Positions 1-60,569 of a stretch of DNA of 60,569 bases are shown here, piece by piece. The notes below the pieces were generated by a model that was not told where the DNA came from, did not search any database, and saw only the letters and a list, made by a program, of their open reading frames with translations. Both the position numbers and the translations under genes were made by a program. Each line of letters begins with the position of its first letter. Position 1 is the stretch's first letter. The DNA comes from Betaproteobacteria bacterium. Its GTDB lineage: Bacteria > Pseudomonadota > Gammaproteobacteria > Burkholderiales > Burkholderiaceae_E. Where the stretch lies: assembly GCA_016868175.1 (NCBI GenBank), contig VGHO01000002.1, positions 1-60,569 on the forward strand. The letters are read 5' to 3'.

Positions 1-86
1 TCGGTGGACCGGGCATTGGCCGCAGAGCCAAGTGGTGCTTGCGCGTTGGCCGAATGGCCAAACGGCGAGTTGGATGGATTGGTCAT
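1..86 (-). CDS. Unidentified protein, N-terminal 28 codons only
   Basis: This is a minus-strand gene start cut by the left edge. The ATG (86-84) follows a near-perfect Shine-Dalgarno AAGGAGGT (100-93) at short spacing, and a good sigma-70 promoter lies 50 bases upstream. The visible residues begin MTNPSNSPFG and continue as an Ala/Asn/Gly/Pro-rich stretch with no recognisable motif. The strong promoter and ribosome site suggest a highly expressed product. A phasin or other abundant granule or surface protein is possible, but nothing in these residues proves it. It is divergent from ndk. Confidence 0.6.
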   Translation of the reverse strand, partial: MTNPSNSPFGHSANAQAPLGSAANARST

Positions 87-134
87 CGTAGAACCTCCTT
101 GCTAGAAAAGCCACGAGACACGTGGATATGTGAG

Positions 135-163
135 AATGTAAAGCCAAAGGGCGGGCTTTTCAA
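135..163 (-). promoter_or_regulatory. Sigma-70 promoter for the left-edge gene
   Basis: Reading the minus strand, TTGAAA (163-158) is followed by exactly 17 bases and TACATT (140-135). This is a 5/6 match at -35 and a 4/6 match at -10 with optimal spacing. Transcription would start near 128, giving a leader of about 42 bases before the ATG at 86. The minus strand here also has a small hairpin (arms CAACCA/TGGTTG near 161-179) just upstream of the -35. Confidence 0.6.
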
Positions 164-518
164 CCACCTTGTCTGGTTGAGGGCTTTGAGAAGTGCGCTG
201 CGCTCAACCCGATTCGGGGGCAGAGCCTGGCGTATTTCTCCGGTGCTATCATCCCCCAACCTTAGGCGGGTAGTATCCACCGCACCAGTACCCTGAAGCA
301 CACTGTGGTTTGTAGTACGCGGGTCCTCCGGGCCATGCGGCACACACGGTAACCCGGAATCCCATCGCCAGATCACCCACCACGTTGTTCGCGGCGGCAC
401 AGACCAATCCCGGTTCAGGTGGATGCGGCAGATGGGTTCGCCCCGCAGTCCCTTGTGCCGCTTCGTCGAACGCTCCGGTCAATGCGGGCTTACTTTTCGA
501 ACACGAGCAAGGATAAAC
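164..518. other. Intergenic region between divergent left-edge gene and ndk
   Basis: No convincing gene is seen in these 355 bases. The only notable open frame is on the minus strand and ends at 249. Its last 38 codons (from an ATG at 365) encode a peptide rich in Tyr, Gly, Cys and Pro (for example YWCGGYYPP), but there is no ribosome site and the frame runs back antisense into ndk, so it may be a chance frame or a gene remnant. The ndk promoter must also lie here; I could not identify a clear -35/-10 pair for it. Confidence 0.4.
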
Positions 519-938
519 ATGGAACGCACACTTTCGATCATCAAACCCGATGCAGTTGGCCGCAACCTCATCGGCGCCATCTATGCGCGCTTTGAGGCGG
601 CCGGACTTCGCATCGTCGCGTCCCGCATGATGCATTTGTCGCGCGCTCAAGCGCAGGCCTTCTACGCAGTGCACCGGGACCGGCCTTTTTATGCGAGTCT
701 CGTGGAGTTCATGACCTCGGGACCAGTGATGGTGCAGGTGCTCGAAGGCGAGGGCGCAATCGCGCACAACCGGGAACTGATGGGGGCAACCGACCCCAGC
801 AAGGCGGCTCCCAACACGATCCGGGCGGATTTTGCGAGTAGCGTTGAAGCCAATGCAGTACACGGATCGGATGGTCCCGACACGGCAGCGGCCGAAATCG
901 CTTTCTTTTTTGCCTCGATGGATATCTGTGCGCGCTGA
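519..938 (+). CDS. ndk: Nucleoside diphosphate kinase
   Basis: The enzyme transfers the gamma-phosphate from ATP to nucleoside diphosphates through a phosphohistidine, balancing cytosolic NTP and dNTP pools. The 139-residue product has the normal bacterial length (about 141). It starts [12 protein letters not shown], and the catalytic histidine is H115 in NAVHGSDG, followed by the family C-terminal region ending in EIAFFF. The ATG at 519 is chosen over an upstream in-frame ATG at 423 because the homologous protein begins there and AAGGA lies at 509-513. It heads the plus-strand housekeeping series, 214 bases ahead of rlmN; the gap holds 24-bp repeats. Confidence 0.97.
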
Positions 939-972
939 AGTTCCAGGTCGGCCGATCGGGGTTGCATCGGCG

Positions 973-1044
973 GCCTCGCCGCGGGTTGAATCTTCGGCCC
1001 CACCGCGGGTTGAGTCGGCGTCCTCACCGTGGGTTGAATCTTCG
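973..1044 (+). repeat. Three degenerate 24-bp tandem repeats
   Basis: Three consecutive 24-bp units (973-996, 997-1020, 1021-1044) share the core CCGCGGGTTGA followed by a TCTTCG or TCGGCG end. A partial fourth unit (GCCTCACGGTCG) follows. The units lie between the ndk stop and the rlmN start and are not in the ndk frame. A 24-bp period is in phase for translation, and one plus-strand frame reads PRVESSAP-type octapeptides, but no start site supports expression. Confidence 0.75.
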
Positions 1045-1152
1045 GCCTCACGGTCGATCACGCCGCCCGCCTGACCCTCGGTCCAATCTTCGGCAGAATT
1101 CCCGGCCCAGCGGCGTTATCCTCACTTTGCATCGGGAGCAACGCGCGAGTTC

Positions 1153-2490
1153 ATGACTGATTCCAGTTTCGTTGCCACGACTGATCTGCTCGGCCAAAGC
1201 ATCAGGGAACTCGAGACCTTGTTCGCCGGCTGGGGTGAAAAGCCTTTCCGCGCCCGCCAGTTGATGCAGTGGGTGCATCAGCGGGGTTCGGTCGACTTTG
1301 CGTCGATGAGCAGCCTTGCCGCGAGCCTGCGCGCGCGGCTGGCCGAGCAGGTGCGCGGACCGCTTCCCCGCGTGGTTCGCGACCACGTCGCTGCGGACTT
1401 CACGCGCAAGTGGCTCTTCGACGTTGGTGCTCACAACGCCATCGAAACGGTTTTCATTCCGGAGCGTGCCCGGGGGACCTTGTGCGTCTCCACGCAAGTG
1501 GGCTGCGCTGTGGGATGCGGTTTCTGTTCGACCGGAGCGCAGGGTTTCAACCGCAACCTCAGCACTGGTGAGATCGTGGCGCAGGTCTGGCTCGCGAGAG
1601 CCCTGCTCTGCAGTTCGGAAAGCGCCTCGCCGCTCCGTCTCAGGGCCGCGTCGATGCATCATCGTTACCCTGCGCCCGCTTTGGCATGCAATGCCGCATC
1701 TGCGGCTGCACCTGCATCTGCGGCTGCGGCGGCGTGTACTGCGACGGCTCCAGCGCTGGATCGGCTGAGGTCTGAGCCGCCGGCTCACCCGCTGGCGTTG
1801 GAGCAAGCGCCGGCCGAAGAGGAATCCGAGAGTGGCAAGGCGATCTCGAATGTGGTGTTCATGGGCATGGGGGAGCCGCTGCAGAACTACGAGGCCACCC
1901 TTGGGGCCCTGCGCATTCTCCTTTCCGACTTGGCCTACGGGCTTTCGAGACGCAGGGTTACGGTGAGTACCTCGGGGGTCGTGCCGATGATCGACCGCCT
2001 TGCCGGCGACTGCCCAGTGGCCCTCGCGGTGTCGTTGCATGCGCCTCACGATGATCTGCGCAGCCGGCTGGTACCGTTGAACCAGAAGTACCCGATTGCA
2101 CAACTGCTTGCGGCTTGCCGTCGATACCTGCGCGCGTCGCCACGCGATTTCATCACCTTCGAATACACCATGATCGCTGGTGTGAACGACTCCCTTGCCC
2201 AGGCGCAGGCGTTGCGCGATCTGCTTTGCAGCGTGCCTTCGAAAGTGAACCTCATCCCCTTCAATCCGATTGCCGGCTCCGCGTTTCGCAGAAGCACGAC
2301 GCAACAGATCCGCAGCTTTGCGGAGGTGCTGTTGGCCGCCGGCATCACGGCCACAATCCGCAAGACCCGCGGAGACGACATCGCTGCGGCCTGCGGACAA
2401 CTCGCCGGGTCAGTGCAGGATCGGACAAGCAGGACCGTCCGCATGCATCGCGCAGCCGGCCGCTCGCCGCAGGCGGTGAGTACCTGGTGA
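1153..2490 (+). CDS. rlmN: Dual-specificity 23S rRNA/tRNA adenine-C2 methyltransferase
   Basis: This radical-SAM enzyme methylates C2 of A2503 in 23S rRNA and A37 in some tRNAs. The iron-sulfur CxxxCxxC motif is C118/C122/C125 (GCAVGCGFC). The two catalytic cysteines are C111 (LCVSTQ) and the methyl-carrying C414 (AACGQL). The glycine-rich [11 protein letters not shown] motif is intact. At 445 residues it is longer than typical RlmN (about 380) because of a low-complexity Ala-rich insertion of roughly 50 extra residues (about 156-226) just before [10 protein letters not shown]. The insertion contains an 18-bp repeat. The C-terminus also has a tail of about 20 residues. The stop codon overlaps the next ATG by one base. 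Confidence 0.95.
1696..1727 (+). repeat. Two copies of an 18-bp repeat inside the rlmN insertion
   Basis: The 14-bp sequence GCATCTGCGGCTGC occurs at 1696-1709 and again at 1714-1727, an 18-bp period that keeps the reading frame. It encodes the Ala-rich core of the extra segment in RlmN. This is consistent with growth of the insertion by slipped-strand duplication. Confidence 0.7.
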
Positions 2491-2909
2491 TGCAGCAGGC
2501 AACGCTCGGTGAGGTACTGGCCTCGGCCGACGGGCTGCGCGCCCTGCGCATCGCTCATGGGGTTGATGGCCACGACATGGCTGCGCACCTGGGCGTCCCC
2601 TTGCGTCAACTCGATGCGATCGAAGAGGGGCGATGGGAGGAACTGCCTGGCCCGGCCTTTGTCCGTCCCTTGCTCTTCGCCTACGGAAGGCGTATCGGCG
2701 TGGAGGATCGCAGTCTGCTGCTGCGTCTCCTGCCCCGGGAACTCCAGGATGCCGACAGCACGCTCCAGGGCGACGCGCGGCAGAGTCGGCTGCTTCCGCG
2801 CGGATTGCTTGGTTTTGCGCATGGCGGCGCGGGCAGGGGGCTGGTCTGGTCGTCGCTCGCCCTGTGCGCCTCGATCGTGGTGATCCACTTCTATGCACGC
2901 CCTTTCTGA
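2490..2909 (+). CDS. Short RodZ-like HTH membrane protein
   Basis: RodZ links MreB filaments to the cell-wall elongation machinery. This 139-residue product has the RodZ-type cytoplasmic helix-turn-helix (about 4-75; [14 protein letters not shown], then [19 protein letters not shown]) and one predicted transmembrane segment (about 118-135), ending four residues later. The periplasmic DUF4115 domain of full-length RodZ (usually over 300 residues in total) is absent. The stop codon is clean and the position between rlmN and ispG matches that of rodZ in betaproteobacteria, so this looks like a shortened form rather than a sequencing artefact. It overlaps rlmN by one base and ispG by 17. Confidence 0.8.
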
Positions 2910-2955
2910 CCCGATGCACGCCCATTCGTACCCGATGCACGCCTCTTCTGACCCC
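2893..2955 (+). repeat. Three 21-bp repeats giving three possible ispG starts
   Basis: The units are 2893-2913, 2914-2934 and 2935-2955, each beginning ATGCACGCC and ending in ACCC. Each supplies an in-frame ATG, so IspG could start with one, two or three heptads. The first unit also contains the stop codon of the upstream rodZ-like gene (2907-2909). Confidence 0.85.
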
Positions 2956-4221
2956 CAACCCAACGAAGGAGCCGCACCGCTGGCGGCTCTGCCGCGACCG
3001 CGGCGCCGGTCGCTTCAGTGCCGCATACGCTGGGGTGACCGGGTGGTGTTGGTGGGGGGTGATGCCCCTGTCGTTGTGCAGTCGATGACCAACACCGACA
3101 CGGTCGATGTGATCGCCACTGCGATCCAGGTGAAGGAACTCGCGGTTGCGGGCTCGGAAATTGTGCGCATCACCGTGAACAGTGCTGCGGCTGCACGCGC
3201 AGTGCCGGAGATTCGTGAGCATCTCGACCGGATGGGGGTGGATACTCCGCTGGTGGGAGACTTCCACTACAACGGCCACAAGTTGCTGCAGGAGCACCCG
3301 GCGTGCGCCCAGACGCTGTCGAAGTACCGGATCAATCCGGGCAACGTTGGCACCGCGTCCCGGCGCGACGAGAACTTTGCAAGCCTGATCGAGGTGGCAC
3401 TCCGATGGGGCAAGCCACTGAGGATCGGTGTGAACTGGGGCAGCCTGGATCCTTCGGTGCTGGCGCGATTGATGGACGAAAACGCCCGCAGACCGCAGCC
3501 CTGGGAGGCTGCGGCGGTGATGCGCGAGGCGTTGGTGACCTCGGCGCTGGAAAGTACGCGCGAAGCGATACGCCTTGGCATGGATCCGGCGCAGATCTGT
3601 CTCTCGGCCAAGGTTTCCAGCGTGCAGGATCTGATCGCCGTCTATCGCACGCTTGCAGCGCGCTGCGAGCAGGCGCTGCACCTCGGACTCACCGAGGCTG
3701 GCATGGGTAGCAAGGGCATTGTGGCCTCCACGGCCGCGATGGCGGTACTGCTTCAGGAGGGAATTGGCGACACCATCCGCGTCTCGCTCACCCCCGAACC
3801 GGGTGGCGATCGCCGTCGCGAAGTGGTGGTGGCGCAGGAGATGCTCCAGACGATGGGATTGCGCGCCTTCACTCCGATGGTGATCGCGTGCCCGGGGTGC
3901 GGCCGCACGACGAGCACCTTTTTCCAGGAACTTGCCGATGACATCCAGCGCTGGCTGCGCGAGGAGATGCCGGTGTGGCGCGGCAAGTATCCAGGGGTGG
4001 AAACCCTGCAGGTGGCGGTGATGGGCTGCGTGGTGAATGGGCCGGGTGAGAGTCGGCATGCCGACGTGGGGATTTCGCTGCCGGGCGCCGGGGAGGCGCC
4101 GGTGGCACCGGTGTATGTCGATGGCGAGCGGCGCGTCACACTCAAGGGCGAAGGGATCGCGCGTGAGTTTCGCCGGATCGTGTCCGACTATGTCGAGCAG
4201 CGCTTCGGTGCCCCGCGATGA
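2893..4221 (+). CDS. ispG: 4-hydroxy-3-methylbut-2-enyl diphosphate synthase (flavodoxin)
   Basis: IspG converts 2-C-methyl-erythritol 2,4-cyclodiphosphate to HMBPP in the MEP isoprenoid pathway using a 4Fe-4S cluster. The 442-residue protein has the family core starting about residue 33 ([20 protein letters not shown]), the cluster ligands in ACPGCGRT and [10 protein letters not shown], and the NPGNVG motif. The start is ambiguous: three ATGs at 2893, 2914 and 2935 lie in perfect 21-bp tandem spacing, each encoding an MHAxSxP heptad. The first is inside the rodZ end, and no strong ribosome site marks any of them. Downstream it overlaps hisS by four bases (ATGA). Confidence 0.95.
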
Positions 4222-5564
4222 GCCTTGTTGATCCGGCGGCGGGCATGGGAAGCGCTGCCGCAGCCGAGGGGGGCGGCGTCCGGCGCGAACCGCTGCGCGG
4301 GGTGCGCGGCATGAACGATGTGCTGCCGGCGGAGCAGTGGCTCTGGCGCCATTTCGAGGAATCCGTCGCTGCGGTCGTGACGTCCTACGGATACCGGCAA
4401 ATCCGCACCCCGATCCTCGAGCACGCTGCGCTGTTCCTGCGCGGGATCGGCGAAGTCACCGACATTGTCGAAAAGGAGATGTACGCCTTCACCGATCAAC
4501 TCAACGGCGAGTACCTGAGTCTTCGCCCGGAGAGTACCGCCGGCGTTGTGCGTGCGGTGATCGAGCACCACCTCCTGCGCGAGGGCCCGCAGAGGCTCTG
4601 GTACAGCGGTCCGATGTTTCGCCATGAACGCCCGCAGCGTGGCCGGTACCGACAGTTCCATCAGGTCGGGCTCGAAGCGCTGGGGCTCCCCGGGCCGGAC
4701 GTTGATGCCGAACTCATCCTGGTGTGCGCGCGGCTCTGGGAGGAGCTTGGTCTGCGGGACCTGAGCCTCGACATCAATTCGCTCGGCGCGATGGGCGAGC
4801 GCGCGGCGCACCGGCAGGCGTTGATAGCCTACTTCGAGGCGCATCGGACCTTGCTCGACGAGGATGCGCAGCGTCGTCTGCACAGCAACCCCTTGCGCAT
4901 CCTCGACAGCAAGAACCCGCAGATGCAGCAACTCATCGAGGGCGCACCATCGATCGACAAGTTTCTCGGGGAGGTATCCCGAACACACCTTGCGCGCATC
5001 CTGGAGCATCTCGACCGGCGCGGGATCGCCTTCCGGGTCAATCCCCGTCTGGTGCGGGGGCTCGACTACTACAACCTCACGGTCTTTGAGTGGATTGCCC
5101 CATTCGGCGGAAAGGCTCCGCTCACGATCTGCGGCGGTGGACGCTATGACGGGCTCTTCGAGACGCTCGGCGGCAAGGCCGCGCACGGTTGCGGTTTTGC
5201 GATCGGGGTGGAACGTGTGCTCGAGGCCTTGCGCGCGGTGATTCCTGTGCAGCCCGACACCTGCGATGTGTATCTGGTACATCAGGCCGATGGCTCGGAT
5301 CTGGCCGCCTTTGAACTTGCCGAGCGTCTGCGCGACCAAGGTCTGGATGTGATCGTGCACTGCGGTGCGGGGCAGTTCAAGGCGCAGTTCAAGCGTGCAG
5401 ACGCGAGCGGTGCGAGCTACGCAGTGGTGATTGGTGAGGAGGAGTTGCGCGCCGGGCAGGCCACGGTGAAGGCCCTTCGCGACGCGTCGGTGCCCCAGAC
5501 ACGGATGGCCGCGGATCAGGTTGCCGGCTACATTCTCGAACATGGTTACGCGGCAAGGCCCTGA
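4218..5564 (+). CDS. hisS: Histidyl-tRNA synthetase
   Basis: This class II synthetase charges tRNA-His. The 448-residue protein has motif 1 ([20 protein letters not shown]), motif 2 ([19 protein letters not shown]), the histidine-binding [12 protein letters not shown] and GGGRYDGL, and the C-terminal anticodon-binding domain (about 340-448). The homologous part begins about residue 23 ([13 protein letters not shown]); the preceding Ala/Gly-rich stretch is a short extension, unless translation starts later. The ATG overlaps the ispG stop (ATGA), and its own stop overlaps the next ATG by one base, implying translational coupling. Confidence 0.97.
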
Positions 5565-6382
5565 TGGCTGACCATCACTTCGAGCAGGAAGAGGTTGACC
5601 GCCTCAAGGACTGGTGGCGGCGCAATGGAACCTGGATTTCGATGCTGCTTGCCGCAGCCATGTTCGCGCTGGCGGGCTGGCGTGGATGGGGCTGGTATCA
5701 GGGCAAGCGTTCCGTTGAAGCCGCTGAGGTCTACGACCGGGTCGTGATCGCTGCGCGACGTGCAGACACTGCCGCAGTGCGCCAGGACGCTGGAACACTC
5801 TTCGAGCAGTACCCGGAGACTGCGTATGCGCCGCTTGCGGCGCTCCTGAGCGCGAAGCTCCTCGTGGAACAGGGCGACCTCAAGTCGGCCCGCGCGCAAC
5901 TGCAGTGGGTGGTCGATCGCAAGGCCGACCATGCGCTTTCGGCCGTGGCGCGGATAAGGCTTGCCGGAGTCCTGATCGACGAGGGGGCTCCCGAGCAGGC
6001 GCTGGCGCTGCTCGAGCCAGCTGCCTACGGTGCCGACGGCGCCTTCGAAGTGGCGCGACTCGACCGTCGCGGTGACGTTCTGCTTGCGCTTGGCCGCCTG
6101 CCCGAAGCGCTCGCCGCCTGGGACGAGGCGATCGGGAAGTCCGAAAAGAGCGCCATCAACTCCCGGGAGTCGCCGCTCAAGCCGCTGGTGCAACTCAAAC
6201 GCGACCATCTGGCGGCAGGAGGCGACGGTGAATCGCCCAACCCGGCTCCCCCAGCGAGCACCGCAGACAAGCCGGGCCGCACCGGGGGCAAGGCAGCAGA
6301 TGGCGGGGACAAGCCAGCGGGCTCCTCCGACAAACCGGGCAGCACCGGAGGCAAGCCAGGAGCCAGCGGGGGAGGATCATGA
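5564..6382 (+). CDS. yfgM: YfgM-type tetratricopeptide membrane protein
   Basis: YfgM is an inner-membrane protein with a periplasmic TPR domain that works near the Sec translocon and chaperones; its gene normally sits between hisS and bamB, as here. The 272-residue product has a short cytoplasmic start (EQEEVDRLKDWWRRNG), one transmembrane helix (about 24-44) and TPR-like helices to about residue 215. It then has a 57-residue tail made of Gly, Pro, Lys and Ser with repeated DKPG and TGGK motifs, which is absent from typical YfgM (about 205 residues). The stop overlaps bamB by four bases. Confidence 0.9.
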   Translation: MADHHFEQEEVDRLKDWWRRNGTWISMLLAAAMFALAGWRGWGWYQGKRSVEAAEVYDRVVIAARRADTAAVRQDAGTLFEQYPETAYAPLAALLSAKLLVEQGDLKSARAQLQWVVDRKADHALSAVARIRLAGVLIDEGAPEQALALLEPAAYGADGAFEVARLDRRGDVLLALGRLPEALAAWDEAIGKSEKSAINSRESPLKPLVQLKRDHLAAGGDGESPNPAPPASTADKPGRTGGKAADGGDKPAGSSDKPGSTGGKPGASGGGS

Positions 6383-7560
6383 GTGATCGTTTCGGGCGTC
6401 GCAGCCTCGTGAAAAGGGGGCTTGGGCTTGCCTGCGCCAGTGCAACGCTGGGTGCCTGCTCCGCAATCGACACCGTGTCGGGGTGGATGCCCTGGTCGTC
6501 TTCGCGGAGGAAGCTCCCCGAACTCGCCCCGCTTGCGGGTGCCAACCAGTTGTTGGCGGGGTGGCGTGTCTCGATCGGCCCCACGGGTCTGGGCTTTGTT
6601 CCGGTGCTGTCGGCCTCCCAGCTTCTGCTTGCCAACCGCGCGGGCCAGATCGCAGCGCACGATGCACAAAGTGGCGAGCGCCTGTGGACCTTTCAGCACC
6701 GGGTGGGCTTCAGCACCGGGCTCGCGGTTGAGGATCAGCTTTTCGTGCTCGCATCGCGGGACGGCCGTGTTGTCGCGCTTGATCGACGCGGCGTCCAGAT
6801 CTGGTCGGCAGTGCTTGGTGCCGAGGCGGTGTCGGTTCCGGCGCTCGGCGAAGGGCTCGTGGTGGTGAGAACCAGCGACAGCCGTATTCAGGCCATCGAC
6901 CTCGAAAGTGGCCGTCCCCGATGGAGTATTGCCAGGCAGAGTCCGCCGCTCGTGCTGCGCGCAACCAACGCTGCGGTATTTCGTTCAGGCCGGGTGTACC
7001 TCGGGCTGCCTGGGGGACGCCTCATGGCGGTGAATGCGGCAAGCGGGCAGGTGGAATGGGAGGCTCTGGTGTCGGCACCGCGTGGCACCACCGAGATCGA
7101 GCGTCTTGCCGATGTTCTCGGCGCACCGCTGATTGGCGATGACGACATCGTCGCCCTGAGTTTTCAGGGAAAACTGTCGAGCTTTGAACGCACCACAGGG
7201 CAACTGCTCTGGTCGCGCGAACTTGGCGGGGCGGGCGGCGTGGCGGGAGATCGGCAACAACTCTTTGCCGCCGACGACCGGGGAACGGTGCACGCCTTCA
7301 GTCGCAGTGGCGCGCCCCAATGGCGGCAGGAAGCCCTGCGCGCACGCGGCCTCGGCGCTCCGGCCGTGAGCGCCCGGCACCTGTTTCTTGCCGACGATCA
7401 GGGCGTGCTTCACGCTCTGAGTCGTGAGCAGGGCACGCTTGTGGGCAGGCTGCAACTCCCCTCAAAGGATCAGGCCTGCGCGCCGCTCGTGGAAGACAAT
7501 CGCGGATGGGTTCTGGGCGTGGACGGCGCGTTGACGCAGTTCAGGATCGCAAGTGCCTGA
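6379..7560 (+). CDS. bamB: Outer-membrane assembly lipoprotein BamB
   Basis: BamB is the beta-propeller lipoprotein of the BAM complex, which inserts beta-barrel proteins into the outer membrane. The N-terminus has a basic region (RRSLVKRG) and a lipobox LGAC with the lipidated Cys at residue 27. The body consists of repeating PQQ-like blades with motifs such as GERLWTF, GRPRWSI and GQVEWEA. At 393 residues it has the normal family length. It overlaps yfgM (ATGA) and der by eight bases. Confidence 0.95.
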   Translation: MSDRFGRRSLVKRGLGLACASATLGACSAIDTVSGWMPWSSSRRKLPELAPLAGANQLLAGWRVSIGPTGLGFVPVLSASQLLLANRAGQIAAHDAQSGERLWTFQHRVGFSTGLAVEDQLFVLASRDGRVVALDRRGVQIWSAVLGAEAVSVPALGEGLVVVRTSDSRIQAIDLESGRPRWSIARQSPPLVLRATNAAVFRSGRVYLGLPGGRLMAVNAASGQVEWEALVSAPRGTTEIERLADVLGAPLIGDDDIVALSFQGKLSSFERTTGQLLWSRELGGAGGVAGDRQQLFAADDRGTVHAFSRSGAPQWRQEALRARGLGAPAVSARHLFLADDQGVLHALSREQGTLVGRLQLPSKDQACAPLVEDNRGWVLGVDGALTQFRIASA

Positions 7561-8923
7561 GGCCGGGGGCAGGTTGGCTGTTGTTGCGCTGGTTGGTCGC
7601 CCGAACGTGGGAAAGTCCACCCTCTTCAACCGGCTCACACGTTCGCGCAACGCGCTGGTGGCCAATGTGCCAGGGCTCACGCGCGACCGGCATTACGGTC
7701 GCGGGCGCTTGGGCGAGCGGCCCTATGTGGTGATCGATACCGGAGGGTTCGAACCGGTCGCACGTGAAGGGCTCGCCCTCGAAATGGCACGCCAGGCGCG
7801 CCTTGCCATCCTCGAGGCCGATGTGGTGATTCTGGTGGTGGACGGTCGCGAGGGCCTCAGTCCCCGCGACGCCGAGATCGTTGCCGAGTTGCGCCGCTCG
7901 GCGGGGGTGATCGCACTTGCGGTGAACAAGACCGAGGGCATGCCGTCGGCGCAGGCCTTGGCCGAATTCCACCGGCTCGGGCTGGGCCAGGTCTTTGCCA
8001 TTTCGGCGGCGCACGGCGATGGCGTGCGGGCAATGGTGGATGCACTTCTCGAGGATTCGTCTCCTGGAGGCGGCGAGGTTGCGCCCGTGCCCCTGGCCGA
8101 GCCTGAAGCAGCGCGTGTGAGGGTTGCGATCGTTGGACGTCCGAATGCCGGTAAATCCACGCTGATCAATGCTCTGCTCGGCGAGGAGCGGGTGATTACC
8201 TTCGATCAGCCGGGCACCACACGCGATGCGCTGTCCACCGATTGCAGTTTCGCCGGACGACCGTATGCCCTGATTGACACCGCGGGCTTGCGCAGGCGTG
8301 CGAAGGTGTCGGAGGTGGTCGAGAAGTTTTCGGTGATCAAGACCTTGCAGGCAATCGAAGACAGCCATGTGTGCGTTTTGCTGCTCGACGCCGGCGAAGG
8401 CATCGGGCACCTGGATGCCGGGATTGCTAATTACATCGTCGAGGCCGGCCGGGCCGTGGTGGTGGCGGTCAACAAGTGGGATGCGGTGAAGGCCGAGGCC
8501 CGCCAGCAGATCAGGCACGACTTTGAGCGTGAACTGCAATTCCTGCGTTTTGCGCGCCTGTGCCTCATTTCCGCCCGCGAACAGCGCGGGCTCGGGCCCC
8601 TCATGAAGGCGGTTGACGATGCTTATGCATCGGCCACTGCGCGTCTTTCAACCCCCCGACTCACCCGCGCCTTGCGCGAGGCGGTCGAGCGCCAGCAACC
8701 GCCGCGCAAAGGACCCTTCCGACCGAAAATGCGCTATGCGCATCAAGGGGGGCGCAACCCGCCCGTGGTGGTGATTCACGGCAACTCGCTCGACAAGGTG
8801 CCCGCGACCTACGAACGTTACCTCGAGGCATGGTTCCGCACGGTCTTCAAGCTCGAAGGAACCCCCTTGCGGATCGAGTGGCGGTCTGGAGCAAACCCCT
8901 ACGTGAAGGAGGCGTCCGCATGA
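7553..8923 (+). CDS. der: Ribosome-assembly GTPase Der (EngA)
   Basis: Der is an essential tandem GTPase for maturation of the 50S ribosomal subunit. The 456-residue protein has two G domains: P-loop GRPNVGKS near residue 15 with DTGG, and GRPNAGKS near residue 195 with DTAGLRR and NKWD. A C-terminal KH-like domain (about 370-456) follows. In the first domain the G4 motif reads NKTE where NKxD is usual, a conservative change seen in some Der proteins. Translation starts at a GTG inside the end of bamB. Confidence 0.97.
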   Translation: MPEAGGRLAVVALVGRPNVGKSTLFNRLTRSRNALVANVPGLTRDRHYGRGRLGERPYVVIDTGGFEPVAREGLALEMARQARLAILEADVVILVVDGREGLSPRDAEIVAELRRSAGVIALAVNKTEGMPSAQALAEFHRLGLGQVFAISAAHGDGVRAMVDALLEDSSPGGGEVAPVPLAEPEAARVRVAIVGRPNAGKSTLINALLGEERVITFDQPGTTRDALSTDCSFAGRPYALIDTAGLRRRAKVSEVVEKFSVIKTLQAIEDSHVCVLLLDAGEGIGHLDAGIANYIVEAGRAVVVAVNKWDAVKAEARQQIRHDFERELQFLRFARLCLISAREQRGLGPLMKAVDDAYASATARLSTPRLTRALREAVERQQPPRKGPFRPKMRYAHQGGRNPPVVVIHGNSLDKVPATYERYLEAWFRTVFKLEGTPLRIEWRSGANPYVKEASA

Positions 8924-8987
8924 GGCGCCCTCGAGGCGAAGGGCACAATAGGGGTGTAAGCGTTTGGAGAAGACTCCCGGGTAGTCC

Positions 8988-9008
8988 ACAACAACAACAC
9001 CACAACAG
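8988..9008 (+). promoter_or_regulatory. AAC-repeat in the hfq leader, candidate Hfq autoregulatory site
   Basis: The leader reads ACAACAACAACACCACAACA directly upstream of the ribosome site (AAAGGAG, 9012-9018). Consecutive A-R-N triplets are the known ligand of the distal face of Hfq, and E. coli Hfq represses its own mRNA by binding the 5' leader. Binding here could compete with ribosomes. The assignment is inferred from the motif and its position only. Confidence 0.5.
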
Positions 9009-9023
9009 CCGAAAGGAGCCGTT

Positions 9024-9260
9024 ATGAGCAACAAGGGCCAGCAGTTGCAGGACCCCTTTCTCAACATGCTGCGCAAGGAGCATGTTCCGGTTGCGATCTA
9101 CCTCGTCAACGGAATCAAGCTTCAGGGGCACATCGAGTCCTTTGACCAGTATGTCGTCCTTCTCAGGAACACCGTCACACAGATGGTCTACAAGCACGCC
9201 ATCTCCACGGTCGTGCCCGGCCGGTCGGTGAACTTCAGTCTCGAGTCTGGCGCAGGGTGA
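9024..9260 (+). CDS. hfq: RNA chaperone Hfq
   Basis: Hfq is a hexameric Sm-like protein that binds A-rich mRNA and U-tailed small RNA and promotes their pairing. At 78 residues it is a typical short betaproteobacterial form. Sm1 ([22 protein letters not shown] region) and Sm2 ([10 protein letters not shown]) are complete, with the Q8-containing N-terminus and the KH-containing rim. The ribosome site is AAAGGAG five bases upstream. It is followed by hflX with a GTGA overlap, the conserved hfq-hflX-hflKC order. Confidence 0.98.
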
Positions 9261-10450
9261 CACCGGTCTCGCGGGCGCTTCTGATCGGAGTCGCTTCGTC
9301 GAGGCGGCGTCATGTCGACCTCGACGAACTCGAGGCGCTTGCCCGTTCGGCAGGCCTTCAGCCCACGCTCCGTGTGATGTGTTCCCGAAGCCGGGCCGAT
9401 CCGGCCACCCGGATTGGCTCAGGCAGGGTTGAGGAGATCCATCGGCAGATCGCCGCCGAGCACATCACCGAGGTGGTGTTCGATGAGGCGCTCTCCGCAG
9501 TCCACCAGCGCAACCTGCACCGGGTCTGGCGGGTGCCTGTCCTGGATCGGACTGAATTGATTCTGGAGATCTTCGCGCGACGGGCGATCAGCCAGGAAGG
9601 TCAGGCTCAGGTGGAGCTCGCGCGCCTTCAGCACCAGTCCACGCGGCTGGTGCGCATGTGGACGCACCTGGAGCGGCAACGCGGGGGGATCGGGGTGCGC
9701 GGGGGGCCGGGTGAGCGCCAGATCGAACTCGACCGACGCATGCTCGACACACGGATACGCCGCTTGCGCGAGCGCCTCGGCGCGTTGGCGCTGCAACGCC
9801 GCACCCGTCGAAAGGCGCGCGACCGCCACGGCGCCTTCAAGGTTTCCCTTGTGGGATACACCAATGCCGGAAAGTCCACGCTCTTCAACGCGCTCGTCGG
9901 CTCGCAAGCGCCTGCGTATGCCGCCGACCAACTTTTTGCCACGCTCGACACGCTGTCGCGGCGGGTGAGGCTGGGCGAGGGAAACGCCTTCGTGCTTTCC
10001 GACACCGTGGGATTCGTGCGCGACCTGCCGCACAGTCTTGTGAATGCCTTTCAGGCCACGCTCGAGGAAACCGCGCAAGCGGATCTGCTGCTGCATCTGA
10101 TCGACGCCTCGAGCCCTGAACGCGAGCGTCAGTGCGAAGCGGTGGAGGCGGTGTTGCGTGAGATCGGTGCGGGGGAGGTGCCAGTGCTCAAGGTTTATAA
10201 CAAGTGCGATCGGTGCGGACTGGCGCCAAGGGCTGACCGCGATCCCTATGGTAGGATCTTGCAGGTACACGCAAGTGCTCAGACCCGTGCCGGTATCGAC
10301 CTGATTCGCGAGGCCATTTTTCAGGCCCTCACGCAGACGGCCGCGCAGGTCACGTCCCGGATACTCCCCGAGGCGATTGCGCAATCATCCGCAGCAGTCG
10401 TTGTTGGCGGGGCCTGTGCGGGGACGGTTGCCGCAGGCCGTCTTCCCTGA
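9257..10450 (+). CDS. hflX: Ribosome-splitting GTPase HflX
   Basis: HflX binds the ribosomal E site and can split stalled or heat-damaged ribosomes. The 397-residue protein has the N-terminal HflX domain, the glycine-rich loop ([19 protein letters not shown], about 147-165), a P-loop GYTNAGKS near residue 200, [10 protein letters not shown] and NKCD. The last 25 or so residues, ending AAGRLP, are Ala/Gly-rich and weakly conserved. It starts with GTG overlapping the hfq stop. Confidence 0.96.
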
Positions 10451-10487
10451 TCCAGGCTCTTCCCTGTCACCGAGGTTGTGCTCCGTC

Positions 10488-11843
10488 ATGTGGATGTTTC
10501 TTCGACGTGTCTTTTCGCTCAACGACCCTGGATGGGGCCGCAGCGGTTCCCAGGGTGGAGGACAGCAACCGGCCTCCAGCGGCGACGATCCCGGTCGCCC
10601 TGATCCGGGCCGCCCCGAGCAGGGCTCGGGTCCGCCAAGGCCCCGGCGACCCAACGCGCCGCCTGACCTCGATGAACTTTGGCGCGACTTCAACCATCGC
10701 CTGAACCAGGTCTTTCGCGGTGGACGGGGGAACGGAAACCGGGGTTCTGCGGGCGGAGGACCCGGCTTTCCCACGCCCACGCTTGGGCGCGGCGGGGTTA
10801 TGGCCGTGATCCTCACCTTGCTCACGCTGTGGTTTGGCAGCGGCATCTATATTCTCCCAGAGGGTCAGGTTGCGGCAATCCTGCAGTTCGGCGAGTTCCA
10901 GCGCCTCAACGAAAGTCCGGGTCTTTCCTGGCGGATGCCCTATCCGATTCAACAGGCCGAACTGGTGAACACGCAGCAGTTGCGCCAGGCGGAGGTGGGC
11001 TACCGTGGCAATGTGAAGAACAAGGTACTTCGCGAGGCGCTCATGCTGTCGCAGGACCAGAGCATCGTCGACTTGCAGATCGCAGTGCAGTACCGGATCA
11101 GCGATGCGCGGGCCTACCTCTTCAACAACCATCCGGGAAGTGGTCCCGACAATCTGATCCGACAGGCTGCAGAGACTGCAACCCGTGAGGTGGTTGGGGC
11201 AAAGACCATCGATCAGGTGCTCTACGAAGAGAAGGAGGCGGTCGCGAAGGCTGCGCGGCAGCAAACGCAGAACATTCTCAACCGCTACCGGGTGGGCATC
11301 ACGGTGGTGGACGTAACCATGCAGCAGGCACAACCGCCTGAGCAGGTTCAGGCCGCATTCGAAGACGCCAATAAGGCGGCACAGGATCGGGAACGCCTGA
11401 TCAACGAGGGCATGGCGTATGCCAACGATGTGATCCCCAAGGCGCGGGGCGCTGCCGGGCGTCTGATGCAGGAGGCAGATGGCTACCGTCAAGCCACGAT
11501 CGCAACCGCAGAAGGCGATGCGAGCCGCTTCAAGCAAGTGCTCGCCGAGTATGCGAAGGCTCCGCAGGTCACGCGCGACCGTATGTACCTCGAGGTGATG
11601 CAGCAAATCTTTTCCAACAATACTAAAGTACTGATCGATAGCAAGGCAGCGGGCAACCTTCTCTATCTCCCGCTCGACAAGCTGATGCAGCAGGTGTCGT
11701 CCGATTCGGCAGCGGGTGCGCGCAGCGGCGCAAACGGCGAACTCGCGCCCCCCTCGCCTGCATCGGCGATTCCGCGCACCACCGACGACGCGAGGGCGCG
11801 TTCAGCGGGCAACCGTGGGCGTGAAAGGGAGGGTGGCCGATGA
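10488..11843 (+). CDS. hflK: HflK, membrane regulator of FtsH
   Basis: HflK and HflC form the large SPFH-domain cage that surrounds and controls the FtsH protease in the inner membrane. The ATG at 10488 gives 451 residues beginning MWMFLRRVFSLNDPGWG, which contains the family SLNDPxWG start; an upstream in-frame ATG at 10377 lies inside hflX and is less likely. A Gly/Pro/Arg-rich cytoplasmic segment, a transmembrane helix (about 103-120) and the prohibitin/SPFH domain follow. The tail is Ser/Ala/Arg-rich. hflC begins 50 bases downstream. Confidence 0.95.
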   Translation: MWMFLRRVFSLNDPGWGRSGSQGGGQQPASSGDDPGRPDPGRPEQGSGPPRPRRPNAPPDLDELWRDFNHRLNQVFRGGRGNGNRGSAGGGPGFPTPTLGRGGVMAVILTLLTLWFGSGIYILPEGQVAAILQFGEFQRLNESPGLSWRMPYPIQQAELVNTQQLRQAEVGYRGNVKNKVLREALMLSQDQSIVDLQIAVQYRISDARAYLFNNHPGSGPDNLIRQAAETATREVVGAKTIDQVLYEEKEAVAKAARQQTQNILNRYRVGITVVDVTMQQAQPPEQVQAAFEDANKAAQDRERLINEGMAYANDVIPKARGAAGRLMQEADGYRQATIATAEGDASRFKQVLAEYAKAPQVTRDRMYLEVMQQIFSNNTKVLIDSKAAGNLLYLPLDKLMQQVSSDSAAGARSGANGELAPPSPASAIPRTTDDARARSAGNRGREREGGR

Positions 11844-11892
11844 GCCAGATCGCATCCGGTGCGAAAGCTGCCAACGCCAGGGGAGGCCGCTG

Positions 11893-12783
11893 ATGACGCG
11901 GCTTGCGCTCCTCGGAGCTGTGCTGGTGGCGCTCGGGCTCGGAGTGCTGTCTTCCGTGTTCGTGGTCGACCAGAGGCAGTTTGCGGTGGTCTATGCGCTC
12001 GGTGAGATTCGCCGGGTGATCGACACGCCCGGTCTGCACCTGAAGCTTCCTCCTCCCTTTCAGAACATCGTGTATTTCGACAAGCGGATCCTCACCATCG
12101 ACACGCCCGACACCGATCGGTTCATCACCTCGGAGAAGCTCAATTTGCAGGTGGATTCGTATGTGAAGTGGAGGATCGTGGATGTGAAGGCCTTCATCCG
12201 GTCGGCGAGCGGCAGCCAGAACATTGCCACGGATCGCCTTTTGCGCAGCCTTCGCGACGCGATGAACATCGAGATCTCGAAGATCACCGTGGCCGAGTTG
12301 ATCTCGGGTGAGCGGGAAAAGATCGTGGAGGAGTTGCGTAACAAGCTCAACGAAGCTGCCAAGGAGATCGGCGCCGAGATTGTCGATGTTCGACTCAAGC
12401 GTGTTGATTTCGCTCCCGAGGTGGCCGATCGGGTATTCGAACGCATGCAGTCCGAGCGCAAGCGGGTTGCCAACGAGCGGCGGGCAACCGGAGGTGCTGA
12501 ATCCGAGAAGATCCGGGCCGATGCCGAACGCCAGCGCGACGTGATCCTTGCGGAAGCCTACCGGGATGCGCAGCGCATCAAAGGCCAGGGCGATGCGCGC
12601 GCCGCCTCACTCTATGCCGAAGCCTTTGGCCAGAATCCCGAATTCGCAGCCTACTACCGCAGTCTCCAGGCCTACCGCGAAAGTTTTCAGAACAAGCGCG
12701 ACGTGATCGTGATTGATCCTTCGTCGGAGTTCTTCCGCTACTTCAAGGCCCCGGGCAGCAACGCGGCAAGGGCTCCGCGCTGA
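11893..12783 (+). CDS. hflC: HflC, membrane regulator of FtsH
   Basis: This is the partner of HflK in the FtsH-associated SPFH cage. The 296-residue product has an N-terminal membrane anchor (about 4-23) followed by VVDQRQFAVVYALGEI, the SPFH domain and a long helical region rich in Arg and Glu (RKRVANERRATGG, then EKIRADAERQR). The end FFRYFKAPG is typical. The start at 11893 is chosen because an upstream in-frame ATG (11716) lies within hflK coding sequence. Confidence 0.96.
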   Translation: MTRLALLGAVLVALGLGVLSSVFVVDQRQFAVVYALGEIRRVIDTPGLHLKLPPPFQNIVYFDKRILTIDTPDTDRFITSEKLNLQVDSYVKWRIVDVKAFIRSASGSQNIATDRLLRSLRDAMNIEISKITVAELISGEREKIVEELRNKLNEAAKEIGAEIVDVRLKRVDFAPEVADRVFERMQSERKRVANERRATGGAESEKIRADAERQRDVILAEAYRDAQRIKGQGDARAASLYAEAFGQNPEFAAYYRSLQAYRESFQNKRDVIVIDPSSEFFRYFKAPGSNAARAPR

Positions 12784-12810
12784 GCCGCGCTGCAGCGCGC
12801 CAGTTCCACG

Positions 12811-12990
12811 ATGCCGGAGATCTGGCTCAAGGCCCTCGGGCTTGCCCTGCTTTTCGAGGGATTCCTCCCCTTTGTCGCCCCCGACCGTTGGCGTGCCACG
12901 ATGCACAAGCTCGGTCAGACCGAGCCCAACCGCATCCGCGGCATTGCGCTCGGCGCCCTCCTGCTCGGAATGGCGCTGCTGTGGGTGTGA
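12811..12990 (+). CDS. DUF2065 small membrane protein
   Basis: This short gene encodes 59 residues, beginning MPEIWLKALGLALLFEG and ending LLLGMALLWV. Two hydrophobic segments (about 6-22 and 42-58) flank a polar loop containing PDRWRATM. This matches the DUF2065 (YjeT) family, which is commonly found immediately after hflC in proteobacteria. Its function is unknown. It lies 27 bases after hflC and 34 bases before hisZ. Confidence 0.9.
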   Translation: MPEIWLKALGLALLFEGFLPFVAPDRWRATMHKLGQTEPNRIRGIALGALLLGMALLWV

Positions 12991-13024
12991 GCGTCTGACC
13001 CTTCCATCCTGAGGACCCGCCACG

Positions 13025-15617
<2,593 letters not shown>

Positions 15618-15692
15618 TACCCTCGCAACTGGCGTTCATGTGGTCTCGGACCATGCCGAGGCCCGGAATCGATCTTCCCGGAGTTTGACCCT

Positions 15693-16205
15693 ATGAAGAA
15701 GCTTCATGTCAGCTGGGAGCAGTACCATCGCCTCATCGAGCAGCTTGCCTTGCAGGTTCATCAATCGGGCTGGACCTTTGATGCGCTGGTATGCCTTGCG
15801 CGTGGTGGGATGAGGGTGGGAGACGTACTGTCGCGCATCTACGATCGGCCGCTGGGAGTGCTCTTCACGAGTTCGTATCGCGAGTCGGCCGGCACCCGCC
15901 AGAGCCGTTTGTTGATTGCAGAACACCTGAGCAGCGCTTCGCCCTTGCCGGGTTCGCGCTGGCTTCTGGTGGACGATCTGGTGGACTCGGGGGCAACGCT
16001 GATCGAAGGCATGCCGGAGATCCTTCGGCGCTACCCGCAAGTCAAGGAGTTGCGCTCCGGCGTGCTCTGGCGCAAGGGATGCTCGGCAGCAGTGCCCGAC
16101 TATTACTGCCAATACCTGCCCGATAACCCGTGGATTGTTCAGCCCTTTGAAATCTACGATCAGATGGGGCCGGAAGACCTTGCTCCCCGATTGCAGGTCC
16201 ATTGA
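15693..16205 (+). CDS. Phosphoribosyltransferase-fold protein
   Basis: The 170-residue product carries the PRPP-binding signature WLLVDDLVDSGATL (about residues 90-103) and an early LARGGMRVGDVLS loop, like hypoxanthine or xanthine phosphoribosyltransferases. Betaproteobacterial genomes usually have this gene directly after purA. It may salvage a purine base, but the substrate cannot be assigned from sequence. It ends 48 bases before the tRNA-Leu gene, which is on the other strand. Confidence 0.85.
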   Translation: MKKLHVSWEQYHRLIEQLALQVHQSGWTFDALVCLARGGMRVGDVLSRIYDRPLGVLFTSSYRESAGTRQSRLLIAEHLSSASPLPGSRWLLVDDLVDSGATLIEGMPEILRRYPQVKELRSGVLWRKGCSAAVPDYYCQYLPDNPWIVQPFEIYDQMGPEDLAPRLQVH

Positions 16206-16253
16206 AGCCGAGCATCGCGGGCAGGGTGCGCCAGTTAGGCGAATGCATACGGA

Positions 16254-16340
16254 TGGTGCCCAGAAGAGGACTCGAACCTCCACAGTGTTGCCACCGCTAG
16301 GACCTGAACCTAGTGCGTCTACCAATTCCGCCATCTGGGC
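16254..16340 (-). tRNA. tRNA-Leu (CAG)
   Basis: On the minus strand the gene reads from GCCCAGATGGCGGAATTGGT at the 5' end to an encoded CCA. The anticodon stem CTAGG/CCTAG encloses the loop TTCAGGT, so the anticodon is CAG, reading CUG codons. A long variable arm is present, as expected for tRNA-Leu, and the T-loop is GGTTCGAGTCC. It is 87 nt including CCA. A strong promoter lies about 70 bases upstream. Confidence 0.97.
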
Positions 16341-16380
16341 CTGGTTGGCACCCGACAACTGAACTCCAGACGAGCCCGCG

Positions 16381-16410
16381 TTGACGGGGTGCGAAAACCA
16401 GGCCTCTATT
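16381..16410 (+). promoter_or_regulatory. Possible sigma-70 promoter for rnr
   Basis: TTGACG (16381-16386) and TCTATT (16405-16410) are separated by 18 bases, scoring 5/6 and 4/6 against consensus. Transcription would begin about 30 bases before the rnr ATG at 16447. It overlaps the opposite-facing tRNA-Leu promoter by three bases. Confidence 0.4.
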
Positions 16411-16436
16411 TTCGCCCCCGGGGGGCAATTTGTCAA
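16408..16436 (-). promoter_or_regulatory. Strong sigma-70 promoter for tRNA-Leu
   Basis: Reading the minus strand, a perfect TTGACA (16436-16431) is followed by 17 bases and GAAAAT (16413-16408). Transcription would run toward tRNA-Leu (16340-16254) after a leader of roughly 60 bases. It lies back to back with the candidate rnr promoter. Confidence 0.6.
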
Positions 16437-16446
16437 AAACAACTCC

Positions 16447-18627
16447 ATGAAAAGAGCAACCGTGCCCAAGCCAGCCAAGAGCGTCAGAAGTCCCGATCAG
16501 CCGGAAGCGGAGAATCCTGCGGCCGGTCAGGTTCTGGAGCTGCAGGGCAGGGTGCAGGGGCACCGGGACGGACACGGCTTCGTCCATCCCGAGGATGGAA
16601 GTCCAAGCCTCCTTCTCCCCGAAGAGGAGATGCAGCGCACGATGCACGGCGACCTTGTTCTCGTACGCCGACGCGGCTTCGACGCAAGGGGGCGCCGAAT
16701 GGGGAGCCTCCTTCGGGTGATCGAGCACGCCCGGGCACGGCTCGTGGGACGGGTTGTGGAGGAGCGCGGCGTGTCATGGGTCGTGCCGGAAGATTCGCGC
16801 ATCAAGCACGATATTCTGGTTGCTCCGGCGGATCTTTCCGGGGCCCGCGCCGGACAGGTCGTAGTGGTTGACATCACGGTACCACCCTCGGGTCAGGCGC
16901 AGGCTGCCGGGCGGATCGTGGAGGTGCTCGGGGAGGTCAACGACCCGGGAATGGAAATCGAGATTGCGGTGCGCAAATTCGAGGTTCCGGCAGTTTTTGC
17001 CCCAGGAGCGCTCGCGGAGGCCGAGAAACTCCCCGACCGGCTACGCGCGGTTGACCTGCGTCGGCGGATCGATTTGCGGGATCTGGCGTTTGTCACGATC
17101 GACGGGCAGGATGCCCGCGATTTTGACGACGCCGTGTACTGCGAACGGGCGGCAGAGCACGGGGAGTTCCGGCTTCTGGTTGCGATCGCTGATGTGGCGC
17201 ATTATGTGAAATCGGGAACAGGGCTGGATGAGGATGCGCAGCTTCGCGGCACTTCGGTCTACTTCCCCCGGCGTGTGATTCCGATGCTTCCTGAAAAGCT
17301 TTCCAACGAGCTTTGTTCGCTCAAGCCGCAAGTCGATCGGCTGGTGCTGGTCTGCGACATGGTGGTGTCGGCCAGCGGTGAGGTCAACGCCTACCAGTTC
17401 TACGAAGCGGTCATCCGTTCGGCAGCCCGCTGCACTTACGAGGAGGCCTGGGGGATTCTCAGTCGAACGGATCCGATCGCGCTGCGCAGGCACCCTGCGG
17501 TGGTGGAAGCGCTCGACCGTCTGCAGCAAGCGCATCTGGCGCTCGCGAGCGCGCGGTCCGCACGTGGTGCAATCAGCTTCGAGTCGGTTGAGACACGCAT
17601 GGTCATGGATGAACTCGGGCGCATTCAGCGGATCGAGGCGCGTCAACGCAACGACGCGCATCGTCTGATCGAAGAGTGCATGCTCGCAGCGAATCTGAGC
17701 GCCGCGGATTTCCTGATCCGGTGCCAGCATCCGGGGCTGTTTCGTGTCCACGAGGGACCGACCCAGGAGCGTCTGCAGAAGTTGCGCGAGTATCTCGCCC
17801 AGCTCGGACTGGAACTGGGGGGAGGGGAGAAGCCACGTCCTTCGGATTACGCGCGTCTGTCCGAGCGGGTCCGGCTGCGCCCGGACGTGCTGCTCATCCA
17901 GTCGATGATGCTCCGCTCGATGCAGCAAGCGGTCTACAGCCCGCACAATCAGGGTCATTTCGGGCTGGCCTACGAGGCTTATGCCCACTTCACCTCGCCG
18001 ATTCGGCGCTATCCCGACCTGCTCGTCCACCGGGTCATCAAGGCGCTGGTTCACCGTAAAAGCTTCGCGCTCGCACGGTCCGGGGATGCAATGGCCCAGT
18101 GGGAACAGGTCGGCACACGGTGCTCGGCTGCAGAGCGACGCGCCGATGAGGCCTCGCGCGACGTCGAGGCCTGGCTCAAGTGCCAGTTCATGAAGGAGCG
18201 GGTCGGCGATGTGTATCCCGGGAAGGTGTCCGGGGTGGCACCTTTCGGACTCTTCATCACCCTCGACGAGCTTTACGTCGAGGGCTTGCTGCATGTCTCC
18301 GAGCTTGGCAATGAGTACTTCCAGTACAACGAGCCGAGCCAGGAGTTGCGGGGTGAGCGTACCGGACGGCGCTTTCGCCTTGGCCATGAGGTGCTCGTAC
18401 AGGTGTCGCGGGTGGACCTGGAGGCGCGGCGCATCGAATTCGGCATCCGCGGACTCACCCGTCGGCGATCGCAGCGCAACCCGCCGGCGGGTGCGGATAC
18501 GCATGCGGATGCGCATGCGAAGCCCTTGCAGTCCACGGAGGATCCGCCGAGGCAACGGCGACCGGGAGGCAAGACCACCCGGGCGCGGCCGCCGCGAAAG
18601 GCGCGCCTGGGTACGCTGCGGAGCTAG
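16447..18627 (+). CDS. rnr: Ribonuclease R
   Basis: RNase R is a processive 3'-5' exoribonuclease that degrades structured RNA. The 726-residue protein has N-terminal cold-shock domains, the RNB catalytic block starting near residue 218 (DGQDARDFDDAVYC, with the metal-binding Asp residues), TSPIRRYPDLLVHR, and a C-terminal S1 domain (YPGKVSGVAPFGLFITL). A basic tail with Arg/Lys/Pro runs resembles other RNase R proteins. The start at 16447 keeps the gene clear of the divergent tRNA; the frame is open back to 16381. It is followed four bases later by rlmB. Confidence 0.95.
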   Translation: MKRATVPKPAKSVRSPDQPEAENPAAGQVLELQGRVQGHRDGHGFVHPEDGSPSLLLPEEEMQRTMHGDLVLVRRRGFDARGRRMGSLLRVIEHARARLVGRVVEERGVSWVVPEDSRIKHDILVAPADLSGARAGQVVVVDITVPPSGQAQAAGRIVEVLGEVNDPGMEIEIAVRKFEVPAVFAPGALAEAEKLPDRLRAVDLRRRIDLRDLAFVTIDGQDARDFDDAVYCERAAEHGEFRLLVAIADVAHYVKSGTGLDEDAQLRGTSVYFPRRVIPMLPEKLSNELCSLKPQVDRLVLVCDMVVSASGEVNAYQFYEAVIRSAARCTYEEAWGILSRTDPIALRRHPAVVEALDRLQQAHLALASARSARGAISFESVETRMVMDELGRIQRIEARQRNDAHRLIEECMLAANLSAADFLIRCQHPGLFRVHEGPTQERLQKLREYLAQLGLELGGGEKPRPSDYARLSERVRLRPDVLLIQSMMLRSMQQAVYSPHNQGHFGLAYEAYAHFTSPIRRYPDLLVHRVIKALVHRKSFALARSGDAMAQWEQVGTRCSAAERRADEASRDVEAWLKCQFMKERVGDVYPGKVSGVAPFGLFITLDELYVEGLLHVSELGNEYFQYNEPSQELRGERTGRRFRLGHEVLVQVSRVDLEARRIEFGIRGLTRRRSQRNPPAGADTHADAHAKPLQSTEDPPRQRRPGGKTTRARPPRKARLGTLRS

Positions 18628-18630
18628 GGC

Positions 18631-19356
18631 ATGTTGCTGCACGGCTTTCACACGGTGCTTGGAAGGCTCAAGCGTGATGCGGCAAGTATCCGCGCAGTCT
18701 ATGTGGACGAGACCCGACGCGACCCACGGATGCGCGAACTCCTCGCGCAGGCCGGGCGGCACGGCGTGACGGTCAACCGGGTGGATGCGCAACGCATCGA
18801 GGGGCTCGCGCCCGGACGCCGGCATCAGGGGCTCGTTGCGCTGACCACCTCGGCACCCCCGGGCACCTCGCTGGAGGAGCTTTTTGCCGATCTGAGCCGG
18901 CCGCCACGCATCGTGTTGCTCGATGGAGTGACCGATCCGCGCAACCTTGGTGCCTGTTTGCGGGCTGCAGATGGGGCGGGTATGCACGCGGTGATCGCCC
19001 CCAGGGACCATGCCTGCCCCCTGAGCGAGGCTGCGGTACAGACGGCAGCGGGCGCTGCCGAGTCGGTTCCGTACCTCCTTGTAACCAACCTTTCCCGGTG
19101 CATCGGCGAGTTGCAGGAGCGCGGGCTCTGGGTTGTGGGGCTCGACGAGGAGGCCGAGCAGACGCTCTGGGGCGCCTCGTGGCCTGCAGAGGGGAGTGCG
19201 TTTGTGCTGGGCGCCGAGGGCAGGGGCCTGCGCCGGCTCGTCAAGGAGTCCTGCGACATCCTTGTCCGCCTGCCGATGCTCGGTAGCATCAAGAGCCTCA
19301 ACGTGGCTGTGGCAACGGGTGTGGTGCTCTACGAAGCGGTGCGCAGGCGGTTGTAA
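18631..19356 (+). CDS. rlmB: 23S rRNA (Gm2251) 2'-O-methyltransferase
   Basis: This SpoU/TrmD-superfamily (SPOUT) enzyme methylates the ribose of G2251 in the ribosomal P loop. The 241-residue product has the substrate-binding N-terminal domain and the three SPOUT motifs: DGVTDPRNLGACLR, VLGAEGRGLRRL and SIKSLNVAVATGV. The start lies three bases after the rnr stop, and the rnr-rlmB pair is widely conserved. Its last 28 bases overlap the end of the convergent cysQ gene. Confidence 0.96.
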   Translation: MLLHGFHTVLGRLKRDAASIRAVYVDETRRDPRMRELLAQAGRHGVTVNRVDAQRIEGLAPGRRHQGLVALTTSAPPGTSLEELFADLSRPPRIVLLDGVTDPRNLGACLRAADGAGMHAVIAPRDHACPLSEAAVQTAAGAAESVPYLLVTNLSRCIGELQERGLWVVGLDEEAEQTLWGASWPAEGSAFVLGAEGRGLRRLVKESCDILVRLPMLGSIKSLNVAVATGVVLYEAVRRRL

Positions 19357-20315
19357 GCAGGTTCCCGTGCAATGGGGTCGCGGTTTCCCCACGCAACGAA
19401 GTCGCCGTTGCGCCACCCGGTCTTGCCGTAGCGCATCGGGGATCCATCGGGAAGGCAAACCGAACCGCCCGCCGCCTCAACGATGGCCTGGCCCGCAGCG
19501 GTGTCCCACTCCATGGTTGGCGCAAGGCGCGGATAGACCTCTGCGCCACCTTCGGCAAGTACGCAGAACTTGAGCGCAGATCCATAGCGTTCGAGATGGC
19601 TCACGCCGTGCTGTGCAAGCCATGCGGAGGTGCGCGCATCGAGATGCGATGCACTTGCGAGAGCCCGCCACCGACGCGCCTCGACCCCATCCGGGTGTTG
19701 ATCCGCCTCAACGGAGGAACAGCGGATCGACTGCCAGTGCGCATCCTTGAGGATGGAGATCCATCCCTCGAGGTCTTCGGACGTGTGGGTACGCCTCCCG
19801 GCCAAGGGGCGATCGGGCGCGCCAGGTTGATCGGCAAGATCGATGCGCCATGCTGCAGCTGCCTTGCCGGCCCGTGGGTTCAGCGCCAGATACAGCGAGC
19901 CACGCGCCGGGACCACAATCACGCCGAGCGTTGGCTGATGACCTTCGATCAACGCGAGGTTGACCGTGTAGTGCGGATGGCCGGCGATGTACTCGCGGGT
20001 TCCGTCGAGCGGATCCACGAGGAAGTAGGGTTCGTGCGCTGCAGGGGCAATCGCATCGCCTTCCTCGGAGACCACAGCCCATCCGTCGGCGCCCAGACGC
20101 TCGACAAGAATGCGGTGGGCTGCGAGATCCGCCCGGGTGACCGGTGAGCCGTCGGCTTTCATGTGCGCGGCCGATCCGCCAGCGCCGAGTTCCAGGATGC
20201 GCCGGGCAGCAACCAGGCCAATCGCAGCAACCCGCGTGAGGAGCTCAGGGTCAACCACTTCCGGGACTCCGGTTGAAGGCGCTGATGGATGTTGCCGCCG
20301 AGCCCCGAAGGCCAC
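19329..20315 (-). CDS. cysQ: 3'(2'),5'-bisphosphate nucleotidase (inositol-monophosphatase family)
   Basis: CysQ removes the 3'-phosphate of PAP and related bisphosphate nucleotides, by-products of sulfate assimilation. The product has the metal-binding DPLDGTREYIAG and the second signature EWDTAAGQAIVEAAGG. The frame starts at a GTG (20315), giving 328 residues; a later GTG at 20258 gives 309 residues and fits the usual family start better (VDPELLTRVAAIG). Its 3' end overlaps rlmB tail to tail. The gene is divergent from the response regulator. Confidence 0.88.
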   Translation of the reverse strand: MAFGARRQHPSAPSTGVPEVVDPELLTRVAAIGLVAARRILELGAGGSAAHMKADGSPVTRADLAAHRILVERLGADGWAVVSEEGDAIAPAAHEPYFLVDPLDGTREYIAGHPHYTVNLALIEGHQPTLGVIVVPARGSLYLALNPRAGKAAAAWRIDLADQPGAPDRPLAGRRTHTSEDLEGWISILKDAHWQSIRCSSVEADQHPDGVEARRWRALASASHLDARTSAWLAQHGVSHLERYGSALKFCVLAEGGAEVYPRLAPTMEWDTAAGQAIVEAAGGSVCLPDGSPMRYGKTGWRNGDFVAWGNRDPIAREPAYNRLRTAS

Positions 20316-20436
20316 GAGGGCAGGCGCCGTGGATGTCCCGGATCCTCGGGCTGTTCAAAGTTTGAGACCGATCCTGAAACCGGGGGGCGGTGTAAACTTT
20401 GCTGGCAATAGACCTGACTTGGAACTTTCCAGACGC

Positions 20437-21081
20437 ATGACGACTACGGCCCAGGTGGATGTGGTTGTGATCGAGGACCACCCCCTCTACGTGGAGGCAC
20501 TCCTCACCTTGTTGTCGGTTGCGCTTTCGGGGCGCCGACTCGAGCGTTTCCGCGACGTGGAATCGGCCGAACCGTTGCTGCGGGTTTGCCCGCCCACGGT
20601 GATTCTGCTCGACCTCATGCTACCCGGTTTGCGCGGAACCGATGCGCTACGCCGTGTCCGTCAACAGTGCCCCAGCGCCATCATGGTCACGATATCGGGT
20701 GCCGACGATCCTGTCCAGGTCTCTGCGTGCTTTGCTGCGGGCGCGCAGGCCTTCGTGTCGAAGGGCGCTCGTCCGCAGGACATCGCGTCGGTTGTGCGTT
20801 CGGCGGTCGAGGGGCGCCTGGTGCCACCGGTATGGATCGGCAGTTCGGGCGCGCTGGATCCGCGGGGGCTCGGGCAGGTTCAGCTCACCGATCGACAAAT
20901 GGAGGTGCTGCAACTCATGTGTCACGGTCATTCCAACAAGCACATTTCCGGGGTGCTGGGGATCACCGAGCAGACGACCAAGGCGCATGTGTCGGCCATC
21001 TTCCGGGAACTCGGTGTCTTCAATCGCACCCAGGCGGTACTCGTCGCCAAGCGCCGGGGCATGGTCAGCCCCGACGCCTGA
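20437..21081 (+). CDS. NarL/FixJ-type response regulator (orphan)
   Basis: This cytosolic transcription regulator has a receiver domain (residues 5-125; acidic ED, phospho-acceptor D59 in VILLDLMLPG, conserved Lys in FVSKGA) and a LuxR-type helix-turn-helix (LTDRQMEVLQLMCHG through VFNRTQAVLVAKRRG). At 214 residues it has the normal family length. No histidine kinase gene is nearby, so its partner is unlinked. The true start is taken at 20437; the open frame upstream is antisense to cysQ. The signal and targets cannot be inferred. Confidence 0.92.
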   Translation: MTTTAQVDVVVIEDHPLYVEALLTLLSVALSGRRLERFRDVESAEPLLRVCPPTVILLDLMLPGLRGTDALRRVRQQCPSAIMVTISGADDPVQVSACFAAGAQAFVSKGARPQDIASVVRSAVEGRLVPPVWIGSSGALDPRGLGQVQLTDRQMEVLQLMCHGHSNKHISGVLGITEQTTKAHVSAIFRELGVFNRTQAVLVAKRRGMVSPDA

Positions 21082-21197
21082 AGCAACCCTCTGGCTCGGC
21101 AGGGATCCCTTCAGTCGCGGGTGCGTATCGTCTGGCCCCCGGTCAACGGCCGAGTCTCTGGCTTTCCGGCGATACCTCTGCCTTGCTGCACACCATC

Positions 21198-23828
21198 ATG
21201 AACAACGCCACTTTCCTTGCGCTCTTTCTGCGACTGTTGCGACGCGACTGGCATGCCGGCAAGCTTCGGCTTCTTGCACTGTCGTGCGCGGTGGCGGTGT
21301 TTGCGATGTCGATCGTGCTCACGATGACCGACCAGTTTCGACGCAGTCTTCAGCTGCAGTCGGCAACCCTGCTCGGAGCCGATGCGCTGCTGGTCAGCGA
21401 TCAACCGATTGCCGAGGCGCAGCGCGAGCGCGCCCGAAAGCAGGGTCTCGGCGCGATGCGCACAGCGGTCTTTCCGGGAATGGTGGCCTCGGCGCAGCAG
21501 ACCTTGCTGGCCTCGATCAAGGTGGTTGACGACGCCTATCCGCTGCGCGGCAGGCTTCGGCTCGCAGCATCGGCCGACCCTGATCAGCACAGCCGGGGTG
21601 ATCGCGAGGAAACCGCTGCGCAAGCCGTATCCGGCGATCGTGCCCAGAGCAGCCCACGTCAGGAGGCAGGCGAGCAGGCCGGAGCGACCCACCGTGTCCG
21701 TCCAGGCGAGGTATGGCTGGAGATTGCCCTGATGCGCCGTCTCGAAGTGGCTGTCGGGGACTCGATCCGGATCGGCGAGCGTGAATTTCAGGTGAGCGGC
21801 CTGATCCTGGAGGAGCCCGACCGCGCTGCCGCCTTTGTGAACTTCGCGCCGCGATTGATGCTGCACTGGAGCGATCTCCCCTCCACCGGGCTGATCCAGG
21901 AGAGCAGTCGTATCACCTGGCGGCTGGGAGTGACCGCAGACGCGCAGGAGAAAGTGCTCGCGTGGGAGCGCGAAGCAGCCCAGGGGCTCGAGCGCGGGCA
22001 GCGCCTTGAAGACCGCGACAACGGCCGCCCGGAGATCGAGATCACGATGCAGCGTGCGCGGCTTTTTCTCGGGCTGCTCGCCGCAGTGATTGCGATCGTC
22101 TCGGCGGTGGCCATCGCGATCGCTGCGCGCCATTTTGCGGAAAGCCACCGCAAGGGCTACGCGCTCATGCGCGTGATGGGATGCGCCTCGGACACGCTGC
22201 TCCTGATGCTCGTGCTCGAGTTCATGGCCATCGGATTGCTGGCCGGGCTGCTGGGTGCGTTTCTCGGTGCACAGGCGGCGCAGTGGTTTGCCTTCCTTGT
22301 GCCGGTGAAGCTTGCAACGATGCTTCCGCCACCGACGTGGGATGCAAGCCTTCAGGCGCTGCTCGTGGGAATGCTGCTGCTGAGCGCCTTCTCCCTCGGA
22401 GGCTGGCTGCGGCTGGTTGGCGTTGCGCCAAACATTCTTCTGCGGGATGAGGGGAGTGATGCCCAAGGCGAGTCGGCGGCATTGCGGGGTTTTCGCGGGG
22501 TGGCACCGTGGCTCGCGATGCTTGCCGCAATGCTCGGTGTCACCGTGTGGCTCAGTGCGAGTACCCGCGCCGCACTCCAGGTCCTTGGCGGTCTCGGGCT
22601 CGCCTTTCTGGCCACCGGCCTGGTGCTCGGTGCGCTGTGGTGGCTGGCAGGGAAGAACTGCGACCGCCTGCCGCTGTCCTGGGTGGGAACCAGGCTCGCG
22701 TGGCGCCGTCTGGGGCGGCGACCGCTGCGCCATGGAATGCAGCAAAGTGCAGTCACCCTGGGTGTGATGGCGCTGCTCATGCTCAGTGTGGTGCAGGAGG
22801 ACCTGATCGAGGCGTGGCAGCGAAGTGCTTCGGCGCGCCTGCCCGACCGCTTCCTCATCAACATCCAGCAGGACCAGTTACAGCCGGTGCGCGAGAAACT
22901 CGAAAGCATGCTTGGGGCGCAGGCGCAGAGCGATCCGCCGACGCTCTACCCTATGGTGCGTGGACGGCTGATCGAGCGCAACGGCAACAGGGTTGGCCCC
23001 GAGGACTATGACGAGGGGCGCGCCAAGCGCTTGCTCGATCGGGAGTTCAACCTTTCCTACGGCGAGGGCCCGATCCCGGGCAACCGGCTGCGCGAAGGTC
23101 AGTGGCCGAGTCGCGGAGGTGGGGATGCGTCGGTGGAGGAAGGGCTGGCGGCAACGCTCGGCCTGGAGATGGGCGATGAGATCGTGTTCGAGATTGCAGG
23201 CGAGAAAGTGCGCGCGCGCATCACGAGTATCCGGCAACTCTCCTGGGAGTCCATGCAGGTCAACTTCTTTGTGGTCCTCTCGCCTGAACTGCTGGAAAAC
23301 GAGGCGCAAAGCTGGATCGCGAGCCTGCGGACCCAGGGGATTGCCCGCTTTGATCAGCGGCTCATCCAGGCCTTTCCAAACCTTACCGCGGTGGACATCG
23401 GTGCGGCCGTGGATCAGGCGCGCAGCCTCGTGCGCAGACTTGCCGAGGGTCTTCAGTGGCTTTTCGTACTGGCGTTGGCAAGTGGTGCGCTGGTGGTGGT
23501 GGCGGGCCTTCAGCTTGCGCAGGCCGAGCGCGCCAGGGATGCGCAGTTGCTGCGCGTTCTTGGTGCAAGCCAGGGCCAGTTGCGCAGCATGGTCCTCGCC
23601 GAGTTGCTCAGCGCTGGCCTGATTGGAGGGGTGCTCGCTGGAAGCGCTGCGTACCTGATCGGTCTGTCGCTTGCGCGCGGCCTGCTCGATCTCCCCGGCT
23701 ACGCGTCCTGGGAAGTTGTTGCCGGTGGAGTCCTGATCCAGGTGGCGGTAAGCCTGGTGGCCGGGGTGTTCGCGCTTCGACGTCTTCTGCAGCACTCGCC
23801 GGCCGAGGGGCTTCGCCGCAGCGCTTGA
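21198..23828 (+). CDS. FtsX-like ABC transporter permease (YbbP type)
   Basis: The 876-residue inner-membrane protein has an N-terminal transmembrane helix, a large periplasmic domain (about 45-275), a central bundle of membrane helices (about 290-500) and a second periplasmic domain before three C-terminal helices ending LRRLLQHSPAEGLRRSA. This is the duplicated FtsX/MacB layout of the YbbP family. Such permeases normally need an ATPase of the LolD/YbbA type, but none is in this window. A low-complexity segment (about residues 125-160, rich in Gln/Glu/Ala) interrupts the first periplasmic domain. Its last codons form part of a 35-bp direct repeat. Confidence 0.85.
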   Translation: MNNATFLALFLRLLRRDWHAGKLRLLALSCAVAVFAMSIVLTMTDQFRRSLQLQSATLLGADALLVSDQPIAEAQRERARKQGLGAMRTAVFPGMVASAQQTLLASIKVVDDAYPLRGRLRLAASADPDQHSRGDREETAAQAVSGDRAQSSPRQEAGEQAGATHRVRPGEVWLEIALMRRLEVAVGDSIRIGEREFQVSGLILEEPDRAAAFVNFAPRLMLHWSDLPSTGLIQESSRITWRLGVTADAQEKVLAWEREAAQGLERGQRLEDRDNGRPEIEITMQRARLFLGLLAAVIAIVSAVAIAIAARHFAESHRKGYALMRVMGCASDTLLLMLVLEFMAIGLLAGLLGAFLGAQAAQWFAFLVPVKLATMLPPPTWDASLQALLVGMLLLSAFSLGGWLRLVGVAPNILLRDEGSDAQGESAALRGFRGVAPWLAMLAAMLGVTVWLSASTRAALQVLGGLGLAFLATGLVLGALWWLAGKNCDRLPLSWVGTRLAWRRLGRRPLRHGMQQSAVTLGVMALLMLSVVQEDLIEAWQRSASARLPDRFLINIQQDQLQPVREKLESMLGAQAQSDPPTLYPMVRGRLIERNGNRVGPEDYDEGRAKRLLDREFNLSYGEGPIPGNRLREGQWPSRGGGDASVEEGLAATLGLEMGDEIVFEIAGEKVRARITSIRQLSWESMQVNFFVVLSPELLENEAQSWIASLRTQGIARFDQRLIQAFPNLTAVDIGAAVDQARSLVRRLAEGLQWLFVLALASGALVVVAGLQLAQAERARDAQLLRVLGASQGQLRSMVLAELLSAGLIGGVLAGSAAYLIGLSLARGLLDLPGYASWEVVAGGVLIQVAVSLVAGVFALRRLLQHSPAEGLRRSA

Positions 23829-23910
23829 ATCCGGCTGGCGCATCCGGGTTTTGAGCCTGGTCCAGGGAAGACTTTGCCGCAGCCCTCGAATCCGGCTGGC
23901 GCATCCGGGT
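23815..23910 (+). repeat. 35-bp direct repeat, two copies
   Basis: A 35-bp sequence at 23815-23849 recurs at 23876-23910 with three mismatches, separated by 26 bases. Both contain the exact 23-bp core GAATCCGGCTGGCGCATCCG plus GGT. The first copy includes the stop codon of the permease gene; the second lies in the gap before the acetyltransferase. It looks like a local duplication of the gene end. Confidence 0.85.
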
Positions 23911-23953
23911 CAGGGTCTTGACCTTGGCCTCGAACACTTGGTCCAATGCGGGT

Positions 23954-24442
23954 ATGCGAAGAAAGAGGCTCGACCTGTTGCACCTTGATGCAACGGCGCC
24001 GATGGGGGAAGTGCGTGAACTCTTCGAGGAGTATGCACGCTCGCTCAGCGTGGATCTTGGCTTTCAGAACTTCGCGGAGGAACTGGCCTCGCTCCCTGGC
24101 GAGTATCGGCCCCCTGGCGGCTGTCTGGTGCTGGCGCGCTGCGACGGCGTGCATGTGGGATGCGGTGCCCTGCGGGCGCTCCCCGATTGCGACTATGCCA
24201 ACGCCTGCGAGATGAAGCGGGTGTACCTGAGGCCGCAATACCGGGGCCTGGGCTTTGGACGACAACTGACGGTGCATCTGCTCGATCAGGCGCAGACCCT
24301 GGGCTACTCCTGCCTGCTGCTTGACACCCTGGATGAAATGGAGTCGGCCCGGGGACTCTACGAGAGCCTGGGGTTCGAGGAGATTCCACCGTATTACTTC
24401 AACCCCATCTCCGGCGCACACTACCTGAAGGTTGACCTTTGA
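23954..24442 (+). CDS. GNAT-family N-acetyltransferase
   Basis: The 162-residue product (start ATG 23954; an upstream in-frame TTG at 23918 is less likely) has the GNAT acetyl-CoA site in motif A: MKRVYLRPQYRGLGFGRQLT, followed by the beta-bulge region LLLDTLDEMESARGLYESLGF. The acceptor substrate is unknown. The stop overlaps the start of the next gene by one base (TGATG), so it is probably co-translated with the M20 peptidase. Confidence 0.88.
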   Translation: MRRKRLDLLHLDATAPMGEVRELFEEYARSLSVDLGFQNFAEELASLPGEYRPPGGCLVLARCDGVHVGCGALRALPDCDYANACEMKRVYLRPQYRGLGFGRQLTVHLLDQAQTLGYSCLLLDTLDEMESARGLYESLGFEEIPPYYFNPISGAHYLKVDL

Positions 24443-25899
24443 TGCCATCGACCCGCGGCCCTGCGCGGCCCCAAGGGCCAGGTTTGCGCGGAGGCGGGGA
24501 TGCATCCCGGCGTGATGCACTCCTTCGGGAGGCCCGAAGCCGCGCGACCGCACCGCAGTTTCTGGCAACGCTTGCCCGTCGTGTGGCGCAGCAAACCACC
24601 TCGCAGGAAAACCCCTCTTCGCCAGCGCTCTGGTCGTATCTGCGTGACGACATCGGGGCGATGCTCGCGGCAATGGGATTCTCGTTTGAGGTGGTCCCCA
24701 ATCCTCTGCCCGGCGCGGGGCCCCTGCTGATTGCCGAGCGCAGCGAGGATTCGGCACTGCCCACGGTGCTCACCTACGGTCACGCCGACGTGATCCGAGG
24801 CCAGGACGCACAGTGGCGCGCGGGCCTTTCTCCCTGGACCTTGCACCGCGAGGGCAACAGGCTCTACGGGCGCGGTACTGCCGACAACAAGGGTCAACAC
24901 AGCATTAATCTCGAAGCCCTGCGCATGGTCCTTGGCGCGCGCGGACGGCTCGGGTTCAACATGCGGCTCATCATGGAGAGCGGGGAGGAAACAGGGTCGC
25001 CCGGGCTCGAGGCCTTCTGCCGGGCCTGGAGCGAGCGCCTTCAAGCCGACGTCTTCATTGCCTCGGACGGGCCGAGGCTCCGTCCAGAGCAGGCCACGGT
25101 GTTTGGAGGCAGCCGCGGAGTGCTGAATTTCGAACTTCGGGTCAAGGCGCGTGATGCGCCGCATCACTCAGGCAACTGGGGCGGGCTGATCTCCAACCCG
25201 GGCATCCGACTCGCGCATGCGCTGGCCACCCTGAGCGACCCCAATGGTGCAATCCGGGTCCCGGAATGGCGACCCAACTCGCTCTCGCCTTCGGTGCGTG
25301 CCGCGCTCGCCGGTCTGGAGGTGGAAGGCGGCGACGATGCACCCGTGGTCGATCGCAACTGGGGTGAGCCCGGTCTCACGCCGGCAGAGAAGGTATTCGG
25401 CTGGAACAGCTTCGAGGTGCTTGCGTTTCGAACCGGCAATCCAGAGGCGCCTGTCAACGCGATTCCGCCTTCGGCGCACGCGCACCTGCAGTTGCGCTAT
25501 GTTGTGGGAACAGAGGCGCACAACATCGTGCCCGCTCTGCAAAGGCATTTGGGCGCCGCAGGTTTTGGCGATGTGGAGGTGCTCGCACACGACCGCTCGG
25601 GGATGCAGGCAACCCGTCTCGACCCGGATCATCCCTGGTGCGTGCGGGTCCTCAATTCGATCCAGCGGTCGCTCGGCCGCCGGCCAGCCTTCCTGCCCAA
25701 CCTGGGCGGCTCGCTACCCAATGCGGTCTTCAGCCAGGTGCTCGGGTTGCCCACGGTGTGGATTCCCCATTCCTACGCCGGGTGCCAGCAGCATGCCCCC
25801 AACGAACATCTGCGCGTGGACCTCATGGAAGAAGGCCTGGCGATCATGGTGGGACTTTTCTGGGACCTCGGCCAGGCGGGGGAACTATCCGCTGCGTGA
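24442..25899 (+). CDS. M20-family metallopeptidase
   Basis: The 485-residue product has the M20 zinc-site motifs: YGHADVIRGQD (His and general acid region near residue 113), GRGTADNKG (bridging Asp) and ESGEETGSPG (catalytic Glu-Glu), then a dimerisation domain (about 220-385). Relatives hydrolyse dipeptides or N-acylated amino acids. The coupled acetyltransferase gene upstream makes a role in N-acyl amino-acid turnover conceivable, but that is inference. The 3' end overlaps the convergent SDR gene by 15 bases. Confidence 0.9.
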   Translation: MPSTRGPARPQGPGLRGGGDASRRDALLREARSRATAPQFLATLARRVAQQTTSQENPSSPALWSYLRDDIGAMLAAMGFSFEVVPNPLPGAGPLLIAERSEDSALPTVLTYGHADVIRGQDAQWRAGLSPWTLHREGNRLYGRGTADNKGQHSINLEALRMVLGARGRLGFNMRLIMESGEETGSPGLEAFCRAWSERLQADVFIASDGPRLRPEQATVFGGSRGVLNFELRVKARDAPHHSGNWGGLISNPGIRLAHALATLSDPNGAIRVPEWRPNSLSPSVRAALAGLEVEGGDDAPVVDRNWGEPGLTPAEKVFGWNSFEVLAFRTGNPEAPVNAIPPSAHAHLQLRYVVGTEAHNIVPALQRHLGAAGFGDVEVLAHDRSGMQATRLDPDHPWCVRVLNSIQRSLGRRPAFLPNLGGSLPNAVFSQVLGLPTVWIPHSYAGCQQHAPNEHLRVDLMEEGLAIMVGLFWDLGQAGELSAA

Positions 25900-26667
25900 A
25901 GGTCCGGCGGTCCGTCCGCCGTCGACGGTGATGGTCTGTCCGGTTGTGTAGGCGCCAGCCTTGCTCGCCAGGAAGACCGCGGCGCCAGCGATGTCGTCGG
26001 GTTCCCCGATGCGTCCGAGCGGGGTAAACGCAAGTGACTGGCGCAGGATTGCGGGGTTCTCCCAAAGCGCCCGGGCGAAGTCGGTTCGCACCAGCCCAGG
26101 CGCGATGCAGTTGGCCCGGATGTTCGACGTGCCCCATTCCACGGCCAGATTCCGCACGAGTTGCATGTCGGCCGCCTTGGAGATGCAGTAAACGCCGATC
26201 ATGTCCGAGCCCTGAAACCCTCCGATCGACGAAACGATGATGATGCTGCCACCGCCCTGCCGCTGAAGGATCGGCGCCGTCATGTTGCAGAGCCAGAAAT
26301 TGCTGCGGACGTTGCTGTTCATGACCCGGTCATACGCTTCATCAGGCATGTTGAGCGAGGGACCGAACCAGGGGTTGACGGCCGCGTTGCACACCACGGT
26401 ATCGATCCGTTGCCACTGTTGCATGGCGCGGTCGACAAGCTCCTGGAGTTGTGCCTTGTGCGCGATGTTGCAGGCCACTGCAATGGCCTCTCCACCCATT
26501 GCGACGATCTCGGCAACAAGCTGCTCGCAGGCTTCGAGCTTGCGACTCGAGACGGCCACCCGGGCGCCGTGTTGCGCCATGCGCAAGGCGATCGCCCTTC
26601 CGATCCCTCGGCTTGCGCCGGTGATGACGGCCACCTGCCCTCGCAAATCGAAGAGACTACCCGTCAT
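25885..26667 (-). CDS. SDR-family NAD(P)-dependent oxidoreductase
   Basis: This 260-residue classical short-chain dehydrogenase has the Rossmann motif TGASRGIG (about 17-24), NAAV, the catalytic Ser in IIIVSSIGG and the catalytic pair in YCISK, with the typical C-terminal TGQTITVDGG. The substrate cannot be assigned; the family includes 3-ketoacyl reductases and alcohol dehydrogenases. It is convergent with the M20 gene and lies on the same strand as, and downstream of, tRNA-Arg. Confidence 0.92.
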   Translation of the reverse strand: MTGSLFDLRGQVAVITGASRGIGRAIALRMAQHGARVAVSSRKLEACEQLVAEIVAMGGEAIAVACNIAHKAQLQELVDRAMQQWQRIDTVVCNAAVNPWFGPSLNMPDEAYDRVMNSNVRSNFWLCNMTAPILQRQGGGSIIIVSSIGGFQGSDMIGVYCISKAADMQLVRNLAVEWGTSNIRANCIAPGLVRTDFARALWENPAILRQSLAFTPLGRIGEPDDIAGAAVFLASKAGAYTTGQTITVDGGRTAGPSRSG

Positions 26668-26785
26668 CCGAATGAATCCCCTGAAAGAGTCCCCGAAAAC
26701 AACGACACCGAGGTCGGGATCCCGGGATCGAAATCCGAACTTTTGCGCACTCGGGGTGCCCCCTCAGACGCCCGGCGTGGCTGCT

Positions 26786-26806
26786 TTTCAGAGTTCGGTT
26801 CTGAAA
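26786..26806 (-). terminator. Hairpin immediately downstream of tRNA-Arg
   Basis: A 7-bp perfect stem (TTTCAGA 26786-26792 with TCTGAAA 26800-26806) and a 7-base loop directly follow the encoded CCA of tRNA-Arg on the minus strand. There is no U-tract, so it could be a processing signal or a weak, factor-dependent terminator. Confidence 0.35.
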
Positions 26807-26883
26807 TGGCGCGCCCGGCAGGATTCGAACCCACGACCCCCTGGTTCGTAGCCAGGTACTCTATCCAACTGAGCTACGGGCGC
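26807..26883 (-). tRNA. tRNA-Arg (ACG)
   Basis: On the minus strand the gene reads GCGCCCGTAGCTCAGTTGGA at the 5' end and ends CGGGCGCGCCA with encoded CCA. The anticodon stem CCTGG/CCAGG encloses CTACGAA, giving anticodon ACG (read as ICG after deamination by TadA), the isoacceptor for CGU/CGC/CGA. It is 77 nt long, and the T-arm GGTTCGAATCC is normal. Confidence 0.97.
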
Positions 26884-27065
26884 ACTGAACCGCGCGTTGC
26901 CGACACTGCTCAGAAACCACGCGGGCCGCTTGAGTGTACACCTTCACCCCGAGGCGGGCGCCGGCAAGGCGTGGAGGGGCCTGCCACGCCCTGCCTCCGT
27001 GGGTACCCGCCTTCCCCGGCCCTCCTCCTCGCCCCTTCCACGGCGCTTTCAGGGACTCTTGCTTC

Positions 27066-27096
27066 CCACGATTCGAGAATTGTTTTTAGATCGTGG
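27066..27096 (+). promoter_or_regulatory. Inverted repeat upstream of the aceE promoter
   Basis: CCACGAT (27066-27072) and ATCGTGG (27090-27096) form perfect 7-bp arms 17 bases apart, in an otherwise unusually AT-rich stretch, ending eight bases before the -35 box. It could be an operator or activator site for the pyruvate dehydrogenase operon. No regulator is identified. Confidence 0.4.
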
Positions 27097-27104
27097 AAAA
27101 CTGC

Positions 27105-27133
27105 TTGTCCACCCCTCTTCATGCGCCTACACT
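27105..27133 (+). promoter_or_regulatory. Sigma-70 promoter of the aceE-aceF-lpdA operon
   Basis: TTGTCC (27105-27110) and TACACT (27128-27133) are separated by 17 bases, each matching 4/6 of consensus. Transcription would start near 27141, leaving a 20-base leader that carries the ribosome site GGGAGAAG before the ATG at 27161. Confidence 0.5.
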
Positions 27134-27160
27134 CTGCGCGTACTCTCTGGGAGAAGACGC

Positions 27161-29869
27161 ATGTCCGCTTTGCCGCTGAGCCCTGCGACGGTGCAGGCTG
27201 ATGACACCGATCCATTGGAAACCGGGGAATGGCTTGACGCGCTCGAGGCGGTGATTCGGACGGAGGGAGCCCAGCGCGCTCATTATCTGCTGGAGCGCAT
27301 GATCGAGCAGGCGCGACGTTCGGGCGGGACCATCCCCTTCTCCCCGAATACAGCCTATGTCAACACCATCCCGCCGCATCTCGAGGTTGCCTCGCCGGGC
27401 AACGCGGAGCACGAGGAGCGGGTGCGCTCCTACGTCCGCTGGAATGCGATGGCGATGGTTGTGCGCGCCAACAGCCACAATCCGCCGGACGGAGGTGATC
27501 TCGGCGGCCATATCGCCACTTTTGCATCGCTTGCCACCATGATTGGCGCAGGCATGAACCACTTCTGGCACGCCGAGACCCCCGAGCACGGGGGGGATCT
27601 GGTGTATTTCCAGGGTCATGCGGCGCCGGGAATCTATGCCCGCGCCTTCGTGGAGGGCCGACTCAGCGAGGACCAGTTGAGTCGCTTCCGGCAGGAGGTG
27701 GACGGCAAGGGTCTGTCGTCGTACCCCCATCCGAAACTGATGCCCGATTTCTGGCAGTTTCCCACGGTGTCGATGGGACTCGGTCCGCTCATGGGGATCT
27801 ATCAGGCGCGGTTTCTCAAGTATCTCCACGCCCGCGGCATCGCCGACACCTCCAAGCGCAAGGTCTGGGTGTTCTGTGGCGATGGCGAGATGGATGAGCC
27901 CGAGTCGCTCGGGGCGATCGGACTGGCTGCGCGTGAGCGTCTCGACAACCTCATCTTCGTGGTGAATTGCAATCTTCAGCGGCTTGACGGCCCGGTTCGG
28001 GGCAACGGCAAGATCATTCAGGAACTCGAGGGAGACTTCCGCGGCGCCGGCTGGAACGTGATCAAGCTGATCTGGGGATCGTACTGGGATGCGCTTCTCG
28101 CAGTGGATCGGGAGGGGATCCTGCAGCGTGTGATGGAAGACACGGTTGATGGCGAGTACCAGGCCTTCAAGGCCAACGACGGTGCCTTTGTGCGCAGGCA
28201 CTTTTTCGGCAAGCATCCGCGACTGCTCGAGATGGTGGCGAAGATGACCGACGCCGACATCTGGCGGCTCAATCGCGGCGGGCATGATCCGCACAAGGTC
28301 TACTCAGCCTTCTACAGTGCGGTGCATCACCGGAATCAGCCCACGGTTGTGCTGGCGAAAACCGTGAAGGGCTACGGTATGGGCCGCGCGGGCGAGGCCA
28401 AGAACCCTACCCATCAACTCAAGAAACTCGACCGACAAACGATCCTCGAGTTCCGCAACCGCTTCAACATTCCGATCGCTGACGAGCAGATCGAGTCGCT
28501 GCCCTTTTACAGGCCCCCCCACGACGCACCCGAGATGACCTACATGCACCAGCGACGCCAGGCGCTGGGCGGCTACCTGCCAAAGCGTAGAACCCAGGCC
28601 GACGAGAAGCTGGAGGTTCCCCCGCTCGAGGCACTGCGCGCAGCGCTCGACCCTACTCCGGAGGGCAGGGAGATCTCCACCACCCAGGCCTTTGTGCGCA
28701 TCCTCACGGCGCTGGTGCGCGACAGGCAACTCGGACCGCGCATCGTTCCGATCGTGCCTGATGAGGCACGCACCTTCGGAATGGAGGGTATGTTCCGGCA
28801 ACTCGGCATCTATGCGCCCTTCGGGCAGAAGTACACGCCGGTCGACAAGGACCAGGTGATGTATTACCGCGAAGACAAGGCTGGACAGATTCTCGAGGAG
28901 GGCATCAACGAGGCGGGGGCGATGAGTTCCTGGATCGCAGCGGCCACCTCCTACTCCACCAACAACCGGGTGATGATCCCCTTCTACATCTACTACTCGA
29001 TGTTTGGCTTTCAGCGCATCGGTGATCTGGCATGGGCTGCCGGCGACATGCAGGCGCGTGGCTTTCTGCTGGGCGCCACCGCTGGGCGCACCACGCTCAA
29101 CGGCGAGGGGTTGCAGCATGAGGACGGACACAGCCAGCTGCTGGCCAGCACCGTGCCCAACTGCGTGGCCTACGACCCGTGCTTCGCCCATGAAGTTGCG
29201 GTGATCATCCACGAGGGGTTGCGCCGGATGGTGGGCAACCAGGAGAACGTGTACTTCTACCTCACCCTGATGAACGAGAATTATGCGCACCCGGGTCTGC
29301 GCGAGGAGGACCGTGAGGGCATCATCCGGGGCGTGTACTTGCTGCGTAAGGCAACAACGACTTCACCGAACCAGGTGCAGTTGATCGGTTCAGGCACGAT
29401 CCTCCGCGAGGCACTGGCGGCCGCCGAGATGCTGGAGGCACACTGGAACGTGGCGGCCGATGTCTGGAGTGCAACCAGTTTTACCGAGTTGCGTCGCGAG
29501 GCGCTTGCCTGCGAGCGCTTCAACCTGCTGCACCCGGAAGAGGCGCCACGGATTCCCTACGTGACCCGCATGCTCGCCTCGCGTCCGGGTCCGGTCGTGG
29601 CCACGAGCGATTACATGAAGGCCTTTGCCGATCAGATCCGGGCTTTCGTTCCGGAAGGGCGGCACTTCACGGTGCTTGGAACGGACGGCTTCGGGCGCTC
29701 GGACTTTCGCTTCCGGTTGCGCGAGCACTTCGAAGTGGACCGGCGTTTCGTGGTGCTCGCTGCGCTGCGTAACCTCGTTCGCGCGTCGCGGCTCGACGCG
29801 ACGGTGCTGCGCGAGGCCATCGACAAGTACCAGATCAACCCCGAGAAGGCCGACCCGGCCTACGCCTGA
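27161..29869 (+). CDS. aceE: Pyruvate dehydrogenase E1, homodimeric type
   Basis: E1 decarboxylates pyruvate with thiamine diphosphate and acetylates the E2 lipoyl group. The 902-residue protein is close to the E. coli length (887). It has the ThDP-binding GDGEMDEPESLGAI (about 240) with the partner Asn in FVVNCNLQRLDG, HPKLMPDFWQFPTVSMGLGP, and the phosphorylation-loop-like GINEAGAMSSW. The ATG at 27161 follows GGGAGAAG; an upstream open frame back to 26897 has no support. It is followed 17 bases later by aceF. Confidence 0.97.
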   Translation: MSALPLSPATVQADDTDPLETGEWLDALEAVIRTEGAQRAHYLLERMIEQARRSGGTIPFSPNTAYVNTIPPHLEVASPGNAEHEERVRSYVRWNAMAMVVRANSHNPPDGGDLGGHIATFASLATMIGAGMNHFWHAETPEHGGDLVYFQGHAAPGIYARAFVEGRLSEDQLSRFRQEVDGKGLSSYPHPKLMPDFWQFPTVSMGLGPLMGIYQARFLKYLHARGIADTSKRKVWVFCGDGEMDEPESLGAIGLAARERLDNLIFVVNCNLQRLDGPVRGNGKIIQELEGDFRGAGWNVIKLIWGSYWDALLAVDREGILQRVMEDTVDGEYQAFKANDGAFVRRHFFGKHPRLLEMVAKMTDADIWRLNRGGHDPHKVYSAFYSAVHHRNQPTVVLAKTVKGYGMGRAGEAKNPTHQLKKLDRQTILEFRNRFNIPIADEQIESLPFYRPPHDAPEMTYMHQRRQALGGYLPKRRTQADEKLEVPPLEALRAALDPTPEGREISTTQAFVRILTALVRDRQLGPRIVPIVPDEARTFGMEGMFRQLGIYAPFGQKYTPVDKDQVMYYREDKAGQILEEGINEAGAMSSWIAAATSYSTNNRVMIPFYIYYSMFGFQRIGDLAWAAGDMQARGFLLGATAGRTTLNGEGLQHEDGHSQLLASTVPNCVAYDPCFAHEVAVIIHEGLRRMVGNQENVYFYLTLMNENYAHPGLREEDREGIIRGVYLLRKATTTSPNQVQLIGSGTILREALAAAEMLEAHWNVAADVWSATSFTELRREALACERFNLLHPEEAPRIPYVTRMLASRPGPVVATSDYMKAFADQIRAFVPEGRHFTVLGTDGFGRSDFRFRLREHFEVDRRFVVLAALRNLVRASRLDATVLREAIDKYQINPEKADPAYA

Positions 29870-29886
29870 TCCACGGAGACGATGCG

Positions 29887-31296
29887 ATGACAACGGTGGA
29901 GATCCGGGTTCCGGATATCGGGGACTTCGCAGAGGTTGCGGTGATCGAACTCCTTGTGAAGCCCGGCGATGCGGTGCAGATCGATCAGTCTTTGATCACG
30001 GTGGAAAGCGACAAGGCGTCGATGGAAATCCCCTCGAGCGCTGCCGGTGTGCTGGAGAGCTTCGTTGTGAAACTCGGCGACAGCGTTTCGGAGGGATCAC
30101 TGATCGCGAGGCTGCGTGTTGCCGAGACTGCCGCGGAGCCCGTTGCCGATCCCCCCGGGCGCCTCGTGGCGGAGGTGCCGGATGCGCCTGTCGACGCCCG
30201 GCCGGTCGCTGCCCCGGTGCATCGCCCGGAGCCTCCCCGTGAGCATCGCCAGGAGCCTCACCCGGAGCGCCGCCAGGAGCCTCGCCCGGAGCCTCCCCGT
30301 GAGCATCGGCCCGAGCCTTCGGCGGTGCTCGCCAAGCCGCATGCTTCGCCTTCGGTACGAAAGTTTGCGCGCGAGCTCGGCGTGGTGCTTCAGGCGGTGA
30401 GCGGAAGCGGACCGAAAGGTCGGATCACGCAGGCGGATGTGCAGGCGCATGTGAAGCTGCGGCTCCAGAGCCCGGCACCGTTGGCGGCTGCGGCGGGGCC
30501 CCAGGGGCCGGCAGGTGCAGGCGCGGGTACGGGTGCGGATGCAGCGGGCGGCGCCCGTCTGGCACTTCTTCCCTGGCCGCAGATCGACTTCTCAAAGTTT
30601 GGTGAAATCGAGCGTAAGCCGCTGGCACGGATCAAGAAAATTTCGGGAGCAAATCTTCATAGGAACTGGGTGATGATCCCCCACGTCACCCAGCACGACG
30701 AGGCCGACATCAGCGATCTCGAGGCCTTGCGGGTGCAACTCAACCACGAACAGGGTAAGGGCGGGGCGAAACTCACGATGCTCGCCTTCCTGATCAAGGC
30801 CGTGGTGCACGCCCTGCGTCGTTTTCCGGAATTCAACGCGTCGCTCGACGGTGAGGAGCTCATCCTCAAGAAGTATTCGCACATCGGATTCGCTGCCGAT
30901 ACGCCCAACGGTCTGGTGGTTCCGGTACTGCGCGATGCAGACCGCAAGGGGGTCTACGAGATTGCAGGTGAAACCTCCGAACTTGCAGCCAGGGCGCGGG
31001 AGGGGAAGCTTTCGCCCGCAGAAATGCAGGGCGGGTCGATGTCGATCTCCTCGCTGGGAGGTATCGGGGGCGGTTACTTCACGCCGATCATCAATGCTCC
31101 CGAGGTTGCGATCCTCGGCGTGGGTCGCAGCCTCAGGAAGCCGCACTGGGATGAGGCTGGTGAGCGCTTCGTGCCGCGCCTGATGTTGCCACTTTCACTG
31201 TCCTACGACCATCGCGTGATCGACGGTGCGGCTGCGGCCCGCTTCATCACGCACATCGGACGCTTGCTCAACGACTTCAGGCGCATTGCGCTCTGA
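29887..31296 (+). CDS. aceF: Pyruvate dehydrogenase E2, dihydrolipoamide acetyltransferase
   Basis: E2 forms the complex core and moves acetyl from lipoyl to CoA. The 469-residue protein has one lipoyl domain (about 1-78, lipoylated K43 in ESDKASME), a Pro/Glu/Arg/His linker (about 110-150), the E1/E3-binding domain (SVRKFARELGV through GPKGRITQADVQ), a second Gly/Ala linker, and the catalytic domain with SYDHRVIDG (H442, D446). Many proteobacterial E2 proteins have two or three lipoyl domains, so this is the short form. The linker is encoded by direct repeats. Confidence 0.97.
   Translation: MTTVEIRVPDIGDFAEVAVIELLVKPGDAVQIDQSLITVESDKASMEIPSSAAGVLESFVVKLGDSVSEGSLIARLRVAETAAEPVADPPGRLVAEVPDAPVDARPVAAPVHRPEPPREHRQEPHPERRQEPRPEPPREHRPEPSAVLAKPHASPSVRKFARELGVVLQAVSGSGPKGRITQADVQAHVKLRLQSPAPLAAAAGPQGPAGAGAGTGADAAGGARLALLPWPQIDFSKFGEIERKPLARIKKISGANLHRNWVMIPHVTQHDEADISDLEALRVQLNHEQGKGGAKLTMLAFLIKAVVHALRRFPEFNASLDGEELILKKYSHIGFAADTPNGLVVPVLRDADRKGVYEIAGETSELAARAREGKLSPAEMQGGSMSISSLGGIGGGYFTPIINAPEVAILGVGRSLRKPHWDEAGERFVPRLMLPLSLSYDHRVIDGAAAARFITHIGRLLNDFRRIAL
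30222..30308 (+). repeat. Direct repeats in the aceF linker
   Basis: A 27-bp sequence (30222-30248) recurs exactly at 30282-30308, a 60-bp period. Between them a 20-bp near-repeat built on GCCAGGAGCCTC-CCCGGAG occurs twice, 24 bases apart. All periods are multiples of three, so the protein reads REHRQEP/REHRPEP and PERRQEP-like units in the flexible linker. Confidence 0.75.
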
Positions 31297-31313
31297 CCCC
31301 GGGGAGATCCACC

Positions 31314-33146
31314 ATGCCTAGCCTCGAGGTGAGGGTGCCAGACATTGGCGACTTCAGGGACGTTGCCGTGATCGAGTTGCTGGCGGCCCCTGGCGATCAG
31401 GTCCGTGCGGAGCAATCGCTGATCACGGTGGAAAGCGACAAGGCGTCGATGGAAATCCCATCGCCCGCAGGCGGCAGGATCACGGAGTGGTTGATCCAGC
31501 TCGGTGACAGGGTCTCCGAGGGCACGCCGATGCTGCGCATGGAGGTGGCAGGAGTCGAGCAGGCCGCAGAACGTGAAGAGCGAGCCCCGGATCGAACCGC
31601 AGACCCGGCGGCCAGCGCAAGGACAGCAGAGTCCGCACAGTCCGCAGGCGCATCGGTTGCACAGGATTCAGGCGCAAGTGCACGCGTAGCCGCGAGCGCA
31701 CAGGCCGCACAGTCCGCAGGCGTATCCGCGGGTGCGGTCCATGACTGCGATCTGCTTGTGCTGGGTGCCGGACCCGGTGGCTACTCGGCGGCGTTTCGCG
31801 CTGCCGATCTGGGCATGCGGGTGCTGCTGGTTGAGCGCTATCCCACCCTCGGGGGGGTGTGCCTCAATGTGGGTTGCATTCCTTCGAAGGCCCTGCTTCA
31901 TCTGGCCGCGCTCAGCGATGAGGTCGACAGACTTGCAGCCCACGGCATCCGTTTCGGGGCGCGCACGGTGGACCTCGAGGGCGTGAGGGGCTGGAAGTCC
32001 TCGGTGGTTGGAAAGCTCACCGCGGGACTTGCCGCAATGGCGCGCGCCCGCAGGGTCGAGCACCTTCAGGGGCTGGCACAGTTTGCGGGTCCACAGGAGC
32101 TCGATGTTCAGCTCGTGGGCGGCAGCACGCGGCGAATCCGCTTTGCCAAGGCGATCGTGGCCGCAGGCTCCGAGGCGATCCGCCTGCCTTTTCTGCCCAA
32201 CGACCCGCGTATCGTGGACTCCACCGGCGCACTCGAGTTGCCTTTCGTGCCCAACCGCATGCTGGTGATCGGCGGAGGCATCATCGGACTGGAGATGGGC
32301 ACGGTTTACTCCACGCTCGGCGCGCGGCTCGATGTGGTCGAGATGCTCGAGGGCCTGATGCCCGGAACCGATCGGGATCTGGTGAAGGTCTGGGAGCAAT
32401 TCAATCGCCATCGCTTCGACCAGATCATGCTCGAGACCAGGACTGTCGGTGCGCACGCCAACTCCCGCAGTGTCCATGTTCGTTTCGAGAAGCTCGACGG
32501 CACCGGATCGGAAGCGCAGTACGACTATGTGCTGTGCGCGGTGGGGCGGCGACCCAACGGCCACCGCCTCGGCCTGGAGGCTGCGGGGGTGATCACCGAT
32601 GCCCGCGGTTTCGTGCCGGTCGACACCCAGATGCGCACCAACCAGCCACACATTTTCGCGATCGGCGACATCGTGGGCCAGCCGATGCTGGCGCACAAGG
32701 CGGTACATGAAGGCCATGTGGCGGCCGAGGTTGCGCACGGCGGCAAGGCGCATTTCGAGGCGCGGGTCATCCCTTCGGTGGCCTACACCGATCCCGAAAT
32801 CGCGTGGGCTGGCCTCACCGAGACCGAGGCTGCGCGCCTGGGCAAGCGTCTGGACAAGGCGGTTTTCCCCTGGGCAGCCTCGGGACGCGCCATCGCCAAC
32901 GGTCGCGATGAGGGCATGACGAAGCTGCTCTTCGATCCGGACAACGGGAGGATCGTGGGCGGAGCCATCGTGGGTACGAACGCGGGCGACATGATTGGCG
33001 AGATTGTTCTGGCCATCGAGATGGGTGCCGACGCAGCAGACATCGGCAAGACGATCCATCCGCACCCGACGCTTGGCGAGAGCATCGGCATGGCCGCTGA
33101 GGTGTTCATGGGAAGCTGCACCGACCTGCCTCCCCGGAAGCGCTGA
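31314..33146 (+). CDS. lpdA: Dihydrolipoyl dehydrogenase E3 with N-terminal lipoyl domain
   Basis: E3 reoxidises dihydrolipoyl groups with FAD and NAD+. The 610-residue protein carries an extra N-terminal lipoyl domain (about 1-78, K43), an Ala/Ser/Gln/Gly linker (about 80-140), then the flavoprotein: LLVLGAGPGGYSAAF, the redox disulfide C183/C188 in GGVCLNVGCIPSK, and the C-terminal HPHPTLGES with the catalytic base. Lipoyl-E3 fusions are common in betaproteobacterial PDH operons. Forty bases of the lipoyl coding sequence are identical to aceF. It is the last gene of the operon, 34 bases from convergent argH. Confidence 0.97.
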   Translation: MPSLEVRVPDIGDFRDVAVIELLAAPGDQVRAEQSLITVESDKASMEIPSPAGGRITEWLIQLGDRVSEGTPMLRMEVAGVEQAAEREERAPDRTADPAASARTAESAQSAGASVAQDSGASARVAASAQAAQSAGVSAGAVHDCDLLVLGAGPGGYSAAFRAADLGMRVLLVERYPTLGGVCLNVGCIPSKALLHLAALSDEVDRLAAHGIRFGARTVDLEGVRGWKSSVVGKLTAGLAAMARARRVEHLQGLAQFAGPQELDVQLVGGSTRRIRFAKAIVAAGSEAIRLPFLPNDPRIVDSTGALELPFVPNRMLVIGGGIIGLEMGTVYSTLGARLDVVEMLEGLMPGTDRDLVKVWEQFNRHRFDQIMLETRTVGAHANSRSVHVRFEKLDGTGSEAQYDYVLCAVGRRPNGHRLGLEAAGVITDARGFVPVDTQMRTNQPHIFAIGDIVGQPMLAHKAVHEGHVAAEVAHGGKAHFEARVIPSVAYTDPEIAWAGLTETEAARLGKRLDKAVFPWAASGRAIANGRDEGMTKLLFDPDNGRIVGGAIVGTNAGDMIGEIVLAIEMGADAADIGKTIHPHPTLGESIGMAAEVFMGSCTDLPPRKR

Positions 33147-33180
33147 GGCTCAGGGGGCGACTGCGGCTCCAGGGTTGCGG

Positions 33181-34614
33181 TCAGGCCTCTGGCGGAGCCG
33201 GGCCGCCGGGCGCAGCGGCACCGGCGAGTCGGTTCTGGTGCTGTGCGATGGCCTGGCGAACTGCTGAAGGCGCCGTTCCGCCAGGATGCGCGCGCGCCCG
33301 CATCGATCCTTCGAGCGTGAGTTCCGCAAAGACACCGGCGTCGATCGCGTCTGCGTAGCCCCGGAGTTCCTCGAGGCTCAACTGCCCGAGTTCGCGTTGC
33401 GTGCGCTCGGCCTCGCGTACTGCGCGCGCAACCGCCTCATGCGCATCCCTGAATGCCACGCCCTTGCGCACCAGATAGTCCGCCAGATCGGTGGCGGTGG
33501 AAAAGCCCTTGCCAGCGGCACTGCGCATGCGATCGGCCCTCACCTGGAGGCCTGCCACCAACTCGGCAAAGATGAGCAGGGTGTCGCGGACGGTGTCTGC
33601 AGTGTCGAAGAGCGGCTCCTTGTCCTCCTGGTTGTCCTTGTTGTAGGCGAGCGGCTGGCCCTTCATCAAGGTGAGAAGACCCAGGAGATGGCCGAAGATC
33701 CGGCCGGTCTTTCCGCGCGCAAGTTCGGGTACATCCGGGTTCCTCTTCTGCGGCATGATCGAGGAGCCTGTGCAGAAACGGTCCGGCAGGTCGATGTAGC
33801 CCATGGCTGGCGACATCCAGACGATGAGTTCCTCGGACAACCGCGAAATGTGCATCGCGATCAGCGCAGCGGCAGCGCAGTACTCGATTGCGAAGTCGCG
33901 ATCGGACACTGCATCGAGCGAGTTGGCGCACAGCGCCTCAAAACCCAGCAGCTCGGCCACGCGTTCGCGGCGGATCGGAAACCCTGTGCCCGCGAGCGCC
34001 GCTGCCCCGAGGGGCAGGCGATTGACCCGTGCGCGCACCTCCCCGAGGCGCTCCTCGTCGCGGGCGAACATCTCGACATAGGCCATCAGATGGTGCGCGA
34101 AACTCACCGGCTGTGCGATCTGGAGGTGGGTAAACCCGGGCATCACCGTTTCGGTGTGCTTTGCGGCCTGTGCAACGAGCGCAGCCTGCAAGGCCCTGAG
34201 CAATCGGCGTTGCTCATCGATCGCTTCGCGCAACCACAGCCGCAGATCGGTAGCCACCTGATCGTTGCGCGAGCGGGCTGTGTGCAGACGCTTGCCCGCG
34301 TCACCAACGAGTTGGGTGAGGCGCGATTCGATGTTGAGGTGCACATCCTCGAGATCGATCGACCAGGCAAAGCGATCGGTCTCGACCTCCTCCGCGATCT
34401 GTGCAAGACCGTGCCGGATCTCCTCGAGGTCGGTTTCCCCGATAATGCCGGCTTCACACAGCATCTGGGCGTGGGCAAGCGAGGCGCGGATGTCAACCCT
34501 GGCGAGCCTCCTGTCGAAGGCGATCGAAGCGGTGTAGCGCTTCACCAGCGTGCTCACCGGTTCGCTGAAACGGGCGGACCAGCCCTGCTGTTGACGCTCG
34601 AGTGAATTGTTCAT
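33181..34614 (-). CDS. argH: Argininosuccinate lyase
   Basis: ArgH splits argininosuccinate into arginine and fumarate, the last step of arginine synthesis. The 477-residue product has the fumarase/aspartase superfamily signature [12 protein letters not shown], with [13 protein letters not shown] and [10 protein letters not shown] upstream. The ATG at 34614 gives the usual family length and N-terminus ([20 protein letters not shown]); a longer open frame back to 35256 is antisense to the kinase gene. A short Ala/Gly/Pro tail follows the family end. It is divergent from the algZ-like gene with a 34-base gap. Confidence 0.97.
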
Positions 34615-34648
34615 CCTGCACGGATTGTAAGTCCTGCCCTCTACGCCC

Positions 34649-35710
34649 ATGGAACCCCTCGAGCTATCCGTTCTGGATGCCAGGACAGAAGTGCCGCTGC
34701 TACCGGATTGCTCCAATCCGGGGGTGGCGCTGCGTGTCGTGGCGATGGTGGAGGTGGTGGCGCTGCTGGTGGCGTGGAGTGCCGCGAACGGATTTGCCGA
34801 TGCTCTTGGCCGTTGGGGAGCGCAGCAGTTTGCAGTGCTTCCGGCGATCCTGATCGGTCTGCCGCTCTTTTGCCTGCTGCGCAACCGGGCGCAGCATTGG
34901 AGCGAGGGGCGGCAATGGGCGTTTCTCCTGCTCTTTGCCGCGGGCCTGTCCACCGGCTCGGCGTGGTGGGCGGGCGAGATGCGCGCGGAGTTCGAAGGGC
35001 ATGTCGAACCCGACGCCTTTTCGCTCCTGGGACGCGCGTGCGGGGGTGCAGCGTTGGCCGCACTGATCGCGGTGGTGCTTCGCTGGCGGGAGCAGGCGCT
35101 CTCGCCCGCGCTCGACCGCGCGCGCTTGCAGGCCTTGCAATCGCGCATCCGGCCCCACTTTCTGTTCAATGCGCTCAACGCGGTTCTGGGGTTGCTGCGC
35201 AGTGAGCCACGCCGCGCTGAAGCGGTTCTCGAAGGGCTGGCCGACCTGTTCCGCATGCTCCTTCGCGACGAGCGCGAACTGGTGCCGCTTGCGGATGAGG
35301 TGGAGTTCTGTCGCGACTATCTCGCAGTGGAGTCAGAGCGTCTCGGTGATCGCCTGCAGGCGCAGTTCGAGATCGACCCGGCGGCACTCGGAGCGCTGGT
35401 ACCGCCGCTCCTGCTTCAGCCGCTGCTCGAAAACGCGGTGCACCACGGCATTGAACCGGCCGAGCGCGGAGGCAGGGTCCTGCTGCGGGTCTCGCGCCGT
35501 GCCGACCGGGTGCAGGTTCTGGTGGAGAACCCGGTGGTACGCGCGGGGGCGCTGCGGGTGGGACGGCAAATGGCGCTCTCGAACATCCGCCAGCGCCTTG
35601 CCTTGCTGTACGATATTGAAGCCTCGATGCACATGGAACGCAGCAAGGATCTGTTCCGCCTCACCCTTGAGTTCCCCTGCCGGGAACACGGACGACGCGC
35701 AAATGCCTGA
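34649..35710 (+). CDS. algZ: AlgZ/LytS-type sensor histidine kinase
   Basis: This 353-residue membrane protein has four predicted transmembrane segments (about 28-145), then a His_kinase domain with the phospho-acceptor H170 in [12 protein letters not shown], and an ATP-binding region ([29 protein letters not shown]). This is the noncanonical 5TM/LytS-like class represented by AlgZ (FimS) of Pseudomonas. The neighbouring argH-algZ-algR-hemC order is the same as in Pseudomonas. The signal is unknown. It overlaps algR by eight bases. Confidence 0.9.
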
Positions 35711-36497
35711 AACCACCTCGGTGCTGATCGTTGATGACGAGGCCCCCGCGAGGGCCCGCTTGCGTGAACTTCTCGGCGATCTGCACCGCGAGTTCAGGGT
35801 GGAATTGCTGGGAGAGGCGGGATCCGGAGCCGAGGCACTCGGCATGATCGAGCAGTTGAAGCCCCTGGTGGTCTTTCTCGATGTGCAGATGCCCGGCATG
35901 AGCGGTATCGAACTTGCACGGCACCTTGCCGCACACGCGGCGCATGGCCGCATCGTGATGCCGATGGTTGTGTTCGTGACCGCCTTCGACGAGTTTGCGA
36001 TCGAGGCCTTTGAAGTACGCGCCATCGACTACCTGCTCAAGCCAGTGCGGATCGCTCGCCTGGTCGACACCATGCGCCGGATCGCGCAGCGCTCGGCCGA
36101 AGAGCGGATCGACACCAACGGACAGGCGGCGCGCGCGCTGTCGCAGAGACGTCGCCATCTCTCGGTGCATGAGCGCGGAAGGGTGCAACTGGTGCCGATC
36201 GATCAGGTGGTGTATCTCAAGGCCGAGATGAAGTACGTCACGATCCGGACGCTGGAACGCGAGTACCTGATCGAGGAGTCGCTCGCCTCGCTCGAAGACG
36301 AGTTCTCGGATGTGTTCGTGCGTATCCACCGCAACGCTCTGGTTTCAAGAACCTCGATTGCGGGCTTCGAGCGGGTGAGCGCCGAGCACTCCGGAGAGGG
36401 GACAGATCCCTACTGGCAGGTTGTGCTGCATCAGCTCAGCGATCGGCTGCCTGTGAGTCGCCGACAGTGGTCGGTGGTGCGCAACCTCGTCACCTGA
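35703..36497 (+). CDS. algR: AlgR/LytTR-type response regulator
   Basis: This 264-residue regulator has a receiver domain (VDDEAPARARL; phospho-acceptor D60 in VVFLDVQMPGMSG; YLLKP) and a C-terminal LytTR DNA-binding domain (about 150-255; KAEMKYVTIRTLEREYL, FVRIHRNALVS). It is the partner of the overlapping kinase. In Pseudomonas AlgR controls alginate and type IV pilus genes; the targets here cannot be inferred. A segment of about 10 residues (SAEHSGEGTD) inserts in the LytTR domain. hemC starts 23 bases downstream. Confidence 0.93.
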   Translation: MPETTSVLIVDDEAPARARLRELLGDLHREFRVELLGEAGSGAEALGMIEQLKPLVVFLDVQMPGMSGIELARHLAAHAAHGRIVMPMVVFVTAFDEFAIEAFEVRAIDYLLKPVRIARLVDTMRRIAQRSAEERIDTNGQAARALSQRRRHLSVHERGRVQLVPIDQVVYLKAEMKYVTIRTLEREYLIEESLASLEDEFSDVFVRIHRNALVSRTSIAGFERVSAEHSGEGTDPYWQVVLHQLSDRLPVSRRQWSVVRNLVT

Positions 36498-36520
36498 GTG
36501 TGCAGCGTGATGTCCCAACT

Positions 36521-37462
36521 GTGAGCCCTGCCCCCAGGCTTTTGCGCATCGCCTCGCGCAAGAGCCGCCTGGCGCTGTGGCAGTCCGAGCATGTTGCACT
36601 GCAATTGCGTGCGTGTTATCCGGGCCTTGTGGTCGAGGTGATCGGCATGTCAACCGAGGGCGACCGTGTGCTCGACCGGCCCTTGCACGAGATCGGCGGA
36701 AAGGGACTTTTTACCAAGGAACTCGAGTTTGCGATCCTGCGCGGCGATGCCGACTTCGCAGTGCATTCGCTCAAGGACGTGCCGATGCAGCTCGAAGCCG
36801 GTTTCTCGCTGGCGGCGGTGCTCGAGCGGGAGGATCCGCGCGATGCCTGGGTGAGCACGCTGTATCCGCAGCGCGATCTGCTTCCGCAGGGCGCAACGGT
36901 GGGCACTTCGAGCCTTCGGCGCGAGAGCCAGTTGCGCGCCTGGCGTCCCGACCTGCGCATCGTGCCTTTGCGCGGCAACCTCGACACCCGCCTTGCAAAA
37001 CTCGACCGCGGTGAGTATCACGGCATCCTGCTTGCCGCAGCCGGCCTGCGCCGTCTTGGCTTGCACACCCGCATCGCAGCCACTCTCGCGCTCCACGACA
37101 TGCTGCCCGCCGCAGGGCAGGCTGCACTGGCGCTCGAATGCCTGAGCGAGCGCCACGATGTGGTCGAGACCCTGTCCGTGCTCCAGCACCGGCCAACGCT
37201 TCTCGCGGTGAGCGCAGAGCGGGCGCTTTGCCTGCGCCTGGGCGGCAACTGCAAGGTTCCGATTGCAGCCTACGCCGAGTTTGTCAGCCAGCAACTCCGT
37301 CTGCAGGGATGTGTGGCCGACCCGAGCGGGCGGCTGCTGAGCCACACACGCACAGCCCAGGTCGCGAGCGTCGACGATGCGCGGGCGCTCGGAGCAACGC
37401 TCGCGCAATCCTTCCTCGACGCCGGATTGCAGCCCTGGAGCAGTCACAGCGGCCCACGATGA
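36521..37462 (+). CDS. hemC: Porphobilinogen deaminase (hydroxymethylbilane synthase)
   Basis: HemC joins four porphobilinogen units to hydroxymethylbilane in heme synthesis. The 313-residue product (GTG start at 36521; a GTG at 36500 is an alternative) begins RLLRIASRKSRLALWQSEHV and has the substrate-binding VHSLKDVP, TSSLRRESQL and the cofactor cysteine C244 in LGGNCKVPIAAYA. No clear ribosome site is seen, so coupling to algR translation is possible. Confidence 0.95.
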   Translation: MSPAPRLLRIASRKSRLALWQSEHVALQLRACYPGLVVEVIGMSTEGDRVLDRPLHEIGGKGLFTKELEFAILRGDADFAVHSLKDVPMQLEAGFSLAAVLEREDPRDAWVSTLYPQRDLLPQGATVGTSSLRRESQLRAWRPDLRIVPLRGNLDTRLAKLDRGEYHGILLAAAGLRRLGLHTRIAATLALHDMLPAAGQAALALECLSERHDVVETLSVLQHRPTLLAVSAERALCLRLGGNCKVPIAAYAEFVSQQLRLQGCVADPSGRLLSHTRTAQVASVDDARALGATLAQSFLDAGLQPWSSHSGPR

Positions 37463-37519
37463 TGCGCCTGAACCGCGAGGATCGTCTCCGATTGCCGTGG
37501 AAGCTTCGGTCAAGCGCTG

Positions 37520-38425
37520 GTGATCCCGAACCTCGCCGGTTCTGACCGGACCTGTTCGTCGTTGGTCGCAAAGCACCTTATCCTTTGCCTGAGCGAGCCC
37601 AGGGCAACGCGCCTTGCGCATCACCTCGCACCCTGGGACCTCCACTGCCTGCGGTTGCAGTTGCATTGCCTGCAGGCCTGCGGGCCCAGCGCGGGTAACG
37701 CCTTGAGGATCATGGAGCTCAGCTCCTCGGCCGATGTGCTGCTGCCCGTGAGTCCCGGCGCCGTCGAGATGCTCCATCAGGGCCTGCGCGGGATGCTGCC
37801 TGGCCACTGTCTCGAGGGCCAGGCCTGGCTGTGCGTGGGTCCGGGGACCCGGGAGGAAGTGGAACGGCACGACCCAAAAGCCACTTGCTATCTGCCTGCC
37901 GAGGGTTCGCGCGATCTGGCCACCCTGCTTGGGCAGCCTGCGGTGCAGGCCTGGGTGGGTCACCGGAAGGTGCACCTGTTCTGCTCGCAAGCGCGCGCAA
38001 GTGAGGCGCTCGGCAGGCTTCCGGAGTGGATTCGCGCTGCAACCCTGGTGTATCCGGTCTACGCCGAAACCTGGCACCCGCTCACGCGGGAGGTGCTCGA
38101 GCGGCTCTTTTGGATTCTTCTTGAGGCTGGTGATCGCTGCCTTGCTTCGCATGCGGCACCAGCGGTCTGGGTTGTGGGGTCGGTCGCGCTGCTTCAGCAT
38201 CTGTCTGCCGAATTGCAACGGGCGCAGACCGCCGACGAGGCAGTTTCCGCCGCAAGGGCTCGGGCGGTGATGGCTGCCTTGTGCGCCTTGCCGCTGGTCT
38301 GCCCGCATCCGCGCATTGCCGAAGCAGCACGGCGGATGGGTCACGGGGGACCGGTCATTCTTGCGGCAGGCTCAACTGAAATACAGGAGGCACTTGCAAG
38401 AATGAAAACCGAGGGCACTTGCTAG
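37520..38425 (+). CDS. hemD: Uroporphyrinogen-III synthase
   Basis: HemD cyclises hydroxymethylbilane to uroporphyrinogen III. The 301-residue product is a divergent member of this poorly conserved family; the assignment rests on the hemC-hemD-hemX-hemY order and on features such as the first strand LILCLSEPRATRLAHHL, a central VHLFCSQARASEALG and the end PVILAAGSTEIQEAL. The start is uncertain: GTG at 37520 gives a 20-residue extension before the conserved strand, and a TTG at 37562 is a shorter choice. Confidence 0.85.
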   Translation: MIPNLAGSDRTCSSLVAKHLILCLSEPRATRLAHHLAPWDLHCLRLQLHCLQACGPSAGNALRIMELSSSADVLLPVSPGAVEMLHQGLRGMLPGHCLEGQAWLCVGPGTREEVERHDPKATCYLPAEGSRDLATLLGQPAVQAWVGHRKVHLFCSQARASEALGRLPEWIRAATLVYPVYAETWHPLTREVLERLFWILLEAGDRCLASHAAPAVWVVGSVALLQHLSAELQRAQTADEAVSAARARAVMAALCALPLVCPHPRIAEAARRMGHGGPVILAAGSTEIQEALARMKTEGTC

Positions 38426-38437
38426 AATGGAAGCCTC

Positions 38438-39769
38438 ATGGAGCAGCCTCTCACCGCCCCTGCTGGCGGGCCTTCCGGTCCCCGAGGTGCCTCCGCGTCC
38501 GATCCGCTGACGCTTGCAGCCGATCCCGAGACGCCTGCATCCAACCGGGCGACAGGCGCCGGGCAAGCTGGTCCGTCGAGCGAGCATAAGGCCGGGTCGG
38601 TGCGCCCGGGAGCGCTTCGCAATTACCTGCTGATCCTGGGCCTGGTTGCACTCGGCGCGGTGGCGCTCTTTTGGTCGAGCCAGCGCTTTGAGCAGTTTGA
38701 ATCCACTGCGGCGCGCAAGCTGCAGGGTTCGGAGCAGCGGATGCTCCAACTCGAGGCGCAGAACCGGGTGTTGCACGACGAGTTGCGCGAGATCGGTGCG
38801 CGGGCTTCGGTGCTTGAGGCCAAGCTCAACGAGAGCCTGGGACAGCAGGCTCAACTCGAGCAACTCTACAAGGCCATGGCGGTCGAGTCGGCCGAGACGC
38901 TGCTTCACGAGCTCGAGCGCGGGGTGCTTCTCGCGCTCCAGCAGCTGCAATTCGGAGGGGCGGGCGCGTCGATCGCAGCGCTCACCGAGTTCGAGATCCG
39001 TCTTGGGCGCCTGCGCGAGCCCAGCCTCGCTGCGGTGCAGAGGGCGCTGCAACGCGACCTCGAGCGGTTGCGATCCGACACGCTGCACGACCCGGTGCAG
39101 GTTGCGCAGAAGCTCGATGGGCTCCTCCTACAGCTCGACGGTTTGCGCTTGCTCTCCGAGGACCGCCAAGCGAGCGACCCTGGTCAGGGTACCGGTACAG
39201 ACGGCGCGCCGGCGAGTCCTCCGGCAAGGTCTCCGGCAAGTCCTCCGGCAAGGCCCGCGCCTCAGGGCTCGGGGCCGGGAGTGCCTGGCGGCGCGGCGGA
39301 CGCCAATGTGCCCACCGAGGCCCAGGGCGCCAGCGAGGTCGGTCTGTTCACGGCCGAGCGTGTCTCGATTCTGTTTGGCGATCTGGCCCGCACCGCCCAG
39401 CAGCTTGGAGCGGGCGTGCTGGCTGCAGTCCGCGATCTCTTCCGGGTCACACGCGTGGACAAGCCCGAGGCGCTTCTCATGGCGCCCGAACAGGCCTACT
39501 TCCTGCGCGAGCAGTTGCGACTGCACCTGATGGGGGCCAGGCTTGCTGCGATGTGGCGCAACGACGCGCTCTTCAAGACCGATACCAGCCGCAGTATCGA
39601 ACTGCTCACGCGTTTCTTTGACCCGCAACAGCGCCTGGTGCGCGCCCAGATCGAGACCTTGCGGCAGCTGCAATCGATGAGGCTGAGTCTGGATCAGCAG
39701 GCGCTTGCCGAGAGCCTCGCTGCGATTCGCAACGCGCGCAACCTCCGCGAGGCCAGGATGGGCCGCTGA
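38438..39769 (+). CDS. hemX: HemX-family membrane protein
   Basis: HemX is an inner-membrane protein of unclear role encoded next to hemCD; it is often annotated as uroporphyrinogen-III methyltransferase, but it has no methyltransferase motifs. The 443-residue product has a Pro/Ala/Gly-rich cytoplasmic start, one transmembrane helix (about 61-80), a coiled-coil stretch (about 88-150) and a helical periplasmic domain. That domain is interrupted at about 250-290 by a Pro/Ala/Gly insertion (SPPARSPASPPARPAP). An extended -10 like TGCTAGAAT (38420-38428) lies just before the ATG. Confidence 0.88.
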   Translation: MEQPLTAPAGGPSGPRGASASDPLTLAADPETPASNRATGAGQAGPSSEHKAGSVRPGALRNYLLILGLVALGAVALFWSSQRFEQFESTAARKLQGSEQRMLQLEAQNRVLHDELREIGARASVLEAKLNESLGQQAQLEQLYKAMAVESAETLLHELERGVLLALQQLQFGGAGASIAALTEFEIRLGRLREPSLAAVQRALQRDLERLRSDTLHDPVQVAQKLDGLLLQLDGLRLLSEDRQASDPGQGTGTDGAPASPPARSPASPPARPAPQGSGPGVPGGAADANVPTEAQGASEVGLFTAERVSILFGDLARTAQQLGAGVLAAVRDLFRVTRVDKPEALLMAPEQAYFLREQLRLHLMGARLAAMWRNDALFKTDTSRSIELLTRFFDPQQRLVRAQIETLRQLQSMRLSLDQQALAESLAAIRNARNLREARMGR

Positions 39770-41092
39770 ATGCGCTGGATCCTGGGTGTGCTGCTGGTGC
39801 TCTTTGCTGCGGTGGCAGTGGCGCTGCTCCTGATGTTCAACCACGGCAATGTGGCGATCTTCTGGCCGCCCTACCGGGTGGACCTGTCGATCAACACGGC
39901 TGTGGTGTTGCTTCTTCTGCTGGTACTGGGCCTCGTATTTCTGATACGGGCTTATCGGCAGATCACGTCGCTGCCTCGGCGGGTGAAGCAGCATCGCGAA
40001 CAGCGCTACCGTGAGAGGGCTCTTCAGGCTTTCCGCGACGCGACCGTGGCGCTTGCCGAGGGTCGTTTCGCGCGGGCCGAGAAGCAGGCTCAACTCGCGC
40101 TCCATCTTCCTGAACAAGGCGGGCCCGCGGCGCTGATCGGTGCACGTGCCTGCCACGGCTTGCGTGCAAGCGAGCGGCGCGAGGCCTGGATCCGAAGGTG
40201 TGCCGAGGAGTTCGGCTTGCGCGACCAGGCGGCGCTCCTTGCGGCCGACTGTGCCATCGACGAAGGCGATGGTGAAGCCGCCTTGCGGGCGCTCGACAGC
40301 TTGCCGCCGAAGACAGCGAGGCAAGTCCATGCGTTGCGCCTGCGTCTGGCCGCACTCGACCTCACCCAGCAATGGAAGCCGCTGCTGCCCGTACTCGCGC
40401 AGCTCGAGCGCCGGCAGATGGTGTCGGCGCAAAGCGCGCAGGCGATGCGGTCGCGCGCCTGGAGGCATCTGCTCACCCACGCAGGGAGCGATCCAGCGCA
40501 GGTGAAGGCTGTCTGGCGGCAGATCCCGCGTGAAATGTCGCTCGAGGCGCCGGTTGCCGAAGTGGCCGTGGAGGCGTTTCGCCGGGCGGGCGACCCCGGC
40601 ACTGCGGCCCAGATCGTGGAGCGGCTGATGCGGCAGCGCTACAGCGCGCGGGCTGTCGACCAGTATGCAGCGTTTGCGCACCTCACTTCGAGGGAAAAAC
40701 TGCAAGCGATGGAGCAGTGGCTCAAGGCGTGGGGCGAGGAGGCGAGCCTGCTGAGTGCGCTCGGGCGTGTCTGCGCCGAGGAACAGCTCTGGGGCAAGGC
40801 CGAGTCGTACCTGCGCGAAAGTCTCAAGCGCGACGACACCCCGGCAACGCGCCTTGCGCTTGCGCGTCTGCTCGAGCAGACCGCGCGCATGGAGGAGGCG
40901 GCGGGTCTTTACCGCCAGGCCGCGCACCAGCCGCGCGCCACAGCTTCGAGCAACCCGGCCGGCGCTGCTTCGATTGAGGCGCCAACCGGTCTGATTGCAG
41001 GGCCCACGGCGCTGGCAGGCGCTTCGGGAGGGCTTGCTGGCGGCGGTGCGGGCGGCGCACCGCAAGGCCTTGTCTCGGGCGCCAACGGGTAG
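39770..41092 (+). CDS. hemY: HemY-family TPR membrane protein
   Basis: HemY (proteobacterial type, unrelated to the Gram-positive oxidase) is a membrane-anchored TPR protein encoded with hemX and thought to assist heme synthesis complexes. The 440-residue product has two transmembrane helices (about 4-23 and 43-62) and TPR-like helical repeats from residue 80 to about 385. The last 50 residues are Ala/Gly-rich low complexity ([13 protein letters not shown]). The start ATG directly follows the hemX stop. Confidence 0.9.
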
Positions 41093-41154
41093 CTCCTGGC
41101 GGCAGCCCCTGCGCAAGGGGGAACATTCATCCATATCCACAGGAGCAGTCCACC

Positions 41155-41703
41155 ATGAACCTCGATCGCGTCGATTCAGGTCGTAATCCGCCTGAGGAAT
41201 TCAATGTGATTGTCGAGATTCCGATGAACGCCGACCCGGTGAAGTACGAGGTCGACAAGGAAACCGGAGCCCTCTTCGTGGATCGCTTCATGCTCACCGC
41301 AATGCATTACCCGTGCAATTACGGCTACATCCCGCATACGATCGCCGACGATGGCGATCCGGTGGACGTGCTGGTGATCACGCCCTTCGCGGTACACACT
41401 GGGGCCGTTGTGCGTTGTCGGCCGATCGGGGTACTGCAAATGGACGACGAGGCCGGGGGCGATGCCAAGCTTCTGGCGGTGCCGGTGGACAAGGTGCTGC
41501 CGATCTACAAGCACTGGAAGCGTCCGGAGGATCTGCAGCCCGAGCGCCTGGCGCAGATTCAGCACTTTTTCGAGCACTACAAGGATCTGGAACACGGCAA
41601 ATGGGTGAAAGTGCGTGGCTGGGGCGGACCGGAGGAGGCCAGAGCCGAGATCCGCGCAGGGCTCGATCGCTTCCGCAAGGCCGACGTCAAACCGCATTTC
41701 TGA
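41155..41703 (+). CDS. ppa: Inorganic pyrophosphatase
   Basis: This cytosolic family I pyrophosphatase hydrolyses PPi and drives biosynthetic reactions forward. The 182-residue product has the metal-binding signature [10 protein letters not shown], the active-site [11 protein letters not shown] and KVRGWGG. Length and N-terminus are normal. It lies 62 bases after hemY and converges with the FemAB-like gene seven bases downstream. Confidence 0.97.
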
Positions 41704-41710
41704 TCGCCAC

Positions 41711-42931
41711 CTACCCCGCGCGATTGTCCTGGCTGCCGCTGGCCGCATCGCGAAACGCGCTGCGCTCCTCGAGTTCATCGAGCACCCGGTCGAGGTGCTG
41801 CGACTCGCGGTGCAGGTAGCGGTCGACCGCCTCGGCAAACGCCGGGTGCCGTAGCCAATGCCACGATGCGGTCGCCACAGGATCAAAGCCGCGCGCCATC
41901 TTGTGCTGTCCCTGGGCTCCGCCCTCGATCACCCGGATCCTCGAGGCGATTGCCCATTCCACAGGCTGGTAGTAGCACGCTTCGAAGTGCACGAAGGGGT
42001 AGTCGCGCAATGCGCCCCAATAGCGACCGAAGGCGTCGTCACCGTCGCGCAGCACAAGGCTTGCGCAGCACGGCCCCTGGGCATCATGACCCACGAACAT
42101 GACGCACATCGCGGGCGCCTCACGGTGGATCGTTTCAAAGAACTCCAGGTTGAGGTAGGGGGGGTTGCCCCTCAGGGCGTAGGTGCGTTCGTAGCATGCA
42201 AAGAAGAATGCCCAGAGCTGGGGGTTGATGTGGTGAGCCTGGTGCACTGTGAAGCGAATGCCGAGTTCGGCCACCTTGCGACGCTCGGCGCGAATCTTCT
42301 TGCGTTTGGGTTGCGACAGGGCCGCCAGGAAGTCCTCGAAATCCGCAAAGTTGCGGTTCACCCAGTGAAACTGGATTCCGTCGCGACGGCTGAAGCCTGC
42401 CCGCTGCAGGCTCTGCACTTGCGCGGCCTCGACTTCGCCCTGCCCAGCACCGTTTGCTCCGGCCGGGACGTTCCGGGTAAAGAGCAGGTGCACCGAGGAG
42501 CCATCCTGCGCCTTGAGGTCGCTGAGGCAACGGTTGAGGAACTGGGGATCAGGGCTTGTGCACAGAAAGCGCGGGCCGGATACCGGGGTGAAGGGCACCG
42601 CACTCAGCCACTTCGGGTAGTACGCAAGACCATGACGCATGTGAGCCTCGGCCCAGGCCCAGTCGAACACATACTCGCCATACGAGTGCCACTTGCGGTA
42701 GAGCGGAAGCGCCGCCACGAGTTCATCCGCAGCGCTCCACAGGGTCCAGTGGGCCGGCTCCCAGCCGTTTTCGCGCCCAAGGCAGCCGCTGGACTCGAAG
42801 GCCCGGAGGAATTCATGGCGCACCAGGCAGCTTCCGGGCTGTACCGGGACGAGCCGGTTCCACAGCGCAGGCGCCACTGCATCGATGCCGGCCAGAAAGC
42901 GCGTGCAATAATCGGAGGCTCGGGTATTCAT
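41711..42931 (-). CDS. FemAB-like GNAT-fold protein (DUF482/PF04339)
   Basis: The 406-residue product resembles the peptidogalycan biosynthesis/FemAB-like family: an N-terminal block with HEFLRAFESSGCLG and LPLYRKWHSYGEYVFDW, a central FTPVSGPRFL, then KKIRAERRKV, and a C-terminal acyltransferase-like region (YWGALRDYPFVHFEACYYQ; QGQHKMARGF). These motifs are strongly conserved in the family. The biochemical function is not established. It is divergent from nadE with only 30 bases between the starts. Confidence 0.88.
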   Translation of the reverse strand: MNTRASDYCTRFLAGIDAVAPALWNRLVPVQPGSCLVRHEFLRAFESSGCLGRENGWEPAHWTLWSAADELVAALPLYRKWHSYGEYVFDWAWAEAHMRHGLAYYPKWLSAVPFTPVSGPRFLCTSPDPQFLNRCLSDLKAQDGSSVHLLFTRNVPAGANGAGQGEVEAAQVQSLQRAGFSRRDGIQFHWVNRNFADFEDFLAALSQPKRKKIRAERRKVAELGIRFTVHQAHHINPQLWAFFFACYERTYALRGNPPYLNLEFFETIHREAPAMCVMFVGHDAQGPCCASLVLRDGDDAFGRYWGALRDYPFVHFEACYYQPVEWAIASRIRVIEGGAQGQHKMARGFDPVATASWHWLRHPAFAEAVDRYLHRESQHLDRVLDELEERSAFRDAASGSQDNRAG

Positions 42932-42961
42932 GGAGCTCGCCGGTATCCGGCCTTGTCAACA

Positions 42962-44677
42962 ATGAAGCTTGCTGCCGCGCAGCTGAATCAGCGCATCGCG
43001 GATTTCGAGGGAAATCTCGAGCGCATTGTAGATGCCGCCCGCGCGGCCTCGGCCGCAGGAGCAGCGCTCATGCTGTGCCCCGAACTCGCGCTCTGTGGCT
43101 ATCCGCCCGAAGATCTGCTTTTGCGCCCGGCGTTTCTTGCGCGTTGCGAGCAGAGCCTTGATCAACTTTGCATCGCCAGCCGCGGGCTTGGTCTTGATCT
43201 GGTGCTCGGACTGCCCCGAAGGTCGCCGGCAGGGCTGCACAACGCCGCAGTGTGGATTCGTGATGGCGAGATTCTGGCAACCTACGCCAAGCAGGCTCTG
43301 CCCAACTACGACGTCTTCGACGAGAAGCGGTACTTCGTTCCTGGCGCTTCAAGCTGCATCGTTGCGCTGCACGGTGTGCGTTGCGGGGTGCTCATTTGCG
43401 AAGACTTCTGGATCGATGCGCCATGCGTGGCGCTCCAGCACGCCGGCGCTGAGCTTGTGCTGGTACTCAACGCATCACCTTTTCATCTCAACAAGCAACT
43501 GCAGCGGGTGGAGGTGGCCCGGCAGGGGCTGAGCCGCCGCGGTATCGCGATCCTGAGCGCCAATCAGGTTGGAGGTCAGGACGAACTCGTCTTCGACGGC
43601 GCATCTTTTGCCCTCGACCGCGCCGGGGCGCTGGTGGCGCAGGCGCGCTACCTCGAGCCTGACCTGATCGTGGTGGACATTGAAGCCCTCGGGCTCGTCG
43701 GCAAAGGCGCAGAGGCGCTCGCCAACCCTCGGCTTGGGGGCCCCGCTCTCACCCGGGCCCCGGGGTGCGGGGGCTCCGGGCCCGCGCGCTCGTCTCCGAT
43801 GCCCGGCAGCTTCGTCCATGCCCCGCCACCGATCGCCGTGGAGGAGGCGCAGGTCTGGGACGCTCTGGTGCACGGCACCCGCGACTATGTTGTGAAGAAT
43901 GGCTTCCCCGGGGTGATCGTGGGATTGTCCGGCGGTATCGACTCGGCCGTCACTCTGGCGGTCGCGGTGGATGCGCTCGGCGCTGCACGGGTGCGGGCGC
44001 TGATGATGCCCTCCGAATACACTGCGGACATCTCCTGGATCGATTCGCGTGACATGGTTTCGCGCCTTGGTGTGCGCTACGACGAGGTGGCGATTGGCGG
44101 TGTCTTCCAGGGCTACCGGGAGTTGCTCGCCAACGAGTTTGCAGGCTTGGCCGAGGACGCAACCGAGGAGAATCTGCAGGCGCGCATCCGCGGCACCATT
44201 CTTATGGCCCTTTCCAACAAGCATGGCCTGCTTGTGCTCACAACCTCCAACAAGAGCGAATCTGCGGTGGGCTATGCCACCCTCTACGGCGACATGGCAG
44301 GCGGCTTTGCAGTGCTCAAGGATGTCTACAAGACGATGGTGTATCGGATCGCTGCTCACCGCAACCAGCGCTCGGAGGTGATTCCGCAGCGCATCCTCGA
44401 GCGGCCACCGAGCGCCGAATTGCGACCCGGACAGACCGATCAGGACTCCCTGCCGCCGTACCCGGTTCTGGACCGGATCGTGGAACTCTACATGGAGGGC
44501 AATCGCTCGCGCGATGATCTGCTTGCCGAGGGGATCGATCGCGCTGCAGTTGACCGGGTGATCCGACTGATGCAGATCAGCGAATACAAGCGCAGGCAGG
44601 CCGCAGTCGGGATTCGTGTCACGCCGAGGGGATGGGGCCGTGACTGGCGCTACCCGATCACGTCGGCCTGGCGCTGA
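42962..44677 (+). CDS. nadE: Glutamine-dependent NAD synthetase
   Basis: NadE makes NAD from nicotinate adenine dinucleotide using glutamine-derived ammonia. The 571-residue product has an N-terminal nitrilase-type glutaminase (about 1-250: catalytic Glu in ELALCGYPPEDLL, Lys in FDEKRYF, Cys in LICEDFW) and a C-terminal synthetase (P-loop GLSGGIDSA near residue 320; TTSNKSE; TDQDSLPPYPVLD). The domains are joined by a Gly/Pro/Arg-rich linker of about 30 residues. The frame is open upstream to 41858, but that part is antisense to the FemAB-like gene. The nadE-glnB pairing is conserved. Confidence 0.96.
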   Translation: MKLAAAQLNQRIADFEGNLERIVDAARAASAAGAALMLCPELALCGYPPEDLLLRPAFLARCEQSLDQLCIASRGLGLDLVLGLPRRSPAGLHNAAVWIRDGEILATYAKQALPNYDVFDEKRYFVPGASSCIVALHGVRCGVLICEDFWIDAPCVALQHAGAELVLVLNASPFHLNKQLQRVEVARQGLSRRGIAILSANQVGGQDELVFDGASFALDRAGALVAQARYLEPDLIVVDIEALGLVGKGAEALANPRLGGPALTRAPGCGGSGPARSSPMPGSFVHAPPPIAVEEAQVWDALVHGTRDYVVKNGFPGVIVGLSGGIDSAVTLAVAVDALGAARVRALMMPSEYTADISWIDSRDMVSRLGVRYDEVAIGGVFQGYRELLANEFAGLAEDATEENLQARIRGTILMALSNKHGLLVLTTSNKSESAVGYATLYGDMAGGFAVLKDVYKTMVYRIAAHRNQRSEVIPQRILERPPSAELRPGQTDQDSLPPYPVLDRIVELYMEGNRSRDDLLAEGIDRAAVDRVIRLMQISEYKRRQAAVGIRVTPRGWGRDWRYPITSAWR

Positions 44678-44830
44678 GCCAAAAGGGGAGGGCGAGTTCA
44701 TTCCGGTGGAGGATAGGCCTGCACGAGCGGGTTTGCACTGCGCGCGGAATGACCCGCGACAAAGCGGATACTATCCACCTTGAGCCACCCGCCTGAGGTG
44801 GCAGGGAATCAACCCGCAAGGAGACCTTGA

Positions 44831-46837
<2,007 letters not shown>

Positions 46838-46997
46838 TCAGGGTAGCGGGTACGGGCCGGCCGACCTTTTCTTTGCAAGTGTTGCAAGAAAACGGCGAAT
46901 CAACGGCAATTCAGGCCCACGGTGGAGTTGCGGAGCGGTGCAAGCGGCACTGCGTCCTGCGCTTCGGATAATGTGTCGCAAAATTATAGGCCTTGCG

Positions 46998-49445
46998 ATG
47001 AGTACCTCAACCACCTCCCCACGCAGCGGTATCCGGCGAGTAACCGGATACGGCCCGGCGAACTTTTCTGCGCTCGCGCTTCCCGGCCTTCCGCGGTGGG
47101 TCCTTGAAGTGCGCTGGGTAGCCTTTGCGCTGGCCGGTGGACTCCTTCTGGTGGCGCTCGTCAGCTACCATCCCGGCGATGCCGGCTGGTCAACGGCGGG
47201 CGATCTCGAGCCCGTGCGCAACGCGATGGGCAGGGTTGGTGCATGGTTTGCCGACGTCTTGCTCTACCTCTTCGGGGTATCCGGATACTGGTTTGCCTTT
47301 GCGTTGCTTGCCTGCGTGGCCATCGACCTGCGGGCGTTGCGCGAGAGCATCGAGCGCGGTGGGCGCGCTGGAAACGGTGAGCGCGCTGGAAACGGTGAGC
47401 GCACTGGAAATGATCGTGCGATCCGCCAGGCGGGTGGCGCTGCGCCCCAGGCGCTGCGTCTGCTCGGCTTTCTCATGGTTCTGATGGGCAGCGTGATGCT
47501 CGAGGCCACACGGCTCAAGCTGGTCCCAGCGCTGCCCCTTGTGGCAGGCGGAGTGTGCGGTCTATTGCTGGTGCCCACGCTCCTCACCTGGATGGGCGCC
47601 GTCGGCTTCACCCTCCTCGCTTTCGTGCTGCTCACGGCTGGTGTTTCGATGGCCCTGCAGTTTTCCTGGTTGGCCGTCGTTGAAGCGATTGGGGCGACGG
47701 TCGAGTTTCGCGCGCTGCAGGGGTGGGTTGCATGGCAGGCCCGCCGCGATCGCAAGTATGGCGAACGCGCCACAACCGACCGCGAAGAGCAGGTCAGCGA
47801 AAAGCGACGCATCCTCGCCGAAGACCCCGAACCGGTGCGGATCGAGTCGCCTGTGGTTCGCGTGGAATTGTCGGCGCGCGCCGAGGCGGAGAAGCAGGCG
47901 GTGCTGTTCACCGATCTTCCGCCGGTTTCCGAGCTTCCAGCGCTCGCCCTGCTCGATGAGCCGGGGGTCCACAAGGAGGTGGTTTCGGCCGAGACGATGG
48001 AGTTCACCTCGCGGCTCATCGAGAAGAAGCTTGCCGACTTCGGAGTGGCTGCGCATGTGGTTGCGGCGTATCCGGGTCCGGTGATCACCCGCTACGAGAT
48101 CGACCCGGCAACCGGGGTGAAGGGCAGCCAGATCGTCAATCTTGGCAAGGATCTGGCGCGCGCACTCTCGCTCACGTCGATCCGCGTGGTTGAGACGATC
48201 CCGGGCAAGAGCCTCATGGGACTCGAGCTGCCCAACGCGCGACGCCAGTCGGTGCGGCTTTCCGAGATTCTGAGTTCCCAGATCTACGCGCAGGGCCAAT
48301 CGCCGCTCACCCTTGCGCTCGGCAAGGACATTGCGGGCCACCCCGTCGTGGCCGACCTCGCCCGCATGCCGCATCTCCTGGTGGCGGGCACCACCGGGTC
48401 GGGCAAGTCGGTAGGCATCAATGCAATGCTGCTCTCGCTCCTCTACAAGGCCGACCCCAGCCAGGTGCGGATGATCATGATCGACCCGAAGATGCTCGAG
48501 ATGAGCGTCTACGAGGGCATCCCGCACCTGCTCTCGCCCGTGGTCACCGACATGAAGCAGGCTGCCAACGCACTCAACTGGTGCGTGGCAGAAATGGAGC
48601 GCCGCTACCGCCTGATGAGCCGGCTCGGTGTTCGTAATCTCTCGGGTTTCAACCAGCGGATCGTGGAGGCCGAGCGACGCTCGGAGTTGATCCCGAATCC
48701 CTTCACGCTCACTCCCGACGAGCCCGAACCGCTCGGACGACTGCCGATGATCGTGGTGGTGATCGATGAACTTGCCGACATGATGATGGTGGTGGGCAAG
48801 AAGGTAGAGGAGCTCATCGCGCGGCTTGCGCAGAAGGCAAGGGCAGCCGGGATCCACCTGATTCTCGCCACGCAGCGGCCCTCGGTGGATGTGATCACCG
48901 GGCTGATCAAGGCCAACATTCCCACCCGGATTGCATTCCAGGTGTCGTCGCGGATCGACTCGCGCACGATTCTCGATCAGCAGGGGGCCGAAGCACTCCT
49001 CGGGCAGGGCGACATGCTCTTTCTGCCCCCGGGTACCGGGGTACCACAACGGGTGCATGGTGCCTTCGTGGGCGACGACGAGGTCCACAGGGTGGTTCAG
49101 CACTGGAAGTCGATGGGCGAGCCCGAATACATTGAAGGCATCCTGGAGGCAACCGTGCCGGAGTCGGTTGACGCAGGTTCGGCGGTGGGCTTTGGCGGCC
49201 TATCGCAAACGCTCCAGGAAGCCGGGGTCGACGGCGAATCCGACCCGCTATACGACCAGGCGGTTGCAGTGGTCCTCAAGCACAAGCGTGCGTCGATTTC
49301 TCTGGTGCAACGCCACCTGCGGATAGGCTACAACAGGTCAGCGCGACTTCTGGAGCAGATGGAGAAGTCGGGAATCGTGTCGGGCATGTCGGGGGCGGGC
49401 AACCGCGATATCCTCGTGCCTGAGCGCGACGGTGATGAGCGCTGA
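46998..49445 (+). CDS. ftsK: DNA translocase FtsK
   Basis: FtsK anchors at the septum and pumps chromosomal DNA so that XerCD can resolve dimers at dif. The 815-residue product (ATG 46998; an in-frame ATG at 46971 is an alternative) has four to five N-terminal membrane helices, a short linker, the motor with Walker A GTTGSGKS (near residue 463) and Walker [11 protein letters not shown], and the C-terminal gamma winged-helix domain ([20 protein letters not shown]) that reads KOPS sequences. A short 18-bp tandem repeat encodes RAGNGE units in the loop between the membrane helices. Confidence 0.96.
47363..47416 (+). repeat. 18-bp tandem repeat inside ftsK
   Basis: Two exact copies of GCGCGCTGGAAACGGTGA (47363-47380, 47381-47398) are followed by a degenerate third (47399-47416). 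They encode AGNGER-type hexapeptides in a loop next to the early transmembrane helices. Confidence 0.8.
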
Positions 49446-49448
49446 TCG

Positions 49449-50159
49449 ATGCACAGGCTGGCGATCGCCCTCGCGATCTTTTTTGCGCCCTGCCTGAGGG
49501 TTCAAACCTGGGATTCCGCAGGTACTTCAAGCCCAGGGGGTGCCGTCCGCGCAGAAACCCGCGCGGAGGCCCGCCCGGAAGCGGTAGCGCCATCGCTTCC
49601 CGCAAGCCTGCGGCACCTCGAGCAGTTTGTGCGGACCGTGCAGGCTGGCTCGGTTGAGGTTCGTCTGCAGCAGGTGCGGGTCGACGGCGCTCCAGCCCGC
49701 ACCGGCGTGGCCAGGGTGCAGTTTCAGCGTCCCAACCTTTTGCGCTGGGACAGCCGCGCGCCCAGTGATCAATTGATCGTCGCCGACGGCGAGTCGCTCT
49801 GGATCTACGACCGCGATCTCGAACAGGTTACGGTGCGGCCGCTGCAGCAGGCGCTGGATGGGCTTCCGACTGCGCTGCTGCTCGGGCCTGAGCGCCTGCA
49901 CAGTGCGTTTCGCTTTGCCGAAATGCCGGAGCGCGACGGTCTCACCTGGCTCGAGGCCATACCGGTGCAAAAACAGGGCCTCACCGAAAGGATCCGCTTT
50001 GGCTTTGCCCAGGGCGCGCCGCGCGTGATGCATATCCTGGACGCAGGTGGCCGCGGCATGCGTTTTGAATTCAGCACCTGGCAGATCGCCAATCCGCCGT
50101 CCTCCGCTTTCCGCTTCACCATGCCCCCTGGGGTAGACCTCATCCGCATCGGGCGCTGA
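49449..50159 (+). CDS. lolA: Outer-membrane lipoprotein carrier protein
   Basis: LolA carries lipoproteins across the periplasm from LolCDE to LolB. The 236-residue product begins with a signal-peptide-like segment (MHRLAIALAIFFAPC) followed by an unusual 30-residue Ala/Glu/Arg/Gly stretch, then the LolA fold with RPNLLRWDSRAPSDQLIVADG, LWIYDRDLEQVTVRPL and the C-terminal PPSSAFRFTMPPGVD. It starts three bases after ftsK, the conserved ftsK-lolA pairing. Confidence 0.93.
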   Translation: MHRLAIALAIFFAPCLRVQTWDSAGTSSPGGAVRAETRAEARPEAVAPSLPASLRHLEQFVRTVQAGSVEVRLQQVRVDGAPARTGVARVQFQRPNLLRWDSRAPSDQLIVADGESLWIYDRDLEQVTVRPLQQALDGLPTALLLGPERLHSAFRFAEMPERDGLTWLEAIPVQKQGLTERIRFGFAQGAPRVMHILDAGGRGMRFEFSTWQIANPPSSAFRFTMPPGVDLIRIGR

Positions 50160-51514
<1,355 letters not shown>

Positions 51515-51515
<1 letters not shown>

Positions 51516-52162
51516 TGTATCTTTTTGATCCTTTTCGCGTGAGCAAGCGTGCGGCAGGGCTCCTGCTGCCGCTCCTGCTGGGGCTTCTGGCCGGCGTCTT
51601 CGCTGCAGGTGCTGCGGCGATGGTCGAACCGGGTCGAGCCGCGCCCGGATTCAGGCTGCAGAACCTCGACGGTGATACGGTTCAGCTCGAGCAATGGAAG
51701 GGGCGGTGGGTGATTCTGGAGTGGACCAATCCCGACTGTCCCTTCGTTCAGAAGCACTACAACTCCGGCAACATGCAGGCGCTTCAACAGTTTGCCGCCG
51801 CGCGCCAGGTGGTGTGGGTGCAGATCAATTCCACCAATCCGGCGCATCCAGAGTTCCGCTCGCCTTCGGTGATGCGCACCTGGAATCAGTCGGCTCGCGC
51901 AGTTCCGGCGCAGGCAGTGCTCGATCCGCAGGGTATCGTGGGTCGCGCATACGGCGCGCGAACCACACCGCAGATGGTGCTCATCAATCCAGCCGGAGTG
52001 ATCGTGTACCACGGAGCCATCGACAGCATCCGCTCAGCGAACACCGCCGACGTCCCCAAGGCCACTCCATTGCTTCGTCAGGCGCTGGAGGAGGGGCTGG
52101 CTGGAAAGCCGGTTACCACACCGAGCACCACGCCGTACGGCTGTTCGGTGAAGTACGCCTGA
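51515..52162 (+). CDS. Exported thioredoxin-fold protein with a single active-site Cys
   Basis: The 215-residue product starts at an ATG overlapping the serS stop by one base. A membrane anchor or signal peptide (about 13-34) precedes a redoxin/AhpC-type fold (EPGRAAPGFRLQNLDG). The active site reads PDCPFVQKHY, so C75 is present but the second Cys of a CxxC is replaced by Val. It also has RTTPQMVLINPAG (cis-Pro) and a lone Cys near the C-terminus (PYGCSVKYA). Function unknown; peroxiredoxin-like or thiol-dependent periplasmic roles are possible. Confidence 0.82.
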
Positions 52163-52174
52163 ACGGTAACCGGT

Positions 52175-52990
52175 TCAGGCGCTCGCGTGCCAGCCCGCGT
52201 CAACCCATAACTCGCCGCTCACTGCGGAGTTCGCGAGCATGAAGCAGATCGCGTCGGCGATCTCTTCGGGACTGATCAAACGCCCGAGCTGGGTAAAGGG
52301 CAGGATGTTCTTGGTAATGTATTCGGGGCCGAGTTTTCGCACCATCGGGGTATCGGTGAACCCCGGGTGGATCAGGCTGCAACGCACCCCATAGAACATT
52401 GCCTCCTTGAGGATGGTTGCCGCTGCACCCTCGAGCCCCGCCTTGGTACTCGCGTAGGAGATCTGCCCTCGATTGCCCGCCGAGGAGATCGAACCGATGA
52501 ACACCACCGACCCTTGCACCCGCTCCTCAGGGTGCCATCGCTTGAGCCCGCGCGCGGTACGGTCCTCGGCGATCCGGCCGATCATTTCGAGCGCCCAGTA
52601 GATTGGCGCAATGAGATTGATGTCGACGACGGCACGGAAATGCTCCTCGGGGTAGATCCGAGCCTTGCCGCTGATCCGATCCACCCTGACCGCGAGGTCG
52701 TCGCGGGTGATGCCCGCGGCTGGCACACAGAGCGACACGAGTCCATGCCGCGCGCTCACGCTGTCGTAGACCTCGGCACGGAATTGGGGATCGACCACAT
52801 TGCCCTGGAAAGCCTGGGCGAAGGGCTCGGCCGCCTGCTGGTTGAGTTCCTCCGCCACGAGGTGAACGCTCTCGCTCATGTCCACAAGCGCCACCGCCTT
52901 CACATTACGTTTGGCCATCGCCGCGGCGACCGCCCTTCCGATGCCACTGGCCCCCCCAGTGACAACTGCCACCCTGTGAGACAGATCCAT
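52175..52990 (-). CDS. SDR-family oxidoreductase
   Basis: This 271-residue classical short-chain dehydrogenase has TGGASGIG (about 11-18), an acidic residue after the second strand (LVDMSES; NAD preference is likely), the catalytic Ser in SISSAGN and YASTK as the catalytic Tyr/Lys, with a C-terminal SGELWVDAGWHASA. The substrate is unknown. It is convergent with the thioredoxin-fold gene and 65 bases downstream of the DUF2062 gene on the same strand. Confidence 0.9.
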   Translation of the reverse strand: MDLSHRVAVVTGGASGIGRAVAAAMAKRNVKAVALVDMSESVHLVAEELNQQAAEPFAQAFQGNVVDPQFRAEVYDSVSARHGLVSLCVPAAGITRDDLAVRVDRISGKARIYPEEHFRAVVDINLIAPIYWALEMIGRIAEDRTARGLKRWHPEERVQGSVVFIGSISSAGNRGQISYASTKAGLEGAAATILKEAMFYGVRCSLIHPGFTDTPMVRKLGPEYITKNILPFTQLGRLISPEEIADAICFMLANSAVSGELWVDAGWHASA

Positions 52991-53055
52991 GCACGACTCC
53001 CTTCACGGCATGCGCCGCCAGTGATCTTCCGATGGGTCCGCTGGACGACAGCGGC

Positions 53056-53616
53056 TCAGGGTCTGCGCTCCGACAGACCGCCAGCGCGGAGTCTACGCCG
53101 TGAGCGGACCCGGTGGATCCAGACCCAATGCACGAGTGCGCAGGCGATGGCGGAAAACACACAGGCGAAGGTGAGCGAACCCAGAGCGAGCGGTGCTCCG
53201 ATGGTGTCGAGTTGACGGGCCATCAGCGCAAGCCAGTACCCGACGTCGCCCTCCCCCCCAAAGTCGGGGGGAGTGGCGGGTGTATCACCCGGGGTGAACC
53301 AGTGCAGCATCCACCGCCCCAGTTCCCAGGCGGCGTAATACACCGGCGGAAAGGTCAGTGGGTTGTTGACGATGGTTGCCACTGCGGCCGTGGGCAGGTT
53401 GGCACGCAGCAGTATGGAGAAGGCTGCCGAAAGCGGGATCTGGGCGATGGGAATCAGGAAGGCGAAAAACACGCCGATCGCCACGCCGCGCGCCACATTT
53501 CGCCGGTGGAAAGTCCACAACTGTGGGTGAAGGAGCCGCGGGCCCATCCACCGCAGCCAGCGATTCCGCTGGACAGCCTCCTTTGTTGGCATCATGCGGC
53601 GAAGCCGATCGATCAT
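53056..53616 (-). CDS. DUF2062 membrane protein
   Basis: The 186-residue product has the DUF2062 core: basic N-terminus, then RRNVARGVAIGVFFAFLIPIA, PLSAAFSILLRANLPTAAVA and NNPLTFPPVYYAAWELG, with three predicted membrane helices and a basic C-terminal tail. The family is widespread in Gram-negative bacteria and its function is unknown. A Pro/Gly-rich loop (GDTPATPPDFGGEG) separates the second and third helices. It is divergent from the TRAP genes, with a 246-base gap. Confidence 0.88.
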   Translation of the reverse strand: MIDRLRRMMPTKEAVQRNRWLRWMGPRLLHPQLWTFHRRNVARGVAIGVFFAFLIPIAQIPLSAAFSILLRANLPTAAVATIVNNPLTFPPVYYAAWELGRWMLHWFTPGDTPATPPDFGGEGDVGYWLALMARQLDTIGAPLALGSLTFACVFSAIACALVHWVWIHRVRSRRRLRAGGLSERRP

Positions 53617-53862
53617 GCGTAAACGGCCTGAGGTAGTCGGCAGGGTGCGTTACGGGATTTGGTCGTGGGGTGGGGGCCAGTGGCAAACCGCAGGGCATGC
53701 TGCAGCCCGGATGAAACAATACGCCTGCACGCTTCAACGGGGACTGGTGCCCGCAAGCGCCGAATTGGTATCAGAAAATTGGGTTCCGTTGACTTTCGCT
53801 CGCGCAGTGGCCTCGTGCAGACGTAGTGAAGCGTTGAACATTCGTTGGGGAGTTGCTGAACC

Positions 53863-54462
53863 ATGCGGCCATTGTTGGGGATTTCCAGCGTAATCGACCG
53901 ATGCAACAACCTGATCGGTCGGATCACCATGTGGCTTGTGCTCGTGACGGTGCTGATCAGCGCGGGCAACGCGATCATGCGCAAGGGCTTCAACATCGGA
54001 TCGAATGCCTTTCTCGAGATCCAGTGGTACATCTTCGCGGCGGTTTTCATGCTCGGTGCCGGGTACGTGATGCTCAAGAACGCGCATGTGCGCATCGACT
54101 TCATCTCCTCCCGCTTGTCGAAGCGAACAAACGCCTGGATCGACGCCGCAGGGATTGCGGTGTTCACCATCCCGCTCTCGGTGATCATGATCGATCTGGG
54201 ATGGCCGCTCTTTGCACGCGCATGGGTGTCGGGCGAGGTGAGTCACAATGCCGGCGGTCTCGTCCGTTGGCCGGTGCTCCTGCTGGTTCCACTCGGATTC
54301 GGCCTTCTGATCATGCAGGCGTTTTCGGAACTCATCAAGCGCATCGCCTTCCTTTCAGGGGTGATCAACGAGCCCTTTTCCCACGATGACCACCGCTCCG
54401 ACGAGGAGTTGATGGCCGAGGATTTGTCATCCCGGGCCGATCCCGCTGCGTCCAGAGCATGA
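53863..54462 (+). CDS. TRAP transporter small permease (DctQ-type)
   Basis: The 199-residue protein has four transmembrane helices (about 20-40, 52-74, 97-118 and 138-156) with the DctQ hallmark FLEIQWYIFAAVFMLGAGYVM and ARVRID-like HVRIDFISSRL. It forms the membrane unit with the adjacent DctM protein. The sequence resembles the FcbT2/TakQ group (TRAP for alpha-keto acids, mannitol or chloroaromatics). It starts 246 bases from the divergent DUF2062 gene and ends 10 bases before DctM. Confidence 0.92.
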   Translation: MRPLLGISSVIDRCNNLIGRITMWLVLVTVLISAGNAIMRKGFNIGSNAFLEIQWYIFAAVFMLGAGYVMLKNAHVRIDFISSRLSKRTNAWIDAAGIAVFTIPLSVIMIDLGWPLFARAWVSGEVSHNAGGLVRWPVLLLVPLGFGLLIMQAFSELIKRIAFLSGVINEPFSHDDHRSDEELMAEDLSSRADPAASRA

Positions 54463-54472
54463 CGTCGCAGCG

Positions 54473-56290
54473 ATGACTGCCTTCGTGACCGAGAATTTCG
54501 TTCCACTGATGTTTGGTGGCCTGCTGGTCTTTCTGCTCACCGGCATACCGGTTGCTTTCGGCCTTGCTGCCACCGGCCTGCTCTTTGGCTACATCGGCAT
54601 GACGTTGGATCTCTTCGGGGCGAACCTGTTTCAGGCCTTGCCGCAGCGGGTTGTGGCAATCATGTCCAACGAGACCCTGCTGGCGATTCCCTTCTTTACC
54701 TTCATGGGCATCATTCTCGAGCGCTCCGGGATGGCCGAGGACCTGCTCGAAACGGTCGGGCAGGTGTTTGGTCCGCTTCGAGGCGGACTCGCAGTGGCAG
54801 TGATTCTGGTGGGCGCGTTGCTGGCGGCCACAACCGGGGTAGTGGCCGCAGCGGTGATCGCTATGGGACTCATCTCGCTCCCGATCATGTTGCGCTACGG
54901 CTACAACCGAACGATCGCCACTGGAACCATCACCGCCTCAGGCACCCTGGCCCAGGCGATTCCCCCCTCGCTTGTGCTGATCGTACTGGCCGATCAGATG
55001 GGTCGGTCGGTGGGAGACATGTATGCGGGTGCTCTGGTGCCGGGCCTGCTTCTGGTGGGCCTCTATCTTTGCTTCATTGTTGCGGTTGCGGTGGTGAAGC
55101 CCTTCTGGGTGCCCGCGCTGCCGCCAGAGGCGCGCATCTACCGCGAAGCCAACGGGGCTAGCGGACATCGCTCCTTGCTGATGCTCCTTGTTTTGTGCGC
55201 CGCCGCGGGCATCGTATGGGCGCAGTTCCACGACGGACTGATGAAGCAGTGGACCGGTCGGACGATGGATGCGCACGGCGATGAGATTGTCATCATGTCG
55301 ATGACTGTGGCGTCTATTCTCGCGCTCGCGCTGGCACTCCTCAACCGGGGCACCGGCCTCGGACTTCTCTCGCAACTGGCCGAACAGGTGACCTTCGTTC
55401 TCATCCCGCCGCTCGTCCTGATCTTTCTGGTGCTCGGTACGATCTTTCTCGGAGTGGCAACCCCAACCGAGGGCGGTGCAATGGGGGCGGTGGGTGCGCT
55501 GATCATGGCCACGGCACGACGGCGCCTCGACTTTGCGCTGCTCAAGCAGGCGCTCGACAGTACTGCGCGGCTGTCCACCTTCGTGCTGTTCATCCTGATC
55601 GGCTCCACAGTCTTCAGCTTCACCTTCAACGCGGCTGATGGACACATCTGGGTGGAGCACCTCTTCGACAGCATGCCGGGCGGAGCTTTGGGCTTTCTCA
55701 TTGTTGTAAACATCCTGATCTTCATTCTGGGATGTTTCATCGATTTCTTCGAGATCGCCTTCATTGTGATCCCGATCCTCTCGCCGGTGGCGGCAAAGAT
55801 CCTGCCGGAACTTTTCCCTCCAGGCACTTCGGTTGACGCGATCATGATCTGGTTCGGGGTGATGATCGCGATGAACCTGCAAGCCTCCTTTCTCACGCCT
55901 CCCTTCGGGTTTGCTCTTTTTTATCTGCGCAGCGTGGCGGCGAAGAAGGAATACCGCGACCGGGTTACCCGCGAAATGATTCCCGCAGTCACCACCGGCC
56001 AGATCTACAAGGGGTCGATCGCCTTCATCGTGCTCCAGTTGATCATGGTGGGTGTCGTGATTGCATTTCCTGCGCTCGTAACCGACGGGCTCGACGAGGG
56101 CCAGAAAGTGGATGTGGAAAAGGCACTCGACTCGCTGGCGGTTCCACCTCCTGCGGATCTTCCTCCCGCATTGCCTCCGCCGGGCCTGCCTGGCGGGGAT
56201 GGTGCACTTCCGGCGCCCGGGGTTCCCGGCGCGGATGGTCCGCTTCCGACGCCTCGGCCGCCTGCGGTGGATGCCCCACGCAAGGACTAG
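54473..56290 (+). CDS. TRAP transporter large permease (DctM-type)
   Basis: The 605-residue protein has about 12-14 membrane helices with DctM motifs including FFTFMGIILERSGMAEDLLETVGQ, ASGTLAQAIPPSLVLIVLADQ, TPTEGGAMGAVGALI and GCFIDFFEIAFIVIP. It is longer than standard DctM (about 430), as in the FcbT3-like group, which has an insert in the middle (here about 220-275). The last 60 residues are a Pro/Gly/Leu-rich low-complexity tail (PPPADLPPALPPPG), probably unstructured. Confidence 0.92.
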   Translation: MTAFVTENFVPLMFGGLLVFLLTGIPVAFGLAATGLLFGYIGMTLDLFGANLFQALPQRVVAIMSNETLLAIPFFTFMGIILERSGMAEDLLETVGQVFGPLRGGLAVAVILVGALLAATTGVVAAAVIAMGLISLPIMLRYGYNRTIATGTITASGTLAQAIPPSLVLIVLADQMGRSVGDMYAGALVPGLLLVGLYLCFIVAVAVVKPFWVPALPPEARIYREANGASGHRSLLMLLVLCAAAGIVWAQFHDGLMKQWTGRTMDAHGDEIVIMSMTVASILALALALLNRGTGLGLLSQLAEQVTFVLIPPLVLIFLVLGTIFLGVATPTEGGAMGAVGALIMATARRRLDFALLKQALDSTARLSTFVLFILIGSTVFSFTFNAADGHIWVEHLFDSMPGGALGFLIVVNILIFILGCFIDFFEIAFIVIPILSPVAAKILPELFPPGTSVDAIMIWFGVMIAMNLQASFLTPPFGFALFYLRSVAAKKEYRDRVTREMIPAVTTGQIYKGSIAFIVLQLIMVGVVIAFPALVTDGLDEGQKVDVEKALDSLAVPPPADLPPALPPPGLPGGDGALPAPGVPGADGPLPTPRPPAVDAPRKD

Positions 56291-56370
56291 TCAGGCTCGG
56301 AGAGCCGCAACTCCGGTTCCCGCCGACAAACGCGGGGGTTGCGATGGGCAAACCACAGATCAGCCCAAGG

Positions 56371-56402
56371 CGAGGTGGCTTGGCATCGCCAAGCGCACCT
56401 CG
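56371..56402. terminator. Strong hairpin between convergent TRAP genes
   Basis: A 14-bp arm (56371-56384) pairs with 56388-56402 across a 3-base loop, with one bulged G. The stem is CGAGGTG plus GCTTGGC and complement. It sits between the dctM and dctP 3' ends (56290 and 56423) and could stop transcription from both sides. There is no U-tract, so termination, if any, may be Rho-assisted or depend on the hairpin alone. Confidence 0.45.
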
Positions 56403-56422
56403 AGGTAAACGAAAGTCGCCAA

Positions 56423-57517
56423 CTACAGCCGTTGGCGCATCATGAAGTTGTCGAAGGTGGCTTCCGAGAAGCGGAACCACTGGTAAGAGTCGCGGCGGAA
56501 CACTGCATAGTCGTCGTAGACTTTCTTCCACGCTGCGTTCTTCCCACTCAGTTCCGCGTAGTAATCCATCGAGGCCTTGAAGGCAGCCTCCATCAGGTCG
56601 TTGGGGAATGGGAAGAGCTTGGCCCCCTGCGAAACGAGCGTACGCAATGCCTGCGCGTTCTTGCCGTCGTACTTGGCCTGCATGTCGGTGTGGCAATAGG
56701 TGGAGGCCGCCTCGAGGATCGCCTTGTACTCGGGGCTGAGCGAGTCGAAGGCCTTGGTGTTGACGTGCAGTTCGAGTTGCGCACCGCCCTCCCACCAGCC
56801 CGGGTAGGCGTAGTTGGGCGCAACCTTCACGAAGCCGAGCTTGAGGTCGTCGTAGGGACCCACCCACTCTGCAGCGTCAATCGTGCCCTTCTCGAGCGCC
56901 TGATAGATCTCACCTCCGGGAATGTTTTGCGGTACCCCGCCGATGCGCTCAACGATCCGGCCCCCGAAGCCGCCGACGCGGAACTTTGTGCCCTTGAATT
57001 CGGCGAGCGACTTGATCTCCTTGCGGAACCACCCGCCCATCTGCGCACCGGTGTTGCCCATCGGAAAGTTCACGATGTTGTAGGCACGGTAGAAGTCGCG
57101 CATCAGTTTCAGGCCGTTGCCCTCGTAATACCATGCGGTGAGCGCGCGGCTGTTGAGGCCGAAAGGCACTGCGCAGGCGAGTGCAAAGGTCTCATCCTTT
57201 CCGAAATAGTAGTAGGGGGCGGTATGGGCCAGTTCCACCGTGCCGTCCTTGATGGCGTCCACAGTGCCGAAGGCCGGAACGAGTTCCCCTGGGGCGTGTG
57301 TAGTGACCTGAAAGCGGCCTCCGGAGAGTTCGCGCACCTTCTGAGCGAAAACATCCACGGTTCCAAAGAGCGTGTCGAGAACTTTGGGGAAGCTGGAGGT
57401 GAGCCGCCAGCGCAGGTTGGCTTGCGCATGAACAATGGCCGGCGCAGTACCTGCGGCCAGAATGCCGGCGAGGCCTGCGCCCTGTGCCACGCCTTGTACG
57501 AATGAACGACGTTCCAT
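56423..57517 (-). CDS. TRAP transporter substrate-binding protein (DctP/TakP-like)
   Basis: This periplasmic receptor is paired with the membrane genes on the other strand. The 364-residue protein has a Tat-like start (MERRSFVQGVAQGAG) ending near AQA, then the family core: LTSSFPKVLDTLFG, APYYYFGKD, GNTGAQMGGWFRKEI, FKGTKFRVGGFGG and EWVGPYDDLK. These fit the TakP/FcbT1 group (COG4663), known to bind alpha-keto acids such as pyruvate or related anions; the exact ligand is inferred only. It runs toward dctM, which is unusual: the receptor gene usually precedes dctQM on the same strand. Confidence 0.9.
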   Translation of the reverse strand: MERRSFVQGVAQGAGLAGILAAGTAPAIVHAQANLRWRLTSSFPKVLDTLFGTVDVFAQKVRELSGGRFQVTTHAPGELVPAFGTVDAIKDGTVELAHTAPYYYFGKDETFALACAVPFGLNSRALTAWYYEGNGLKLMRDFYRAYNIVNFPMGNTGAQMGGWFRKEIKSLAEFKGTKFRVGGFGGRIVERIGGVPQNIPGGEIYQALEKGTIDAAEWVGPYDDLKLGFVKVAPNYAYPGWWEGGAQLELHVNTKAFDSLSPEYKAILEAASTYCHTDMQAKYDGKNAQALRTLVSQGAKLFPFPNDLMEAAFKASMDYYAELSGKNAAWKKVYDDYAVFRRDSYQWFRFSEATFDNFMMRQRL

Positions 57518-57840
57518 GAGGGTCTCCTGAAAACAAGCACACTAAGTGGGATTAACAGTCGGGAGGGCGCGCCCTTGCCCAGCGCTGCGTTACCCAGCGC
57601 TTCGTTACTCAGCGCTGCGTTTCTCAGAGCAGTGTTACAGAGAGCTGCGTTGCTCAGAGCTGCGTTATCCTGTGCTGCGCAGTTCTCGTTTGCAGCACCC
57701 GACGCGCCGCCGAACCGTCGCTGCTCTGCTAAGGGGCAGTCACCATCCAATTCGGGATGTTAACGGGGAGCGGGGAATTCCGCTGAAGACGAGGGCTTGG
57801 CGTAGGGTTGATACGGGATCACTGAGGAAAGACGACAGCA
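57518..57840. other. Divergent intergenic region with 15-bp repeats
   Basis: This 323-base region separates dctP (minus) from the antiporter gene (plus). It contains the dctP ribosome site AGGAG near 57528, seven 15-bp repeats (57578-57682), and the antiporter ribosome site GAGGAAAG near 57823. A minus-strand frame (57750 leftward) reads pentapeptide-like NAALS and NAALG units from the repeats and then runs out of frame over dctP, so it is not called a gene. Confidence 0.5.
57578..57682 (+). repeat. Seven degenerate 15-bp tandem repeats
   Basis: Units start at 57578, 57593, 57608, 57623, 57638, 57653 and 57668, with consensus CTCAGCGCTGCGTTA. Similarity decays from left to right. On the minus strand each unit reads an xNAAL or xNEAL pentapeptide. 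It lies in the dctP upstream region. Confidence 0.8.
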
Positions 57841-59520
57841 ATGCCTCACGACATCAACTTGATCGCCACGATCGCGGCGGGCTTCGGCTTCGCGATGATG
57901 TTTGGCCTGATCGCAGCCCGGCTCCGGATGCCTCCGCTGCTCGGTTATCTGCTCGCGGGCATTGTGATCGGCCCTTCTACCCCGGGTTTTGTGGGCGACA
58001 TTGGCCTTGCGGGGCAACTGGCCGAGATCGGCGTGATGCTCCTCATGTTCGGGGTGGGTTTGCACTTCTCGATCGACGATCTCCTCAAGGTCAAGGCGAT
58101 CGCCGTACCCGGGGCGATTGTGCAGATTGTGGTGGCTGTGGGTCTTGGCGCCCTGGCGTCGTCAACCTGGGGTTGGAGCCTTGGCTCTGGCCTTGTGTTC
58201 GGGCTGTGCCTTTCGGTGGCAAGTACCGTGGTACTGCTCAGAGCGCTCGAGGCGCGCGGGCAATTGCAGTCGGTGAATGGGCAGATTGCCCTGGGCTGGC
58301 TGGTGGTCGAAGATCTGGTGATGGTGTTGGTGCTGGTGCTTATTCCCGCTTTGGCGGGCGTACCGGGGGGAGGCGCCATCACCGAATTGCTCCTGGTCCT
58401 GGCCAAGATCGTTGCCTTCGTGGTGGTGATGCTGGTCGGCGGCAGGCGCATCCTGCCGCGGATCCTTTGGTGGGTTGCGCAAACCGGTTCACAGGAGCTC
58501 TTCCGACTCGGCGTGACCGCGGTGGCGATTGGCGTGGCGTTCGGGGCAGCGAAACTCTTCGATGTGTCGTTTGCCCTTGGAGCCTTCTTCGCCGGAATGA
58601 TGCTGCGCGAATCGGAGTTCAGTCACCGCGCTGCGGAGGAATCGTTGCCGCTGCGCGACGCATTCGCGGTGCTCTTCTTCGTGTCGGTGGGGATGCTGTT
58701 CGACCCCTCGATTCTCTGGCGCGAACCCGCGAAGTTGCTGGCAGTGGTGCTCATCATCGTGCTGGGGAAGACGGTCGCAGCCATGCTGCTGGTGCTGGCG
58801 TTCCGCTACCCGTTGAGTACGGCGCTCACTGTTGGCGCCGCACTCGCGCAGATCGGGGAGTTTTCCTTTATCCTCGCGGGACTCGGTGTGGCCCTTGGTC
58901 TTCTACCCGAAGAGGGGCGAAGCCTGGTGCTGGCGGGAGCGCTCGTGTCGATCGGGCTCAATCCGGCGCTCTTCAAAGTGGTGGATCCTGTTCGCCTCTG
59001 GATCCTCTCGCGCTCGGCGAGCGCCAGAAGGCTCGAGCATCGGATCGACGATCTTGATGAACTCCCGCAAACAACGGACCGCGCCATGCTCGAGGGACAT
59101 GTCGTGGTTCTTGGCTACGGGAGGGTGGGTCGGCAGATCGGCGATCGCCTCACCGAAGCGGGTGTGTCCGTCATCGCTGCCGACAGCAACCGCGAGGTGG
59201 TCGAAGCCTTGCGCACCGAGGGCAGGGCCGCAGTGGTTGGGGGCGATGCGATGCACGAAGTTCTCATCCAGGCGCACCTCGGGTCTGCGGCGCTGCTGGT
59301 GATTGCGGTGGATGACCCTGTGGTTGCACACCGCGCGGCGAGCGCAGCCCGCGAAATCCTTCCGGCGATCCAGATCGTGATCCGCAGCCACAGCGATGAG
59401 GAGGCGTCGCTCTACCGGCAAGAGGGGCTTGGCGCCGCTTTCGTGCCCGAGACCGAACTGGCGCGGCGTATGGCTGAGCATTCGCTAGCGCAGCTTGGGC
59501 GAGCGCCAACCCTTCCGTGA
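57841..59520 (+). CDS. ybaL: CPA2-family cation:proton antiporter (YbaL/KefB-like)
   Basis: This inner-membrane monovalent cation/H+ antiporter has an N-terminal Na_H_Exchanger domain with about 12 helices (about 1-385; GYLLAGIVIGPSTPG; WLVVEDLVMVLVLV with the conserved Glu-Asp; ALAQIGEFSFILAGLG) and a C-terminal RCK/TrkA-N domain starting near residue 419 (VVVLGYGRVGRQIGDRL). It is 559 residues and has the YbaL layout, without the KefC regulatory tail. The ribosome site is GAGGAAAG. It converges with the CBS protein gene 30 bases downstream. Confidence 0.92.
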   Translation: MPHDINLIATIAAGFGFAMMFGLIAARLRMPPLLGYLLAGIVIGPSTPGFVGDIGLAGQLAEIGVMLLMFGVGLHFSIDDLLKVKAIAVPGAIVQIVVAVGLGALASSTWGWSLGSGLVFGLCLSVASTVVLLRALEARGQLQSVNGQIALGWLVVEDLVMVLVLVLIPALAGVPGGGAITELLLVLAKIVAFVVVMLVGGRRILPRILWWVAQTGSQELFRLGVTAVAIGVAFGAAKLFDVSFALGAFFAGMMLRESEFSHRAAEESLPLRDAFAVLFFVSVGMLFDPSILWREPAKLLAVVLIIVLGKTVAAMLLVLAFRYPLSTALTVGAALAQIGEFSFILAGLGVALGLLPEEGRSLVLAGALVSIGLNPALFKVVDPVRLWILSRSASARRLEHRIDDLDELPQTTDRAMLEGHVVVLGYGRVGRQIGDRLTEAGVSVIAADSNREVVEALRTEGRAAVVGGDAMHEVLIQAHLGSAALLVIAVDDPVVAHRAASAAREILPAIQIVIRSHSDEEASLYRQEGLGAAFVPETELARRMAEHSLAQLGRAPTLP

Positions 59521-59550
59521 ACGGTGTGCCCAGGCGCGCGTTGGCCGCAA

Positions 59551-59937
59551 TCAGCCCTGAAGTACCAACTCCATGATGTCTGACCACGAAACCATGCCCA
59601 CGAGTTCGCCGTCGGCGCATACCGGCAGGTGGTGGAAGGTATTGTCGGCCATGAGCCGGATGCACTCCTGCACGCTCGCTTGCGGGCTTACCGTCACCAC
59701 CGAACGCGTCATGATCTGATCGATGGCGATCGCTGCGGGGTCAAGCCCCTGGCTTGCCACCTTCCGCTGGAAATCGCGGTCGGTGATGATGCCGAGAAGT
59801 TGCCGGTTTTCCACGACCAGCAAGGAGTGGATGTGGTGCTCGCGCATCGAATCGATCGCTTGAGCCACGCTGAGGTGCGGCCCGACGGTGAACAGTTCCT
59901 TTGGTTTGGCCTCGAGAAGCTCCGCAACAGTTTCCAT
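59551..59937 (-). CDS. CBS-domain protein
   Basis: The 128-residue product is almost entirely a tandem CBS pair (about 12-60 and 75-125): HLSVAQAIDSMREHHIHSLLVVEN with GIITDRDFQRKV, and SVQECIRLMADNTFHHLPVCADG with GMVSWSDIMELV. Such stand-alone pairs bind adenine nucleotides; the partner is unknown. The start at 59937 is chosen; the same frame continues open upstream through the 11-bp array to 60222, which would add an 11-residue-repeat extension. Confidence 0.9.
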   Translation of the reverse strand: METVAELLEAKPKELFTVGPHLSVAQAIDSMREHHIHSLLVVENRQLLGIITDRDFQRKVASQGLDPAAIAIDQIMTRSVVTVSPQASVQECIRLMADNTFHHLPVCADGELVGMVSWSDIMELVLQG

Positions 59938-60033
59938 GGCTTTCCCCCATGCGTGGACGATCCCGCAAGGATAGCAGGCGGCACTTCGTGGGCGGGCCAA
60001 TTCCGGGGAAGGCCTGCGCTTGAACCATCGGGC

Positions 60034-60209
60034 GTGCATCCGGGGTGAAGTCGGAGTGCACTCGGGATGTACTCGGGATGTACTCGGGCTGCACTCGGGA
60101 TGTACCCGGGGTGCACTCGGGATGTACTTGGGATGTACTCGGGACGTACTCGGGATGTACTCGGGATGTACTCGGGGTGGACTCGGGGTGGACCGGGGAT
60201 GTACTCGGA
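60034..60209 (+). repeat. 11-bp tandem array, about 16 copies
   Basis: Sixteen contiguous 11-bp units run from 60034 to 60209 with consensus RTGTACTCGGG. The first two (60034, 60045) and the last three are degenerate; the central units at 60067, 60078, 60133, 60155 and 60166 are identical. Each unit has the palindromic core GTAC or a one-base variant. The array ends two bases before the -35 box of the arsR promoter. Confidence 0.9.
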
Positions 60210-60210
60210 G

Positions 60211-60239
60211 TTGACTTTGCATTTTCCACCGTTTAAACT
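60211..60239 (+). promoter_or_regulatory. Sigma-70 promoter of the ArsR-family gene
   Basis: TTGACT (60211-60216, 5/6) and TAAACT (60234-60239, 4/6) are separated by exactly 17 bases. The -10 lies in the palindrome GTTTAAAC. The predicted start near 60247 gives a leader of about 90 bases before the GTG at 60335. Confidence 0.65.
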
Positions 60240-60241
60240 AT

Positions 60242-60263
60242 TCAAGAATTACACAAATCTTGA
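60242..60263 (+). promoter_or_regulatory. Inverted repeat at the arsR transcription start, candidate operator
   Basis: TCAAGA (60242-60247) and TCTTGA (60258-60263) are perfect 6-bp arms with a 10-base AT-rich spacer, covering the predicted start site. ArsR-family repressors typically bind AT-rich inverted repeats over their own promoters, so autoregulation is likely but unproven. Confidence 0.5.
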
Positions 60264-60334
60264 GTCTTGCGTCGCGAGACGCCTTGGCCGCAGTCGATCG
60301 CCAGAGCAGCTCCCAATCGGTGAAAGGGTGGCAG

Positions 60335-60569
60335 GTGGATGAGAAGGACGTTTTGCGGGCGCTCGCAGCACTTTCGCAGGGACACCGCCTTCAGGCCTTT
60401 CGGGCACTCGTGGTGGCGGGGTCCACTGGGCTGAGCGCTGGCGAACTGGCGTTGGCGGTGCGTCTTACCCCTGCCGCGCTTTCCTTCCATCTCAAGGAAC
60501 TGATGTATGCGGGGTTGATTACCCAGGAGCGACGCGGTCGCTTCCAGATCTATCGCGCCTGCTTTGAGC
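60335..60569 (+). CDS. ArsR-family transcriptional regulator, partial at right edge
   Basis: The visible 78 codons begin (GTG at 60335) with DEKDVLRALAALSQGHRLQAFRALV, followed by the winged-helix recognition region LSAGELALAVRLTPAALSFHLKELMYAGLI and the wing RRGRFQIYRACF. This is a clear ArsR-type helix-turn-helix. The metal or stress ligand sites cannot be assigned from the visible part. An in-frame GTG at 60320 is an alternative start; AAAGGG six bases before 60335 favours the later one. Confidence 0.85.
   Translation, partial: MDEKDVLRALAALSQGHRLQAFRALVVAGSTGLSAGELALAVRLTPAALSFHLKELMYAGLITQERRGRFQIYRACFE

Follow-up and report, generated by a model that had tools for sequence, protein, structure and literature searches.

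Near the end of the window, a 60,569-base stretch that makes up the entire contig C2 of a 353-contig, 2.95-Mb genome (G000), an 11-bp tandem array adjoins a promoter-like site known as a consensus match only. The array is probably a minisatellite private to this locus, near-neutral in origin and made by slippage or unequal exchange. Because the genome has many arrays with unrelated words, the most likely view is that the 11-bp array arose through repeat-making mutation and is not a special control site. Many sister arrays, their excess outside genes, the uniqueness of the unit and a lower array density in the same genus support this reading. Against it stand the outlying length of the array, its position at a promoter edge, which under the strict promoter definition is unlikely by chance, its invariant columns, and the lack of a lag-1 signal among its units.

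Results

Structure of the array and its locus

Laid out in register, the array contains 16 head-to-tail units with consensus GTACTCGGGAT at 60036-60211, in agreement with the roughly 16 copies described in a first-pass annotation of this DNA, and 14 of these units match the consensus at 8 or more of 11 positions. By chance, an 8-of-11 match to the unit occurs at 0.16% of the first 60,000 window positions. TRF called the array at 60060-60208, with a period of 11, 13.5 copies, 84% matches and a score of 207. A two-unit pattern with up to three mismatches matched 11 times in the window and not at all in 100 shuffles, and the locus thus has what defines a tandem repeat, namely head-to-tail copies of a unit of ~6-100 bp at a level well above chance.

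The core units were homogeneous and the left edge was degenerate. Five of 11 columns were invariant in the 14 core units, which could reflect constraint or shared descent. Adjacent core units were no more alike than distant ones (14 units, lag-1 p = 0.59), and the order of the units therefore bears no direct mark of local duplication; lag-2 similarity gave p = 0.05 when all 16 units were taken. Among the 146 arrays found in the genome, the 11-bp array ranked second by copies and 14th by score, and it is an outlier in length.

Features at and near the 11-bp array (coordinates refer to the window)
Feature	Position	Strand	Remarks
Unrelated tandem array, 15/30 bp	57580-57667		divergent dctP / ybaL-like intergenic region, 2.4 kb away
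Two-CBS-domain protein gene	59551-59940	-	divergent from arsR
Two degenerate left-edge units	60036-60057		7 of 11 matches each
Array core, 14 units of GTACTCGGGAT	60058-60211		8-11 of 11 bases matched per unit
Sigma-70-like promoter TTGACT-N17-TAAACT	60211-60239	+	consensus match only, 9 of 12 bases
Possible 17th, decayed unit	60212-60222		6 of 11 in register; weak
Inverted repeat TCAAGAATT-N4-AAATCTTGA	60242-60263		at expected transcription start, outside array; candidate ArsR-type operator
ArsR/SmtB-family regulator gene	60335-60569	+	start GTG 60335; truncated at contig end

The promoter-like site begins on the final base of the last array unit, and the near-consensus hexamers noted previously were indeed present, with 9 of 12 consensus bases, the −35 sequence at 60211-60216, the −10 sequence at 60234-60239, and a spacing of 17. 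Such sites are expected 0.3 times by chance in the 1170-base region scanned. An earlier statement that the array ends two bases before the −35 hexamer holds to within ~2 bases, as the TRF call ends at 60208 and the in-register layout at 60211, the first T of this hexamer. The possible 17th unit would hold five of the six −35 bases, in register with the TGTACT/TGGACT of other units. A 6-of-11 match is reached by 4% of window positions, and descent of the −35 hexamer from a decayed repeat unit is possible but weakly indicated by the sequence.

The neighboring genes were as originally described. The ArsR-type gene lies downstream of the array on the plus strand, and its truncated product scored 52.8 bits, just below the NCBIfam cut-off of 55. 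Its start is best placed at the GTG codon listed in the table, which gives the N-terminus MDEKDVLRALAALSQ in the window, compared with MEEQDVIKALAALAQ in close relatives. The CBS gene is divergent from it on the minus strand, and a promoter scan found no promoter-like site between the CBS gene and the array. No locus carrying both genes was found in relatives (29 CBS loci, 14 ArsR loci and three contigs of greater length; flanks were mostly 1.5 kb), and an empty, array-free site could therefore not be read. The array at 57580-57667 is a feature of the same kind as the 11-bp array, with a different unit. The nearest matches of the YbaL/KefB-like protein, among plasmid and chromid records, were Burkholderia and Cupriavidus proteins (~60%).

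Tandem arrays throughout the genome

We collected TRF arrays with a score of at least 60, with overlapping rows merged, from 41 stretches covering 821 kb of the 2,950-kb genome, mostly its largest contigs and including the window. These stretches contained 146 arrays (17.8 per 100 kb), compared with one in a single dinucleotide shuffle. Array density was 80 per 100 kb outside called genes and 8.8 per 100 kb inside them (83 and 63 arrays; ~nine times; binomial p = 6e-37), with genes called by a simple codon-usage script and not by a standard caller. In an all-against-all blastn-short comparison, no pair among the 146 arrays had sequence in common at E 1e-4; the genome thus resembles Borg elements in having numerous arrays with units private to each locus. 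The arrays in coding sequence also keep frame in a Borg-like manner, with periods divisible by 3 in 58 of 63 cases, as expected from a mutational process filtered by selection.

Outside genes, periods ranged from 6 to 81 bp. Here too, periods divisible by 3 were in excess (48 of 83, p = 6e-6; 36 multiples of 6 and 12 other multiples of 3), reflecting either missed genes or a mode of repeat formation that favors such lengths. In a separate observation on 33 contigs of this genome, eight arrays started in the first 500 bp of a contig (48.5 per 100 kb) and 113 elsewhere (17.1 per 100 kb), as though the assembly tended to break at repeats; the 11-bp array lies ~360 bp from a contig end.

Array density in relatives

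Samples from relatives consisted of pieces no longer than 20 kb. Three genomes of the same genus had 19 arrays in 402 kb (4.7 per 100 kb), about a quarter of the density in G000, a difference for which the lower G+C of the same-genus samples (0.51 overall versus 0.64; other relatives pooled, 0.644) may partly account. Other relatives, excluding G015, had 40 arrays in 597 kb (6.7 per 100 kb), ~38% of the G000 density. G015, a second repeat-rich relative represented by one 3.0-Mb contig, had 40 arrays in 200 kb (20 per 100 kb). Small samples of G034 (11 in 60 kb), G014 (6 in 40 kb) and G019 (9 in 80 kb) were also near the G000 density, and with more sequence G034 gave 15 arrays in 120 kb (12.5 per 100 kb). 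Two arrays were found in 100 kb of G068, and 10 in another 180 kb of relatives, taken as nine 20-kb samples. With the count limited to Borg-like arrays (2.9 or more copies and 50 nt or more), there were 64 in the 821 kb of G000, 20 in 200 kb of G015, three in 417 kb of the same genus and 23 in 851 kb of other relatives. The genome is therefore rich in tandem repeats, and this richness is marked yet not unique to it.

Repair genes

Single-strand exonucleases stabilize tandem repeats in E. coli. We searched for four repair families, mutS, recJ, xseA and the ExoI C-terminal family. Matches to mutS and xseA were present in G000, and the ExoI C-terminal family was missing in 27 of 31 genomes, among them all four of the genus. 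Of the four families, recJ was the only one that lacked a match in G000 but occurred in the same genus. In G003 and G004, recJ has a neighboring gene within which contig C80 breaks off, and any recJ gene at that position would fall beyond the contig; on the other side, the 367 bp upstream of prfB on contig C252 encode the C-terminus of another protein and no recJ. Either loss of recJ or an assembly gap would explain these results. As a cause of repeats, recJ loss was unsupported, as a recJ match, though below the cut-off, occurs in repeat-rich G015, and G068, with no recJ match, is repeat-poor (two arrays in 100 kb, although its G+C is 45%). G015 had no mutS match, in a genome rated 57% complete, which makes gene absences there unsafe. 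A cause of the genome-wide repeat richness was not found among the four families searched.

Arrays and promoters

According to one alternative, slippage alters the number of units upstream of the −35 hexamer and thereby changes arsR transcription by way of upstream contacts, the stiffness of the DNA or the distance to a distal site. The abutment of the array on the −35 hexamer and the 17-bp spacer fit this model, and there is a precedent in meningococcal nadA, whose expression is changed by repeats upstream of its promoter (PMC2791445). Against it, array density per 10 kb of intergenic DNA was 6.8 in divergent, 9.3 in tandem and 7.8 in convergent regions (17, 45 and 12 arrays), with no preference for promoter-bearing over convergent regions (chi-square p = 0.52; 74 of 83 arrays assigned).

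Strict promoter-like sites pointing away from an array and within 15 bp of its edge were found for two of the 83 arrays. Random placement gave an expectation of 0.25 (5 of 200 placements reached the observed number) or 0.34 (10 of 300), and such strict adjacency is thus seldom reached by chance. Within 60 bp of an edge, two strict sites were found compared with 0.80 expected (55 of 300 placements). The excess is faint, and it disappeared when the promoter definition was relaxed to 8 of 12 matches (2 versus 1.92 expected within 15 bp; 6 versus 5.36 within 60 bp). Taken alone, the adjacency of the 11-bp array to its promoter-like site is notable; arrays in this genome are generally not promoter features, however.

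Three further points count against tuning of arsR by unit number. First, none of 14 arsR loci fetched from relatives had an 11-bp array upstream, and four of the 14 had other short repeats within 600 bp. Second, the −35 hexamer is preceded by a G+C-rich array and not by an A+T-rich UP element. Third, the locus is known from a single assembly, in which variation in length cannot appear, and the searches turned up no other strain of the species. We consider this alternative unlikely. The first-pass annotation had proposed a regulatory role; the array, the promoter-like site and the ArsR-type gene on which it drew are all present, and the support they provide is positional. Similar 11-bp arrays scattered at random with no link to promoters, together with transcription indifferent to array length, had been named as the observation that would speak against that role, and the many arrays with unrelated units and without enrichment in any promoter class come close to that picture.

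The unit as a protein-binding site

The GTAC-containing unit might instead be the operator of a dedicated protein that binds cooperatively along one face of the helix. The 11-bp period and the five invariant core columns are compatible with this idea, and the GTAC cores had been described as lying on almost the same face. At 10.5 bp per turn, however, an 11-bp unit drifts by 17 degrees per unit, or ~240 degrees over 14 units; at 11.0 bp per turn, the units stay in phase. Supercoiled bacterial DNA has helical repeat values near 11 bp, and the single-face description would hold if the repeat in vivo is close to this value. Visual inspection showed no dyad in the unit other than GTAC itself.

A recognizable dyad lies outside the array. 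The inverted repeat downstream of the −10 hexamer has 9-nt arms that are 89% complementary and separated by 4 nt. Many ArsR proteins recognize dyads of this kind in the promoters of their own genes, making the inverted repeat a more ordinary candidate for autoregulation than the array. Control of arsR more probably operates through this element over the start site, as judged from its sequence and position.

Searches for the unit, which used two- and three-unit patterns and not single units, also argue against a dispersed operator. As the first-pass annotation had suggested, we looked for other GTACTCGGGAT arrays in the genome; the two-unit pattern with up to three mismatches revealed no second one. 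The two-unit pattern with up to two mismatches had no match in 60 relatives, and the three-unit pattern with up to three mismatches had none in the other 73 family genomes. With these patterns, then, the unit recurs neither at other loci nor in relatives, and we regard binding by a dedicated protein as very unlikely.

Scans of two wider collections, genome_contigs and viral_contigs, either of which may omit the genome of the window, gave a few matches. One contig, from the actinobacterium Homoserinimonas, carried a similar unit in ~3 copies amid unrelated sequence, and four viral contigs had ~2 copies each. Two-unit patterns preselect tandem matches, and these matches therefore say little. We rejected the notion of a repeat common to viruses, given the ~2 copies per viral contig and the fact that three of the four contigs carry one identical stretch. 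On one strand of G044, a control pattern (the unit backwards, up to three mismatches) had 18 matches, which points to an array built from a mirror-like 11-bp unit.

RNA folding and coding potential

Finally, the array might act as the leader of the CBS gene or encode an N-terminal repeat extension of its product. The lack of a promoter-like site between gene and array fits such an arrangement, and the CBS reading frame is open through the array to an ATG at 60222 (223 aa). All six frames of the ideal unit are free of stop codons, however, and the open frame joined to CBS thus carries little weight; moreover, the codon-usage caller starts the CBS gene at 59937. Minus-strand array RNA was no more stable than shuffled sequences (z about 0). 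Plus-strand RNA folded strongly compared with mononucleotide shuffles (z −4.1), but 64 of 300 column-permuted arrays were at least as stable, and special RNA structure was rejected on this basis. At Rfam gathering scores, the window contained two tRNAs only, and the array matched no known RNA family. A role for the array as RNA or as a coding extension of CBS is highly improbable.

Discussion

Our preferred explanation is a locus-private minisatellite. A short stretch bordering the predicted arsR promoter on its upstream side would have been duplicated and then expanded, probably by slippage during replication or by unequal exchange, in a lineage that appears prone to such events at many intergenic sites and, in frame, at coding sites. 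The array may have been tolerated because it occupies the gap that separates the CBS start from the arsR promoter and interrupts neither. Its edge units would then have decayed as the core stayed alike. We infer that the array is near-neutral and that any promoter effect is secondary; judging from the arrangement of the locus, an effect on arsR or CBS is possible.

A bolder view, which we find doubtful and would put forward as quite unlikely, is that the lineage has an active Borg-like process making locus-private arrays, that arrays at promoter edges become copy-number dials, and that tuning arrays have thus evolved independently many times over in the genome; in such a scheme, the −35 hexamer may itself be a decayed unit. 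The 11-bp array alone matters little. The genome-wide excess (~18 versus ~5 arrays per 100 kb in the same genus) makes this lineage, together with G015, good material for studying what starts and spreads arrays in bacterial chromosomes and whether those that land at promoters acquire function.

Betaproteobacterial tandem-repeat richness of this kind was absent among the matching titles listed from open-licence literature, in searches for which the letters of the unit were not a query. Three known systems offer comparisons. First, lake Planctomycetota have intergenic tandem repeats that were ascribed to polymerase slippage and tied to deletions in populations (PMC9426551). Like these repeats and bacterial VNTR loci, the arrays described here include tandem repeats in intergenic DNA; unlike them, they occur in a betaproteobacterium-like genome known from a single assembly. 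Second, nadA of Neisseria meningitidis has a TAAA tract upstream of its promoter, with 4-bp units, demonstrated phase variation and flanking operators (PMC2791445). Like this tract, the 11-bp array is a tandem repeat with an upstream position, in its case relative to a promoter-like site, but its units are 11 bp long, and phase variation and tract-flanking operators are features of nadA. Third, Borg elements, the closest published pattern that we found, have unique arrays genome-wide, both genic and intergenic, with genic periods divisible by 3, and such arrays are rare in the host (PMC9879509). In both cases, units are virtually unique to each locus and genic arrays keep frame, and arrays are sparser in a reference group, the same-genus samples here and the host there. 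Borg units are perfect and A-rich, whereas the array described here has 84% matches and the unit GTACTCGGGAT in a chromosome of 64% G+C, and intergenic periods divisible by 3 make up 14-38% in Borgs compared with 48 of 83 in this genome.
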